64,000 nt of DNA, from assembly GCA_945827635.1 (NCBI GenBank), contig CALZOG010000002.1, forward strand, positions 1 to 64,000, given 5' to 3'. A program made the translations under genes and the position numbers. Each line of letters starts with the position of its first letter. The first letter of the stretch is position 1. Shown here in pieces: positions 1-64,000 of the stretch. Below the pieces are notes generated by a model. It did no database searches and was not told the origin of the DNA. It saw nothing but the letters and a program-made list of their open reading frames with translations. This DNA is from an uncultured Bacteroidales bacterium (lineage in GTDB: Bacteria; Bacteroidota; Bacteroidia; Bacteroidales; Paludibacteraceae).

Positions 1-606
1 GAGTGGGGTAAAGACTGGACAAACGAGCTCAAAGTATATGATGCTGAAAACGATGTATGGAATGCTTTCAACGGTGGCAACAACTTTGTACTTGGAGAGG
101 AAACCAATCTCGTTTATGACCTTGGCGATCCTGCTAAGTATTCCTGGACCAACTGCGAGAAACCTGAGGTGTATGATGAGAAAGAGTTTGACTACACTAT
201 TACCGTAGCTAACGCTCCTGTTTGTGGTGAGGCTGTTCTGTCTATCGTTGGTGGTTTCGAGGCTTGCGGTTGGACTATTGACAAAGTTGTTGAGGTTGTT
301 GACGGCAAAGCAACTATTTCTGCTAAGAACACCGACGAGTTCAAGTTCCTGGATAAGTCAACCGGTGACTGGAGCAACGAAGTAAAGGGCTTTGCTCAAA
401 CTACATTCCACAAGGCTGACCTTGCTGACGGCGAAGAGGATGGCAAGATTGCCGTTGACCTGGCTGGAACTTACTATGCTCTCTGCGGCAACGCTGTACC
501 TAACGTAGCAACTGAGGCTGTAGCAACCAAGGTTATCCGTAACGGTCAAATCGTAATTGTTAAGGATGGCGTTGAGTTCAATGTTCTTGGTACACAGGTT
601 AAGTAA
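1..606 (+). CDS. C-terminal part of a secreted protein (truncated by window start), ends with short C-terminal tag NGQIVIVKDGVEFNVLGTQVK
   Basis: Frame 1 is open from base 1 to the TAA at 604-606; tag resembles those of several other proteins in the window. Confidence 0.8.
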   Translation, partial: EWGKDWTNELKVYDAENDVWNAFNGGNNFVLGEETNLVYDLGDPAKYSWTNCEKPEVYDEKEFDYTITVANAPVCGEAVLSIVGGFEACGWTIDKVVEVVDGKATISAKNTDEFKFLDKSTGDWSNEVKGFAQTTFHKADLADGEEDGKIAVDLAGTYYALCGNAVPNVATEAVATKVIRNGQIVIVKDGVEFNVLGTQVK

Positions 607-628
607 GTTTGTACTACACATTTAATCA

Positions 629-660
629 ATAGCCCGGGCGAGTGCTCGGGCTATTTTTTT
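629..660 (+). terminator. Rho-independent terminator
   Basis: AGCCCGGGCGAGTGCTCGGGCT hairpin followed by a T-run directly after the stop. Confidence 0.85.
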
Positions 661-696
661 ATTCATCAGTCGCCATGGATTGTGAAGCGAAAGGAA

Positions 697-2295
697 TCAT
701 TCGTAATTGATAAGGAAGACCTTTTCTGTAGCTCGTGTGATGGCGGTGTATAGCCATCTCAGGTATGTTATGTCGCGTTGCTCGTCGGGTACGGGTCCTT
801 GGTCGATATACACGTGCCGCCATTGTCCGCCCTGCGCCTTGTGGCACGTCACGGCGTAGGCGTAACGGATATGCAGGGCGTTGTAGTACGGCGATTCGTA
901 GATTGTGCGGACGAGCTCCTTTCGGTTGTGAATCTCCGGATAATCTTCGGCAATGCGGTAGAACAGATCCTGTTGCATCTGATAGACCTGCTCGTCGGAT
1001 TCGGCTTGCAGTATATCCAGCCAAACGGTAGCTTCCATCTCGCGTTCCGCCTCGTAGTCGATGTTCTGCAGCGTGGCGTCAGCGAAGTGAAAGCCGTACA
1101 ACTCGCGGAAGTTACGGATGCGTGTCACCTCGAACATGTCGCCGTTGGCTATGAACGTGCCCGCCGCCGGTTGCTTGTCTGCGTTGCCGGAAACAGGGGA
1201 GTGCTCCTGCTCATAATCCTTGCCCCAATAGTAGTTGTTCTTGTTCACCATTACGCGGTCGCCGGCAGAGAGCTGGTCGTCTTTCCAGAGGATATACGAT
1301 CGTACGCCCTGGTTGTACATGTTCGTGCGTCGGTTGGAGCGCGTTACGATGAGCGTTTGCGCCATGCCGCACTCGTTGTACGACCGCTCAATCATCGGCT
1401 GCACATCCACGCCGTTGAGTATCACCGTGTCCGGTGCGGATTGGATGTCGAAGTGCTGTGCTGTAACGGGCTGAAACGTTGCTGTCAGCTGCTGTATATG
1501 CCGGCGTATAGCCGTGGCGTTGCTCAGTATAGCCGAGGTGTCTGCCTGCCGTGCCACCTCGGTCAGGGTGTAGGAACTGATATGCAGTCCTGGTACGTTG
1601 TACTGCGCCATGTGGTCGTCGCTGAGTGCGGGCGAGGTGTTGAAACCTACCGGCGGCAACTGCGCCGAGTCTCCCACGAGCATTAGCGAGCAGCCCTGAC
1701 CGTTGTACACGAACCGCATCAGATCGTCCAGCAGACTGCCGCTTCCGAAGGGGGACGACAGGTCGCGAACGTTCGATAGCATCGAGGCTTCATCCACGAT
1801 GAACAACGCGTGGTGAAACAAGTTGTCGCCCAGGCTGAACGACTCCTTGCCAAGTTCGTTCTGCCGGTAGATATATTTGTGAATCGTGTAGGCTGTTACT
1901 TTTTCGTCAATCGAGGCATAGCGGCTGAGCACTTTCGCTGCCCGACCTGTGGGAGCCAACAGAATACATTTCTGCCCGAGGCTGCGTAAGGTGCGCACGA
2001 GGGCGCTGACGATTGTTGTCTTACCCGTACCGGCATAACCGCGCAGGATGAACAGTTTGCCTTCGGTGCTGTCCAGCAGGAACGTGCCGAGCATGTTCAC
2101 CAGTTCGCGCTGACCTGCGTTGGGGATGAACGGCAGTTCTTCACCCTCTTCGTTGCGTGCTTGAGTTCGCAGATTGTGGAAAATTCTATGTGAAATGAAG
2201 TTTTCGAGCAAAATATTTGCAAATGTCGAAAAAAAGTTGTACTTTTGCAGTCGCGTTTGTGAAATCGTCTTTGAGCGCAGCGGCTCAACGCTCAA
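697..2295 (-). CDS. RecD-like ATP-dependent DNA helicase (AAA/UvrD C-terminal); start codon uncertain, ORF 5' end overlaps the SRP RNA promoter on the other strand
   Basis: Walker A GYAGTGKTT, DEASML, VGDSAQLPPVG, C-terminal YAVTCHKAQGGQW...YTAITRA. Confidence 0.85.
   Translation of the reverse strand: MSVEPLRSKTISQTRLQKYNFFSTFANILLENFISHRIFHNLRTQARNEEGEELPFIPNAGQRELVNMLGTFLLDSTEGKLFILRGYAGTGKTTIVSALVRTLRSLGQKCILLAPTGRAAKVLSRYASIDEKVTAYTIHKYIYRQNELGKESFSLGDNLFHHALFIVDEASMLSNVRDLSSPFGSGSLLDDLMRFVYNGQGCSLMLVGDSAQLPPVGFNTSPALSDDHMAQYNVPGLHISSYTLTEVARQADTSAILSNATAIRRHIQQLTATFQPVTAQHFDIQSAPDTVILNGVDVQPMIERSYNECGMAQTLIVTRSNRRTNMYNQGVRSYILWKDDQLSAGDRVMVNKNNYYWGKDYEQEHSPVSGNADKQPAAGTFIANGDMFEVTRIRNFRELYGFHFADATLQNIDYEAEREMEATVWLDILQAESDEQVYQMQQDLFYRIAEDYPEIHNRKELVRTIYESPYYNALHIRYAYAVTCHKAQGGQWRHVYIDQGPVPDEQRDITYLRWLYTAITRATEKVFLINYE
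2216..2247 (+). promoter_or_regulatory. Bacteroidota promoter for SRP RNA
   Basis: TTTG (2216-2219), 20 bp, TACTTTTG (2240-2247). Confidence 0.7.
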
Positions 2296-2311
2296 CGCTC
2301 AATACTCAAAC
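2284..2311. repeat. Heptad repeat CGCTCAA, 4 units, between SRP promoter and SRP RNA body
   Basis: GCTCAAC GCTCAAC GCTCAAT ACTCAAA. Confidence 0.85.
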
Positions 2312-2320
2312 TATCCCATA

Positions 2321-2416
2321 GGGAAGTCCTGTACGACCAGCTCCCTCCGAACTCCCCCAGGTCTTGACCGAAGCAAGGGTACGAGGTTGTAGCGGTGCGA
2401 TGCAGATCGCTTCCCT
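2321..2416 (+). ncRNA. ffs: Signal recognition particle (4.5S-type) RNA
   Basis: GGGAAGTCCTGT...CCCCCAGGTCTTGACCGAAGCAAGGGTA...GATCGCTTCCC: terminal GGGAAG/CTTCCC pairing, SRP-like conserved internal loop, T-run directly after, promoter upstream. Confidence 0.75.
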
Positions 2417-2447
2417 TTTTTCGTGCCCGGCAGTCAGCTGTCAGTGG

Positions 2448-3854
2448 TCAATGCTCAACCATTCTTCCCATTGTATCGTAGATCTTTCCGCCTCGTATGA
2501 TGTACAGGGCGTTACCTTGCATGAACTTGACGGTAGCCGGTGCATTAGCAGTGCTGTTGACTGTTGTTGTGCGTCCCAGATAGGCGGCGTATGCGTCGGG
2601 GATACCGTAGCCGTATTGCCGTGCGTCGGGGTTCTGGTAGCGGTCGGCGGAACGAATGATTAGTTCGCGTATCTTCATGGCGTTCTCGTCAGGCAATGCC
2701 GACCACAGGGTGGCAGCCAGCCCGGCAATCAGCGGTGTGGCGAAGCTTGTGCCGTGGCGATAGACGATCTCGCCGTTGGTATCCATCACCGTTGCATTCA
2801 CTCCTACGGCGCACACGTCCGGCTTGACTCGGTTGTCGGCACTTGGCCCGTGGCTGGAGAACGAGCCGATCACGCCTTGTACGTCCACAGCGCCTACCGT
2901 CAGTATGGAGTCGGCATCAGCCGGCACAGATAACCTCTCCCACATCTTGTCGCCATCGTTACCGGCGGCAGCGCATACGAGCATGCCTTTGCGTGCTGCT
3001 ATGTGTGCTGCTCGGCTGGCGCGGGTGGTCTTGCCGTCGAGTGCGTCGTAGGTGAGCGTCCACTCGTCGTTGTCGAACATCGTGTAGCCGAGTGAAACAG
3101 TGAAGATGTTCGTGCCGAGCGAGTCGGCTTTCTCCAGTGCTGCAACGAGGTTATCCATCTCTTTTGGCGACTCGGTCTCCGCTTCCTCGGAGCGCATGAG
3201 ATAGTAGTCGGCAGCCGTGGCAGCACCTGTGTATTGTTCGGTTTGGGCGGATATAACACTCAAGCACATTGTGCCGTGCACGCCGGTGTAGCCGTACATA
3301 TCCGTGATGTCGTCGGTGAAGTCGAAGTGTCCGAGTTCCTGCGATTGTCGGAAGCAGCCGAGGGTGTTGGCGTTGGTGAACCCGCCATCGCACACGGTGA
3401 TGAGTATGCCCTGCCCGTGGTAGCCCAACTCGTGCAGCGGCTGGAGGTTGTACAGCGCGAGTTGTGCATCGGTGGGCAACTCGTCCAGCGCATGGTTGGT
3501 TAGCATGGCTTCGGCAGGCATACTACGGCGTTTGCTTACGGTGCTGCCTTGCCTATCCAGGCGTGTAGCCTCTACAGCGGTCACAAACGGCAGTTGTGCA
3601 ACGGCTGCAGCCTGCTCGTCGGTCATCGAGCATGTGGCACCGTTCATCCAGCGCGAGGTGTGGCAGATCGTTGCGCCGTGCTGGCGCAGGCTGTCGAGGT
3701 AGGCGGCATGAACGGGATAATCGAGTCCGTCAGTGGCAATGTTCCACTTCGCGCGTTGCTCAACGGCACGCGGCGAGAGGGCAGGTGTGGCTTGCACGGG
3801 CTTGTCAGCAAAACTGACGAAAAAGGTGTTGAGCAGGATAAGCAGGAAATTCAT
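2448..3854 (-). CDS. S8 subtilisin-like serine peptidase, secreted, C-terminal tag NALYIIRGGKIYDTMGRMVEH
   Basis: Signal peptide; TVCDGGF, HGTMCLSVI, GTSFATPLIAGLAA triad motifs. Confidence 0.9.
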   Translation of the reverse strand: MNFLLILLNTFFVSFADKPVQATPALSPRAVEQRAKWNIATDGLDYPVHAAYLDSLRQHGATICHTSRWMNGATCSMTDEQAAAVAQLPFVTAVEATRLDRQGSTVSKRRSMPAEAMLTNHALDELPTDAQLALYNLQPLHELGYHGQGILITVCDGGFTNANTLGCFRQSQELGHFDFTDDITDMYGYTGVHGTMCLSVISAQTEQYTGAATAADYYLMRSEEAETESPKEMDNLVAALEKADSLGTNIFTVSLGYTMFDNDEWTLTYDALDGKTTRASRAAHIAARKGMLVCAAAGNDGDKMWERLSVPADADSILTVGAVDVQGVIGSFSSHGPSADNRVKPDVCAVGVNATVMDTNGEIVYRHGTSFATPLIAGLAATLWSALPDENAMKIRELIIRSADRYQNPDARQYGYGIPDAYAAYLGRTTTVNSTANAPATVKFMQGNALYIIRGGKIYDTMGRMVEH

Positions 3855-3868
3855 ATCTTGTAGTGTAA

Positions 3869-5377
3869 TTATCGGTGTTCAAGTAAAACGACGTTCTCTA
3901 CATGCTGCGTGTGTGGGAACATATCCACCGGTTGGACCTTGGCTACACGGTAGGTGCTGTCAAGCATGGCGAGGTCGCGCGCCTGGGTGGCGGGATTGCA
4001 ACTGACATACACGATACGCTGCGGCTCGGCGCGGAGAATAGTGGCGATCACATCCTCGTGCATACCGGCACGCGGCGGGTCAGTGATGATAATATCCGGG
4101 CGACCGTGCTCATGCAGGAAAGCGTCGTTGAGCACATCTTTCATGTCGCCGGCAAAGAACAGAGTGTTCGTTATGCCGTTGATCTCGGAGTTGACCTTGG
4201 CATCCTCGATCGCCTCGGGCACATACTCGATACCGATGACCTGCCGCGCCTGCCGCGCAACGAAATTGGCAATCGTGCCGGTGCCGGTGTAGAGGTCGTA
4301 GATGAGTGGGTTGAGCGTTGAGGGTTGAGCGTTGAGCGTTGATGGTTGAGCGAAGGCGAAGTCGCGGGCGACCTTGTAGAGCTCGTACGCCTGCTCGGTG
4401 TTCGTCTGGTAGAACGACTTGGGACCAACCTTGAACTGCAAGCCCTCCATCTCCTCGAAGATATGATCCTTACCGAAATAGACATGAATATCCTGATCGG
4501 CAATCGTGTCGTTCATCTTCAGATTCTCGACATAGAGCAGGGAGATGATCTCCGGGAACTCGCGGTGCAGGTACTCGAGTAGCGCCATGCACGGCTCGGT
4601 CACCTTCTCGCCGAAGGAGACAACCAGCATCACTTCGCCCTTGTGATTGTTGCGCAGCATAAGCGTACGGAGCTGTCCCTGGTGGGTGTGCTCGTTGTAG
4701 AACGTCAGTCCGTGCTCGCACGCAAACGTGCGTACGCCGTTGCGGATGCGGTTGTTGATATCCGGCATAAGACGGCAGGTATGTATATCCAGCACCTTGT
4801 CGAAGCAGTTGGGGATGTGAAAGCCAAGGCCATTTACTATTTGTTCATTTATTTGGTTATTTAGTGCTTTGAACTCGTCGGGTGAGAGCCACTTGCGATC
4901 GGAGGCGGAGAACTCGAGTTTGTTGCGGTACTCGTAGATATGCTTGCTGCCGAGTATGGGCGAGATCTCCGGCAGGGCGACCTTGCCTATGCGCGTGAGG
5001 TTATCCACCACCTGCTGCTGCTTGTAGCGCAGCTGCTCGTCGTAGGGCAGGATCTGCCACTTGCATCCGCCGCACGTGCCGTAGTGCGGGCACTGCGGCT
5101 CGGTGCGCCGGTCGGAATAAGAGACAAACCGCTCGACACGCGCCTCCATGAACGAGTGTTTCTTCTTTGTGACCTGCAGATCGACTACATCGCCGGGTAC
5201 GCAGTACGGCACGAAACAAACGATGTCGCTCGTGCCGCCCTCAGCACTATCACCCCGCTTCACGTTGTTTGCGGGGACCCCGCCGTTTGGCATAGGGATG
5301 CGTGCAATGGCTTTGCCTTCGGCACCGATACCGGTGATGGTGACGGATGGTATGAGAGGGAGATTCTTTTTTTTCAT
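3869..5377 (-). CDS. rlmD: 23S rRNA (uracil-C5)-methyltransferase RlmD/RumA family
   Basis: TRAM-like N-terminus, CPHYGTCGGCKWQ cluster, DLYTGTGTIANF, DPPRAGMHEDV, YVSCNPATQARDL; start set at MKKKNLPLIPSVTI (ORF extends to 5503). Confidence 0.92.
   Translation of the reverse strand: MKKKNLPLIPSVTITGIGAEGKAIARIPMPNGGVPANNVKRGDSAEGGTSDIVCFVPYCVPGDVVDLQVTKKKHSFMEARVERFVSYSDRRTEPQCPHYGTCGGCKWQILPYDEQLRYKQQQVVDNLTRIGKVALPEISPILGSKHIYEYRNKLEFSASDRKWLSPDEFKALNNQINEQIVNGLGFHIPNCFDKVLDIHTCRLMPDINNRIRNGVRTFACEHGLTFYNEHTHQGQLRTLMLRNNHKGEVMLVVSFGEKVTEPCMALLEYLHREFPEIISLLYVENLKMNDTIADQDIHVYFGKDHIFEEMEGLQFKVGPKSFYQTNTEQAYELYKVARDFAFAQPSTLNAQPSTLNPLIYDLYTGTGTIANFVARQARQVIGIEYVPEAIEDAKVNSEINGITNTLFFAGDMKDVLNDAFLHEHGRPDIIITDPPRAGMHEDVIATILRAEPQRIVYVSCNPATQARDLAMLDSTYRVAKVQPVDMFPHTQHVENVVLLEHR
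4310..4351. repeat. Heptad repeat GTTGAGN, 6 units (42 bp), inside rlmD CDS
   Basis: GTTGAGC GTTGAGG GTTGAGC GTTGAGC GTTGATG GTTGAGC; encodes QPSTLNAQPSTLNP. Confidence 0.95.
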
Positions 5378-5415
5378 AGGAAATGAATATTGACAAGTGA
5401 ACAATTTGACAGAAC

Positions 5416-8133
5416 TTACTTCAGGTAGTGCAAACAACTCCTGTACAGCGCCGGAAAATCCTCCGTGCTCTCCATGATGAACGGCAGCGCAATAAGGCGG
5501 CAATCGCCGTTGTAGGCTATGCCTGCCGTCATGCCGCTATCGAAGTACGTGCCGATGCCTACCGATCCGCGTGCCGGCAGCAGACCTTGTGGGTTCTCGC
5601 AACAGATGATATCGGCGTCAGGTTGCATCTTGAGTCGGGCGAGTTGCATAGCCAGCGTATGGTCGAACATCACTGTGCCGCACCTGGTGGCGTGGTCGCC
5701 GCGGTAGGTGTATCGCAACACCTCGCGGGTCAGGTCGCAGTTGCCGAGTGCTGCAGTTTCGCTGCCCAGGTACATCCCGGACATAAGAAGTTTGCCGCCC
5801 TGGCGTGCATAATCGACCAGTGCCGCGCGCAGCCCGGTGGGGAACATCTCGTACAAGGTGTCAGGCGTATCAGCCATACTTGTCTGCCTGAGTTCGGTAC
5901 GTTGCTTGCCGCAGATCAGATCCACAACGGTGTAACCGCGCAAGGCAGCGGTGTCGGTTATTGCCGCCGCCGAGGCGCTGCAATACGAGTAGCCTGACTC
6001 AGCGAGCACGCGCCCGTGCATAAGCGGATAGTCGCGTGTGTTGCCGGCGGTAAGCGCAAACTGCCTGTCGGCATACGAGGCACCCCAGCCGCACCTGTCG
6101 TCGGATTGCCACAGGCTGCTGCGCAGACAGTCGTACTGCTCGCCAACGAACGATATGTCCCGACCGTCCTGCACGGCAAAACTGTTCGGCACAATGCCGG
6201 CATACAGGCTGTCAACAAAGAAATCCGGCGCTGCCACGCGCGAGAAGTTGTTGATGATCATCACCGTGCCGTTGCTCTTCGGCGCAAGGTAGGCGCAGAG
6301 CATTTCTGACGGAAGGCTTATACCTCCGCGGTTGCCTGCCACGATGCGAAAATCGTAACGTATACCGCGGTTGGCAACAAAAGTGTAACGGTTGGCAGTA
6401 ACGCGTGTGCCGTTGTCCCAGTCGCCGGCTATAGTCTGTCCGTTCTGCGTACGCGTGCGACGCGTATATACAATATAGTATTTGGGCGTTGCTGTCGGCT
6501 CGAGCGGGTCGGCGGCAGGTTGCCAACTGAGCAGGATACTGTCGTGCGCCAGCCGGACGGCAGGAGCCTGTACGGGCAGAGGCTGTACCGTATAATCTTC
6601 GCCCCGTGAGGTGGCAAGGTACTTGAGTACACCTTTGTAAACGGCTCGTGCGACGGCGAACTTGACTTTCGGATCCAGCCCGAGTCGCATGTCGTTGAGG
6701 TTCTGGTGAGAAAGCATCTCCAGTAGGATAGTCGGCACGCGCGGTTGTCGTGCTTCGGCATAACCGGCGTTGCGCAGTCCGCGGCGGTTCCAGTTGGGCG
6801 CATACAAGGCGCGCAAGTCTTCCACGACCTGCGTCTGGACATAATCGCCCAGGTACCGGCAGTACAGTCGCGAGTCGCCCAGCGGCAGGGTGCGGCTCTT
6901 GCTGTCGTCACGGTCGTAATAGATGAGCAGCGTGCCGACAATCGAGTCACCGTTGCGTGTGCCGGCATCGGAGTGAATACCCATACACAGGTCGATAGGA
7001 ATACCGAGCCCCTCATCCTTGGGCGCGAGTTGTGAGCCGCCGAGCAGGTAATTGACCCACTGCCCGCGGCAGGCGTAGTCGTTGGTATAGGTGTTGTCAC
7101 CCTGCGTATAGTCTAGGATAGAGTCGGGAATACCTGCAAAATGCAAGTATTGTGTTGCGCCTACGGCATAGCGCGGCACGTTCGATGCCGAGTCCATTCC
7201 ACCGCCCAGGCGGATAGCGGCGATGTTCTCGCGCGGCGTGCCGACAGTGATGCGTGCCGCCTGCATCGGCGAGAACGCGTGCTTGCCTACATACACCCAC
7301 GTGCCCGCACCCATCTGCATGTTGACGGTATAACGGGTTGTTTGGTCCAGGTGCTCGATATCCAGCGCCGTACGCGGCGAGCCGGTGTGGCGGTTGTAGC
7401 GTATATATACGGCATACTCGCCTTCGGCAGGCACGATGGTTTCCGCTACGGTCTTGCCGTCCTGCTCGTGCATAGCCGTGCTGTCGATGATCACCATGGC
7501 GGTCTGCGTATCGCGCTCGCGCGGCTGGATAACCGTTGCACCGGCGTTCTCGAGCATCGGCACGAGGTATGGCATTGTGTAGGAGGATGTGAACAGGTCT
7601 TCGACCGTGGTCCATAGCCGTGCGCGCTGCCATAGCCAGCGGTCGCTGCGGTTGTTGTAGTACCAGCCGTGGCTGCCCCAGAGGGCAATGTGCCTGCCGT
7701 CCAGGCCGTCAGGGCACTTGTAGGGCAGGTCGGCGTTCTTGACAAGTTGCGGTACGGATGCAGGGACGTGCGCGCGGATGCCGGTCTTGTAGCGCATCGT
7801 GACGAGTTCGCCCAGTTCGTAGCCGTCGGAGTAAATCTGTATGTCGCCGTTGGCACTGCCGAACACAAGATTGCTCACGCGCCGACGCAAGTCCTGCAAC
7901 TCGGTAGGCGACAGGCTCAGACTGCTGAGCGTCTTGCAGGTATATATACGTGCCGTGCGGGATTTGGTGCGCACACTTTTGACGGTAACCTTGCCTACTT
8001 CTGCTTTGCTGTTGGCATACAGGCTCAAACTGTCCGACAACGCCTGCATAGGTATAGCTGATACGTGGAGCGAAATACTGAATAAGGCAATGATTGCAAG
8101 GTATATTTTATGCATTTTGGGGTATAATTTCAT
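5416..8133 (-). CDS. Secreted N-acetylmuramoyl-L-alanine amidase-like protein with golvesin/xanthan-lyase-type and fibronectin-III-like regions
   Basis: Signal peptide, amidase_3-like GIHSDAGTRNGDSIVGTLLIYY and VPTILLEMLSHQN, FN3-like PPVQAPAVRLAHDSILLSWQ region. Confidence 0.75.
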   Translation of the reverse strand: MKLYPKMHKIYLAIIALFSISLHVSAIPMQALSDSLSLYANSKAEVGKVTVKSVRTKSRTARIYTCKTLSSLSLSPTELQDLRRRVSNLVFGSANGDIQIYSDGYELGELVTMRYKTGIRAHVPASVPQLVKNADLPYKCPDGLDGRHIALWGSHGWYYNNRSDRWLWQRARLWTTVEDLFTSSYTMPYLVPMLENAGATVIQPRERDTQTAMVIIDSTAMHEQDGKTVAETIVPAEGEYAVYIRYNRHTGSPRTALDIEHLDQTTRYTVNMQMGAGTWVYVGKHAFSPMQAARITVGTPRENIAAIRLGGGMDSASNVPRYAVGATQYLHFAGIPDSILDYTQGDNTYTNDYACRGQWVNYLLGGSQLAPKDEGLGIPIDLCMGIHSDAGTRNGDSIVGTLLIYYDRDDSKSRTLPLGDSRLYCRYLGDYVQTQVVEDLRALYAPNWNRRGLRNAGYAEARQPRVPTILLEMLSHQNLNDMRLGLDPKVKFAVARAVYKGVLKYLATSRGEDYTVQPLPVQAPAVRLAHDSILLSWQPAADPLEPTATPKYYIVYTRRTRTQNGQTIAGDWDNGTRVTANRYTFVANRGIRYDFRIVAGNRGGISLPSEMLCAYLAPKSNGTVMIINNFSRVAAPDFFVDSLYAGIVPNSFAVQDGRDISFVGEQYDCLRSSLWQSDDRCGWGASYADRQFALTAGNTRDYPLMHGRVLAESGYSYCSASAAAITDTAALRGYTVVDLICGKQRTELRQTSMADTPDTLYEMFPTGLRAALVDYARQGGKLLMSGMYLGSETAALGNCDLTREVLRYTYRGDHATRCGTVMFDHTLAMQLARLKMQPDADIICCENPQGLLPARGSVGIGTYFDSGMTAGIAYNGDCRLIALPFIMESTEDFPALYRSCLHYLK

Positions 8134-8160
8134 TTCCGCATACAAAATTACAAAAAAAAT

Positions 8161-8191
8161 TTTGAATTGTCAAATATTTTTTGTATCTTTG
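8161..8191 (+). promoter_or_regulatory. Promoter of cytidine deaminase operon
   Basis: TTTG-N19-TATCTTTG. Confidence 0.75.
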
Positions 8192-8264
8192 TAGGCTGAT
8201 TTGGCAAATACGTAATTTTATATATCCTAACAAACAGAATATATCTATATAAATACTACATATC

Positions 8265-8762
8265 ATGAAAGAATTCACGATTGATACGCGCATCCGCAGT
8301 TATGCGTGGAGTGAGTTGTCGGAGTCTGACCGTCATTTGCTTGAGGTTGCCAAGCGCAATACGCAGCGCTCGTATTCTCCGTACTCGCACTTCTGCGTAG
8401 GAGCTGCCGCTCTGCTGGCTGACGGCACTATAGTAGTCGGATGCAATCAGGAGAACGCCGCCTATCCGAGCGGTTTGTGCGCCGAGCGTACGGCACTGTT
8501 TTCCGCCGGAGCGCAATACCCGGACGTTCCGGTAGTGGCGCTGGCAATAGCCGCCTATACCGACGGGCACTTTACCGAGGATCCCGTATCGCCGTGCGGC
8601 GCATGCCGGCAGGTGATGCTGGAGACGGAGAACCGCTACAAGCAGCCGCTGCGCGTGCTGCTGTTCGGAGCAAATCATGTGTATGAGTTCGACAGCGCCG
8701 AGAGTCTGTTGCCGTTCAGTTTTATCAGCGATGATCTGAAAGGAGGCGTGCGCGAGCGGTAA
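8265..8762 (+). CDS. cdd: Cytidine deaminase
   Basis: CAERTALFSAGAQYP and PCGACRQVMLE zinc motifs. Confidence 0.93.
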   Translation: MKEFTIDTRIRSYAWSELSESDRHLLEVAKRNTQRSYSPYSHFCVGAAALLADGTIVVGCNQENAAYPSGLCAERTALFSAGAQYPDVPVVALAIAAYTDGHFTEDPVSPCGACRQVMLETENRYKQPLRVLLFGANHVYEFDSAESLLPFSFISDDLKGGVRER

Positions 8763-10279
8763 TGTGGCGATCACCTATCAAGCGGCTGGATGTGTATGTG
8801 CTGAGGAACTTCCTCGGTCTGTTCCTGTTGACGCTTATGGTGTGTATCTTCATACTGCTCATGCAGTTCGTATGGATGCATGTGCGCGACCTCGTGGGCA
8901 AGGGCGTTGAGTTGAGCGTGCTGGCGGAGTTCTTTATCTATGCCGTGGCGTCCGTTGTGCCGCTGGCACTGCCGCTGGCTGTGCTGCTGGCTTCGCTAAT
9001 CTCGTTCGGCAACCTGGGTGAGAAAGTTGAACTGACTGCCATGAAAGCGGCAGGTATATCCCTGTTCCGCATTATCCGTCCGCTTGTGCTGGCAGTGCTG
9101 GTGATATGTGTGGGGGCGTTCTATTTCTCCAATAGTATCTTGCCAGTTACGCAGGTCAAACTGTGGACGCTGATCTTCTCGCTGCGGCAGAAGTCGCCCG
9201 AACTGGATATACCCGAAGGCGAGTTCTACGATGGCATAAGCGGATATCAGATATACGTCCGCCACAAGGATCCCAAGCGAGGTATGCTGTACGACATGAT
9301 GCTATACGACTACAGCAAGGGCTTCCGCGATATGACGGTAATGGTGGCAGACTCGGGTAAGATCGTCTTCTCCGACGACAAGCAGTACCTGATGTTGCAC
9401 CTGTACTCCGGCGAGTCGTTTGAGAACCTCGACCGCAAGCAGCAACGCGCGACCGGCACAACGAAGAATATCCCTTACCGCCGCGAGACGTTTGCCGAGA
9501 AACAGTTGCTCATCGATTTCAACTCCGACCTGACGCGTATGGATGAGAGTGTGCTGGCTGACCAGCATGTGAGCAAGAACACATGGCAACTGATCCAATC
9601 CATCGACTCGGTGCATACGCTCAGTGTGGAAAAAGGCTTGGAGCAGAGCACGCAACTGGTGGAGTCGCGCTATATGGGCAGAGAGCGGCACTCCGTCGAG
9701 GAGTATGAGCAGATATCCCGCCGATACGAGCAACGCAAGCAGGAAGAAACCGCGAAAGGCGGTGGCAGTCTGGCAGCGTGCAACCCTGATTCGCTGTTTG
9801 CTTCGCTGAGTGATGCCAAGAAGGAACGTGTGCTGACGATAGCCATCGAGCGTGCCCGATCGCAAAGTGAACAGGTGGACTACAATGCAGTCGTGCTGGA
9901 CGACTACCAGCGCTACATTCGCCGCCACGAGATCGAACTGCACAGGAAGTTCACGCTGGCGTTTGCGTGCCTGATCTTCTTCTTTATCGGCGCACCGCTG
10001 GGCGCTATCATCCGCAAGGGCGGACTGGGTACGCCGGTGATCATTTCTGTGGTGATGTTTATCATTTACTACATAATAGACAACACCGGCTACAAGATGG
10101 CACGCGAGGCGCTTTGGCCCTGCTGGGCGGGAATGTGGCTCAGTTCGTTTGTGCTGCTGCCGATAGGTATATTCCTTACGTACAAGGCAGCCACGGATTC
10201 TGCATTGTTCAATCCCGAGGCGTGGATGAAAATGCTGGAGCCGATTCTAAAGAAACTGAAACTGAAAGGTGAAAACTGA
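8762..10279 (+). CDS. LptF/LptG (YjgP/YjgQ) family permease
   Basis: Multi-TM protein with [21 protein letters not shown]-terminus; TAATG overlap with cdd. Confidence 0.88.
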
Positions 10280-10316
10280 AATTATAAATTTGAAATCATC
10301 AATTAGAAATCAAAAA
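10261..10316. repeat. Period-7 repeat (GGTGAAA/ACTGAAA-like, 8 units) spanning lptF stop and ribBA leader
   Basis: ACTGAAA GGTGAAA ACTGAAA TTATAAA TTTGAAA TCATCAA TTAGAAA TCAAAAA. Confidence 0.8.
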
Positions 10317-10319
10317 GAT

Positions 10320-11570
10320 ATGCTGGATACGATTGAGCAGGCGATAGAAGATATCCGTGCAGGCAAATTTGTGATTGTGGTGGACGATAAAGACCGTGAG
10401 AACGAGGGCGACTTCATTACCGCTGCAGAGACCATCACAGCCGAGAAAGTGAACTTTATGCTGCACAACGGTCGCGGTGTGCTGTGCTGCCCGCTGACCG
10501 AGCAGCGTTGTGCCGAGTTGGATCTGGTGCACCAGGTGGCAAACAACACCTCTATGCTTGGTACACCGTTCACCATCACTGTGGATAAACTGGAGGGGTG
10601 CACCACCGGCGTGTCGGCTGAAGATCGCGCTGCAACGATCCGCGCGCTGGCAGATCCCAAATCAACGGCGCAGACCTTTGGACGTCCGGGGCACATCAAT
10701 CCCCTGTATGCCCAGCCTGAAGGCGTGCTGAAGCGTGCCGGACACACCGAGGCGGCAGTCGATCTGGCGCGGCTGGCAGGCTTGCAACCGTGCGCTGCGC
10801 TCATCGAGATAATGAACGAGGACGGAACGATGGCACGTATGCCGCAACTGGAGAAAGTGGCGGAAGAGTTCGGACTGCATATCGTATCCATCGAGGACCT
10901 GATAGCCTATCGCCTGAAACATCCGGTTGCAGACAGTAAGCAGGGCGAAGGCGACAGTCAGCCATCTGCCGCAAGCGCACTGATTGAACGGGGCGAGACT
11001 GTCGAACTGCCTACTGAGTACGGTAACTTCCGCCTCACTCCGTTCCGCGAACTGAGCAACGGACTGGAGCATATCGTGCTGACCAAAGGTGAGTGGGCGG
11101 AGGATGAACCGATCCTGTGCCGCGTACACTCGTCGTGTATGACCGGCGACATTTTCGGCAGCAAACGCTGCGAGTGTGGCGAGCAACTGCAGGAAGCCAT
11201 GCGCAGAATAGAAAAAGAGGGCAAAGGCATACTCGTCTATCTGAATCAGGAGGGTAGGGGCATAGGTCTGATGAACAAAATCAAAGCCTACAAACTGCAG
11301 GAGCAAGGCGACGACACAATAGAGGCAAATATCCATCTAGGCTTTGATGCCGATGAGCGGGATTATGGAGTAGGTGCACAAATTTTGCGTGCCATGGGTG
11401 CTAAAAATCTGCGACTTATGACAAATAATCCTGTGAAAAGAATCGGACTTGAAAGTTATGGCATAGTTATTGTACAGAATATAGCAATAGAGGTGCAACC
11501 GAACCCTTACAACCTTCGCTACATGCGTACTAAGAAGGAAAAGATGCACCACACGTTACATCTTGTATAA
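10320..11570 (+). CDS. ribBA: Bifunctional 3,4-dihydroxy-2-butanone-4-phosphate synthase / GTP cyclohydrolase II
   Basis: [63 protein letters not shown]. Confidence 0.95.
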
Positions 11571-11586
11571 CTAAAAAACTATTGTT

Positions 11587-12915
11587 ATGAAACGCTTGCT
11601 ATCACTTTTGGTACTGCTGACTACAGTTAGTTGGTGTACTTGGGCAGACGAGACCATCACGGTTTCTGCCAACTCAGAGGACATAAGCCAAGCGCTTGAT
11701 TTGAAGGCGGTGGCTACATTGTTCGGCACGGTTAAGAACGTTGAGGAGTTCGAAACCATGCTCAATAACCCCGACTCCGCTTTCACCAATCTTGACCTGA
11801 ACGGTGACGGATTGGTGGATTATCTGCGCGTGGTAGAGACCTCCGCTGACAACAAGCACCTGGTTGTTATCCAGGCTGTACTGGCAAAGGATGTGTTCCA
11901 GGATGTAGCATCGATATATGTAGAGAAAGATGAATCTACAGGTGAAGTCACCACCCAGGTGATAGGTGATGAGTACATATACGGTGCGAACTACGTGATA
12001 GAGCCTGTGTATATCTACCGTCCGTACATTTACGACTGGTTCTGGGATCCCTTCTGGACATGCTGGACATCGCCCTGGTATTGGGGATATTATCCTCACT
12101 GGTGGCATAGCTGGCACTGCTGCTCGTACCATGCGTACTGGCAACGCTGCTACCACTGGCACCACTACCATCCTTACTGCTCGTTCCGCTACGCATCCCG
12201 TCCGCGTGAGGCATACGGCAGCATGCGCCATACGGTAGCCCGTCGCGAGTTCGCAACAGCTAATAGTAACCGTTCGTTTGCAGCACGCAACAGCGGAGTG
12301 ACTAATGCACGTAGGCTGGATGCAAGCCGTTCGGTAACTACACGCTCGGCAGGTGCAGGCATAGCCGCCCGTCAGGGAAGCATTGCTGCCACTCGCGTAG
12401 GTTCGTCCCAGGGTGTACGCCGTGCATCCGGTAGCGAGAATACCTTCGGCAGTACGGCTGTTCGCCGTCCGTCAGCCAGCACCACCCGTCAGGCTGCCAC
12501 GACACGTATCGCTTCCGCAGGTCAGCGCTCGGCTACAAGTGTTCAGCGTACCTCTGCCGGCAGCCAGCGCGCGACAACTGCCACTGTTCAGCGTTCATCG
12601 GCAGGTAGCCAGCGTACGTCAGGCAGTGTGCAACGTACCTCTTCCGGCGGTCAGCATTCAACGGCAACAACTCAGCGTACCGCAAGTACCGCTACGACGC
12701 GTGCTACAGGTCCTTCCCGCTCATCGGGTAGTGTAAGTCGCACAAGCAGCAGCTCAAGCCGTTCGTCAGGTAGTTCGTATGGCGGATCGCTTTCATCAGG
12801 AGGCTATAGCGGCGGCGGACGTTCATCAGGAGGATTCAGTGGCGGTGGCGGTCGTTCGTCAGGAGGCAGTTCAGGTGGCGGACGTTCGTCCGGTGGCGGC
12901 TCTTCACGCAGATGA
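11587..12915 (+). CDS. Secreted protein with EF-hand-like DLNGDGLVDYLRV segment, W/Y/H/C-rich middle and S/T/R/G-rich low-complexity C-terminus
   Basis: Signal peptide MKRLLSLLVLLTTVSWCTWA; composition read from the ORF. Confidence 0.85.
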   Translation: MKRLLSLLVLLTTVSWCTWADETITVSANSEDISQALDLKAVATLFGTVKNVEEFETMLNNPDSAFTNLDLNGDGLVDYLRVVETSADNKHLVVIQAVLAKDVFQDVASIYVEKDESTGEVTTQVIGDEYIYGANYVIEPVYIYRPYIYDWFWDPFWTCWTSPWYWGYYPHWWHSWHCCSYHAYWQRCYHWHHYHPYCSFRYASRPREAYGSMRHTVARREFATANSNRSFAARNSGVTNARRLDASRSVTTRSAGAGIAARQGSIAATRVGSSQGVRRASGSENTFGSTAVRRPSASTTRQAATTRIASAGQRSATSVQRTSAGSQRATTATVQRSSAGSQRTSGSVQRTSSGGQHSTATTQRTASTATTRATGPSRSSGSVSRTSSSSSRSSGSSYGGSLSSGGYSGGGRSSGGFSGGGGRSSGGSSGGGRSSGGGSSRR

Positions 12916-12934
12916 GCAAACAGATGATTGAACA

Positions 12935-13567
12935 ATGTTCTATCGGATAGAAGACATACCTGATTCGCAAACAATGCAAGCGGTAGTAGCCCGACTATTA
13001 CCGCTTGTTCCTTTTTCGCGTCGTGACAAGGCGTTGCGTTACAAACACCTGCACGGGCAATATTGCTGCCTGCGTGTGTGGGAGATACTGCATGAGTTGC
13101 TGGTATCGCATAGTTTTTTGCCCGCCATAAGCTCACTGAGCGAACTGACATACGTGGAGGACGACTATGGTAAACCCTGGTTGACCGTAGGCAGCGTGCG
13201 GGAGGAAAACATATACTTCTCGCTATCCCATACGAAGAATGCAATAGCCGTAGCAGTAAGCCGGCGCCCCGTAGGGATAGACGTGGAGGCTGTTGTGTCA
13301 CAGGAGCGGGTAGGCGACAGTCATTTTCTGGAGCGCACAATGAGTGCTACCGAATGCAAGCAGATAAACTTGGCTAATAATCCCCGACTGATGTTCACCG
13401 AACTGTGGACGCGCAAGGAAGCATATGTGAAGTTGCTTGGTACAGGACTTGATATGAATACGCTGCCGATGCTGTTGAACGAAGCGGAGGCATACACGTT
13501 TCATACCGGATATGGATCGGGGTACGCGTATTCGATTGTGTGCAAAGCGGACCAAAGAGAAAATTAG
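12935..13567 (+). CDS. 4'-phosphopantetheinyl transferase superfamily protein
   Basis: YFSLSHTKNAIAVAVSRRPVGIDVEAV and FTELWTRKEAYVKLLGTGL. Confidence 0.88.
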   Translation: MFYRIEDIPDSQTMQAVVARLLPLVPFSRRDKALRYKHLHGQYCCLRVWEILHELLVSHSFLPAISSLSELTYVEDDYGKPWLTVGSVREENIYFSLSHTKNAIAVAVSRRPVGIDVEAVVSQERVGDSHFLERTMSATECKQINLANNPRLMFTELWTRKEAYVKLLGTGLDMNTLPMLLNEAEAYTFHTGYGSGYAYSIVCKADQREN

Positions 13568-13675
13568 CAGAAAGGAAACAATTACGAAAAAAAATCTCAC
13601 AAAACTTGCAAATGTGCGATTTTTTTTGTAAATTTGCAAACTTTTTGAAATAACTCTCATTTTTAAGCATAAATA

Positions 13676-14506
13676 ATGAAATATTATTACGAATACACTA
13701 TCCGTTACCAGGACGTGGATGATACCAAGCACCTTCGCTGGGTAGCCTTGGAGGAGTATCTGCTGGAGGTGGCAGGGACGGTCGCGGATAATTTGGGTTT
13801 TGGCATAGCCGTGCTCCATCCGCGTGACTTGACATGGATTTTGACCCATCTGTCTGTGCAGATGAGTTATATGCCTATGCCGCAGGACAAAGTGGTATTT
13901 GAAACGTGGATAGAGCAAAATGCCCACATGTTGTCCATGCGTGACTTCCGGATCTATCTCAAGCCGTCGATAGCACAAGTTGATTCGCAGAATGATGATC
14001 GTAGCGGCTGGCGTCTGATAGGCGAGTGCAAGAGTGTCTGGGCAGTGCTGGATATGGAGAAACGCGAGATCGCAAATATCTTCGACGACCCGATGTTTGA
14101 GGGCAGTGTTGACGGTGAGGTGCTACCTATGCCGCGTGCGGTGCGTATGACCTCATTGCCTGATGCGCAGCAGATACCCTATACGATACGCTATTCGGAT
14201 CTTGACTACAACCGCCACTGCAACTCGTGCAAGTACCTGCAAGCGATGCTTGACACCTATCTGCCCCTGGAGCTGACCAAGTGGCAATTGGGGCAACCGG
14301 CAGCCGGCAGCGTAGTGCCTGATGCGGAAAGCGGTACGGGTGAGACATGGCGCCTGGATATACACTACTCGCGTGAGGTGCAGGCGGGCGTGAGAACGAC
14401 CATCGCTTATCAGGATGAAGGCGATATGATTCGTTATCAGATGCTCAATTCCGAAGGCTTGACGTCATGCGCGGCAGTAATCGGGAAGGTGAAAGGTGAA
14501 AATTGA
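13676..14506 (+). CDS. Acyl-ACP thioesterase (FatA-like, double hotdog)
   Basis: YYEYTIRYQDVD..., IRYSDLDYNRHCNSCKYLQAMLD. Confidence 0.87.
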   Translation: MKYYYEYTIRYQDVDDTKHLRWVALEEYLLEVAGTVADNLGFGIAVLHPRDLTWILTHLSVQMSYMPMPQDKVVFETWIEQNAHMLSMRDFRIYLKPSIAQVDSQNDDRSGWRLIGECKSVWAVLDMEKREIANIFDDPMFEGSVDGEVLPMPRAVRMTSLPDAQQIPYTIRYSDLDYNRHCNSCKYLQAMLDTYLPLELTKWQLGQPAAGSVVPDAESGTGETWRLDIHYSREVQAGVRTTIAYQDEGDMIRYQMLNSEGLTSCAAVIGKVKGEN

Positions 14507-14515
14507 AAGGTGAAA
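14488..14515. repeat. Period-7 repeat GGTGAAA spanning thioesterase stop
   Basis: GGTGAAA GGTGAAA ATTGAAA GGTGAAA. Confidence 0.85.
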
Positions 14516-14519
14516 TACT

Positions 14520-15017
14520 ATGGCAAATTCTCCTCAAAAACGCCCGGCGGAGCTGGAGTGCGACGTTGTGCGGTTTCAGAACAACAAGGACAAATGGATA
14601 GCGTTCATCGGTCTACTGAACGGTCGTCCGTATGAGATCTTCACCGGCCTGGCAGACGATGATGAAGGCCTGCTCATACCCAAGTCGGTGAGCAAAGGCA
14701 AGATCATCAAAGTCGTGCAGGAAGACGGAACGAAGCGGTATGACTTCCAGTTCGTCAATACCCGCGGTTTCAAGACGACCATGGAAGGCCTGAGTTACAA
14801 GTTCGACAAGGAGTTTTGGAACTATGCCAAACTTATCTCCGGCGTGTTGCGCTATGGTATGCCGATTGACCAGGTGGTGAAGATGATTTCCGGTTTGGAG
14901 ATGGATTCGGAATCCATCAACTCATGGAAAGTGGGTGTGGAGCGTGCACTGAAGAAGTATCTCCCTGCCGACCAGCAGATGCCGGAGAATGAAACGCAAC
15001 AGATACAAACCATGTAA
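14520..15017 (+). CDS. Stand-alone protein resembling the C-terminal region of Bacteroidota class II (B12-dependent) ribonucleotide reductase
   Basis: KRPAELECDVVRFQNNKDKWIAFIGLLNGRPYEIFTG...YWNYAKLISGVLRYGMPIDQVVKMI...SINSWKVGVERALKKYLP; recognised from memory. Confidence 0.65.
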   Translation: MANSPQKRPAELECDVVRFQNNKDKWIAFIGLLNGRPYEIFTGLADDDEGLLIPKSVSKGKIIKVVQEDGTKRYDFQFVNTRGFKTTMEGLSYKFDKEFWNYAKLISGVLRYGMPIDQVVKMISGLEMDSESINSWKVGVERALKKYLPADQQMPENETQQIQTM

Positions 15018-15040
15018 CCTACGAAACGATACAAAGTCTT

Positions 15041-16798
15041 ATGCACGAACGATTAGTTGGTACACTGATTCTCTCGCGTTACGGTGCAGAGGTCCTCACT
15101 GACCGCAAGACGTATAATGAGAATATAGCCGTTGCACCGCGATACCTGCATGGTGCAGACGATGGCGATAGGGTGGTTGTGGAAGTCATCCGTCCTGCTA
15201 CACGCAAGGCACCGCCAATGGGAAAGATCATCGATGTGCTCGGGCATAGCGGTGACAACGATGCAGAGATGCACGCCATACTGGCAGAGTATGGGTTGCC
15301 GTACAATTATCCCGCCGAGGCGGAGCAGGAGGCTGCTGCAATCGACGCTGATATAAGTACGCAGGAGATCTACCGCCGCCGCGATATGCGCGACGCGTTG
15401 ACGTTCACGATTGATCCGTTCGATGCCAAGGATTTCGACGATGCGCTGTCTTTCCGCCGTTGTGGTGAAGAGGAATATGAGGTGGGCGTCCATATAGCCG
15501 ACGTGACCCATTATGTAGAGTCCGGCACATTGCTGGACAGTGAGGCGTACAACCGCGGCACATCAGTATATCTGGTGGACCGTACTATTCCTATGTTGCC
15601 CGAGCGGCTGTGCAACGAACTCTGCTCGCTTCGCCCGAACGAAGACAAGCTGTGTATGTCCGTCGTCTTCACCATGAATAGCAAGGCAAAAGTGCTCAAG
15701 CTCAAGATTTGCCGAACTGTCATCCGTTCGGACGTTCGCCTCGATTATGAGCAGGCACAGCAGATTATTGACGGTCAACAGATGTCGGAAGAGTCGGTGC
15801 ACGGCGGCGTGATAGGCGGCGATGTGATAGAGGCTATACAGGAACTCAACCGAATGGCGGACATCCTGCGTGAAGAGCGCTTCCGTCACGGTGCGATAGA
15901 CTTTGAACGAGAGGAGATAAAAGTGCTTGTTGACGAACAAGGCAAGCCTACGGGTTTCAAATTGGTAGAGTCAACGCCATCGCACCACCTGATTGAGGAA
16001 TTTATGTTGCTGGCTAACCGGACAATAGCCATGCAACTGTCCGGCACCAACAAAGATTCGGTGTATCGTGTGCACGACGTGCCCGATCCTGACAAAGTGG
16101 AAGCGCTCAGTAAGTTCGTACAAAAGTTTGGCTATTCAATGCGTCTGCCTAAAAAGGACAGCAAGAATGATAACGGCACCATGGGCGCAACCAAGGCGAT
16201 CAAACATCTGCTGGCTGAGAGCACGGGCACGCCGGAGCAGGAGCTGATACACACGATTGCCATCCGCACAATGCCCAAGGCGTACTATTCGACACACAAT
16301 ATAGGGCATTATGGTTTAGCGTTCCCCTATTACACCCATTTCACGTCACCTATTCGCCGTTATCCCGACATGATAGTTCACAGGCTGGTGAACAAGTATA
16401 TTCTTACCGGCAAGGCACAAGCCACCATGGGTGACCTGGAGGAGGCGTGCCGCCACTGCTCCGACCGCGAGCAACTTGCTGTAGCCGCCGAGCGCGCTTC
16501 GGTGAAATACAAACAGGCTGAGTGGATGGAGCAACATATAGGCGAGGTGTTCGAAGGCGTGGTCAGCGGAGTGACGGAATATGGCGTATATGTACAACTC
16601 ACTGACACCCATTGCGAAGGTCTGCTGCATGTGCGCGAAATGGGTTCGGAGGAATACTGGTCGTTCAACGAAGATGAATATTGCCTCGTGAGTGACAAGA
16701 CCGGTGAGAAGATCACCTTGGGCGACCGCATTCGCGTGGAAGTGCTGCGTGCCGATGCACTGCAACGGCGCATTGACTTCCGGCGTGCTAAACAATAA
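15041..16798 (+). CDS. rnr: RNase R/RNase II family 3'-5' exoribonuclease (short N-terminus)
   Basis: TIDPFDAKDFDDALS catalytic motif, YSTHNIGHYGLAFPYYTHFTSPIRRYPDMIVHR, C-terminal S1 domain. Confidence 0.92.
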   Translation: MHERLVGTLILSRYGAEVLTDRKTYNENIAVAPRYLHGADDGDRVVVEVIRPATRKAPPMGKIIDVLGHSGDNDAEMHAILAEYGLPYNYPAEAEQEAAAIDADISTQEIYRRRDMRDALTFTIDPFDAKDFDDALSFRRCGEEEYEVGVHIADVTHYVESGTLLDSEAYNRGTSVYLVDRTIPMLPERLCNELCSLRPNEDKLCMSVVFTMNSKAKVLKLKICRTVIRSDVRLDYEQAQQIIDGQQMSEESVHGGVIGGDVIEAIQELNRMADILREERFRHGAIDFEREEIKVLVDEQGKPTGFKLVESTPSHHLIEEFMLLANRTIAMQLSGTNKDSVYRVHDVPDPDKVEALSKFVQKFGYSMRLPKKDSKNDNGTMGATKAIKHLLAESTGTPEQELIHTIAIRTMPKAYYSTHNIGHYGLAFPYYTHFTSPIRRYPDMIVHRLVNKYILTGKAQATMGDLEEACRHCSDREQLAVAAERASVKYKQAEWMEQHIGEVFEGVVSGVTEYGVYVQLTDTHCEGLLHVREMGSEEYWSFNEDEYCLVSDKTGEKITLGDRIRVEVLRADALQRRIDFRRAKQ

Positions 16799-16800
16799 CA

Positions 16801-17118
16801 ATGATGAACGAATTTTTGGAGAGAGAAGAGCAGGTACTGCAAATGCTCAAGACTGTGTTTGACCCAGAGATACCTGTGAATATTTATGACCTCGGGCTTA
16901 TCTATCGCATCGATATATCCGACGATGGCGTGTGTGTTATCGATATGACCTTGACAGCCCCGAGCTGTCCTGCGTCGGATTTTCTGATGGAAGACATTCG
17001 GCAGAAAGTCGGCACGGTGGAAGGCATTAAGCAGGTTGATGTCAATCTGGTGTTTGAGCCAGAGTGGAACAAAGATATGATGAGTGAAGAGGCAAAGTTG
17101 GAATTAGGGTTCTTATAA
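16801..17118 (+). CDS. MIP18/DUF59 family (SufT-like) Fe-S assembly protein
   Basis: VFDPEIPVNIYDLGLIYRIDI, MTLTAPSCPASDFL. Confidence 0.9.
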   Translation: MMNEFLEREEQVLQMLKTVFDPEIPVNIYDLGLIYRIDISDDGVCVIDMTLTAPSCPASDFLMEDIRQKVGTVEGIKQVDVNLVFEPEWNKDMMSEEAKLELGFL

Positions 17119-17120
17119 TC

Positions 17121-17156
<36 letters not shown>

Positions 17157-17159
17157 ATT

Positions 17160-17951
17160 ATGATCTACTTCTTAAGCGATGCACATATAGGCAGTCGTGC
17201 TATGGATAACCCGCAGCACCAGTTGCGTTTCGTGGGTCTGCTGAATGCGCTGGCTCAGGATGCAACTGCGATTTACCTGCTGGGAGACATATTTGACTTC
17301 TGGAGTGAATATGTATGGCGTGACAAGTCAAAAGAAGAGTATAGTCCGCTGTTGGATTGTCTGAAAGAATTGACAGGTAGGGGAATAGAGATACATTACT
17401 TCATCGGCAATCACGATATATGGACGTATGGCGAACTGGCTCAGCGAACGGGAGTAACAGTACACCGCGCACCCGAGGTGACAGTCGTAGCCGGCAAGCG
17501 TTGTATGCTGGCACACGGTGACGGGCTCGTGCCGAAGGAGTATATCAGGCAGTCCCCGAAAGAGATACAAAGGAAGATCCGCTCGTTCATGCGCCTGAGA
17601 CGTCTGTTTCATAACCCCGTGGCGCAAGCACTGTTTCGCCTCGTGCCACCTGCACTCGGTAATCGTTTAGGCTACAACTGGGCAAAAAACTCCCGGCTCA
17701 AAGAACTGGCTAATCCGTGCGGATACAAAGGTGAAAACCGTGAGGAACTGGTACTATACGCCAAGGATCAGGAGCAAAACAGACATCTGGACTATTACAT
17801 ATTCGGGCACAGGCATATTGAACTGGATCTGGAGCTGGCAACCGGTGCGCGGGTCGTTATTCTTGGTGATTGCTTCCGCCAGTGGACTTATGCAGCAATG
17901 GATGAACAAGGCAAATTAGAACTACAATGCATACAAGAGCAGAACAATTAG
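17160..17951 (+). CDS. lpxH: UDP-2,3-diacylglucosamine diphosphatase (LpxH-like)
   Basis: FLSDAHIGSR, LLGDIFDFWSEY, FIGNHDIW, LAHGDGL, IFGHRH. Confidence 0.88.
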   Translation: MIYFLSDAHIGSRAMDNPQHQLRFVGLLNALAQDATAIYLLGDIFDFWSEYVWRDKSKEEYSPLLDCLKELTGRGIEIHYFIGNHDIWTYGELAQRTGVTVHRAPEVTVVAGKRCMLAHGDGLVPKEYIRQSPKEIQRKIRSFMRLRRLFHNPVAQALFRLVPPALGNRLGYNWAKNSRLKELANPCGYKGENREELVLYAKDQEQNRHLDYYIFGHRHIELDLELATGARVVILGDCFRQWTYAAMDEQGKLELQCIQEQNN

Positions 17952-18715
17952 CGGCCTTCGATCGGCTGCTGAAAATCATGGACGAACTCAGGGAGAGGTG
18001 TCCGTGGGATAGAAAACAGACTTTTGACAGCCTGCGTGAGAATACGATAGAAGAGACATTTGAACTTGCGTCCGCCATATCCAAACATGATATGAATGAG
18101 ATCAGCAAGGAGTTGGGTGACGTGTTGTTGCACGTGGTGTTTTATGCCAAGATGGGCAGTGAGACAGGCGATTTCGATATAGCCGATGTGTGCAACCGTC
18201 TGTGCGACAAACTGATCTTCCGCCATCCGCACGTGTACGGTGAGGCTGCAGCCGCTGATGCCGAGCAGGTGAGCCATTTGTGGGAACAAGTCAAGTTGAA
18301 AGAGAAAGGCGGCAACAAGACCGTGCTGGGCGGCATACCTGACGCTCTTCCGTCGCTTGTCAAGGCATATCGAATACAAGACAAAGTCGCCGGAGTGGGA
18401 TTTGATTGGGAGAATCGTGAGGATGTGTGGGATAAGGTGCATGAGGAACTGGACGAACTTCAGGCCGAACTCGCCAAAGCCGACGGAGGTAACAAGGAGC
18501 AGGAGTTCGGCGACCTGCTGTTTGCAATGATCAATGCAGCACGATTGTACAAGATCCGCCCGGACAACGCATTGGAGCAGACGAACATGAAGTTCATGCA
18601 CCGGTTCAACTATGTGGAGGCAAAAGCGAAAGAGCAGGGTAAAGAGCTGAAAGACATGACGCTTGGCGAGATGGATGTGCTCTGGAACGAGGCAAAGAAA
18701 AATGAGTCCCGTTAA
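17927..18715 (+). CDS. mazG: Nucleoside triphosphate pyrophosphohydrolase MazG
   Basis: LRERCPWDRKQTFDSLRENTIEETFELASAI, second MazG domain EELDELQAEL. Confidence 0.93.
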   Translation: MHTRAEQLAAFDRLLKIMDELRERCPWDRKQTFDSLRENTIEETFELASAISKHDMNEISKELGDVLLHVVFYAKMGSETGDFDIADVCNRLCDKLIFRHPHVYGEAAAADAEQVSHLWEQVKLKEKGGNKTVLGGIPDALPSLVKAYRIQDKVAGVGFDWENREDVWDKVHEELDELQAELAKADGGNKEQEFGDLLFAMINAARLYKIRPDNALEQTNMKFMHRFNYVEAKAKEQGKELKDMTLGEMDVLWNEAKKNESR

Positions 18716-18725
18716 GGACTCACCG

Positions 18726-18807
18726 TGCGGCATAAAGGACTCGAACCTTCACTCTTGTAGGAACCAGATCCTAAGTCTGGCGCGTCTACCAATTCCGCCA
18801 ATGCCGC
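18726..18807 (-). tRNA. tRNA-Leu (anticodon UAG)
   Basis: Minus strand GCGGCATTGGCGGAATTGGTAGACGCGCCAGACTTAGGATCTGG...GGTTCGAGTCCTTTATGCCGCA cloverleaf; TACCTTTG promoter element upstream. Confidence 0.93.
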
Positions 18808-18879
18808 TCACTTTCGGCAAATTGCGCTGTTAAGCCATAGCACGAAAGCGACGACAAAGGTACAATAAAAATTTGATAA

Positions 18880-20127
18880 ATGCAAGAAAATACGCAATTT
18901 TTTTACCATATACTACCCAATAATATCAAAATTGTTCACTGCCGTACGCAATCTGCGGTGGCATATATCGGCGTGATGATAGGTGCCGGTACGCGTGATG
19001 AGCGCCCGGAGGAAAACGGTATGGCGCATTATATCGAGCACTGCGTGTTCAAGGGGACTGTGTTTCACTCCGCCCGACAGATTATTTCGCAGATAGAAGG
19101 AGTAGGCGGAGAAATCAACGCTTACACCACCAAGGAGGAGACAACCTTTTATGCAGCCACGCTGAACAAGCATGTGCCTCAAACGCTGAGGCTGATCTCC
19201 GAAATGATACTATGTCCGACCTTTCCGAAAGCGGAGACGGATAAGGAACGTATGGTGATTTATGACGAGATTGAAAGTTACAACGACTCGCCGAGTGAAC
19301 TTATATACGATGATTTTGAGAACATGTTGTTTGCCGGACATTCGCTTGCGCAACCGATCCTTGGCACCAAACGTACACTCAGGCATATCTCATCCTCTCC
19401 CGACCGCCCGCGCGCTTGGATGGCGCAGCACTATCGCCCCGAGCGGATGGTTGTGTTCTGTCAGGGAGATATTCCTGCATCTCGTTTTGTACGCTTGGCA
19501 GAGCTGGCATTTGGCAGTTATGTCAATACACTTCCGCCGGACAGACAGTTGACTTTTGCGCAGGAGCGTGATCAGCAGCCACAGTCGGCATCCTATCAGA
19601 AGCATACTCATCAGACTCATGTAATGCTCGGCGCGCGGGCATATCCGATAGCCCACGAGAAACAATTGCCATTATACTTGCTGAATAATATCTTAGGCGG
19701 AGGCAGCCTGAACTCCAGGCTGAACATAGCCCTGCGTGAAGCACGCGGTTTGGTATATACTATTGAGTCAACCTACACGCCGTTGTCGGATACCGGCTAC
19801 TGGAGTACCTATTTCGCCTGCGAGCCGGAGCAAGTGGACGAGTGTATGCATGTTATATTTAACGAATTACGCCGCTGTATTGCCACTCCTCTTTCCGCAC
19901 GCGCTCTGCACGCTGCATTAAGGCAGTTACAGGGACAGATGGCTATCAGTGCGCAGAATGCGGAGAACAATGCCTTGAGCATGGCTAAATCCATGCTGTA
20001 CCGCGGCTATGCACCTACGTGGCAACAGACATTTGAGCAGATTGCATGTATCACGCCGGAACAACTGCAGGAGGTCGCACGCGAGGTGCTATGCTCTGAA
20101 AATCTCGTTGTGCTGAAATATGAGTAA
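18880..20127 (+). CDS. M16 family zinc peptidase (pitrilysin/PqqL type)
   Basis: HYIEHCVFKGT (HxxEH), GGEINAYTTKEETTFY. Confidence 0.93.
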   Translation: MQENTQFFYHILPNNIKIVHCRTQSAVAYIGVMIGAGTRDERPEENGMAHYIEHCVFKGTVFHSARQIISQIEGVGGEINAYTTKEETTFYAATLNKHVPQTLRLISEMILCPTFPKAETDKERMVIYDEIESYNDSPSELIYDDFENMLFAGHSLAQPILGTKRTLRHISSSPDRPRAWMAQHYRPERMVVFCQGDIPASRFVRLAELAFGSYVNTLPPDRQLTFAQERDQQPQSASYQKHTHQTHVMLGARAYPIAHEKQLPLYLLNNILGGGSLNSRLNIALREARGLVYTIESTYTPLSDTGYWSTYFACEPEQVDECMHVIFNELRRCIATPLSARALHAALRQLQGQMAISAQNAENNALSMAKSMLYRGYAPTWQQTFEQIACITPEQLQEVAREVLCSENLVVLKYE

Positions 20128-20236
20128 AAATCGGTGATCTTGAATGCGTTTTGCAGGCAAATTCATGCTTTTTGTAACAAAAAGGTGATAAAAAGCGGTA
20201 AAAATGTCACAATTTGCATTTTTTTATTGCTAAATC

Positions 20237-20267
20237 TTGCAAATTGTGAAAAAAAATGGTAACTTTG
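20237..20267 (+). promoter_or_regulatory. Promoter of first SusC/D locus
   Basis: TTG(C) 20237 ... TAACTTTG (20260-20267). Confidence 0.6.
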
Positions 20268-20432
20268 CACGACTTTTTCGCTCACGCGATGCACAAACCT
20301 TAGATTAATTTATGCCTACACACGAAAGTGTGTTTGTGTTTGTATATAGTTTTGTGCGTGCGCACGTATATGAATGATGAAATAACAAATGCAGGAGCAG
20401 AGAGTGCTCCGTTAAATCAAATATATTTTATA

Positions 20433-23400
20433 ATGAAGCGATTTTACGTATTGTTAGTCTGCCTGTGCTCGCTGCCCATCGGGCTGCTGGCGCAAATGAA
20501 GGTGGAAGGTACGGTGCTTGATGAGAATGGCGAGCCGGCGATTGGTGCGGCCGTTCAGGTCGAGGGTACGACCATGGGTACCGTGACAGACTTTGATGGC
20601 GAGTTTGAGATTACTGTTCCTGATGGAAAGAAATCTCTGGTGATCTCGTATCTGGGTTACAAGACTGTGACAGTCTCTGCCAAACCCAAAATGAAGGTAA
20701 CTCTGGAGACCGAGAGTCAGCAGATTCAAGAGGTTGTAGTACAGGGTATGGTGAAGCAGGACAAGCGTTTGTTCACCGGTGCTACTACCAAACTGGAAGC
20801 TGATGAGACTATGTTGTCAGGTGTTGCCGACATCAGTCGTTCGCTTGAGGGTAAGGCTGCCGGCGTAAGTGTGCAGAACGTAAGTGGTACATTCGGTACG
20901 GCTCCCAAAATCCGTGTGCGTGGTGCTACCTCTATTTACGGTGCATCCAAGCCGCTGTGGGTTGTGGATGGCGTTGTGCTTGAGGATGCTGTAGAAATGA
21001 GTGCGGACGATTTGTCCTCAGGTGACGCAAAAACCTTGATCGCCAGCGCAATCGCCGGTATCAATGCCGAGGATATCGAGAGCTTTCAGATTCTGAAAGA
21101 TGGCTCGGCTACTTCTATTTACGGTGCTCGTGCTATGGCCGGTGTTATCGTTGTTACAACCAAGAAAGGTCAGGCTGGCTCTTCCCGCTTGCAATACACA
21201 AGCGAGATTACCTACCGTATGATTCCTTCGTATGTCGATTACAACATTTGTAACTCACAAGAACAGATGGGAATCTATCAGGAGTTGGAACGCAAGGGAT
21301 GGCTCGAATACAGCGCACTTAGTAGTGCAAAAAACAGTGGTGTGTACGGCTTGATGTATAAATTGATTGATCAGGCTGAGGCTGGCGGTGTGGGACTGGA
21401 GAACACTCCGGCTGCCAAGAATGCCTACCTGCGTCAGGCTGAGTTCCGTAATACGAACTGGTTCAGCGAGCTGTTTAACCAGACAGTGATGCATAATCAC
21501 TCTTTGTCGTATTCTGCCGGTACCGACCGTGCCCGTGTGTATGCATCACTCTCTGCAATGCAGGATCCGGGCTGGTACAAGTCCAGTGCTATCTCTCGTT
21601 TCACGGGTACTGCCAACGCAAACTTTGACCTGCTGCCGGGTAATAGCAAGCAGAAACTGACAGCTGGAATCAATTTCATGGGTAGTTACCGTAAGCAGAA
21701 AGCTCCGGGAACCATTTCTGCTCAGACTGATCCTATCTCGGGCGCAGTAAGCCGTGAGTTCGATATCAACCCGTTCTCCTACGCGATGAATACCTCTCGC
21801 GCAATGGATCCAAAGGCATATTACCGTCGCAACTTCTGTGATTTCAACATCTTGGACGAGTTGGCACGTAATAATATTGATATTAAAGTAACTGATTTGA
21901 AGTTCCAAGGTGAATTGAATTATAAGCCGGTTCGTGGCTTGGAGATTGCTGCTTTGGGCGCTATACGTTATCAGATGAGCCGCCAGGAGCACAATATAAC
22001 TGATCAGTCCAACCAGGCTCGTGCGTACCGTGCAGGTGTTGATCCCGAGGATAACACTATCCGCGAGAACAACAGTTTCCTCTACACCGATCCTGATGAC
22101 AATCAGGCTTTGCCTGAGACTATTCTGCCCAAGGGCGGTATTTACAACCTGACGGAGTATTCGCTGATATCGACAGACTTCCGCGCAACCATTAGTTATA
22201 ACCGTGATTTCGGCCGTAATGGCGACCATATCATCAGTTTGTTCGGAGGGGGTGAGTTGAACTCCACCGACCGCCAGTATACGTGGTTCCGTGGCTGGGG
22301 CTATCAGTATGAGAACGGCGGCGTTCCATACTCCGACTATCGTTTGTTCAAGCAGAGCCAGGAGGAGAATTCCACTTACTTCTCTAACGAATTTACGTAT
22401 TACCGCAATCTTGCATTCTTCGCAATGGGTACGTATTCATACAAGGCACGTTACACCATCAACGGAACTATCCGTTACGAGGGCACAAACAAATTGGGTA
22501 AGAGTCGGTCTGCCCGTTGGTTGCCGACGTGGAACGTGTCCGGCGCATGGAATGCCCATGAGGAGAGCTGGTGGCAACCTACATTTGAGAACTGGTGGAC
22601 ACATGCCAGTCTGAAGGCAAGTTATTCGCTAACCGCTGACCGTGGTCCGAGTTGGGTAACAAACTCACTCGCTGTCTTCCAGAGTTACAGTCCGTTCCGC
22701 CCGAACACTAATGCTTCGGAAACGGGTATCCAGCTGGACGATCTTGAGAACTCCGAGTTGACTTATGAAAAGAAGCATGAGTTAAACATTGGAGTAGAGT
22801 TAGGCTTTGTTGACAACCGTATTAACCTTGAGTTTGACTGGTATCGCCGTAACAACTACGACCTGATTGGTCTGGTTCAGACAATGGGTGTTGGCGGACA
22901 GGTAACCAAGTATGCCAACGATGCTACGATGCGTTCCACCGGTTGCGAGTTCACGCTTTCGACGGTAAACGTTAAGGCACATGACTTTACGTGGACCACT
23001 GACCTTATTTTCGGCTGGTCAACAAACAAGATTACCAAACTGGATTCACGTCCGCAGGTTTATGAGTTGGTATCCGGTTCAGTGATGAGTCGAAAGCAGG
23101 ATTATCCTGTTGGCGCAATGTTCTCGTTCCCGTTTGCCGGACTGACGGAGGAAGGTCTGCCTACATTCTATATTGATAAGGAGCACACGATGATTGCAGG
23201 TCCCGGCAACTACGAGGAACTCGACTTTCAGGCATTTTGGCCTGCTGAAGATCAGTTGTCCGAAGGTGAGGTCGTTCCCGATTACTTGAAGTATGAAGGT
23301 ACCGTTGAGCCGACAGTAATGGGGTCCTTTGGCAACACTTTCAGTTGGAAAGGACTGAAATTGAACATATTCTTCACGTATAGTTTCGGTAATGTCCTTC

Positions 23401-23837
23401 GTCTGGATCCGTTGTGCTACGTATATAGTAGCCAGTATAGCGACTTGACTGCAAGCATGAAGGAGATGAAGAACCGATGGATGGTGCCTGGAGATGAGGC
23501 AGTTACAACAATCCCGACTATCGCTACCAAGCGCCAGTATCAGGATATTCATAATCTCTATTGGGCTTACTCGGCATACAACTATTCAACCGAGCGTGTG
23601 GCTAAAGGTGATTTCATCCGCCTGAAAGAGTTGTCGCTTAGTTATGACCTGCCAAAGAAAGTGTTTGAGGGACAGAAAGCCGTGTCAAGTTTTGGCGTAA
23701 AACTTACTGCAACCAACTTATGGCTTGCGTATGCGGACAAGAAGTTGAACGGCCGTGATCCGGAATATTATAACACCGGTGGTGTAAGTTCACCTGTTCC
23801 ACGTCAGTTCACTTTGACCGTTAAATTAGGATTCTAA
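20433..23837 (+). CDS. SusC/RagA family TonB-linked outer membrane protein
   Basis: Carboxypeptidase-like N-terminus VEGTVLDENGEPAIGAAVQVEGT, plug IRVRGATSIYGASKPLWVVDG, TonB-dependent barrel; start set at MKRFYVLL. Confidence 0.95.
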   Translation: MKRFYVLLVCLCSLPIGLLAQMKVEGTVLDENGEPAIGAAVQVEGTTMGTVTDFDGEFEITVPDGKKSLVISYLGYKTVTVSAKPKMKVTLETESQQIQEVVVQGMVKQDKRLFTGATTKLEADETMLSGVADISRSLEGKAAGVSVQNVSGTFGTAPKIRVRGATSIYGASKPLWVVDGVVLEDAVEMSADDLSSGDAKTLIASAIAGINAEDIESFQILKDGSATSIYGARAMAGVIVVTTKKGQAGSSRLQYTSEITYRMIPSYVDYNICNSQEQMGIYQELERKGWLEYSALSSAKNSGVYGLMYKLIDQAEAGGVGLENTPAAKNAYLRQAEFRNTNWFSELFNQTVMHNHSLSYSAGTDRARVYASLSAMQDPGWYKSSAISRFTGTANANFDLLPGNSKQKLTAGINFMGSYRKQKAPGTISAQTDPISGAVSREFDINPFSYAMNTSRAMDPKAYYRRNFCDFNILDELARNNIDIKVTDLKFQGELNYKPVRGLEIAALGAIRYQMSRQEHNITDQSNQARAYRAGVDPEDNTIRENNSFLYTDPDDNQALPETILPKGGIYNLTEYSLISTDFRATISYNRDFGRNGDHIISLFGGGELNSTDRQYTWFRGWGYQYENGGVPYSDYRLFKQSQEENSTYFSNEFTYYRNLAFFAMGTYSYKARYTINGTIRYEGTNKLGKSRSARWLPTWNVSGAWNAHEESWWQPTFENWWTHASLKASYSLTADRGPSWVTNSLAVFQSYSPFRPNTNASETGIQLDDLENSELTYEKKHELNIGVELGFVDNRINLEFDWYRRNNYDLIGLVQTMGVGGQVTKYANDATMRSTGCEFTLSTVNVKAHDFTWTTDLIFGWSTNKITKLDSRPQVYELVSGSVMSRKQDYPVGAMFSFPFAGLTEEGLPTFYIDKEHTMIAGPGNYEELDFQAFWPAEDQLSEGEVVPDYLKYEGTVEPTVMGSFGNTFSWKGLKLNIFFTYSFGNVLRLDPLCYVYSSQYSDLTASMKEMKNRWMVPGDEAVTTIPTIATKRQYQDIHNLYWAYSAYNYSTERVAKGDFIRLKELSLSYDLPKKVFEGQKAVSSFGVKLTATNLWLAYADKKLNGRDPEYYNTGGVSSPVPRQFTLTVKLGF

Positions 23838-23857
23838 CAGATAAAGACGAAGTATTT

Positions 23858-25579
23858 ATGAAAAAGAATATCAATATAATCGCAGTGATTGTGCTTGTGG
23901 CGGGAGTGTTGTCAGGATGTAACTTCCTTGACAAGAACCCCGATATGCGTGCATCAATCGATACGAAAGAAAAAGTGCGCCTGTTGCTGGTGTCAGCATA
24001 TACGAGTGCTAATGCAGGTCCTATCTGCGAGTTCAGTTCGGATAATGTCATTGACAACAACTCCCCTGATGAGTATGGCCACTGCAACGCGCTTCTGCCG
24101 CTTGACAAGATGTACGATGAGATTTTTGCATGGCAGCCTGCTGTAAGTAGCGATAGTCAGGATTCACCAAAGTATATCTGGGATGGTTGCTATTCGGCGA
24201 TTGCTGCCTGCAACCAAGCTCTGAAGGCTATTGAGGAACTTGAGAAGCAAGGATTGAATATGGACGCAGAGAAGGGCGAAGCTCTGCTTAGCCGTGCATA
24301 TCACCATTTCCTGCTGGCAACCGTATTCTGCCAAACGTACAAGAACGAAACGCTAAGTCGTCTGGATTCCGGTATTCACTATATGACCGAACCTGAGACT
24401 ACTGTTAAGCCTGTATATTACCGCGGAACCGTAACGGAAACGTATGCAGCCATCCAGAAGGATATTGAAGATGGCTTGAAATTAGTGAGCGATGAGTATT
24501 ATGTAGTACCTCGCTACCACTTCAATGTCAAGGCCGCTCATGCGTTTGCAGCGCGCTTCTATCTCTATACCCGTCAGTGGGACAAGGTTGTGGAGCAAGC
24601 AAATTATGTGCTGTCAACCAACGACGATGCCACGCTTGCCATGTTGTTCGATGCTACGTATGCCAAAGTAGAGTGCACGGATATTCAGACAGAGATGAAT
24701 GCATGGATTGATGCCAAGTCTCCGGCTAATCTGCTTATTTATACGACTATGTCGCAGGCAAGTTACACGGCATTCTCTACTTATGGCCGCTATCAATTCA
24801 ACCGCGATGCACGTAACTACACAACCAGTGGTGCTGGACCTTGCTGGAAAAGCCGTTTCCCGGGATACTCCGTTTGGTCTGCCGCACAGGAATATGGTTC
24901 ATTGCTCGCATCTTTTTATTACCTGTTCGAATATACAGATAAGGTAAACGGGTATGGCTTTATCCATGGCGTCACACGTGCTTTCACGACCAACGAAACC
25001 TTGCTCTGCCGTGCAGAGGCTAAGGCGCAACTTAGTGATATTGACGGAGCGGTCAATGACCTGCGTCTTTGGGCTCAGGGATATAACGTGCAGGGTGTAA
25101 TGGATACGCTTGCCAATGGCGATGTTAATCTCACTCTTGCCAAAATAAAAGCATTCTACAATGCTCCTAATGTCAACAAGAACTGGGCTCCTGTTCTTCA
25201 TAACGAAGATATATGCCCGGGTTGGACATTAACTGCAGACCAACTTGCTGTCGTGCGCTGTGCATTGCATTTCCGTCGTCTGGAGTCGATACACACCGGC
25301 CTGCGTTGGCACGACCTAAAGCGTTATGGCATTGAGATTACGCACCGCCAGGGAACTGATCCTGTACGTACGCTTGTCTGGAACGACGACCGTCGTGCTA
25401 TTCAGTTGCCAAAAGAGGTTATCAGTGCCGGAATGTCTGCCAACCCGCGTGTCATCCTTGGTGACAACGTTAGTGGTAGTTCGTTCGCACGTCCTATTAC
25501 AGACGGCAAACCTATCATGGTAAGTTTTATAGAGTCAAAGACTCTTGCTGCTCAGTTAACACGTGAAAGTAACGACTAA
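23858..25579 (+). CDS. RagB/SusD family nutrient uptake lipoprotein
   Basis: Lipobox SGCNFLDKNPDMR, SusD-like C-terminus RRLESIHTGLRWHDLKRYG. Confidence 0.9.
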   Translation: MKKNINIIAVIVLVAGVLSGCNFLDKNPDMRASIDTKEKVRLLLVSAYTSANAGPICEFSSDNVIDNNSPDEYGHCNALLPLDKMYDEIFAWQPAVSSDSQDSPKYIWDGCYSAIAACNQALKAIEELEKQGLNMDAEKGEALLSRAYHHFLLATVFCQTYKNETLSRLDSGIHYMTEPETTVKPVYYRGTVTETYAAIQKDIEDGLKLVSDEYYVVPRYHFNVKAAHAFAARFYLYTRQWDKVVEQANYVLSTNDDATLAMLFDATYAKVECTDIQTEMNAWIDAKSPANLLIYTTMSQASYTAFSTYGRYQFNRDARNYTTSGAGPCWKSRFPGYSVWSAAQEYGSLLASFYYLFEYTDKVNGYGFIHGVTRAFTTNETLLCRAEAKAQLSDIDGAVNDLRLWAQGYNVQGVMDTLANGDVNLTLAKIKAFYNAPNVNKNWAPVLHNEDICPGWTLTADQLAVVRCALHFRRLESIHTGLRWHDLKRYGIEITHRQGTDPVRTLVWNDDRRAIQLPKEVISAGMSANPRVILGDNVSGSSFARPITDGKPIMVSFIESKTLAAQLTRESND

Positions 25580-25591
25580 TATTGCACGATT

Positions 25592-26497
25592 ATGAAAAAG
25601 ATTAATCAAATACTGTTTATTGCTACGATACTGTTCGGCTTGGCTTCATGCGAGAAGGACAAGTTTACAGACTCTATCTTCATAGATCCCGTAGAGGATA
25701 CCGACTCATATACGTATGAGTTCGATCAGTGGCTTTACGAACACTACACCGTGCCTTACAATGTAGATTTCCGCTATCGTCTTGATGATAACGGTACGGA
25801 CCCCAACTACAATGTTGTGCCTGTCAGCATTGGTATGGCTGATACAATCGCACACCTGGCTTTGTATTTGTGGTACGATGTATATGACGAGGTCGCATCC
25901 GAAGGATTCCTCAAGGAGAACGGACCGCGTATTATCCAGCTCATTGGTTCTGCAATGATCAATGCCTCGCAGGGTACTGAGAAACTCGGTCTGGCTGAAG
26001 GTGGAATCAAGATTACGCTGATGAAGGTCAATTTGATGGAGACTGACCACATTGAACAACTCAACGAGTATATCTTCAAGACCATGCACCATGAGTTCTC
26101 GCATATCCTTCACCAGAAGAAGACGTATCCGAAGGAGTTTGAGCAGTTGAGTTCTGCCGATTATAACCCTGATGGATGGCAATATACTTCCGATACTGAA
26201 GCATGGCAAATGGGCTTTGCTTCACCCTATGGAGGTAGTCAGGCGCGTGAGGACTTTGTCGAGATTATTGCCAACTACATTGTCAAGTCCGATGCTGATC
26301 TCAACAAGATGCTTACTATAGCCGGACAGGACGGCAAGAACGGTCGTAAGATTCTTGAACAGAAGATTGAAATCTGCCGCACGTGGCTCCTCGAGAAGTG
26401 GAATCTCGACCTGGATGCACTACGTGCAGAGGTTCAACTGCGGCAGGCTAATATGGATTGGGAAAAGATTATGAACCTCGAATTTTTGAATAAATAG
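25592..26497 (+). CDS. Putative zinc-binding metallopeptidase lipoprotein linked to SusC/D (substrate import-associated zinc metallohydrolase type)
   Basis: Lipobox LASCEKD, HHEFSHILHQ (HExxH). Confidence 0.85.
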   Translation: MKKINQILFIATILFGLASCEKDKFTDSIFIDPVEDTDSYTYEFDQWLYEHYTVPYNVDFRYRLDDNGTDPNYNVVPVSIGMADTIAHLALYLWYDVYDEVASEGFLKENGPRIIQLIGSAMINASQGTEKLGLAEGGIKITLMKVNLMETDHIEQLNEYIFKTMHHEFSHILHQKKTYPKEFEQLSSADYNPDGWQYTSDTEAWQMGFASPYGGSQAREDFVEIIANYIVKSDADLNKMLTIAGQDGKNGRKILEQKIEICRTWLLEKWNLDLDALRAEVQLRQANMDWEKIMNLEFLNK

Positions 26498-26505
26498 TTA
26501 CGATT

Positions 26506-27783
26506 ATGAAAGTTAAATATATATGTTTGGGCATAGTAGTTGCCACGTTGCTTGCTGCATGTAGCCGTGACGAGGAGAGCTTATTTGACCAGTCTGCCGC
26601 TGAGCGTGCCTTGGCTGCGTTGGAGAATGCCAATAAGGTATTGACTGCACCGGAAAACGGATGGGAAATGCTGTACTTTGCTAATCCGGAGTCGAGGGGA
26701 TATAATATGATCGTGAAATTCGATGCCAACGGCCGAGTTACAGCGACGGCTAAGAATAGTGCAACCACCGGCAACAAAATTATGACGGATGAGAGCACCT
26801 GGGAAGTAAAGAATGATTACGGACCCATTCTCACCTTTGAGACGTATAACGAAGTGTTGCATGCATGGGCTGACCCTGGGACTGATGGCGATGGCTTGTT
26901 GGGTGACTATGAGTTCCTTATCCTGCACGCAACTGCCGATAATATCAAATTGAAAGGAAAAAAACACGGTGCTTACTGCTATCTCTATCCTCTAACGGAG
27001 AGCATAGCACCCGAAGCATATTTTGCCGAGGTGGAAGCTGTGAATAAACGTCTCTTTGCTAACAATAATCTCCTTACGTGGGTGAGCGGTGATAAGACTT
27101 ATCTGTTGAGTGGTGGACAAACGGGCGTATTCAGCCTGATTGAGCCTGGGGAGCTCCTTAACTCAGAAGATTTGGAAATCTATCCGTTTGCAGTTAATCG
27201 CTCTGGTGTGCAGTTGTCTTTCCCTATTCGTGACAATGAAGATGTATGGTATAGTATGGGGTCGGAGTTGTTAACTGCCGCGAATTCTTCTATTGGCGCA
27301 GGTGAATTGAGCAAATATTTCTTCGACTACATGAATATTGTAGCATGTGGTTGGGCTATCGATATCAAGGAACTTTGTCCGACTATCCAAACATTGTTCT
27401 CTACTGCCGATGAAGAAATTAAGAAAACGTACAACAACAAGAAAAAAGGCGGTATAACAGAGATGAAGTTCTATTCCGCACAAGATGGTTCTTTTGTCTT
27501 AAACTTCAGTTATATTGGCAGTGGCACAAAAGCTTCCACGTACTATTATCTATATACGATGCAAAGAAGTAATGATCGTGTGAAAATTGCTTACTCAGGT
27601 CCGAATGATGAGAATAGTCAGAAAGTATTAGCTGCATTGCCTGCGATTGAACCTTTGCTAAAGGGGCTGGAAGGGGATTTCAAATTATCGGGAAATGATG
27701 CATTGAACCCAACTGTAGGCCTCTTGTTAACGGATAATTCAAATCCCGCGTTGTGGGTGAAGTTCACTGGCTCGGGGCAATAA
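26506..27783 (+). CDS. DUF4302-like lipoprotein
   Basis: Lipobox LAACSRDEESLFDQSAAERALAALENANKVLTAPENGWEMLYF; position after the metallohydrolase. Confidence 0.75.
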   Translation: MKVKYICLGIVVATLLAACSRDEESLFDQSAAERALAALENANKVLTAPENGWEMLYFANPESRGYNMIVKFDANGRVTATAKNSATTGNKIMTDESTWEVKNDYGPILTFETYNEVLHAWADPGTDGDGLLGDYEFLILHATADNIKLKGKKHGAYCYLYPLTESIAPEAYFAEVEAVNKRLFANNNLLTWVSGDKTYLLSGGQTGVFSLIEPGELLNSEDLEIYPFAVNRSGVQLSFPIRDNEDVWYSMGSELLTAANSSIGAGELSKYFFDYMNIVACGWAIDIKELCPTIQTLFSTADEEIKKTYNNKKKGGITEMKFYSAQDGSFVLNFSYIGSGTKASTYYYLYTMQRSNDRVKIAYSGPNDENSQKVLAALPAIEPLLKGLEGDFKLSGNDALNPTVGLLLTDNSNPALWVKFTGSGQ

Positions 27784-27828
27784 TAATTTGGATTATGTAA
27801 GAATCGTTTAATTATTAATTTTTAATGT

Positions 27829-29454
27829 ATGAAAAAGATTACACTTTTGGCATGCTCGCTCGTTGCTTCGATTGCAATGTTTGCCGGCGTGAACGAGAAA
27901 CTCGTTAAGACGGGTTCTGAAAAGGTATTTGTTCCTTCCATTCAGATGGTTGAAACTAAGTCGAGTATTCTTCCTGAAGGCGTTGTAAGCGCCAATCAGT
28001 TGCAGAACAGCTTGGCTGAAGTAGTAACAGATACTATTGTTCTTCCGTACGTTGTTCCCGGTACATACAACTGCGGAACTCCTTCAAGTGGTATTGACTA
28101 TGTCAATGAGGCAAGTATCATTACTCCGTATTGTGAGGAAGTTACATTCTACAACTATATCGGACTTACAAGTACATGGTATATCAATGATGAGCTCGTA
28201 GCTACTGATACTGCTCTTACTGTTAAGATTGCCGGTTTGGGACAACAGCAACCGTTACCTCTTATGAAAACAGCGACTCTTCCGACATCCGATACTACGC
28301 AATATGCATTTGTTGATTACCAATTTGGTGCATACTATACTTCAAAGTATGCACAACACGGATTTACAAACTATCTTCTCACTGCACCTGCTTACCTCAA
28401 GCCCCTCACCAAGTGCGCTATGTACACCGAACTTAAGGTAGATGATCGTGGTAAAGATACCTATGGCTCAGACTGGACTTTTGTCGGTGGTGGTAGCGTA
28501 GGTACATATTCTTATGGTACCAACATGGTGCATCCAACAGGTATTCGTTTCGATACTATCCTTATCCCGTATACCAACCCCGGCACGATGTACATTGACC
28601 ATATTTCTGCAGGCGTTTATACTGCAGGTGAGGGTGGCGTAGCTGGTATGTTCCCCGCTGAAACCGACCATGTACGCGCGTCTATCTATCCTTTGACTGA
28701 GCAGGGTATTGATTTTGCAAATCCGATTGCTACTGCTATCGCAAATACCGATGACTATGTTGGTGCAAATAAATCTCCATCGTCTTGGTATGGTATCCTC
28801 AATTTCAACTTCACAGATATAGATCCGATTACCGGTGCAGAGACTGTTGTGCCTACTGTTGTTAGCGGTGATTTTGTTGTTGCTTTTGATCAATTCAATG
28901 ATGGCACAGCCAATTTTGGTTTCATCACGGATTACTTTACAGAAATCACCGGCGATACTTATCTGATTGGTAGTGGCAAACTTACCCAGTTGTGGAAATC
29001 TCCGAGCAACCTGTTGGTCAACTTGTATGCATTGATGCCTGTATTTGAGGCGCCTGAAGTACTTGAATTTGCTGCAGGGGAAACCGAAAAAGAATTTACT
29101 GTAGCATCTAACGTATGGGACGAGGACTTGAGTATTGATGCTGATGACTGGATTGATGTTGAGGTAGTTACGGACTACGAAGAATTTGTTGAGGAAGGAG
29201 AGACTTATCAAGAACACCTCTACACCAACAAGGTAAAAGTTACCGTTACGAATACTGCCGAGGCACGCGAAGGTGAAATCACTATTGACGCTCTTGGCTT
29301 GCCTGTCTCCATCGTTGTTAAGCAGGAAGCTGGTTCGAGTGTTGAGAATGTTCACATCATGAACGACAACAAGTTCTACAATGTTCTTGGTCAGGAGGTT
29401 AGCGAGGACTACAAGGGCGTTGTTATCCGCAACGGCGAGAAATTCGTGCGTTAA
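27829..29454 (+). CDS. Secreted protein with BACON/Ig-like domain and C-terminal tag NVLGQEVSEDYKGVVIRNGEKFVR
   Basis: Signal peptide, beta-rich ...VLEFAAGETEKEFTVASNV...GEITIDALGLPVSIVVKQEAG, tag. Confidence 0.75.
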   Translation: MKKITLLACSLVASIAMFAGVNEKLVKTGSEKVFVPSIQMVETKSSILPEGVVSANQLQNSLAEVVTDTIVLPYVVPGTYNCGTPSSGIDYVNEASIITPYCEEVTFYNYIGLTSTWYINDELVATDTALTVKIAGLGQQQPLPLMKTATLPTSDTTQYAFVDYQFGAYYTSKYAQHGFTNYLLTAPAYLKPLTKCAMYTELKVDDRGKDTYGSDWTFVGGGSVGTYSYGTNMVHPTGIRFDTILIPYTNPGTMYIDHISAGVYTAGEGGVAGMFPAETDHVRASIYPLTEQGIDFANPIATAIANTDDYVGANKSPSSWYGILNFNFTDIDPITGAETVVPTVVSGDFVVAFDQFNDGTANFGFITDYFTEITGDTYLIGSGKLTQLWKSPSNLLVNLYALMPVFEAPEVLEFAAGETEKEFTVASNVWDEDLSIDADDWIDVEVVTDYEEFVEEGETYQEHLYTNKVKVTVTNTAEAREGEITIDALGLPVSIVVKQEAGSSVENVHIMNDNKFYNVLGQEVSEDYKGVVIRNGEKFVR

Positions 29455-29506
29455 TCAATAACTTTTGGATAGCTTGCTTCATCCGATGCAGGCAACTCCG
29501 ATAACC

Positions 29507-29538
29507 GGTGGCGCATCTCAGGATGCGCCACCTTTATT
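29507..29538 (+). terminator. Terminator after first SusC/D locus
   Basis: GGTGGCGCATC...GATGCGCCACC hairpin then TTTATT. Confidence 0.7.
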
Positions 29539-29764
29539 ACACCTTCTGCCGCTTCTGCCACTTTTGCCATTTCTGCCATGGCATTCGGTTTTTCGAACGC
29601 TGTGTTCAGATATCCGGGCGTTAGTGGTTGTTATATATTCCTTAGGGGGTGTTTATTGATATAGATAGATACTATAGGCTGCCAATATATGTCCGTATAG
29701 ATTCAATGTGTACTCAGATTTTGTTATAAAAACGGTATATTTTGTTCTGATTTTCTTGCAAATA

Positions 29765-29796
29765 TTTGCATAAATCATTTATTTTTCGTAACTTTG
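29765..29796 (+). promoter_or_regulatory. Promoter of LOG-family gene operon
   Basis: TTTG-N20-TAACTTTG. Confidence 0.7.
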
Positions 29797-29822
29797 CAGT
29801 CCTTATTGTCAAACAACCGAAT

Positions 29823-30410
29823 ATGATCAACCGTATTGCCGTATATTGTTCTGCTTCCGATGGCGTGCCTGAGGTGTATAACACCGCAGCCTATCGTCTT
29901 GGGCAATTGCTTGCTCAAGAGGGTGTTGAGGTCGTTTATGGCGACGGAGGAATAGGGCTCATGAAGCATTTGGCTGAAGGCGTGCTTGCCGAAGGAGGCA
30001 CAATCACCGGTGTTATACCGCGTTTTATGGTGGAGCAGGGTTGGAACAACCCGCGAAGCACACAGACGATTGTCACCGTTTCGATGCACGAGCGTAAGGC
30101 CGCAATCACCCGTATGGTGGATGCTATGGTAGCACTACCCGGTGGGATAGGCACGATGGAGGAACTCTTCGAATGCCTTACATGGAAACAGCTCGGGCTG
30201 CATGGCAAACCCGTGGTGATAGTGAATACCAACGGATATTTTGATCCTGTCATTGCAGCTTTGGACAAAATGGTGGCTGAACACTTTATGCAACCCGTGC
30301 ACCGCAATCGGATGTTCACCGTGGTCAACTCGCCCGAAGAGGTGCTCAGCGCTGTCTATGCTGCGGCTGAGTGGGGCGAACACATGCGCCAGCAAGCACG
30401 AACCGTGTAA
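29823..30410 (+). CDS. LOG family (cytokinin riboside 5'-monophosphate phosphoribohydrolase-like) protein
   Basis: VVYGDGGIGLM, ERKAAITRMVDAMVALPGGIGTMEELFE. Confidence 0.92.
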   Translation: MINRIAVYCSASDGVPEVYNTAAYRLGQLLAQEGVEVVYGDGGIGLMKHLAEGVLAEGGTITGVIPRFMVEQGWNNPRSTQTIVTVSMHERKAAITRMVDAMVALPGGIGTMEELFECLTWKQLGLHGKPVVIVNTNGYFDPVIAALDKMVAEHFMQPVHRNRMFTVVNSPEEVLSAVYAAAEWGEHMRQQARTV

Positions 30411-30420
30411 TGACCGCCGA

Positions 30421-31083
30421 ATGTTGTACGAAGGATTACATATTACTGCCGCACTTTCTGCCACATGGCTGCCTTGGATATGCTTGGCGCTCGTGGTGCT
30501 CGTATGGCTGAGTTGTATGATGCAACCGCGGTACTTGCGCGCTGTGGTCAGCAATAGTTTTGCTGAGTTTGCCGGCAACACGGCTGATCAGGTGCCAAGT
30601 ATAGGATCCCAGGTCACCCAATGGCTCTTTAATACCTCGGTGCCGGCATTGGCGGTATATATAATCCTCGTTGATTCGCCGATGTATGGCTTGGAGTTCT
30701 TTGAGCAACTGATTGTTTTTTCTGTGTTCATCGATCTCGCACGAGTGGTCATAGCGTTGCTTATGCAGTACACCTTCCGCCTCGGCAGACGCGCAAGTCT
30801 GGCGTATGTGCGTTACTTCTCGCTGCGATCACTCATGACTTATTTGGCGTTGATCATAGTAATGTTCATGGCATACACTGCCCCCAACGCCTGGTGGATA
30901 ACGCTGCTGGCTGTACTGATTGGCGCGTACATCCTTATTCTTATCGCACAATGGATACGTCTGTTCAACGCCTCTGTGCAGGAATTGTTGGGAGTACTTA
31001 TCTTTCTGCTTACTGCAGAACTGTTGCCGATCTTGCTGCTCTACGAGGCAGGAAGACAGGTGTATGCCATGTATTTAATGTGA
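30421..31083 (+). CDS. DUF4271-type integral membrane protein
   Basis: Multi-TM, located upstream of hemD; start MLYEGLHITAAL. Confidence 0.7.
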   Translation: MLYEGLHITAALSATWLPWICLALVVLVWLSCMMQPRYLRAVVSNSFAEFAGNTADQVPSIGSQVTQWLFNTSVPALAVYIILVDSPMYGLEFFEQLIVFSVFIDLARVVIALLMQYTFRLGRRASLAYVRYFSLRSLMTYLALIIVMFMAYTAPNAWWITLLAVLIGAYILILIAQWIRLFNASVQELLGVLIFLLTAELLPILLLYEAGRQVYAMYLM

Positions 31084-31107
31084 GAATTTAATAGCAACTT
31101 CAATATA

Positions 31108-31842
31108 ATGACAAAAAAGATCCTAATCACTCAGGTTCGTCCTGCAGGTGAACACAACCCCTACGACTTGTTGGAACATCACCACGACGTACGTGTCGAT
31201 TTTCAACCGTTGGTACAATTGGAGAGGTTGTCAGCAAGAGAGTTCCGTGCCCAACATGTAAATATCTTGGATTATACCGCGGTTATACTCAACTCAAAAA
31301 CCAGTGCCGATCATTTCTTCCACATGTGTGAAGATCTGCATGTCGCTGTGCCGGAAACAATGCACTACTACTGCATCAGCGAGGCGGTAGGCAACTATTT
31401 GCAAAAGTATATTGAGTTCCGCAAACGAAGAATATTCTTCGGCACGCACAACTCATTCGAAGATGTTCTGCCGGCTATGAACCGCCGCCCGCAGGAGAAA
31501 TATATGATGGTTGTTGGCGAGAATTATAGCGATGAACTCATCAATATGTTTGCCGAGCACAAGGTCATGGTCAAACCCGTGGTTATGTTCCGCCAGCAGA
31601 CGTATTCCTGGCCTAAGGAAAAGCCTTTTGACTACGATGTTGTAGCATTCTTCACCGCTTCTGGTGTCAATGCTTTCCTCAGTAACTTCCCGAATTTCAA
31701 GCAGGAAGATAAGGCGTTTGTGTGCTTTGGTGCCAATGCGGCGCAAGCCCTCACCGATGCAGGATATACGGTTAACCGTGTAGCTCCTGCTCCCGGCTGC
31801 CCCTCACTGCTCGCTGCCATCGAGTCATACTTAAGCGAATAG
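31108..31842 (+). CDS. hemD: Uroporphyrinogen-III synthase
   Basis: HemD-like fold sequence; VVAFFTASGVNAFL...CFGANAAQALTDAGYTVN. Confidence 0.85.
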   Translation: MTKKILITQVRPAGEHNPYDLLEHHHDVRVDFQPLVQLERLSAREFRAQHVNILDYTAVILNSKTSADHFFHMCEDLHVAVPETMHYYCISEAVGNYLQKYIEFRKRRIFFGTHNSFEDVLPAMNRRPQEKYMMVVGENYSDELINMFAEHKVMVKPVVMFRQQTYSWPKEKPFDYDVVAFFTASGVNAFLSNFPNFKQEDKAFVCFGANAAQALTDAGYTVNRVAPAPGCPSLLAAIESYLSE

Positions 31843-31904
31843 TAACGTTTTACACAGTAAACCCCTTTTAACTCATTAACGTCACGCAGTGACCATTGTA
31901 ACCT

Positions 31905-32324
31905 TTGATAGTGTCTAACTCCTTCCCCAAATCCATGCGTCTGTGCGGCGAGATGCGTATCGCTGCCGCACGTTCAAAGGGCAAACGTGTTATCGCTTGG
32001 CCTTTGCGTGCGCATGTCTTGTCTGTGGAGGGAAAAACGCAGGTCATGGTGTGGGCGCCCAAGTCGCTCCACAAGCACGCGGTGGATCGTAACCGCCTGC
32101 GCAGGCTTATGCGCGAAGCATACAGACTCAACTGCCAACCGCTAAAGCAACTGGAGGAGCAGGGAGAGGCGTTGCACATCGCTATTTATAACATGGACAA
32201 AGAACTGCCCGATTATGCGCAGATCGAACGTGCCATGAGCAAACTCATAGCCAAAATAATAGCCTCTACCCATACATCAGACAGTGTAACACCACCGGTC
32301 AATACATCAGCCAAGTTTGGCTGA
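31905..32324 (+). CDS. rnpA: Ribonuclease P protein component (start codon uncertain)
   Basis: [19 protein letters not shown]; neighbour of yidD. Confidence 0.85.
32307..32324. repeat. Palindrome TCAGCCAAGTTTGGCTGA containing the rnpA stop codon
   Basis: Inverted repeat; near-identical copy at 32563-32580. Confidence 0.9.
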
Positions 32325-32335
32325 TCATTACACCC

Positions 32336-32557
32336 ATGCGTACTATTATCCGCCACATATTCCTTTTGCCGGTGTACTTCTACAGAACGTGCATCTCGCC
32401 CTTCACACCGCCCTCCTGCCGTTATACGCCTACCTGCAGCCAATATATGGTCGAGGCGGTTATGAAGTACGGCATTTTCAAGGGAGGATGGCTTGGTATC
32501 AAACGCATACTTCGCTGCAACCCTTGGGGGGGCTCCGGCTATGATCCTGTACCTTAA
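32336..32557 (+). CDS. yidD: Membrane protein insertion efficiency factor YidD
   Basis: [58 protein letters not shown]. Confidence 0.95.
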
Positions 32558-32562
32558 ATATA

Positions 32563-32580
32563 TCAGCCAAATTTGGCTGA
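32563..32580. repeat. Perfect palindrome TCAGCCAAATTTGGCTGA
   Basis: Inverted repeat between yidD and trmD. Confidence 0.9.
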
Positions 32581-32593
32581 TCGAACAAAAACT

Positions 32594-33277
32594 ATGCTAC
32601 GAATAGATATCATAACTTGTTGTCCTGAACTCCTTGATTCGCCGCTCAATCACTCCATCGTGCAGCGTGCCAAGGACAAAGGTCTGTGCGAGATTTATGT
32701 CCACAACCTGCGTGACTACACCCTCGACAAACATCGAAAGGTCGATGATTATGCGTTCGGCTTCGGTGCGGGAATGGTTCTGCAGATCGAACCTATCGAC
32801 CGACTCATCACCAAACTGACATCCGAGCGGCAGTACGACGAGATCATCTTCACCGCTCCCGATGGCGAACGCTTCAACCAGCAAGTCGCCAACCAACTCT
32901 CTCTCAAGCAGAACCTGATCATCCTTTGCGGACACTACAAAGGTGTTGATCAGCGTGTACGTGACCACCTGATCACCAAGGAATATACCATCGGTGATTT
33001 CGTACTCACCGGTGGCGAAATGCCTGCGGCTATTATGACCGACGCTATCGTTCGTCTGCTACCGGGCGCCCTTGGCGACGAGACTTCCGCCCTCTCCGAT
33101 TCTTTCCAGGACGGCTTGCTGGAGGCTGGCGTCTATACGCGTCCCGCAGAGTACAAAGGCTGGCGCGTGCCCGATATTCTACTTTCCGGACACCAGGCTA
33201 AGATCGACGAATGGCTCTACGAGCTGTCGCTCCAACACACCCGCGAAAGACGACCCGATCTCTTGGGCGAAGAGTAA
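32594..33277 (+). CDS. trmD: tRNA (guanine-N1)-methyltransferase
   Basis: [53 protein letters not shown]. Confidence 0.95.
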
Positions 33278-33284
33278 ACAAAAA

Positions 33285-33361
33285 ACGTTCCGTTCCATCG
33301 GGGGATTATCGAGGGTTTATCGAGGGTTTATCGAACTTTTATCGGACCTTTATCGGGCTAA
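33285..33361. repeat. Period-11 tandem repeat TTATCGAGGGT (5 units) preceded by CGTTCCGTTCCATCGGG
   Basis: Units at 33306, 33317, 33328, 33339, 33350. Confidence 0.9.
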
Positions 33362-33410
33362 TCCTAGACTTTACTCGAGGTCAAATGCTTATAATGATTA
33401 ACTAATAAAT

Positions 33411-34817
33411 ATGCTAATGCGTCGTTCCGTACTATCCCTATTCTTGTTGGCTTGTACTGCCGGATTGTTTGCTGTTTCTCCTTCCGGCACGCTGCCTGTG
33501 ATGTATATCACCACCAAAAACAAACAGGACGTTTCACGTGAGACACCCGTCGAAGCCACTATGTATGTCACCGCCTATGGCGATTATCAGGCTCTCGGGA
33601 GTGCGTCCAACCAGATCCCTCTTACCATTCGTGGCAGAGGCAACTGGACATGGACGGGATTCGACAAGAAACCCTATAAAATCGTTTTTGCACAAGGACA
33701 GGGACAAAAACTCCTTGGCATGCACAAGAGCAAGCACTGGGCATTGATGGCTGGAGCCGACGACTGTCTCGGCTTTCTCAAGAATACGGTCGGCTACGCT
33801 CTTTCCAGGCATATCGGTTTGCCTTATACACCGAATCAGGTACCTGTTGAACTCATGCTCAATGGCGATTACAAAGGCTTGTATTTCGTCACCGAAACCA
33901 TTCGTATCGACAACGATCGCGTCAATATTCAAGAGCAGCAGGATGGCGAAACCAATGCCGATCTTATCACCGGCGGATGGCTGGTCGAGATCGACAACTA
34001 TTCGTCCGATGGTAATATAGTGTTTAAGGAACATAACGGCGAAAGTGTGATGATCACACCTCACTCGCCTGAGGATCTCTCAACCCGGCAGCGCAACTAT
34101 ATCACCAACCAACTCAACCAACTCAACGACGCCATCTACGATCTCCCTTTGGCAACAGGAGCCGATCTTCAGGATATACTCGACCTTACCGATGCAGCGC
34201 GTTACTATCTGGTGCAGGAGATTATGGAAGATTGCGAATCGTACCACGGCAGTTGCTTCCTGTACAAGGACCGTGATTCTATCGATACCCGCGGACAAAA
34301 AGTCTTCCCGCGCTGGCACTTCGGTCCCGTTTGGGATTTCGGTAATGCCTACGGCCGCCACCAGGAACGTTTCATCTACGACGGACCTACGTTCTCGCAA
34401 ATATGGACTGAACAACTCTGCAAGAACGAACAGTTCAACGAGCGCTTGATGAAACTGTGGTATATCTACCGCCAACAGGGGCATAACAAGGTCTTGGCTG
34501 ACATCAACTCTTTCGTCAACGCTGTTTCCACTGCGGCCAAAAGGGACGCCGAGCGTTGGCGTAACACCAACGTGTGCAACAACGGTGATATGAACAACCG
34601 CAAGCAGGATTTTCTCGATCGTATGAACTGGCGTATCGATTGGCTGTATTCGCAGTGGGGAGAGGGTGATCCTACTCCGTTAACAAGCAACGAGCCGGTA
34701 TTCACCGACTCGTCACAACTACCTTCCGACAATCCAAGAATGCTGATTTCCAATGGCCAACTCCTTATCCAGCGTGGTGGCTGTCGTTACACGCTCACCG
34801 GACAAAGGGTGGAGTAG
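33411..34817 (+). CDS. CotH kinase family protein, secreted, C-terminal tag NGQLLIQRGGCRYTLTGQRVE
   Basis: RGRGNWTWTGFDKKPYKIVF, KSKHWALMAGADD, WHFGPVWDFGNAYG. Confidence 0.88.
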   Translation: MLMRRSVLSLFLLACTAGLFAVSPSGTLPVMYITTKNKQDVSRETPVEATMYVTAYGDYQALGSASNQIPLTIRGRGNWTWTGFDKKPYKIVFAQGQGQKLLGMHKSKHWALMAGADDCLGFLKNTVGYALSRHIGLPYTPNQVPVELMLNGDYKGLYFVTETIRIDNDRVNIQEQQDGETNADLITGGWLVEIDNYSSDGNIVFKEHNGESVMITPHSPEDLSTRQRNYITNQLNQLNDAIYDLPLATGADLQDILDLTDAARYYLVQEIMEDCESYHGSCFLYKDRDSIDTRGQKVFPRWHFGPVWDFGNAYGRHQERFIYDGPTFSQIWTEQLCKNEQFNERLMKLWYIYRQQGHNKVLADINSFVNAVSTAAKRDAERWRNTNVCNNGDMNNRKQDFLDRMNWRIDWLYSQWGEGDPTPLTSNEPVFTDSSQLPSDNPRMLISNGQLLIQRGGCRYTLTGQRVE

Positions 34818-34847
34818 TACACTTCTGCGATTATCGTTTTATGCTTT

Positions 34848-35906
34848 CTACAGCGTTAACTCGCTGTCAAAGTAATCGATGCGCATTGCCTTGCGAACCT
34901 CTTGCATCGTTTGCTCTCCGGCGCGACAAGCTTCTTCGGTGCCGCGGCGCAGGATCTCGCGAACTTCCGGCAAACGTTGCTCCCACTCGGCGCGGCGTTG
35001 ACGGATAGGCTCAAGCATCTCTTGCATAATCTTCAGCAGGAACATCTTGCACTTCATATCTCCCAGACCGCCACGGGTGTAGTGGTCTTTCAACTCCTGC
35101 AGATTCTGATATTCAGGCAGGTACTTTGCAAAATGCTCGTCTTTGCAGAACGCATCCAGATATGTGAACACCGCATTACCCTCCAAGTGCCCCGGATCGC
35201 TCACTTTCAGGTGAGTGGGGTCGGTGTACATACTCTTCACTTTTTGCTCAACCACCTCTGCAGGATCGCTCAGGTAGATGCAGTTGCCCAGACTCTTGCT
35301 CATCTTTGCCTTGCCGTCTGTGCCCGGCAGACGCATACATACGGCGTTGTCCGGCAGCAGGATCTGCGCTTCATCGAACACCTCGCCATATACGCTGTTA
35401 AACCTCCGCACCAGTTCGTTGGTCAGCTCGATCATCGGTTTTTGATCCTCGCCTACCGGCACAACCGTCCCGTGGAACAATGTGATGTCTGCTGCCTGTG
35501 ATACAGGATAGCAGAAAAATCCCAGAGGAATATTCGCCTCAAAGTTACGCATCTTGATCTCGGTCTTTACGGTCGGATTGCGCTGTACGCGGCTCACGCT
35601 CACCAGATTCATGTAGTAGAACGCTAACTCTGCCAACTGCGGCACACCGCTCTGGATAAAGATGGTCACTTTCTCCGGATCCAATCCCGCGGCAAGGTAG
35701 TCCAAGGCTACATTCAATATGTTCTCACGAATCTTACCGGGGTTGTCGGCATTGTCCGTCAATGCCTGCGCATCGGCTATCATGATATAAATCTTGTCGA
35801 ACTCTCCCGTGTTCTGCAACTCTACGCGCCTGCGCAGCGAACCTACATAATGCCCGATATGCAACTTGCCTGTCGGACGGTCACCTGTTAATATTATCTT
35901 TTTCAT
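34848..35906 (-). CDS. trpS: Tryptophanyl-tRNA synthetase
   Basis: ILTGDRPTGKLHIGHYVGSL, KMSKSLGN. Confidence 0.95.
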   Translation of the reverse strand: MKKIILTGDRPTGKLHIGHYVGSLRRRVELQNTGEFDKIYIMIADAQALTDNADNPGKIRENILNVALDYLAAGLDPEKVTIFIQSGVPQLAELAFYYMNLVSVSRVQRNPTVKTEIKMRNFEANIPLGFFCYPVSQAADITLFHGTVVPVGEDQKPMIELTNELVRRFNSVYGEVFDEAQILLPDNAVCMRLPGTDGKAKMSKSLGNCIYLSDPAEVVEQKVKSMYTDPTHLKVSDPGHLEGNAVFTYLDAFCKDEHFAKYLPEYQNLQELKDHYTRGGLGDMKCKMFLLKIMQEMLEPIRQRRAEWEQRLPEVREILRRGTEEACRAGEQTMQEVRKAMRIDYFDSELTL

Positions 35907-36319
35907 GCTGTAGCTCTGATTACATCTACTACCGGTGATTTGGCGAGACCTATTACTTCGCAGTCCAGCGATGCCAAGTGCTGCTTGAGCGTGTGCAATG
36001 CGTCAAGCATCGTGTCTGCCTGAACGAGGATGCTTACGGCTTTGCGTGTCTCTTTTTCGTTTTCAACGGTGATAAGTTCCACACGTGCCTTGTACCAATA
36101 TTCGCCGTTGGCTGCAGGGATAAGGTCGTAGTATTGCACTTTCTTGCAACTCGGCACCTCGCAGTCACCTTGGAACACAAATGGCTTGATTTCTTCCATC
36201 ACGCGCTCTTCTACATCAGCGCACGTGAATCCTTCTACCAGGTAGGTCTCTTTCACCTTACCCGGATTATCTTCGCCGGTCTGACGGCTGTAATGAACTT
36301 TGATTTCGTAGAATAACAT
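35903..36319 (-). CDS. DUF4494-type conserved Bacteroidota protein
   Basis: MLFYEIKVHYSRQTGEDNPGKVKETYLVEGFTCADVEERVMEEI; 4-bp overlap with trpS. Confidence 0.75.
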   Translation of the reverse strand: MLFYEIKVHYSRQTGEDNPGKVKETYLVEGFTCADVEERVMEEIKPFVFQGDCEVPSCKKVQYYDLIPAANGEYWYKARVELITVENEKETRKAVSILVQADTMLDALHTLKQHLASLDCEVIGLAKSPVVDVIRATA

Positions 36320-36345
36320 ATATGTAGTGTTTTATAATTATCTAA

Positions 36346-37611
36346 TTATCTGGCAGTCTGGTCGTCTAATAGTATTCTGCTATACTCCCTCGCCAGACTG
36401 TCGTACGCCTGTTTCAGTTCTGCCGGTACAGGTTCGGCGGATGGCGACTCCAGTGTCAGCGGATTAACCGGTGTGCCGTTCTTCCATACGCGGAAGTCCA
36501 GATGCGGACCCGTACTTGCGCCTGTCGAACCCACGTAGCCGATTACATCGCCTTGCTTGACGTACTGACCGACCTTCAGCCCTTTGGCGTACTTCGACAG
36601 ATGCAGATAGGCTGTCTCATACGTGCTGTTGTGGCGAATCTTGATGGTATTGCCGCCACCGCCTTTGTAGGCGCGGAACGCCACTACGCCATCACCCAAT
36701 GCCACCACCGGAGTACCTGCAGGCGCAGCATAATCAACGCCCGTATGCGGACGAACAACGTGATATACAGGGTGCTTGCGCGCGTAACTGAAGTGCGAGG
36801 ATATGCGCTTGTAGTTCAGCGGCGCTTTCAGAAAAGTCTTCCTCAGACTGTTGCCTTGCTCGTCGTAGTAGTTGTTTATCTTCGTTGCAGGAATCGGCTC
36901 TGCCAGATACGGACTCAATTTTGCCGAATCAGCGTAGTATGCCGGCAACCAGCGCTTGCCGTGATAGAAATGTGCCGCATATATCCTGCCTATACCTACG
37001 CGTGTGGTATCAATGTACTGCTCGTCGTACAGCACACGCACGCTGTCGCCTTGCTGCAGGGCAAAGAAGTTAATCGTCCATGCATAAATCTCCGACAACT
37101 CCAACGCCAACTCCACCGGCAGATCCTGACTGCTGATAGCCTGCCATAGTGAGGAGGTGATAGTGAACTCCGCTTTCTTGCTATCTATACGCATAGGCAA
37201 TGTGTCGCGCCACACATACAGGCTGTCCTGTAGCGAGGCAATGACCGTCTCTCTGCGGCTGATCTTGTACGCGTAATAGCACAGTGCAGTATCGTTGCGG
37301 AACGCGTAATATCGCCCGCCCTCGCGTATAGCCGACAGTTCGGGGTGCTGCTTGAGTAGCGGTTGCATCGCACACCATTGCTTGCTGCTCAGGCCATGGC
37401 GACCCAGTATGCCTGACAGTGTTTCGCCCGCGTGCACGCGACACGTATCTATGGTATAATCATCTGCTGCAATGCCGTACACGTAACGCGGCTCAACATT
37501 TTCAACAGCCGCCTGCTCTTCTGCCTCGTCTTCACACGACGCAGACCGCCTGCCGCACGATACCATGCACAGCAGACCTACACAAAAAAATATAAACTTA
37601 GTAACTCTCAA
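36346..37611 (-). CDS. M23 family metallopeptidase lipoprotein (LysM-like N-terminus); apparent TTG start inside heptad repeats
   Basis: Lipobox MVSCG; HTGVDYAAPAGTPVVALGDGVV, HLSKYAKGLKVGQYVKQGDVIGYVGSTGASTGPHLDFRVW. Confidence 0.9.
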   Translation of the reverse strand: MRVTKFIFFCVGLLCMVSCGRRSASCEDEAEEQAAVENVEPRYVYGIAADDYTIDTCRVHAGETLSGILGRHGLSSKQWCAMQPLLKQHPELSAIREGGRYYAFRNDTALCYYAYKISRRETVIASLQDSLYVWRDTLPMRIDSKKAEFTITSSLWQAISSQDLPVELALELSEIYAWTINFFALQQGDSVRVLYDEQYIDTTRVGIGRIYAAHFYHGKRWLPAYYADSAKLSPYLAEPIPATKINNYYDEQGNSLRKTFLKAPLNYKRISSHFSYARKHPVYHVVRPHTGVDYAAPAGTPVVALGDGVVAFRAYKGGGGNTIKIRHNSTYETAYLHLSKYAKGLKVGQYVKQGDVIGYVGSTGASTGPHLDFRVWKNGTPVNPLTLESPSAEPVPAELKQAYDSLAREYSRILLDDQTAR

Positions 37612-37672
37612 CTCTCAACACTCAACTCTCAACCCTCAACACTCAGCTCTCAACTCTCAACCCTCAACTCTC
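37603..37672. repeat. Heptad repeat AACNCTC, 10 units, forming the GT/M23 junction
   Basis: Counted unit by unit. Confidence 0.97.
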
Positions 37673-38400
37673 TTAGGGTATTTCCTGAACCACGAAGACA
37701 CTTTCAGCCGTACTACGCCTAACAATGCCTCCGAGAATATACCGCCTGACATCTTGCTCGTACCTAACACGCGATTGACGAAGATGATAGGTACTTCTTT
37801 TACCGTAAATCCGCATTGTATAGCAGTGAACTTCATCTCAATCTGGAAGGCGTAACCCTTGAAGCGGATCTTGTCCAGTTCTATTGTCTCCAGTACCTCG
37901 CGCTTGTACCCTACGAATCCGGCTGTTGTGTCGTGTACATCTATGCCGAGCACCGTGCGAACATATTTAGATGCAAAGTATGACATCAGCACGCGTCCCA
38001 TAGGCCAGTTAACAACATTAACGCCTGTTACATAACGGCTGCCGATGGCTACATCTGCACCGCCTTCGCTCAGCGCCTCGTATAGTTTGACCAAATCATT
38101 GGGGTTGTGCGAGAAGTCTGCATCCATCTCGAAGATGTAGTCGTACTCGTGCGCAATTGCCCACTTGAAGCCTGCTATATACGCTGTACCCAGACCTAAC
38201 TTGCCTTGGCGCTCTACGATGAACAACCGTTCTGCCTTCTGCTCGCCTATCATTCGTTTGACAATAGCGGCCGTGCCGTCAGGCGAACCGTCGTCTATCA
38301 CCAGTACGTGAAACTCCACAGGCAAACCGAACACCGCCTTTATGATGGCTTCGATATTCTCTTTCTCGTTGTAGGTTGGGATAATGACTAATCGTTTCAT
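37657..38400 (-). CDS. Dolichyl/polyprenyl-phosphate mannosyltransferase-like GT2 glycosyltransferase
   Basis: RLVIIPTYNEKENIEAII, VIDDGSPDGTA, EMDADFSHNP, GSRYVTG. Confidence 0.92.
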   Translation of the reverse strand: MKRLVIIPTYNEKENIEAIIKAVFGLPVEFHVLVIDDGSPDGTAAIVKRMIGEQKAERLFIVERQGKLGLGTAYIAGFKWAIAHEYDYIFEMDADFSHNPNDLVKLYEALSEGGADVAIGSRYVTGVNVVNWPMGRVLMSYFASKYVRTVLGIDVHDTTAGFVGYKREVLETIELDKIRFKGYAFQIEMKFTAIQCGFTVKEVPIIFVNRVLGTSKMSGGIFSEALLGVVRLKVSSWFRKYPKRVEG

Positions 38401-38700
38401 GCAATCTATCTTCTATCAGCACCTTCAGGTGCGGTCAATCTTCTGTCAGCACCTTCAGTTGCGGTCTGTCTTCTGTCAGCACCTTCAGGTGCGGTCTGTC
38501 TTCTATCAGCACCTTCAGGTGCGGTCTGTCTTCTGTCAGCACCTTTAGTTGCGGTCTGTCTTCTATCAGCACCTTCAGTTGCAATCTATCTTCTATCAGC
38601 ACCTTTAGTTGCAGTCTATCTTCTATCAGCACCTTCAGGTGCGGTCTATCTTCTGTCAGCACCTTCAGGTGCGGTCTGTCTTCTGTCAGCAGCTCGGCTG
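38401..38700. repeat. 30-bp tandem repeat array (about 10 units) with internal palindrome GCACCTTCAGGTGC
   Basis: Units start every 30 bp from 38401; consensus (C/G)TCTRTCTTCTRTCAGCACCTTCAGGTGCG. Confidence 0.95.
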
Positions 38701-38710
38701 CGGTCTATTA

Positions 38711-39526
38711 TTATACACTCAGCTCAAAAATCGCACTTGGCGACGTGCGCTCCAGCACACATAGATTGATATCTCGTCCGGGCACAACACCAATCTCCAT
38801 CAGATGATCACTCACCGTGTCGTATGCCACTTTCGGGTCGTTGTTCTCCTGGCTCAGATGGCACAGGAATACGTTCTTCATGCCGTAATGATAGTTCCTC
38901 TCCAGCAGTTCACCGCAAGTCACATTCGATTGGTGACCACGCGAAGACAGGATACGTTGCTTCAGATACGTCGGGTACGGACCGTTCAGCAGCAACTGCT
39001 CATCGTGGTTCGCCTCAATGATAATATGGTTGGCGGTGCGCAGATATTCTTCCATCTCGGCATTAGGCTCACCGCAGTCGGTAGCGATCATGAACCGCTG
39101 GTGCATATAGTCTATCACATACCCTACACACTCTGTCGAGTCGTGTGAGATGCCGAACGTGTTGATAGTCATTTCACCCAGTTGCCACGGCTCACCTTTG
39201 GTGAAATAACGCCTGCCGGAGCGAAGCTTCTGTGTCACGCCGTAGTTGTGGTCTATACCCTCGTGAATCAGCGGAGTGGCGTATATCGGCAGATGCACGC
39301 GCTCACCCAGTGTACCTACGGCGCGAATGTGGTCAGCATGATCGTGAGTGACAAGTACACCCATGATGTTCTTGAATTCCAACCCCATCTCTTTCAGGTA
39401 CTTGTGTATGGTACGCGCAGAGATACCGGCATCTATTAGAATACCGCGCTCTGTCGTGCCGAAGTAGTAACAGTTACCGCTACTTCCGCTACCAAACGAC
39501 CGTAATATGAGTTTTTCTTCGTCCAC
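38711..39526 (-). CDS. MBL-fold metallo-hydrolase (YycJ/WalJ-like)
   Basis: SFGSGSSGNCYYFGT, LVTHDHADHIRAVGTL, LCHLSQENN; GTG start. Confidence 0.9.
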   Translation of the reverse strand: MDEEKLILRSFGSGSSGNCYYFGTTERGILIDAGISARTIHKYLKEMGLEFKNIMGVLVTHDHADHIRAVGTLGERVHLPIYATPLIHEGIDHNYGVTQKLRSGRRYFTKGEPWQLGEMTINTFGISHDSTECVGYVIDYMHQRFMIATDCGEPNAEMEEYLRTANHIIIEANHDEQLLLNGPYPTYLKQRILSSRGHQSNVTCGELLERNYHYGMKNVFLCHLSQENNDPKVAYDTVSDHLMEIGVVPGRDINLCVLERTSPSAIFELSV

Positions 39527-39537
39527 TTTTCTCTAAT

Positions 39538-39600
39538 CACTCAACACTCAACACTCAACTCTCAACCCTCAACTCTCAACACTCAACTCTCACCCCTCAT
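39538..39600. repeat. Heptad repeat CNCTCAA, 9 units, between MBL hydrolase and yidC, includes yidC stop
   Basis: Counted unit by unit. Confidence 0.97.
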
Positions 39601-41519
39601 CTCTTCTTCGCTTGTGCCTTGGCGTTCTCACGAGCTTGACGCAACTGCTCCTGTTGCATCTTTGCCAGACGTTCAGCCAAACCCGAACGAGGTTTCGCAT
39701 TGGCTTTCTTCTTGGCGTTGGCTTCCATCTCGGCAAGAATCTTCTTGTCGTCGGTCGTCCAACGGAAGATCATCGTTTGCAGGATCGAGAAGAACAATGC
39801 CAGCAGGTAGTAGTAACTCAATCCCGCTGCGTAGTCGTTGAAAATGAAGAAGAACATAACCGGCATAAGGTACATCATCCATTTCATCATTTTCTGCGAC
39901 GGATCATTGCCGCTCGCCTGAGTCTGCATCGTGATGTACGTGTACGCCACGTTTACTATTGTAAACAATATACAGAACAACGACAGGTGATCGCCTATTC
40001 CCCAAATCGGTGTGCTCCACGAGATAATCGAATCGTAGGTTGACAAGTCGTCCGCCCACAAGAACGATTTGCCGCGCAACTCAATAGCGGTCGGGAAGAA
40101 CCAGAACATCGCCATCACAACAGGCATCTGCAGCAGCATTGGCAGGCAGCCGCTCATCGGACTCACGCCGGCTCTTTGGTACAACGCCATTGTTGCTTGC
40201 TGGCGCTCTTGCATCTTCTCCGGCGGGAACTTCGCATTGATCTCGTCAATCTGTGGCTTCAGCACGCGCATCTTGGCGGTGGACTGATAGCTCTTGAATA
40301 CGAACGGCAGGATAATCAGCTTGATAACAATAGTCATTAGCAAAATAATCAAGCCTATGTGCAAGCCCCACGAGGTGAACAAGTCAAACATCGGTATCAC
40401 CAGAATCACGTTCACCCACGACACAATCTTCCAACCCAGCGGCACGAGTGACTTCAGGTTCAGCCTCTCGCTCTTTTCTACTCCCTCATCGTATGCCTTC
40501 AGGGTGTTGTAGTGGTTCGGACCGGTGTAGTATCTCAGATGAATAGGCTCGCGCAGGTCGAAGTTCAACGCCGTGGTCGTGTTGTACTCTTTGATATATC
40601 CCGAGTATTTGTTCTGCGGCTCTGACTCCAACTCCGACGAAATGAATCCGTCCTCGCTGATCAGTACAGTCGAGAAGAACTGGTCTTTGTACGCTATCCA
40701 GCGCAGACGACCGGCTTCTTTCTTGCGCGCACTCTTTTGCTCCGACAGGTCGCTTACATCGCCGCTCATGTCCATGTACTGCATCTGCGCATAGCGCTCC
40801 TCAAACTTACGGCCTTTCTCCTGTTGCGGAACCAACTGATGCCACTGCATCTCTATCGTGCTCACGTTCTGTGCCAGCACCTGCTCCATGTTGTGCGGTA
40901 CGATATCAAACCCGAACATGTACTCGTTCGCGGGCAGCGTGTACGTGAAGTCCAGATACGCCTCTTCGTTCGTGCTCTTCAGACGCATGGTCAGCACCGA
41001 GTCTTTCTTTATCGGCTCAAAATACAGGTTCTGTGTCGATATGATGCGGTTGTTCGCCGTGATCAGCGTAAACGCCAAGTTCGACTCCTCGCCTGTGAAC
41101 AGGTGCAGGTCGTTGATCGTGTCGCCGTAGGCTTTGTACTCCTTCAACTCCGCACGGTACAGACGTCCGCCGCGAGTGGTGAACGTCAAGCGTACACGCT
41201 CGTTCTCTAATGTTACAAAATCTTCTGTACCGCGTGCCGATACAGCAAAATCTCCGTACGTAGCCTGCAGACGGTCGTTCAACTCTTCTTCCGACAACTG
41301 ACCGTTGCCTTCCTGTTGCTCGCTGCTTGCCGCTGCAACTTCAGCGCTGATCTGCTGCGACAACTGTTCGGCTTCCCACTCCATCTGGCGAACCAGCGCA
41401 ATGCTGTCATTGATCCGCTGGCGCTCAGCCATCTCCTCTTTCGACGGACGGTTCAACATCGAGAAACCGACTATTATTGCTGCTATCAGCAAAAATCCAA
41501 TCCAAGTATTCTTATCCAT
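39597..41519 (-). CDS. yidC: Membrane protein insertase YidC
   Basis: MDKNTWIGFLLIAAIIVGFSM start, periplasmic domain, GCLPMLLQMPVVMAMFWFFPTAIELRG. Confidence 0.95.
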   Translation of the reverse strand: MDKNTWIGFLLIAAIIVGFSMLNRPSKEEMAERQRINDSIALVRQMEWEAEQLSQQISAEVAAASSEQQEGNGQLSEEELNDRLQATYGDFAVSARGTEDFVTLENERVRLTFTTRGGRLYRAELKEYKAYGDTINDLHLFTGEESNLAFTLITANNRIISTQNLYFEPIKKDSVLTMRLKSTNEEAYLDFTYTLPANEYMFGFDIVPHNMEQVLAQNVSTIEMQWHQLVPQQEKGRKFEERYAQMQYMDMSGDVSDLSEQKSARKKEAGRLRWIAYKDQFFSTVLISEDGFISSELESEPQNKYSGYIKEYNTTTALNFDLREPIHLRYYTGPNHYNTLKAYDEGVEKSERLNLKSLVPLGWKIVSWVNVILVIPMFDLFTSWGLHIGLIILLMTIVIKLIILPFVFKSYQSTAKMRVLKPQIDEINAKFPPEKMQERQQATMALYQRAGVSPMSGCLPMLLQMPVVMAMFWFFPTAIELRGKSFLWADDLSTYDSIISWSTPIWGIGDHLSLFCILFTIVNVAYTYITMQTQASGNDPSQKMMKWMMYLMPVMFFFIFNDYAAGLSYYYLLALFFSILQTMIFRWTTDDKKILAEMEANAKKKANAKPRSGLAERLAKMQQEQLRQARENAKAQAKKR

Positions 41520-41615
41520 TCTTTCTGTGTATATTCGTTTGTGTTCTATTAAAACGCGTATTTGCTCGTGTCCTGTACAATCGTATTTGTTCGTCTTCTG
41601 CAAAAACGTGCAGGA

Positions 41616-41664
41616 AATCGGGGGGATATCGAGGGATTGTCGAGGGTTTATCGAGCCGTTTTCG
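41616..41664. repeat. Period-11 repeat (TATCGAGGGAT-like), upstream of yidC
   Basis: Units at 41616, 41627, 41638, 41649. Confidence 0.85.
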
Positions 41665-41828
41665 TTAGTAAACACCTCTTTCTTCTAACCGCCTGACGCA
41701 CAAATCACGCAAAAACATACAAAGTTACGAAAAATTTTTGCAATTTGCAAGAAATTATCCAATATTTTAACAATTGCAAAGCACTTATTACAGAAATAGA
41801 ACTTTTTTTTAAAAAAAGTGCGAAAATA

Positions 41829-41860
41829 TTTGCAGGAATCAATTTTTTTTTGTATCTTTG
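41829..41860 (+). promoter_or_regulatory. Promoter of rpmB operon
   Basis: TTTG-N20-TATCTTTG. Confidence 0.75.
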
Positions 41861-41967
41861 TACGATTTTTTCGCGCATTACGCGATTATGAGTTGATTTT
41901 TAGGGATTTTAGCCTCTCGCCAGATGCGGGACGCTTGGCTACGGAAAAATATAAAATTTATAATAAA

Positions 41968-42207
41968 ATGTCTAAGATTTGTCAAATTACCGGCAAGAAA
42001 GCCATGGGTGGATGCAATGTGTCTCACTCGAAGCGCCATACTAAGCGCACTTTCGATGTGAACCTCTTCCACAGAAAGTTCTACTGGGTAGAACAGGATT
42101 GCTGGATTCAGCTGAACGTGAGTGCAGCTGGTCTGCGTACTATTAACAAAATCGGTTTGGACGCTGCGCTTAAGCAAGCTGCCGAAAAGGGTTACCTTTA
42201 CGAGTAA
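41968..42207 (+). CDS. rpmB: 50S ribosomal protein L28
   Basis: [33 protein letters not shown]. Confidence 0.96.
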
Positions 42208-42225
42208 ATTAGGAGGATTACAGTT

Positions 42226-42414
42226 ATGGCAAAGAAAAACAAAGAAGCCCGCGTGCAAGTTATTCTTGAGTGCACCGAGCAGAAAAACAGCGGTGTTCCC
42301 GGCATGAGCCGTTACATCACAACCAAGAACCGTAAGAATACTCCTGATCGCCTCGAGCTGAAGAAGTATAACCCGTATCTGAAACGTTACACTATCCACA
42401 AGGAGATTAAGTAA
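42226..42414 (+). CDS. rpmG: 50S ribosomal protein L33
   Basis: [12 protein letters not shown]...[21 protein letters not shown]. Confidence 0.95.
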
Positions 42415-42449
42415 TCCGTGTTGGTGCTAAACTAAAAGGAGATTAAACA

Positions 42450-42602
42450 ATGGCAAAGAAAGCGGTTGCAACACTTCACACCGGCAACGCCGGACGTAAC
42501 CACACGAAGTGCATTAAGATGGTTAAAAGCCCAAAAACCGGTGCTTACATCTTCCAGGAGGAAATCGTAGAAAACGAGAAAGTACAAGAGTTCTTCAAAT
42601 AA
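42450..42602 (+). CDS. DUF4295-type 50-aa protein (MAKKAVATLHTGNAGRNHTKCIKMVKSPKTGAYIFQEEIVENEKVQEFFK)
   Basis: Translated by hand; shorter than the ORF-track cut-off; conserved position after rpmG in Bacteroidota. Confidence 0.85.
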   Translation: MAKKAVATLHTGNAGRNHTKCIKMVKSPKTGAYIFQEEIVENEKVQEFFK

Positions 42603-42631
42603 TAAGGCTTGCGTACGCACGCGTAAAACAA

Positions 42632-42665
42632 TCAACCCCGCCCAACAGCGGGGTTGACTGTTTTT
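42632..42665 (+). terminator. Terminator of rpmB-rpmG operon
   Basis: TCAACCCCGC-CCAACA-GCGGGGTTGA then CTGTTTTT. Confidence 0.9.
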
Positions 42666-42673
42666 ATCTATCT

Positions 42674-42743
42674 GTCTATCCTCTATCCTCTATTATCTAT
42701 TGTCTATTATCTATTGTCTATTGTCTATTGTCTATTATCACTC
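42674..42743. repeat. Period-7 repeat (G/A)TCTATT, about 9-10 units
   Basis: GTCTATT/ATCTATT heptads counted from 42674. Confidence 0.9.
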
Positions 42744-42796
42744 TTCTCTCACGCTATCAATCTCCCTTCCCTTTAGGGAGGGGCAGGGGATAGGCT

Positions 42797-42836
42797 ATAA
42801 AAAAGCGCTGCCCGTATTCGGGGCAGCGCGCATTTT
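42797..42836. terminator. Bidirectional terminator hairpin GCGCTGCCC/GGGCAGCGC
   Basis: Perfect 9-bp stem flanked by A-run and T-run. Confidence 0.85.
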
Positions 42837-42852
42837 TGTCGCCTCGTATATC

Positions 42853-44853
42853 TTACTTGGCTTGTGTGCCTTGTACGGTGAATATCTTACCGTCGCGTAC
42901 GATGTACAACTGACCGTTCAGCATGAGCTTGGTGGTCGTGCTGCCGGCTACAGCGTTGTCAACAGCGGTCGGCACGCGCTTGATCGGACGCAATGACAGA
43001 CGGTTGTTGTATGTTCCTGCCTCCGAGTAGATGCTTACCGTCTCGCTCAGGTTGTAGCTGCGGTCGGTCAAAGCGTCATACAACTCATAATCCTTAGCAT
43101 ATACTGGCATGTTGAGCTCCATCTCACCTGCCGTGCGAATCATGTATCCCAGACGCATTGCATCCTCGCCTGCAGGGCGAACGATCTGTGCGCATTGTAC
43201 GTTATCTACATCCAGGAAGTACATCTGTACTGGAGCAGTTGCTGTCATGAACTTCGATGCGTCACGACCTGCCTCGTACTTCAAGCTCGAGTTGCTGCGG
43301 AAGATTACACGGGTCTTGTCGGTGTAGCCTCCGGCGGTTGCCTCGATATCAATGCGGCTGTTCTCCTCAACCTGTGCAGTACGTGCCGGAGCAGGTGATT
43401 GGGCACCGCTGAACGACAAGGAGTCCTCGCCGTTAGTCTGGATAAAGAATGCCTGCAGCGGTTGGAACGTCAGATTCTGGCTGCTCAGCAACTCGTTGGT
43501 ATAACCTGTACCGTTCCAGATCGTTGCCGATGCATCGGTCAGACCTTTAACCGTAATGGCTGCTGCGGACAGTTCAGTGTTGTACGGGTTACCGATAAAG
43601 TTCCAGTTGGCGTTCTGCGCGTGCTCGGCTTCGTAGGTTTCCAGCGGAACGGTCATTGCCTCCTTCATCAGGTTCTCGGCATAGACGTTCAGACGCAGGT
43701 TACCGGCCTTGGTGCTGTAAATGATATATCCCTGCAATGCATTGAACATCTCGGGTGTCTCCCAACCCGAACGGGCCTCGGCACGAACAGCGCCGTTGTA
43801 TGTACCCCATGCTACACCTGCCAGGTCGCTTGTTACGAGCATATCTGCGTTCCAGCCGTCTGCAATCATGAGCTGCGGCAGGCAGAAGAATGTCCACTGG
43901 TTAGCGGCTACGGCAATGTTGACGTACGAATCGGCATACTCGGCAACGAACGTCGTATCGCTGACGATCGTTACGTTACGCGGGTTCTCTACTAATCCGT
44001 CTTGCCACTGTACGAAGTGTCTGTCTGTGTTGTCCTTAGCGTTCAACTCAATCTCTTCGCCCCAGGAAATAGTTTGTATGGTTGTATCCTTGTCATATAC
44101 AATCGTTAGTTCAAACTCCAGCAACTTTTCAGTGTAGGTGGCTGTATAGTTGTTCTCGCCCTTGGTTACAGCATGAATCTCGGGATACCAACCGCTCCAT
44201 GTATATACAGTGCCCTCGGTTGTATCGCGAGTAGGTGTATCGCCTTTGTACTCTGGCAGCGTGCCATACGCCACTGTATCGGCATACAGGACAGTCTTGC
44301 CGTCCCAATCGAAGAACGTTACATGGTAATGGTTCGTCGTGGTATCCCACACTGCAATATATGTCTGCGGACCGGTAACAGGACCTACCTGTGGATTCCA
44401 ACCGATAAAGGTGTACGTGAATTCGTCCGTAGCATCTTTCACTGGTGTCTCAGGTACGGTAACTTCATCTCCGTAGAAGTAGTTGTCTTCGCTTAGAGTC
44501 TCGCCATTGTCGTTCTTGAATAGGATAGAGTACGAGTTGTGCGTGTACCATGCCGTCAGCGACATTGACTCAGTCAGTGTAATCTGACGGATTGTGTCAG
44601 TTACTTCATCACTCCACTTTTCGAATGTGTAGCCTTGAATGGTCTTGGCGGTGATGGTAAGTGTCGTGCCGGAAGCATACGCCCCTGAACCTTCCGGTGC
44701 TTGATTGGCAATCGTGTCGCCCGACGAGATGTCAGCGGCAATAAGTTCCAGGTCAACCATCAGTGTACCGGGATCACTCGGGAAATCCTGAGCCGTAACA
44801 CTTGCGCTGAACAGCAGCGCGCAAATAGCGGTTAGTGTAAAAATCTTTTTCAT
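42853..44853 (-). CDS. Secreted protein with InlB B-repeat-like segments and C-terminal tag NGQLYIVRDGKIFTVQGTQAK
   Basis: Signal peptide; repeated YSILFKNDNGETLSEDNYFYGDEV / YHVTFFDWDGKTVLYADTVAYGTLP. Confidence 0.8.
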   Translation of the reverse strand: MKKIFTLTAICALLFSASVTAQDFPSDPGTLMVDLELIAADISSGDTIANQAPEGSGAYASGTTLTITAKTIQGYTFEKWSDEVTDTIRQITLTESMSLTAWYTHNSYSILFKNDNGETLSEDNYFYGDEVTVPETPVKDATDEFTYTFIGWNPQVGPVTGPQTYIAVWDTTTNHYHVTFFDWDGKTVLYADTVAYGTLPEYKGDTPTRDTTEGTVYTWSGWYPEIHAVTKGENNYTATYTEKLLEFELTIVYDKDTTIQTISWGEEIELNAKDNTDRHFVQWQDGLVENPRNVTIVSDTTFVAEYADSYVNIAVAANQWTFFCLPQLMIADGWNADMLVTSDLAGVAWGTYNGAVRAEARSGWETPEMFNALQGYIIYSTKAGNLRLNVYAENLMKEAMTVPLETYEAEHAQNANWNFIGNPYNTELSAAAITVKGLTDASATIWNGTGYTNELLSSQNLTFQPLQAFFIQTNGEDSLSFSGAQSPAPARTAQVEENSRIDIEATAGGYTDKTRVIFRSNSSLKYEAGRDASKFMTATAPVQMYFLDVDNVQCAQIVRPAGEDAMRLGYMIRTAGEMELNMPVYAKDYELYDALTDRSYNLSETVSIYSEAGTYNNRLSLRPIKRVPTAVDNAVAGSTTTKLMLNGQLYIVRDGKIFTVQGTQAK

Positions 44854-44891
44854 AAACTATGGCGTTTAATTATTTGTATTTCAGTCCTCAA

Positions 44892-45800
44892 CTATTGTAT
44901 CACGAACTTCCCTCCCTGCTGTACAACAATGCCTCGGTATCCTGCGCCTACACGTAATCCTAACAGGTTGTACATCGGTTGTGTCGTATCCATCTCGCGG
45001 CGGACGTTCGTTGCCTCTACTGCGTTATACTGGTCGGCTATGGCAGTCAGCTGGAACTCGGTCAGCACCTCAGGCTCGCCTTGCTGGTTGGTGACATACA
45101 GTGCATTGATCGTAACAGGCGCTGCGCCCGGTGATTCGCTCACGTTCACTGCGCCATATGTGGCTGCCGGCGGGGTTACTCCGGTCTTGTTGAAGTCCGC
45201 TGATGCAAAACCTGACAGAGCAGGACCACCGTTCTCGTCCACAAGTTTAATGCCGCGAATACGCTTGCGCACGGAAGCGGGTGCTTTTAGCGAGCGCACG
45301 TACATTGTTACGGAATCAAAGAGGATGGACGCTTGTGGTGTACCAATGATTGGTACTACTGCTTCGGCTACCAGCACTCCGTCGCCTGTAATGATGATAT
45401 CCGCCTGCGATGCAATAACGGTATCCGCAAAGATCGTTGAAGAGTCGCACAGCACTATCACCAGCGGGTCCGAACCCATATAACTGATAGCTGCCATCAT
45501 ACTGCCACCTACCTTCACCGTTGCAGATGTGAGGGAGAGCACGTTTTCCTCTGTTTTATACACAATCGAACCGTCACCGGTTACGTCAATCTCAGTAGGC
45601 GTACTCGTCGGATCGTCGGACGCACTGACCGTGTCGCCCATAATAACCACTACTGGCGGTACATATACCACACCGGGATCAGGAGGAAACAACGGATTGT
45701 CCGAATTGTTAGGTTCGGGATCATCTGCCAGTACGGAAACAAACGGACAAAGCGACAACAGAAGGCTCAGTAGCCATATGTGAAAAATGCGCATTTGCAT
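44892..45800 (-). CDS. Secreted hypothetical protein with C-terminal tag NLLGLRVGAGYRGIVVQQGGKFVIQ
   Basis: Signal peptide and tag; no family recognised. Confidence 0.7.
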   Translation of the reverse strand: MQMRIFHIWLLSLLLSLCPFVSVLADDPEPNNSDNPLFPPDPGVVYVPPVVVIMGDTVSASDDPTSTPTEIDVTGDGSIVYKTEENVLSLTSATVKVGGSMMAAISYMGSDPLVIVLCDSSTIFADTVIASQADIIITGDGVLVAEAVVPIIGTPQASILFDSVTMYVRSLKAPASVRKRIRGIKLVDENGGPALSGFASADFNKTGVTPPAATYGAVNVSESPGAAPVTINALYVTNQQGEPEVLTEFQLTAIADQYNAVEATNVRREMDTTQPMYNLLGLRVGAGYRGIVVQQGGKFVIQ

Positions 45801-45909
45801 ACTTTGTAGGAGTGATTTTGCTACTCTTTTGCATTTTCACTACAAAATTACGAAAAAATATTCAATTATACAAATATTTTGCAAAATATTTTATATTTGT
45901 GGTAAATTA

Positions 45910-45941
45910 TTTGTTTTTATTATTGTTTTTTTGTATCTTTG
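45910..45941 (+). promoter_or_regulatory. Promoter of tex
   Basis: TTTG-N20-TATCTTTG. Confidence 0.7.
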
Positions 45942-45991
45942 CATCGAAAATAGTTATCTTTGTCTATAAATTTTCTTATCGTACTGTCATA

Positions 45992-48091
45992 ATGAATATC
46001 TCATCCGTTATCAGTCGTCGCCTTGGTTTGGGCGAGAAGCAGGTGCAAGCCGTTATTGGTCTGTTGCACGAGGGTGCCACTATCCCGTTTATTGCGCGTT
46101 ACCGCAAGGAGCGCACCGGCTCGCTCGACGAACTGCAGATTGCTGCCATTGAGGCGGAGAACACCAAACTCGAGGAACTTGAACGTCGCAAGCAGACCGT
46201 ACTCGCCACTATTGAGGAGCAGGGACAACTCACGCCCGAACTGCGCCGGCGTATCGATGAGTGCGAGGATAGCGTGGAACTTGAGGATATCTACCTGCCC
46301 TACAAACCTCACCGCAAGACACGTGCCGACAAGGCGCGTGAGGCGGGCTTGCAACCTTTGGCGGACCTGCTGCTCAAGCAAGATCCGCGAACCGATTGCC
46401 GCCGTGAGGCACAACGTTACGGCAAACCTGACGAAACCCTGCAGGGCGCACGGGATATCATTGCCGAACAGATCAGCATGGACGAACGCTCACGCAATGC
46501 CGTGCGGCGCGAGTTCGCATATACAGCCATGATCCGCACCAAGGAAATCAAGCAACTTACTGCGCAGCGTGCACAGGAGGCTGCTAATTACCGCGAGTAT
46601 TTTGCGGTCGATGAACCGCTCAAACGTATCAGTTCGCACCGCCTGCTGGCTATTCGCAGGGCAGAGACCGAAGGATTCCTGCGTGTGGATATAAGTTGCG
46701 ATCAGGAAAAAGCACTCGACAAACTGGCACGCCTCTGGCTGCATAACAACTCCAACGCAGCCTACGAGGTCGAGCAGGCGATGGAGGACAGTTACAAACG
46801 TCTGCTCAAGCCGGCAATAGAAACGGAGTGCGCAGCCTCTTCCAAGCAGAAGGCGGACGCTGAGGCTATACGCGTGTTTGCCGATAACCTCCGCCAACTG
46901 TTGCTGGAGAATCCGCTGGGGCAGAAACGTGTGCTGGCACTCGATCCGGGTTTCCGAACGGGCTGCAAACTCGTTTGCCTGTCTGCGCAAGGCGACCTGC
47001 TCTATCACGCGGTTATCTGTCCTCACCCGCCGGTCAACAAACGTGCGGAGGCAGAAGCTATACTGCTCAAGGCGTTGCACGATTATTGTATAGAGGCTAT
47101 TGCCATCGGCAACGGCACTGCCAGCCGCGAAACCGAAGCGTTTGTCCGCGAAGTACTCCAATCTTCAAATCAGAAATCTTCAAATCTTCAAATTAACGAA
47201 AACATTCCCGTTTTCGTAGTAAGCGAGAACGGTGCTTCCGTCTATTCGGCATCGAAGATCGGGCGTGAGGAGTTTCCTGAAGAAGATGTAACCGTCCGCG
47301 GTGCGGTGAGCATTGGCAGACGGCTCATGGATCCCTTGGCTGAACTGGTGAAGATCGACCCGAAGAGCATAGGTGTCGGACAGTACCAGCACGATGTCGA
47401 TCAGGCGGAACTCAAGCGAAGCCTCGACCAGACGGTAGAAAGTGTGGTGAACTATGTTGGGGTGGATGTCAATACTGCCAGCAAGCACCTGCTGACGTAT
47501 ATCTCCGGCGTGGGACCGGTGGTGGCGCAGAATATTGTCAATTACCGCGCCGAGCACGGCGCGTTCCCCGACCGACGTGCGTTGCTCAATGTGCCCAAGA
47601 TGGGCGCGAAGACTTTCGAGCAATGTGCCGGTTTCCTGCGTATAGCCGGTGGTACTAACCCGCTCGACAACACTGCCGTGCACCCCGAGCGATATGCCGT
47701 GGCGGCACGACTGCAACAGGCGAAAATGTTAGGTAGGGAAGTTCGGCTGGAAGATTTTGTCAGCGAGGAGGTAGGCTTGCCTACCTTGCAGGATATATGG
47801 CGTGAATTGGATAAACCCTCGCGCGACCCGCGCAACCAGATTGAGGAGTTCCGTTTTTCCGAAGCCGTACATTCAATCGACGACTTGCAGGAGGGCATGA
47901 GTCTGCCGGGTATAGTTACGAACATCAGCAATTTCGGCGCGTTTGTGGATATGGGTATTCATAAGGACGGTTTGATTCACGTCTCGCAACTCCGCGGCAA
48001 GACGCTCGCGTTGCATCAGCACCTGACGGTTGAGGTCCTCAGTATCGACCGCGAACGCAACCGTATATCCCTCAAACCTGCTAACGCTTAG
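45992..48091 (+). CDS. tex: Tex family transcription accessory protein (YqgF, HhH, S1 domains)
   Basis: GATIPFIARYRKERTGSLDE, LALDPGFRTGCKLV, SENGASVYSASKIGREEFPEEDVTVRGAVSIGRRLMDPLAELVKIDPKSIGVGQYQHDV. Confidence 0.95.
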   Translation: MNISSVISRRLGLGEKQVQAVIGLLHEGATIPFIARYRKERTGSLDELQIAAIEAENTKLEELERRKQTVLATIEEQGQLTPELRRRIDECEDSVELEDIYLPYKPHRKTRADKAREAGLQPLADLLLKQDPRTDCRREAQRYGKPDETLQGARDIIAEQISMDERSRNAVRREFAYTAMIRTKEIKQLTAQRAQEAANYREYFAVDEPLKRISSHRLLAIRRAETEGFLRVDISCDQEKALDKLARLWLHNNSNAAYEVEQAMEDSYKRLLKPAIETECAASSKQKADAEAIRVFADNLRQLLLENPLGQKRVLALDPGFRTGCKLVCLSAQGDLLYHAVICPHPPVNKRAEAEAILLKALHDYCIEAIAIGNGTASRETEAFVREVLQSSNQKSSNLQINENIPVFVVSENGASVYSASKIGREEFPEEDVTVRGAVSIGRRLMDPLAELVKIDPKSIGVGQYQHDVDQAELKRSLDQTVESVVNYVGVDVNTASKHLLTYISGVGPVVAQNIVNYRAEHGAFPDRRALLNVPKMGAKTFEQCAGFLRIAGGTNPLDNTAVHPERYAVAARLQQAKMLGREVRLEDFVSEEVGLPTLQDIWRELDKPSRDPRNQIEEFRFSEAVHSIDDLQEGMSLPGIVTNISNFGAFVDMGIHKDGLIHVSQLRGKTLALHQHLTVEVLSIDRERNRISLKPANA

Positions 48092-48704
48092 CCTGCGAGT
48101 CGTACCACTCGCGGCATAAACTGCGCAGGTGCTCTTCGTTGCGAATGACAGCTCGCAGTTCGTTCAGTCCGCGAACGTTGCGGTCGCTGTTCAGCCACAG
48201 GCGCATGTAGCCGCCTTCGGCATATTTCTCAAGCAGATGTTCCAGGCTGCGTTCGTATAAGGTGTTGAAATCACCGCCAGGGTAGAGTTTGGCGCTGTAT
48301 GCCATTGTGCGGTGTATGACTGTCAGCGGCTCGATCTGCCTGTCGGCTTCCGCCACGATAGCACCGTAGATCGTGCGTGGTGGGTTCTTGCCGCTCGCAC
48401 GGTGGTCTTCCACGGCTTCCTTCATTACGTGCAACTGCTCCTCTGTGAACCATTGCCTGAGCGTTCGGTCTGCCATCAGAATCTCGCCGGAGTGTATATG
48501 ATGCAACTCTCGGTCGATACGCAGCCCTATGTCGTGGTAGGCGGCTATGGTGTATGCCATCTGCTCGTCGGCGTTGTACTGCTGCGCAAGTTTCAGACTC
48601 TCATCGATCACTGTCAGCGCATGGTCGCGCCGGTGACCTCCATCAAAAGTATCGTACTGAGGCAGGATAGTCTGCTCGATGTAATGTCGCAGGTCGGGGT
48701 TCAT
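48081..48704 (-). CDS. HD-domain phosphohydrolase
   Basis: HRRDHALTVIDESLKLA...AAYHDIGLRI. Confidence 0.8.
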   Translation of the reverse strand: MNPDLRHYIEQTILPQYDTFDGGHRRDHALTVIDESLKLAQQYNADEQMAYTIAAYHDIGLRIDRELHHIHSGEILMADRTLRQWFTEEQLHVMKEAVEDHRASGKNPPRTIYGAIVAEADRQIEPLTVIHRTMAYSAKLYPGGDFNTLYERSLEHLLEKYAEGGYMRLWLNSDRNVRGLNELRAVIRNEEHLRSLCREWYDSQAKR

Positions 48705-48829
48705 GGCTTCTGCAGTTTGGTTATGCCCACGTATGCGAGCAGGATCAGGTTCATCATTAGCGCGTAGATGATAGCGGGTATAGCAATCACTTCGTTGTTG
48801 AATATCAGCGGACTGCACGCCACCAGCAA
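48701..48829 (-). CDS. Possible small membrane protein (about 42 aa, TTG start): MLVACSPLIFNNEVIAIPAIIYALMMNLILLAYVGITKLQKP
   Basis: Hydrophobic frame whose TGA overlaps the ATG of the HD gene (ATGA); TATCTTTG element just upstream; not in the ORF track. Confidence 0.4.
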   Translation of the reverse strand: MLVACSPLIFNNEVIAIPAIIYALMMNLILLAYVGITKLQKP

Positions 48830-48965
48830 ATACCAATGCAAAGATACGAAATTTTCTTAAAATATGCAAATAAATTATAAAAAACACGGCTAAATGCAAG
48901 AGATTCCGCAAATTCTGTGCACTTTACGTTGCACTTTTCCACTTGTCTGCTTTTTCGCTAAAAAC

Positions 48966-49073
48966 CTCGGCGAAAGTTCGATAAAACCCCGACAAAACCC
49001 CGATCGAACAGCACGAATTTCGTTCCGTTCCATCGGGCCATTATCGAGCCAACATCGATCCATTATCGAAGAG
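48966..49073. repeat. Period-11 repeats in two orientations (TTCGATAAAAC and TTATCGAGCCA types)
   Basis: Units at 48977, 48988, 48999 and 49030, 49041, 49052, 49063; shares 17-nt CGTTCCGTTCCATCGGG with 33286. Confidence 0.85.
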
Positions 49074-49121
49074 ATGCATATTTTTTGCTTTACTAAAGGA
49101 GAGTCATAGCCCGGTACTGCT

Positions 49122-50111
49122 TCACGCCAGGCTGATGAAGTTCGCTATCACGAGAGCTGTCATAGCTTCCACCACCGGCACGGCACGCACCGCCACGCAT
49201 GCATCGTGCCGCCCGACCGTCAGCTTGCCACTGATATCTTCACCACTCCCTTTAGGGAGGGGGAGGGGGGAGGCTTCATTTTGCATCTGTTTCAGTGCTT
49301 TCGGCGTAGTGGGCGTAGGCTTGAACACGCAGCGGAAAGATAGCGTTGTGCCGTCTGTTATCCCTCCGAGCAGTCCGCCGCTCTGCCTGTTGGCTACCGC
49401 CCCGGGGGCGCTCACGCCCGCAAAGCCGCTGCCGTAATCAAAACCCTTGCAGGCATTGATACTCATGATTGCATACGCCAGGTGCGCCTGCATTTTGTCG
49501 AAGATAGGCTCGCCTAACCCTGCCGGCAGACCTGTCACCTCACAGCGAATGATCCCACCTATGCTGTCACCTTCGGTTTGATAGCGGCGTATAACCTCGT
49601 TGAACCGTTCGGCGTTGGTCTCTCCGCCAACCTGCACGAGGTGCGCCTTGATTGTTATCCCTCGCTCCGCCAACATCTGTGCGGCAATGCTGCCTGCCAC
49701 TACGCGTGCAGCCGTCTCACGTGCCGAAGCCCTGCCGCCGCCGCGCCAATCCCGTATGCCGTACTTCGCCTCGTATGTGCTGTCAGCGTGCGCAGGACGG
49801 TAAGAGTGCTTGAGCGCCTCATAATCCTCCGGACGCGCGTCACGGTTGCGTATAAGGAACGCGATAGGCGTACCGAGCGTTACTCCGTCCAGCACCCCGC
49901 TCAGCCACTCGATCTCATCCGCCTCGCGCAATGCACGCGCTGAGACCCCTACGTTGAGTGATTTTCTGCCGGCACGGCGGTACAGTGCCGCGCGGATCAT
50001 GTCGAAGTTAATATGCAGACCTGCCGGCACGCCATCCAGCACGCCGCCGATAGCCGCAGAGTGACTCTCGCCGAACGAGGTAAAAACAAAGGTATCACCT
50101 ATACTGTTCAT
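49122..50111 (-). CDS. aroC: Chorismate synthase
   Basis: FGESHSAAIGGVLDGVPAGL, RDWRGGGRASARETAARVVAG, GRHDACVAVRAVPVVEAM. Confidence 0.95.
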   Translation of the reverse strand: MNSIGDTFVFTSFGESHSAAIGGVLDGVPAGLHINFDMIRAALYRRAGRKSLNVGVSARALREADEIEWLSGVLDGVTLGTPIAFLIRNRDARPEDYEALKHSYRPAHADSTYEAKYGIRDWRGGGRASARETAARVVAGSIAAQMLAERGITIKAHLVQVGGETNAERFNEVIRRYQTEGDSIGGIIRCEVTGLPAGLGEPIFDKMQAHLAYAIMSINACKGFDYGSGFAGVSAPGAVANRQSGGLLGGITDGTTLSFRCVFKPTPTTPKALKQMQNEASPLPLPKGSGEDISGKLTVGRHDACVAVRAVPVVEAMTALVIANFISLA

Positions 50112-50195
50112 GTTTTGTTATGCTGTTAAACTATTAAACCGTTAAACTCTCAACTTCGCTAAACGCTCAACGCTCAACTTCCCCTGTTTTCGGTG

Positions 50196-50227
50196 CAAAG
50201 TTACAAAAAATTATCCAAAAATGCAAA
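50196..50227 (-). promoter_or_regulatory. Promoter of aroC
   Basis: Minus strand TTTG-N20-TAACTTTG. Confidence 0.7.
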
Positions 50228-50241
50228 TTATAGGCAGAATA

Positions 50242-50273
50242 TTTGCAAATATCCTAAAATTTTTGTATCTTTG
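50242..50273 (+). promoter_or_regulatory. Promoter of sensor/regulator gene
   Basis: TTTG-N20-TATCTTTG. Confidence 0.75.
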
Positions 50274-50283
50274 TCCCCGATTC

Positions 50284-50332
50284 GCTCAACTCTCAACTAT
50301 CAACACTCAACTCTCAACTCTTAACACTCAAC
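50284..50332. repeat. Heptad repeat (NCTCAAC, 7 units) in 5' leader
   Basis: GCTCAAC TCTCAAC TATCAAC ACTCAAC TCTCAAC TCTTAAC ACTCAAC. Confidence 0.95.
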
Positions 50333-50354
50333 ATACAAAATTACACTCTAAGCT

Positions 50355-53282
50355 ATGAAACGACTTCACTATCTGCTGCTCATCTGTCTGGTTGCTCTGT
50401 CACCCGTGACATACGCCGGATGGAATATACCTGTCACCAATTTCTCCGTAGCCGACTACTCTGCCGGCACGCAGAACTGGCAACTCCTCACCACCCGTAA
50501 CGGCTGGCTATATGCCGCTAACAACTACGGTTTACTCGAGTACGACGGCTCGCAATGGCGTATCTATGGCATGTATTACGGTAACCTGCCGCGCAGCATA
50601 GCAGCACTGGATGATAAGGCGATCTTCATAGGCGCAACCAACGACTTCGGCGTTTTCACACCTACGCCAATGGGCGATATGCGCTATACGTCACTCATGA
50701 CTGAAGATGTTTCTCCCGACTTCGGCGAGGTGTGGGATATTGAAGTAATTGGTCAGCAGCTGTATATCTTCACTCGTCACCGAATTATCGTGGCTGAATA
50801 CAGCGATGCAGACTCTATCTCGCTCAAGAATGTGCGTACTCTATCTACTGCCAGCCGCGTGTTCTGTGCCGAAGAGGTAGGAGGTGCTATCTATGTCGGC
50901 ACGGATGATGGTTTGTATCTGCTCACCGGCACACGCATGAACCGTATTCACGGCTCGGATATACTCCGCGGCTACGAGGTGCGTTGCATCCAGGCGCTGG
51001 ACGAACAGCGTTTGCTGATCGGCACCGATCTGGGTGGACTGTACGAGTACGACGGCACGCGTATCGCGCCCTTCCGCACCGAGGCAGATGCTTTCATTCG
51101 CAAGAACCAGCTCTACACGTTTGCCGTGCATGGCGACCACATAGCCTTGGGTACTGTGCTGCAGGGCATAGCCGTGGTGAATACTGACGGAAAGATCAGC
51201 CGCTATGTATCGCGCAAAGAAGGGCTGCAGAACAATACTATCCTCTCCATGGCATTCGACAGTCGCGACAACCTATGGGTCGGGCTTGATCAGGGTATAG
51301 ATTATGTGCAACTGGCTTCCATGCGCCAATATTTCAGCGACGAGCAGACGAACTTCGGCACCGGTTATGCCGTCCTGCGCGTGCAGCAAGGTGCAACAAC
51401 GCGTTACTATTACGGCACCAACCAGGCTCTGTACGTCAAGACGGATACCGGCAAACCCCTGCAACTCGTGGAGGGCAGTATGGGGCAGGTATGGAGCCTG
51501 AGCGAGATAGGCGGCACGGTGTTCTGCTGCCATAACAGAGGACTGTTCGTTGTGAACGGTGCGCGTGTGATCCCGCTCTGTACCGACGAAGGGTTCTGGA
51601 AGGTCCAACCGCTGCCCGACGGACGCGTGCTCGCCGGCACTTACTCGGGCTTTCGCGTGCTGAACAAGACCAACGGTCAGTGGCAGATAACTCGCGTCAA
51701 GGGCTTCGGCGATACTGCGTTCCGATGGCAGGTCGATCCCACAGGTGCAGTATGGGCGGTGGCTACAGCTGGACTCGTGCATCTGCAGTGGGCAGACGAA
51801 CAGACGTTTGACAGTCAGTCGGTTCACCCCTACAACGAGGCGCATGATTGGATCAATATCAGCCGCCTGGGCGAGCAGATCGTAATCAGCAGCCTTGACT
51901 ACTGCCGAGTGGTAGGTGCAGATGGCGTGCTGCGGCACGACGAGAACCTGATGAACAACTGCCTGGCAGGCGAGACCTATTATGCACAAATGCTGCAAGA
52001 CAGCCGCGGTAACAACCTCTTTATCATTGACGGTACCCTGTATATCCGCATACGTCAGGGCGAGACGTATATGCCTGCGCAACCGCTGTATAGCAATAAC
52101 CCCGATTTCGTTGGCGGGTTCGAGAATATTTACGAAACAGCCGACGGCTATATTATCGGTACGCTGCAGGGGTATAGTATGCTGCAGCCATCTGTTGTCA
52201 GCCGTCAGCCGTCCGAACCGTCCGTGCCGACCATCTATCTGCGCGAGGTGAGTATGGTTAATCACGACGGTAAAGCCGTGTACGGCGAGTCCTTAGCCAG
52301 TGCCGGTCTCTCAACGCTCAACGCTCAACATCTCTCAACTCTCAACTCTCAACCCTCAACTCTCAACGCTCAACTCTCAACGGAAGATAGCCCCACGGTG
52401 TTCGTGCTGCCGTACGACGTGTACGCATTGCGGTTCAGTTGCACTATCGACCGCACGCCGGCAGGTAACACGATGTACGCCTACCGCCTCTTGCCGCGAG
52501 ACAAAGAGTTCACACCGCTCACCCCGCGTGCGTACTACGAGTGTTCGTCGCTCGAGCAGGGAAGATATACGTTGCAGGTTAAGTGTCTGTCGGCTGCAGA
52601 GAATGCACTGCCTGCCGAGGTGACACGCTCCTGGCAGTTCGTTGTTCTGCCGCCCTGGTACATGACCTGGTGGGCGTACTGCCTGTTTGCCATACTTACT
52701 CTGCTTTGGCTGAGCGGAGTAGCCTACGTGCTGTACGTGATTGCCGACCGCTCGAAGCGCAAAGCGCTGCATGAGCAGCAACTGCGTATCCTGCAACTCG
52801 AGAACGACCGTACGCAGACACGGCTGCAAGCCAAGAGTCAGGAGCTGACGCGAATCATGCACGAGGAAGCCATCAAGCAGGAAGATCTGGCATTTGCCCA
52901 CGAGCAACTCGACAAGTGTCTGCACGACTTGCAGACGCATAATCTGAAGAAGGTGGAGGAGCGCCTGAACAACCTCAAGCAGCATATCACCTCCAAGGCC
53001 GGAGACGAGAGTATCGATTGGCAGCGCTTCGAGGAGAACTTCGACGAAGTGAACGCAGGCTTCTGCAAGCAACTCACCGAACGCTATCCGTGGATGAACA
53101 AACAGGAGCGCAAACTGTGCGTATATATCCACATGGGTTTACTCACCAAGGAGATTGCCCCCATGCTCGGATTATCCACCCGAGGCGTGGAAATGTTACG
53201 CTACCGCATGCGCTGCAAGATGGATCTCGACCCGCAGGCTAACCTCAAAGACTACCTCACTAAAATTACGTCAAACGCTTAA
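50355..53282 (+). CDS. Membrane-spanning sensor: beta-propeller (Reg_prop/Y_Y_Y-like) with cytoplasmic coiled coil and LuxR-type HTH, no kinase domain
   Basis: NNYGLLEYDGSQWRIY, DSRDNLWVGLDQGI, TM WWAYCLFAILTLLWLSGVAYVLYVI, C-terminal ERKLCVYIHMGLLTKEIAPMLGLSTRGVEMLRYRMRCKM. Confidence 0.85.
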   Translation: MKRLHYLLLICLVALSPVTYAGWNIPVTNFSVADYSAGTQNWQLLTTRNGWLYAANNYGLLEYDGSQWRIYGMYYGNLPRSIAALDDKAIFIGATNDFGVFTPTPMGDMRYTSLMTEDVSPDFGEVWDIEVIGQQLYIFTRHRIIVAEYSDADSISLKNVRTLSTASRVFCAEEVGGAIYVGTDDGLYLLTGTRMNRIHGSDILRGYEVRCIQALDEQRLLIGTDLGGLYEYDGTRIAPFRTEADAFIRKNQLYTFAVHGDHIALGTVLQGIAVVNTDGKISRYVSRKEGLQNNTILSMAFDSRDNLWVGLDQGIDYVQLASMRQYFSDEQTNFGTGYAVLRVQQGATTRYYYGTNQALYVKTDTGKPLQLVEGSMGQVWSLSEIGGTVFCCHNRGLFVVNGARVIPLCTDEGFWKVQPLPDGRVLAGTYSGFRVLNKTNGQWQITRVKGFGDTAFRWQVDPTGAVWAVATAGLVHLQWADEQTFDSQSVHPYNEAHDWINISRLGEQIVISSLDYCRVVGADGVLRHDENLMNNCLAGETYYAQMLQDSRGNNLFIIDGTLYIRIRQGETYMPAQPLYSNNPDFVGGFENIYETADGYIIGTLQGYSMLQPSVVSRQPSEPSVPTIYLREVSMVNHDGKAVYGESLASAGLSTLNAQHLSTLNSQPSTLNAQLSTEDSPTVFVLPYDVYALRFSCTIDRTPAGNTMYAYRLLPRDKEFTPLTPRAYYECSSLEQGRYTLQVKCLSAAENALPAEVTRSWQFVVLPPWYMTWWAYCLFAILTLLWLSGVAYVLYVIADRSKRKALHEQQLRILQLENDRTQTRLQAKSQELTRIMHEEAIKQEDLAFAHEQLDKCLHDLQTHNLKKVEERLNNLKQHITSKAGDESIDWQRFEENFDEVNAGFCKQLTERYPWMNKQERKLCVYIHMGLLTKEIAPMLGLSTRGVEMLRYRMRCKMDLDPQANLKDYLTKITSNA
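52309..52381. repeat. Heptad repeat NCTCAAC, 10 units plus a 3-bp interruption, inside the sensor CDS
   Basis: Encodes STLNAQHLSTLNSQPSTLNAQLST. Confidence 0.97.
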
Positions 53283-53329
53283 TTTCCGCTAAAAACACTT
53301 TCACAATATTTCACTATCGGGTGAATGGA

Positions 53330-53361
53330 TTTGCAAATGTAAATTTATTTACGTAACTTTG
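53330..53361 (+). promoter_or_regulatory. Promoter of GH81 gene
   Basis: TTTG-N20-TAACTTTG. Confidence 0.75.
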
Positions 53362-53388
53362 CACCGGATTTCCACCATTTCACTCGAT

Positions 53389-56300
53389 ATGCGAAAAACA
53401 CTACTCATTCTACTACCGCTTTTAGCCGTTACCTATCTGTCTGTTTCTGCCCAGCAAGCCATCCGTTTGGGTAGTGGCTCGTATGCGTCGTTCGCTCCGC
53501 TCAGTGCCAGCCGCACCGACGAGCGCGGTGGCACTCAAGCTTATCAGATGGAGCATAGGCGTCTGTATTTGCCCGACTCGCTGCTTCAGCGGCTGGGCTC
53601 GCCCGACGGCAGCAAGCCCGGTACACTCGCTCTGCCCTCCAACGATTGGTGGACGCATGCACTAGTGAATCAGTGGACAGGTAAGATATGGATGTACCCC
53701 GGCTGGGTGGAAGCCACCGACCAGGGTTTGTCGATAGGCTACCCCGACCATTGGGAGGAAACAGGCTGCGAGGTGAAATGGCCTGAACCGCTTACCGCCT
53801 CGTTCGTTAATGCCGCTACTGGCAAGCGCTCCGCATTCACCGAAGCACTGGTGGACAGCTGGTCGGATTTCATGGTTTCATTTATCATGCATGATGGCGA
53901 TTCGTGGGTACGGGTAACGTGTGTACACGGTTCGCCCATTGTTTGGATCGAGGCGAGCGGCGTGAAGGTGAACGTCACGAACCCTGCTTTAGGCAGATAT
54001 GCCGTCGCGCAGACCGTAGCCGGCGGACGCCAGTGGACAACAGTAGGTATGCTCACGCAGGGAATAGATGCACAGAAGATAGCACAATACGCTCAACGTG
54101 TGCCGCGTAGCACGCGGGTCAACTATTCGTATAACGCAGCCAAGGCTTCGCTCAGTACGACGTTCAGCGTGCTGACTGAAGATATCAACTTGCAGGCCGC
54201 ACCTGCCGCTGCGCCTGTGATGATTGCTTTTCTCCCACACCACATATATTGCGACCGTGTGACGGTTAACGGCAATACGGACACTCCGGCATTTACCGGC
54301 GAATACCTCTCGCCGCGAGGCACGATGAAAGTGTTGGAGGGCAACAACTTCACGTTCAACTACACGGTGCACGGTTTTCTGCCGTTCTTCCCGAAGCCTC
54401 TGGAGTGGGCGGAAGGTTTTTCTGCTGACCGGATGCAGGCGCTCAACGCCGATTATGCTGCACGCGGCACGTTCGGCGGTGATACGTACTGGGGCGGCAA
54501 AGGCTTGACGCAAATGATGCATTACATGACTTTTGCCCTGCAGATGGGGGACACGGCTACGTTCCGCCTCGCCAAGCAGCGGCTCAAGGAGAACCTGGTT
54601 GATTGGTACACCTACACCCCGGGCGAACTGCGCAGGTACTTTGCGCGCTACAACCGCTGGGGGGCACTGGTCGGCTTCGATTGCTCGTACGACAGTGACA
54701 CGTTCAACGACCACCATTTTCACTACGGCTATTTCATCTATGCCTCGGCTGTGCTGTGCATGCTCGACGCGGATTTCCGCGAGCAGTACGGTGCTATCGT
54801 TCGCGAGGTGGCACGCGATTATGCCAACTGGGAAAGAATTGATAGTCAAAACTCAAAAGTCGAAAGCAATGAGGTGCTTGAGCCTTGGTTCCGCACCCTT
54901 GATCCGTATTGCGGACATTCGTTCGCAGGCGGCATGGGCAACGGCGGCAACGGCAATGGCCAAGAGTCAACCAGTGAGGCTATCCAAGGTTGGGGCGGCG
55001 TATGGATGTTAGGCGCAGCATTAGGTGACCAAGAGATGCTTGAAGCCGGAATATTCGGCTACACGCTCGAGACACGTGCTGCCGCAGAATATTGGTTCGA
55101 CCGCAAGCGCAGGAACATTGATTATACGAAATACAAGCACCCCTACTGCTGCAACCTCACCATGCAGGGCGTAGGCTGGTGGACATGGTTCTCGGGCGAC
55201 CCCGTGTGGATGCACTCGATACAATGGCTGCCCATTTCGCCGATACTGACGAACTTCTTCTGTGAAGATATTGACTTCACCCGTTGGGATTATACGCAGA
55301 TGTACCAAGGCAAAGAGGTGGGCGACTACGAGGCTGCCACGGGCGGCTTGGGCGATGAATCGGGCTTGGGCAACGTATGCCTGAGTTACCTGTCGCTGTT
55401 CGAACCGGACAGTGCCGCTCGCGTCTGGGACCGTTTGGATAAAGCCGGCAAACCCCTTGCCAAGAATCCTGATACAGGTGGTATAACCTATTGGTTGGCG
55501 CACAGCCACAAAGGCTTGGGCGAGAAGCGTTATGATATATTGTCGGATTGCGCGCTTGCATGCGCATACACCGATCCGGTGACCGGCAATACAACCTATT
55601 CCGTCTATAATACAACCGGTGCTCCGCTCACCGTACATTTCTTCGGTGCCGTGGACAAAACGCTGACCGTCAATCCCGGTCTGACTGTTACCGACGGCTT
55701 GCGCAAGCAGGAGATTGCCACCATAGCCGACGAACACGTTTCGGATGTGAAGGATGAATTGGCTTGGGATTTGCCTTATCCTAACCTGGCACTGGGCAAA
55801 CCTGTTACAGCCTCCGGTTACGAGAACGCCGGCACGAAACCTGAGGGCGTGAACGACGGCAAACTCGATACCCGCTGGGGATCAACGCACAAGGACAATG
55901 AGTATGTGACCATCGATCTGGGGCAGACCTGTTACATCGACCACCTTGTTCTTCGCTGGGAAACAGCGTATGCCTCTAAGTATAGTCTGGGATTATCCCG
56001 AAACGGTATTGATTGGACTACGATCACTCTTGCTTCTTCCGGCGGCACGGAACGCGTGAAGTTGGCTCAGTTGCTCATGGCGCAGGACATGGAGTCCAGA
56101 GGCCGGTATCTGCGTCTGACAGGTGTGGAGCGCGCCACGACGTACGGCACCTCGCTGTCCGAGATCGAGGCGTACGGACGTCCGCTTGAGGGCGATGCAA
56201 GCAAGGTGTTTGCCGTTGCTCTGGCAGCCACGGATACTGTGCTCACCGAGGGTCAATCCACCACACTCAGCGCCACGGCGTACAACGTGCAGGGCGAAGT

Positions 56301-57228
56301 GATTGCCGGCACGGCAACATACGCCATTGTCAGAGGTTCTGCACAGTTGCAAGATAGCCGCGTGACAACAACCGGTGCAGGCGAGGTGCTGGTGAGTGCC
56401 ACCGTACAAGGCGTGACAGCCACCCTCACCCTCGTCGTGCTCGAGGGCGAGAAGATAACAGGCGTAACTATCACGCCTGCCGAGGTAACAATGCCTGTAG
56501 GCGATCTGCAGGAGTTTGAAGTGAGTGCCGTCAACCAGTTCGGATTTGCCGCAGAGACCTGCCGCTACACCTATTTCGCCGAGGCGGAAGGCAACTTTAC
56601 GCAGACCTACTCCTGCCTGGGCGGTGAGGCTACAGCCACTATCCATGTGCAGCCGTACACATCAATGAACCTGGCGCTGAACAAACCTGTGATTGCCTCT
56701 TCATACGAGAACGCCGGCACGAAGCCAGAGGGCGTGAACGACGGCAAGATGGATACGCGTTGGGGATCGGCGCATAAGGATAATGAGTGGGTGGAGATCG
56801 ATCTGGGCGCATGCTATCTGCTGGAGAAAGTGCGGCTGGTGTGGGAGACAGCTTATGCCACCTCTTACGACCTAATGCTCAGCGGTGATGCAATAGATTA
56901 TGAGACCGTATATGCCGCCACCGGTGCCAAGGGCGGCACACAGACAATCACGCTGCCCGAAGGCAGCAAAGGTCAATACCTGAGACTGCTGTGCAAGACG
57001 CGCAGCACGGGCTACGGTTCATCGCTATACGAGATTGAGGTGTATGGATCGGGGCGCTGCGAACCGATAGTAATAACCGGCGTGGAAACAGTTGCCGACA
57101 GTGAGTACTCCGGCAATCAAAACCCGAATACAGGAAGTGCAGCCTGCAAACTTCTGCGCGATGGCAGGATATACATACAAAAAGATGGAATTTTTTACTC
57201 CATAACAGGCGAAAAAGTGCTGTTTTGA
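53389..57228 (+). CDS. GH81-type endo-beta-1,3-glucanase with two F5/8 type C (discoidin/CBM32-like) domains, Ig-like spacer and C-terminal tag
   Basis: RYNRWGALVGFDCSYDSDTFNDHHFHYGYFIYASAVL, GNGNGQESTSEAIQGWGGVWMLGAALGD; NLALGKPVTASGYENAGTKPEGVNDGKLDTRWGS twice. Confidence 0.85.
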   Translation: MRKTLLILLPLLAVTYLSVSAQQAIRLGSGSYASFAPLSASRTDERGGTQAYQMEHRRLYLPDSLLQRLGSPDGSKPGTLALPSNDWWTHALVNQWTGKIWMYPGWVEATDQGLSIGYPDHWEETGCEVKWPEPLTASFVNAATGKRSAFTEALVDSWSDFMVSFIMHDGDSWVRVTCVHGSPIVWIEASGVKVNVTNPALGRYAVAQTVAGGRQWTTVGMLTQGIDAQKIAQYAQRVPRSTRVNYSYNAAKASLSTTFSVLTEDINLQAAPAAAPVMIAFLPHHIYCDRVTVNGNTDTPAFTGEYLSPRGTMKVLEGNNFTFNYTVHGFLPFFPKPLEWAEGFSADRMQALNADYAARGTFGGDTYWGGKGLTQMMHYMTFALQMGDTATFRLAKQRLKENLVDWYTYTPGELRRYFARYNRWGALVGFDCSYDSDTFNDHHFHYGYFIYASAVLCMLDADFREQYGAIVREVARDYANWERIDSQNSKVESNEVLEPWFRTLDPYCGHSFAGGMGNGGNGNGQESTSEAIQGWGGVWMLGAALGDQEMLEAGIFGYTLETRAAAEYWFDRKRRNIDYTKYKHPYCCNLTMQGVGWWTWFSGDPVWMHSIQWLPISPILTNFFCEDIDFTRWDYTQMYQGKEVGDYEAATGGLGDESGLGNVCLSYLSLFEPDSAARVWDRLDKAGKPLAKNPDTGGITYWLAHSHKGLGEKRYDILSDCALACAYTDPVTGNTTYSVYNTTGAPLTVHFFGAVDKTLTVNPGLTVTDGLRKQEIATIADEHVSDVKDELAWDLPYPNLALGKPVTASGYENAGTKPEGVNDGKLDTRWGSTHKDNEYVTIDLGQTCYIDHLVLRWETAYASKYSLGLSRNGIDWTTITLASSGGTERVKLAQLLMAQDMESRGRYLRLTGVERATTYGTSLSEIEAYGRPLEGDASKVFAVALAATDTVLTEGQSTTLSATAYNVQGEVIAGTATYAIVRGSAQLQDSRVTTTGAGEVLVSATVQGVTATLTLVVLEGEKITGVTITPAEVTMPVGDLQEFEVSAVNQFGFAAETCRYTYFAEAEGNFTQTYSCLGGEATATIHVQPYTSMNLALNKPVIASSYENAGTKPEGVNDGKMDTRWGSAHKDNEWVEIDLGACYLLEKVRLVWETAYATSYDLMLSGDAIDYETVYAATGAKGGTQTITLPEGSKGQYLRLLCKTRSTGYGSSLYEIEVYGSGRCEPIVITGVETVADSEYSGNQNPNTGSAACKLLRDGRIYIQKDGIFYSITGEKVLF

Positions 57229-57277
57229 TTAAAAAATGAAAATAATTCCAGAAAATCAGATAAAAGGTGACGATTTG

Positions 57278-57309
57278 TTTGCAAAATTTCGAAATATTTC
57301 TTAATTTTG
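57278..57309 (+). promoter_or_regulatory. Promoter of second SusC/D locus
   Basis: TTTG-N20-TAATTTTG. Confidence 0.65.
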
Positions 57310-57349
57310 TAGAAAAATCTGATACACGAACACAAAAACATAATTCTAC

Positions 57350-60300
57350 ATGAAAAAACTACTCTTGTTTTGTGCAATGGTATTTGCCGCGGTGACGGTT
57401 TCAGCCGACGTTATTACCGGTGTGGTAATGGCGGAAGGTGAGCCCGATCCGATTATCGGCGCAAATATCATGGTAAAGGGTACGACCAACGGTACGATTA
57501 CCGACATCGACGGCAATTTTTCTTTGCAGGCCAAGGTGGGTGATGTATTGGTAGTGTCGTACATGGGTTATAAATCGCAGGAGGTGAAGGCAACCGCCTC
57601 ACCGATGCGTATCACTCTCCAGCCTGACAACGTGATGTTGGAGGAGGTCGTAGCCATCGGTTACGGTACAATGAAAAAGTCCGACTTGACAGGTGCTGTA
57701 GCTTCAGTCAAAGCTGAAGAGTTGCAGAAGACACCTCTTGCAACAGTAGATCAGGCGCTGCAGGGAAAAGCAGCCGGTGTTACCGTCAATGCCAATTCCG
57801 GTCAGCCGGGTGCAGCCGCCGAAGTGCGTATCCGTGGTATTGGTTCAGTCAAATCAGAATCAACGCCAATCTATGTTGTGGATGGCGTTGTGCTGAAGGA
57901 TATCAGCTTCTTGACGCCGACAGACATCGCTTCGATGGAAATCATGAAGGATGCATCATCGACAGCCATCTACGGTAGCCAGGCCGCCAATGGTGTTATC
58001 TTGATCACAACCAAGTCGGGTAGTAAGGATCGTAAGGCCGGCGTGAGCTTCAATGCATATTGGGGCTTGCAGAACAGATGGCGCAAACTGGATGTGATGA
58101 ACGCCATGGATCAAGCAGAAACCGAAGTGCTGATGTCCGGTGGAGCCAAAGCTATCGGTAACTGGAACAAAGGCTTCAATACGTGGTGGAAAAAGACGAA
58201 TAATGCCAGTGGTGTCAATCCCTATTATCCCGTAAACTTCGATTATGCCGAATATGCAGCAACCGGCGGTACAGATTGGCAGGACGAAGTATTTCACAAG
58301 AATGCGCTGGTGCACAATTACAGCTTGTCCGTTGATGGCGGCGGTGATTGGGGATCGTATCTGTTTAGTGCCAGCTATTTCAACCAAGATGGTACGCTGC
58401 TGGGTAGTAATTATGAGCGTCTGACGTTGCGCGTAAATACCAATTTCAATGTGCGCAAATGGTTGCGGATAGGTGAGAACTTGTCATTCTCTACCAGCCG
58501 TTCCCGCAATGCGATGAACAATAATGCATCCCCACAGGCATCGGTGTTATCGGCAGCATTGGCTATGGCTCCGTGGGATCCGGTATATTATCCCGAGGAT
58601 GCCGTAAACGGTTTAGGCGAGAAGATTGGCGGTCAGCCATCTGCTGCGTCAAACTTTACGAATGTAGTCAATCCGATGTCCATGATCTATAATACGGAAC
58701 CAAACAACAGAGTACAACGTTGGGTGGGAGATATCTTTATCGAGATCAAGCCGGTGAAAGGTTTGACTATTCGCCCGTCGTTGAGCATGGATTTGAGCAA
58801 TAATATGGATCGCACGTTCAATTATGCGTATCGTTATTCCAATGCCGACTATCGTGAGCACAATTCAGTAGGTGCCGGCATGGCTCGCTACATGACATTG
58901 ACCAATGATAACGTGATCACCTATTCGCGTGATATAGAGAAGCACAGCTTTTCTGTCATGGCAGGTGAGACGATGCAGCAATATGATTATTATAGTGTAA
59001 GTGCAGGCGGGCAGGATATAGTCAATATCGACCCCAAAAACTGGTATATCTTCAATACCAAGAACGACTCAACCCGTACCGAAGGTGATGCAGTAGCGCG
59101 TACGCGCCGTTTGTCGTTCTTCACGCGTTTGCATTATAGTTACGACAATCGTTATATAGCAACGTTCAATTTCCGTGCTGATGCCTCTTCTCGCTTCAAA
59201 AAGAGCGAAAAAGGGGTGTGGGGGTATTTCCCGTCAATGGCCTTGGCGTGGCGTATCAATCAAGAGTCGTTCCTGGAGAGTTCATCTAGTTATTTGGACA
59301 ACTTGAAATTGCGCTTTGGCTGGGGGCAGGTAGGCAACGACCAAGTAAGCGAGTCGGCATTCGTGCAATCCATCGAGACCCCGGGACCCTATTTCGTGGG
59401 ATATATTCTGGGCGACCAACTGGTGCCCGGTGCAGCAGTCTTGACATTGGTGAACGAGAACGGTCGTTGGGAAACCAATGAGCAATGGAATCTGGGCTTG
59501 GATTTCGGTTTTTGGAATGGAATGTTAAGCGGAACACTCGAGGGCTATATTCGTGATACCAAAGATGCTATCCTGTCAGTGAATGCACCGGCTCACGTGG
59601 GTAACCATTGGGCAATGTCAGCCAATCTGGGTACAGTGCGGAACATGGGTGTGGAGCTGACGTTAGGGCACCAGAACAAGGTCGGAGATTTTGAATACGG
59701 CATCAATGGCAATATATCTTTTGCCAAAAATAAAGTAACTCACATGAATGGCGGTAGTGCCGATTATGGCGACCGCACCAAGACAGATGAGGGGCTGCCG
59801 GTACGTTCGTTTTGGGGATATAAATATCTGGGTATATACCAATCTGATGCAGAGGCAGCAGCTCATTTGCCTAACTCCACGAACATTGTTAATGAAGGCG
59901 ACTCGAAGTATGAGGATGTCAATGGTGACGGCAAGATTGATGAGAATGACTGCATGGTAATCGGTAATCCGTTCCCATGGTTGACCGGAGCGTTGACCTT
60001 CAATCTCGGTTGGAAAGGTTTGGACTTCAGCATCAATTTCCAAGGTGTATATGGCAACCAGATTTATAATGCATTGCGCGAGCGTCTGGAGGGTACAGGT
60101 CAGACTGCAACATTGAGTGCAGCGATGAAAGATGTACACATCTACTACAACCAAGACAAGCGTGATGCTATGAACGATGCGGGTATTGATTGGATGGGAT
60201 ATATGGATAAATATGCAGGCTCGATACCTAATCCTCATGGTAATTCGTTGAATGCCGCCAACTCGTCGCGGTTTGTAGAAAGCGGTGCATATCTGCGCCT

Positions 60301-60505
60301 GAAAGATTTGACATTGGGCTACACTTTGCCGAAGAAATATAGCCAAAAGGCATACATAGATCGTGTACGTGTATATTTTACGGCAAGCAATCTGTTGACT
60401 CTTACCGGCTACACCGGATATGATCCCGAAGTAGGCGGCGGAGTGGATTATGGTAACTATCCGCAGAGTCGTACATTTATGTTCGGTGTCAATTGTGACT
60501 TTTAA
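57350..60505 (+). CDS. SusC/RagA family TonB-linked outer membrane protein
   Basis: GVVMAEGEPDPIIGANIMVKGTTNGTITDIDGNFSL; EVRIRGIGSVKSESTPIYVVDGVV. Confidence 0.95.
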   Translation: MKKLLLFCAMVFAAVTVSADVITGVVMAEGEPDPIIGANIMVKGTTNGTITDIDGNFSLQAKVGDVLVVSYMGYKSQEVKATASPMRITLQPDNVMLEEVVAIGYGTMKKSDLTGAVASVKAEELQKTPLATVDQALQGKAAGVTVNANSGQPGAAAEVRIRGIGSVKSESTPIYVVDGVVLKDISFLTPTDIASMEIMKDASSTAIYGSQAANGVILITTKSGSKDRKAGVSFNAYWGLQNRWRKLDVMNAMDQAETEVLMSGGAKAIGNWNKGFNTWWKKTNNASGVNPYYPVNFDYAEYAATGGTDWQDEVFHKNALVHNYSLSVDGGGDWGSYLFSASYFNQDGTLLGSNYERLTLRVNTNFNVRKWLRIGENLSFSTSRSRNAMNNNASPQASVLSAALAMAPWDPVYYPEDAVNGLGEKIGGQPSAASNFTNVVNPMSMIYNTEPNNRVQRWVGDIFIEIKPVKGLTIRPSLSMDLSNNMDRTFNYAYRYSNADYREHNSVGAGMARYMTLTNDNVITYSRDIEKHSFSVMAGETMQQYDYYSVSAGGQDIVNIDPKNWYIFNTKNDSTRTEGDAVARTRRLSFFTRLHYSYDNRYIATFNFRADASSRFKKSEKGVWGYFPSMALAWRINQESFLESSSSYLDNLKLRFGWGQVGNDQVSESAFVQSIETPGPYFVGYILGDQLVPGAAVLTLVNENGRWETNEQWNLGLDFGFWNGMLSGTLEGYIRDTKDAILSVNAPAHVGNHWAMSANLGTVRNMGVELTLGHQNKVGDFEYGINGNISFAKNKVTHMNGGSADYGDRTKTDEGLPVRSFWGYKYLGIYQSDAEAAAHLPNSTNIVNEGDSKYEDVNGDGKIDENDCMVIGNPFPWLTGALTFNLGWKGLDFSINFQGVYGNQIYNALRERLEGTGQTATLSAAMKDVHIYYNQDKRDAMNDAGIDWMGYMDKYAGSIPNPHGNSLNAANSSRFVESGAYLRLKDLTLGYTLPKKYSQKAYIDRVRVYFTASNLLTLTGYTGYDPEVGGGVDYGNYPQSRTFMFGVNCDF

Positions 60506-60521
60506 TTAGGAGGGTGAGAAT

Positions 60522-62090
60522 ATGAAAAAAGCAACTTATATATTTCTGACTATTTGCATGTTTGCTATGACGGGATGTGATTGGGTATCAGAACCCACTC
60601 CCGGTGTGAGTCAGTTGTCGGATTATTTCGTGTCAGGGCAAGCTTGTATCTATAATGTCAACGCCGACTATGTGCCTCTAGCGTGGGAGTTCAATAATAC
60701 GTACTATAGCGAGTGGTTCATAGGTGATGTAATGTCTGATGATGCATTAAAGGGCGGTCAGAACACATCTGATATGGCGGCAGCATACCAGTTGGAGAAC
60801 TTCAAGTCCAATGCCGACAACGAAATTGCAGAGGAATTCTTCAAAGCCCAATATGAAGGTATAGCTCGATGCAATTTGTCGTTGAACTATATACCTACTG
60901 TGGCATGTGACTCGGATATGAACGAATCGCTCAAACAACGCCTGATAGGCGAGTGCTATTTCCTGAGAGCATATTACTATTTCCGTTTGGTTCGTACGTA
61001 TGGCGGTGTGCCGCTGTCGTTGGGGATAGAGAATAGTGACGAATACTGGAATCGTGCCCGCTCAAGTGCGGATGAGGTGTACGCTCAAATCGTATCTGAC
61101 CTTGAGAATGCCGAGTCGCGTCTGTGGAACAAAAGTAAGACAGGTGGCGCAGACATGGGACGTGCAACCAAAGGTGCTGCGCAAGCAATGCTGGTGAAGG
61201 TCTATATGTACATGCACAACTACGAGAAAGCTAAGCAGTGGGGTGACAAGTTCCTAACTGAACAAGCATCCGAGTACAGTCTTGTGCCCGATTTTGCGAG
61301 CAACTTTACCCTCTCCGGCGAGAACAATGCAGAGTCTATTTTTGAGATTCAATACGCCAACGAGGCAACCTCCGACTATGGGACAGGCAATGGCTCTACT
61401 CGCGGTACATTCACTACGGTATTGACCCGTTCGCGTTCCACGAATATGGGGGATGAAGGTTGGGGATTCAACAAGCCAACTCATAACCTCTATAACGAGT
61501 ATGAAGAGGCTGATTCGCTTCGCAGGGATGCAACAATCATCTTGCTGGACGCAGATCATCTTGGGGATCAAGATACCTATCTGGGTACCTCTTACTTGAA
61601 TCGCAAGACAGGACTCTATACCGCCGATGGTACAGGTTATGCGTATAAGAATGCACACAACACCCGAGGCGTGCTCAACAACAAGCAGATTCGTTTGGCA
61701 GACCTGTATCTGCTGTATGCAGAAGCATGCCAGGAAACAGGCGATGAAGCTACCGCCATCATCTATCTGAATAAAGTGCGCGACAGAGTCGGTTTGGTCC
61801 CTTATCCGGGTTACAGTTTCAAGGTGAACGGAACTGAAATCAGTTCGCCGACCTTGCAGGAGGCTATCCGTCACGAGCGCCGTATGGAGCTGGCGATGGA
61901 GGGGCATCGTTGGTTCGATCTGTGCCGTTGGGGAGTAGCATACGAGGTGATGACCGCTTATATGGCGCAGGAGGATCCGGAGGCAAAAGCTGAAATGCAG
62001 CCGTTTATCAAGGGTGTGCATGAGTTGCTCCCGATTCCTAACAAACAACGTCAATTAAATAGTTTATTGGATCAAAACCCGGGATATTAA
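60522..62090 (+). CDS. RagB/SusD family nutrient uptake lipoprotein
   Basis: Lipobox MTGCDW; LYLLYAEACQETGDEATAIIYLNKVRDRVGL; RHERRMELAMEGHRWFDLCRWG. Confidence 0.95.
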   Translation: MKKATYIFLTICMFAMTGCDWVSEPTPGVSQLSDYFVSGQACIYNVNADYVPLAWEFNNTYYSEWFIGDVMSDDALKGGQNTSDMAAAYQLENFKSNADNEIAEEFFKAQYEGIARCNLSLNYIPTVACDSDMNESLKQRLIGECYFLRAYYYFRLVRTYGGVPLSLGIENSDEYWNRARSSADEVYAQIVSDLENAESRLWNKSKTGGADMGRATKGAAQAMLVKVYMYMHNYEKAKQWGDKFLTEQASEYSLVPDFASNFTLSGENNAESIFEIQYANEATSDYGTGNGSTRGTFTTVLTRSRSTNMGDEGWGFNKPTHNLYNEYEEADSLRRDATIILLDADHLGDQDTYLGTSYLNRKTGLYTADGTGYAYKNAHNTRGVLNNKQIRLADLYLLYAEACQETGDEATAIIYLNKVRDRVGLVPYPGYSFKVNGTEISSPTLQEAIRHERRMELAMEGHRWFDLCRWGVAYEVMTAYMAQEDPEAKAEMQPFIKGVHELLPIPNKQRQLNSLLDQNPGY

Positions 62091-62151
62091 AAACAAACAA
62101 ACAAGTGTTTGTATTAAATCAACTTTTTATCAACTAAATTCATTAACAATC

Positions 62152-63120
62152 ATGAAAAAGTTTTTGATTTGTGCAATGGCTGCATTAGCATTGGTAGCCT
62201 GCAAGGACAAAGAAAAAGAGCCCGAAACAACCAAGCTGACTCTCAATGAGTCTGAGATCTCCGTAGCTGTGGCAGCTACCTTCCAGTTGACCGCCAACAT
62301 GGAAGTAACCTGGGCTTCATCGGATGACGCTATTGCCGGCGTTAGCTCTACCGGTCTTGTACAGGGTATAGCCCAAGGTGAAGCAACCGTTACCGCTACG
62401 AGCGAAGACGGCCAGAAGGCAACCTGCAAAGTAACGGTTACAGCCGGTGGTGTAACTCCTCCTCCCGCAGAAGGCGGCTATGCTGATTTCAAACAACTGC
62501 AAGGTTCGGCATACTATGTATTCTTCCTGCAGGAAGGTGCCACCAAGTATCTGGGTGACAAAGTGCTCTACAACTTCGGTCCGAACGACAATCAAGGTCA
62601 AGGTTCACGTTGGCTCTATGTTTGGGAGAACACGTTCACAGGTGGTACAGGCGTAGGTACTGATCCATTTGATCAGGCTGAAGGCTGGACAGCTCTGGTT
62701 CAGGGTTCACTAGGATGGGCAGGCATGGGGCTGTGCGTCGCTATCAATGATGACAACAACACATCCGGTGAGGGTGCTGCTGAAGATCTTGCTGCTCTGG
62801 ATGCTATCCGCAACAACATTACCGATTATGACGCGTGGTATCTGGCTGTGGCTTTGAAGAATGCAACGCCCGGTGCAGGATACGAGTTCAAATTGATTGG
62901 TAGTAATGTAGATGGTACAGAGTCTGGCAGCGGTGCTATAACTATCGCTCCTGCAGCTACCGGTGAGTGGGTATATAAGGAGTACAAGCTCTCTGATATC
63001 GCAGGTCTGGAGTTTGGCCCGTTCAACAAGAACGGTTCGAACATCCTGACTATTGTGGCTAGTCCTTACATGAAAGGTACACAGATTGACCTCGGTTACG
63101 CATTTTTGTACAAGAAGTAA
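62152..63120 (+). CDS. Ig-like (BIG2) lipoprotein, probable surface glycan-binding protein
   Basis: Lipobox LVACKDKEKE; VTWASSDDAIAGVSSTGLVQGIAQGEATVTATSEDGQKATCKVTV; position after SusD. Confidence 0.75.
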   Translation: MKKFLICAMAALALVACKDKEKEPETTKLTLNESEISVAVAATFQLTANMEVTWASSDDAIAGVSSTGLVQGIAQGEATVTATSEDGQKATCKVTVTAGGVTPPPAEGGYADFKQLQGSAYYVFFLQEGATKYLGDKVLYNFGPNDNQGQGSRWLYVWENTFTGGTGVGTDPFDQAEGWTALVQGSLGWAGMGLCVAINDDNNTSGEGAAEDLAALDAIRNNITDYDAWYLAVALKNATPGAGYEFKLIGSNVDGTESGSGAITIAPAATGEWVYKEYKLSDIAGLEFGPFNKNGSNILTIVASPYMKGTQIDLGYAFLYKK

Positions 63121-63187
63121 ACCGTAAATCTCGGGTCGGTGGGACTGATTATCCCACCGGCTCTCTATAAACTAAATCAATGATAGT

Positions 63188-64000
63188 ATGAAAAATCTAT
63201 TATCAATCTCCTTAATCAATGTAATGGTAATGCTGTCGCTGGCAGCGTGTGGGGAACGTAACAATCCAACTGAAATCGAGGATTCCAACGATTTTGCCTA
63301 TATACAAGGCAAGAGCGCGAAACGCGGAGTCAGTTTCTCGTGGCAGATGGACGAGGACTTTGCCCTCCTCGGTCCTGCCGTGTCGTGGAGTTATAACTGG
63401 GCAAACACTCCGGCGGCATCGCAGGAGAATATGTATCAGCAATACGGTATTCAGTTTGTGCCTATGTGCTGGAACAACAATTATTCTGCTGAAAACATTG
63501 CTGCTTATTATGCTGCTCACACCGACAAGCAGACCTACCTGCTGGGCTACAACGAGCCGAACCTGACCGATCAGGCGAACATGACCCCGACGCAGGCTGC
63601 TGCCAACTGGGAAGATCTGGTAACACTGGCAAAGAACAATAATGCTCGCCTCATTTCTCCGGCCATGAACTGGGGAACACTTTCGGGCTACAGCAATGGT
63701 GTGCAATGGTTGCAGGAATTCTTCACAAAGGTTAACCCCGATGATATATATGGCATAGCTGTTCATATCTACATGAATGCTGCCAAAGCGACTTTGGGCG
63801 ATCTGCAGCGATACAAAGTCTTTGGCAAGCCTCTGTGGCTGACGGAGTTCTGTGCATGGGACGGGTGCTCCAGTTCAGCGGCACAATGCCACTTCATGGC
63901 GCAATGTATCAACTCTCTGGAGCAGGATCCTGACTTGGAGCGCTACGCATGGTTCATCCCACGTTGGAATCAAGCAACCGAATCTGCACCGTTCATGCAA
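63188..64000 (+). CDS. GH128-type (Asl1-like glycosyl hydrolase catalytic core) endo-beta-1,3-glucanase, truncated at window end
   Basis: Lipobox LAACGE; GVSFSWQ, TYLLGYNEPNLTDQANMTPTQAAANW, KPLWLTEFCAWDG, CINSLEQDPDLERYAWFIPRW. Confidence 0.85.
   Translation, partial: MKNLLSISLINVMVMLSLAACGERNNPTEIEDSNDFAYIQGKSAKRGVSFSWQMDEDFALLGPAVSWSYNWANTPAASQENMYQQYGIQFVPMCWNNNYSAENIAAYYAAHTDKQTYLLGYNEPNLTDQANMTPTQAAANWEDLVTLAKNNNARLISPAMNWGTLSGYSNGVQWLQEFFTKVNPDDIYGIAVHIYMNAAKATLGDLQRYKVFGKPLWLTEFCAWDGCSSSAAQCHFMAQCINSLEQDPDLERYAWFIPRWNQATESAPFMQ

Follow-up and report, generated by a model that had tools for sequence, protein, structure and literature searches.

Tandem NCTCAAC heptads lie in frame in a predicted disordered loop of a Bacteroidales regulator and in housekeeping genes of the same genome

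Introduction

The regulator gene beside a glucan locus in a rumen Paludibacteraceae genome carries a tract of NCTCAAC heptads, which is quite probably a lineage-specific copy of a dispersed repeat family, lying in a disordered loop of the protein and kept because it is in frame. The family occurs genome-wide and has in-frame copies in housekeeping genes, other short repeats take its place at the same protein loops in related species, and length changes inside genes are filtered for multiples of three. We infer that the tract has no switching role, and that the repeats would have originated by unit slippage or by insertion of short repeats.

The window is the whole stretch of 64,000 nucleotides that was analysed. 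It belongs to a metagenome-assembled genome (MAG; G000) of 2.07 Mb in 121 contigs, 86% complete, which was compared with a 95%-identical sister species (G007) and with other members of the genus.

The repeat tract and its host regulator

The tract was first described in a sequence-only reading as ten NCTCAAC units with a 3-bp interruption inside a coding sequence, and direct reading of the window sequence agrees exactly. It spans 73 bp (52309-52381, +), opening with three units (52309-52329; N = T, G, G), continuing with the interruption ATC (52330-52332) and ending with seven units (52333-52381; N = T, T, T, C, T, G, T). The tract is impure as well as interrupted, with at most three identical units in a run. 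Its translation, STLNAQHLSTLNSQPSTLNAQLST, is in frame within a 975-aa ORF (50355-53282). The features of the regulator and its surroundings are as follows.

50285..50332, + strand: related array in the leader of the regulator gene, 20 bp upstream of its ATG region
50355..53282, + strand: regulator coding sequence, 975 aa, with signal peptide-like start, Reg_prop propeller, Y_Y_Y sandwich, predicted transmembrane (TM) helix, coil and LuxR-type helix-turn-helix (HTH)
About 52190..52215, + strand: neighbouring regulator linker of GTCAGCC heptads
52309..52381, + strand: NCTCAAC tract (3 units, ATC, 7 units), regulator residues 652-676
53359..62090, + strand: glucan locus beside the regulator (GH81, SusC, SusD)
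53359-57228, + strand: GH81
57350-60505, + strand: SusC
60522-62090, + strand: SusD

Matches to Reg_prop and Y_Y_Y place the tract roughly between the propeller and the Y_Y_Y-like domain, as had been proposed. The C-terminal HTH (residues 904-970, a weak match) resembles those of response regulators, and a long predicted helix at residues 768-797 is taken as the TM segment. In an AlphaFold2 model, whose loop assignment depends on an alignment of 14 sequences, the tract residues fall wholly within a loop (637-682) with pLDDT below 50, flanked by strands at 627-635 and 682-685. The tract is thus predicted to sit in a disordered, length-tolerant loop.

Hits other than the sister species carry the names Paludibacteraceae or Bacteroidales, and several come from rumen and gut. 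Full-length orthologues (n = 11) differ in length by -114 to +45 bases, all in threes. Among the orthologues the NCTCAAC tract was found only in this genome and the sister species, where the homologous codons also contain the ATC interruption and the tract is more degenerate, yet in frame. Between these two genomes dN/dS is 0.027/0.194, or about 0.14, a sequence comparison which shows that the gene is under purifying selection. No frame-shifted orthologue was seen among those checked, which sample species rather than strains. The leader array is net 20 bp shorter in the sister species between anchors, and the linker at about 52190-52215 has RTCAGNN heptads in several orthologues. The tract is one of 44 arrays in the genome, with a second array in the leader and another heptad family in the adjacent linker, none of which formed part of the first description.

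GH81 directly adjoins the regulator in five relatives, the sister species included, and SusC/D homologues lie downstream in eight. The SusC/SusD pair (57350-62090) has 92/87% identity to that of another congener (L063) and only 59/49% to the sister species, while the GH81 beside it has 95% identity to the sister species; judged by these identities, the pair appears to be a swapped one.

A genome-wide family of heptad arrays

The three-unit pattern CTCAACNCTCAACNCTCAAC has 147 matches in the genome, compared with 5 for a reversed control, and 19 in the window, compared with none in 100 dinucleotide shuffles. In the stretches retrieved around these matches they form 44 NCTCAAC arrays, of 3-17 units and 21-127 bp. 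Tandem 7-nt units occur in many arrays, far beyond chance, as in genome-wide heptanucleotide repeats of the LSSR/STRR-like kind. Three-unit matches number 88 in the sister species and 27 in G001; in most of the genus there are few or none, and the pattern is absent from the 24 genomes of other families. GTCGANN forms a second repeat family, which has 100 matches in this genome and occurs in 83/178 congeners.

Four further NCTCAAC arrays in the window illustrate the positions that such arrays take.

4310..4351, - strand: array in frame in rlmD (ORF 3869-5503, -), with a GC palindrome at those codons in the sister species
17128..17155, + strand: intergenic array, 4 nt upstream of an ATG
37606..37668, + strand: array antisense to its genes, at the upstream gene's stop
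39539..39587, + strand: array antisense to its genes, 9 nt past the upstream stop

The sister copy of the array at 39539-39587 is equal in length, and its units differ mainly at N. Other repeats are also found in the window. A different heptad array, TCTATTR (42664-42739), is shifted towards TCTTTTG in the sister species, and a 30-bp tandem repeat of about 10 copies (38405-38708), a VNTR-like intergenic array, is 211 bp shorter there. Relative to the window, the sister species carries about 9 kb of additional sequence at about 48820.

In-frame arrays in other genes

In at least ten cases an array is in frame inside a gene that has family matches or clear domain sequence on both flanks. The host genes include the regulator, rlmD, a SusC-like receptor (L107), folC (L112), a MATE transporter (L113), an RND permease (L115), leuS (L127), rlmN (L133), an acyltransferase (L136) and a carboxymuconolactone-decarboxylase/cupin protein (L138). 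Two further likely hosts are a FemAB-like gene (L130) and a THUMP-like gene (L139). Dispersed repeats are therefore found in frame in unrelated housekeeping genes (leuS, rlmD, rlmN, folC and others), and in RlmD and LeuS the inserts align as extra residues relative to solved structures. Gene calls over arrays rested on ORF spans together with family matches, a short-window codon score being too weak alone. Long ORFs over the arrays at L108, L121 and L125 had no such support and were dropped as intragenic cases, and at L128 and L141 the array precedes the start of rlmH and of an nhaC-type gene.

All arrays inside genes are in the sense orientation, because the antisense unit GTTGAGN contains TGA. 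Since 7 is coprime to 3 and the unit has no stop in the sense direction, a sense array can be read through in any of the three frames, and it can therefore sit in a coding region if its net length is a multiple of three.

Different repeats occupy the same loops in different species. The LeuS loop after the anticodon-domain HRC motif has NCTCAAC units in this genome and the sister species. G167 has GTCGAAA heptads there, G175 a GGGTTAGCGGATTAG-type repeat, and G191 and G094 have GC palindromes, while the remaining species covered have no repeat. A second LeuS loop has GTCGAAA heptads in this genome and a palindrome in the sister species only. The RlmD loop has NCTCAAC here and a palindrome in the sister species; G114 has a short insert, and elsewhere the loop holds nothing. 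As a side observation, at least three separate loops of LeuS in this genome carry short-repeat insertions, one of NCTCAAC and two of GTCGAAA; congeners (orthologues L142-L158) lack each of these or have something else in its place.

The GC palindrome is itself a dispersed family in the sister species, with 20 matches compared with none for the control, and one match in G000. A search with PF01797 for a possible mover gave only weak matches in both genomes. One ORF (L172:799-2052, -, contig C5 of G000) has a weak Y1_Tnp match and a PDHFHGIL motif, and the sister species has a match similar to it; this ORF is possibly a REP-associated transposase and a candidate mover of the palindrome.

Length change and the frame filter

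Homologous arrays of this genome and the sister species were paired by their flanks; L131, whose right flank is itself repetitive, was excluded from the length statistics. The samples are small (8 paired arrays in genes), and inside genes all six non-zero length differences (+45, +3, -15, -63, +21, -60) are multiples of three, compared with 3/12 between genes (Fisher p = 0.009). Between genes, six of the 12 non-zero differences are exact multiples of 7, that is, changes in unit number between relatives. Arrays therefore change by units, and genes keep only the frame-preserving outcomes. The history behind this is probably one in which arrays gain and lose units and swap with other short repeats over species-level time, with selection purging frame-breaking lengths from genes and leaving intergenic lengths free.

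Conserved core, free position and placement

Between the two genomes, 16/31 units in genes and 23/57 units between genes carry a different base at N, and the corresponding figures for core positions are 2/186 and 17/342. This contrast of 40-52% with 1-5% is partly built in and inflated, since the search pattern for arrays left N unconstrained and shuffled units exchange nothing but N variants. TRF, which makes no use of that pattern, finds period-7 arrays in which 62/113 mismatches fall in one column (simulated 42.1, sd 2.5; 0/20000 as high); the TRF tiling of the regulator tract (52308) was omitted from this test, since ATC breaks its register. The same pile-up is seen for RTCAGNN arrays. Whether or not an array is coding, its heptads keep a conserved core and leave one or two positions free to vary.

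This pattern raises the alternative that the heptads are recognition sites at the nucleic-acid level, for an RNA- or DNA-binding protein or through an effect on translation near starts and stops, with the copy in the regulator a by-product or a weak site. Placement, based on automatic gene ends, fits such a role, as 6/6 sense intergenic arrays are located 4-10 nt upstream of an ATG and 18/20 antisense arrays are closer to the upstream stop (p = 0.013). TAACTGA arrays before starts have been given a similar reading (PMC4679880). However, the placement bias is partly a passive filter, because the antisense unit carries TGA and survives only after a stop. Arrays are also freely lost or replaced between species, and the binder is only putative. 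We therefore consider recognition sites an unlikely account of the tract. Neutral insertion alone, for its part, does not explain the core-plus-free-position structure or the placement at starts and stops.

Phase variation and artefact as alternatives

Phase-variable simple sequence repeats in coding sequences have a tandem unit that is not a multiple of three, so a change in unit number shifts the frame. The NCTCAAC tract shares this property, and it was first put forward as a contingency locus in which unit slippage would switch the regulator, and thus the adjoining GH81-SusCD locus, on and off at a useful frequency. The frame geometry of that proposal is sound: with one or two units more or fewer the regulator ends at 673-760 aa, without TM segment and HTH, and with three units more or fewer it keeps its frame. 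Whole-unit changes between species also occur, as shown above. The switch itself fares badly. An impure, interrupted tract slows slippage, and unlike phase-variable coding repeats this one has no identical run above three and belongs to a family with housekeeping hosts, where an OFF state in leuS, rlmN, rlmD or folC would be costly or lethal. The degenerate sister copy still in frame, the lack of off-frame alleles among the species-level orthologues checked and the in-gene changes confined to multiples of three all weigh against it too, and we regard it as very improbable, although rare switching may occur in a population that is mostly ON.

That the tract is an assembly artefact or the gene a pseudogene is barely conceivable: the MAG is fragmented and incomplete, but a separate MAG (G007, RUG324) carries a homologous tract, ATC interruption included, at the same codons, and the ORF is open in both genomes under the constraint measured above.

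Relation to known repeats

The preferred reading, an in-frame copy of a dispersed family, can be set beside three known systems. TAACTGA heptanucleotide arrays are found in Beggiatoaceae, cyanobacteria and five Bacteroidetes including Paludibacter propionicigenes (MacGregor 2015, PMC4679880). Like NCTCAAC, they are genome-wide tandem heptads, mostly intergenic and often right before a start codon or at a stop, with stops in one orientation and the other open, copies near essential genes and indels in 7-nt steps between relatives. The NCTCAAC unit differs in sequence and has a free N; ten or more of its arrays are in frame deep within genes, and several heptad families and palindromes alternate at the same sites.

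G-rich heptamer repeats, GGGANTN in Xanthomonas and GGGGAYT in Nostoc (PMC4692102), share the conserved core with one or two free positions and a similar polarity near starts and stops. NCTCAAC/GTTGAGN lacks G-tracts, so a quadruplex is not expected, and in-frame intragenic use is prominent here.

Rickettsia palindromic elements are selfish repeats that sit in frame in housekeeping genes (Ogata 2000, summarised in PMC10969869). NCTCAAC arrays work like these elements, being likewise scattered over unrelated housekeeping genes with the frame kept, but are not such elements: the former are tandem heptads of 21-127 bp without palindromy and open in all sense frames, the latter are palindromic, about 150 bp long and marked by a conserved peptide. 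A literature search of partial coverage brought up no account of essential proteins in which tandem heptads and palindromes replace one another at the same loops, and for in-frame repeat insertions in Bacteroidales it gave nothing closer.

Implications

A more far-reaching idea, which we hold to be rather doubtful, is that a directed process inserts interchangeable short repeats (several related heptads and GC palindromes) into core proteins of this genus at fixed loop sites. The heptad core would be recognised as nucleic acid whether or not it is coding, and the repeats would thereby be a continuing source of loop insertions. The core-plus-free-position structure, which is also present in the unrelated Xanthomonas and Nostoc heptads (PMC4692102), points to a cause beyond neutral insertion.

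The tract also carries a caution, as a non-triplet tract in a coding region need not mean phase variation. A story about a switch at a single locus becomes a genus-wide one, in which essential proteins have several repeat types alternating at the same loops and a frame filter is visible. The genus offers a natural series in which the origin, spread and tolerance of short repeats inside proteins can be studied.
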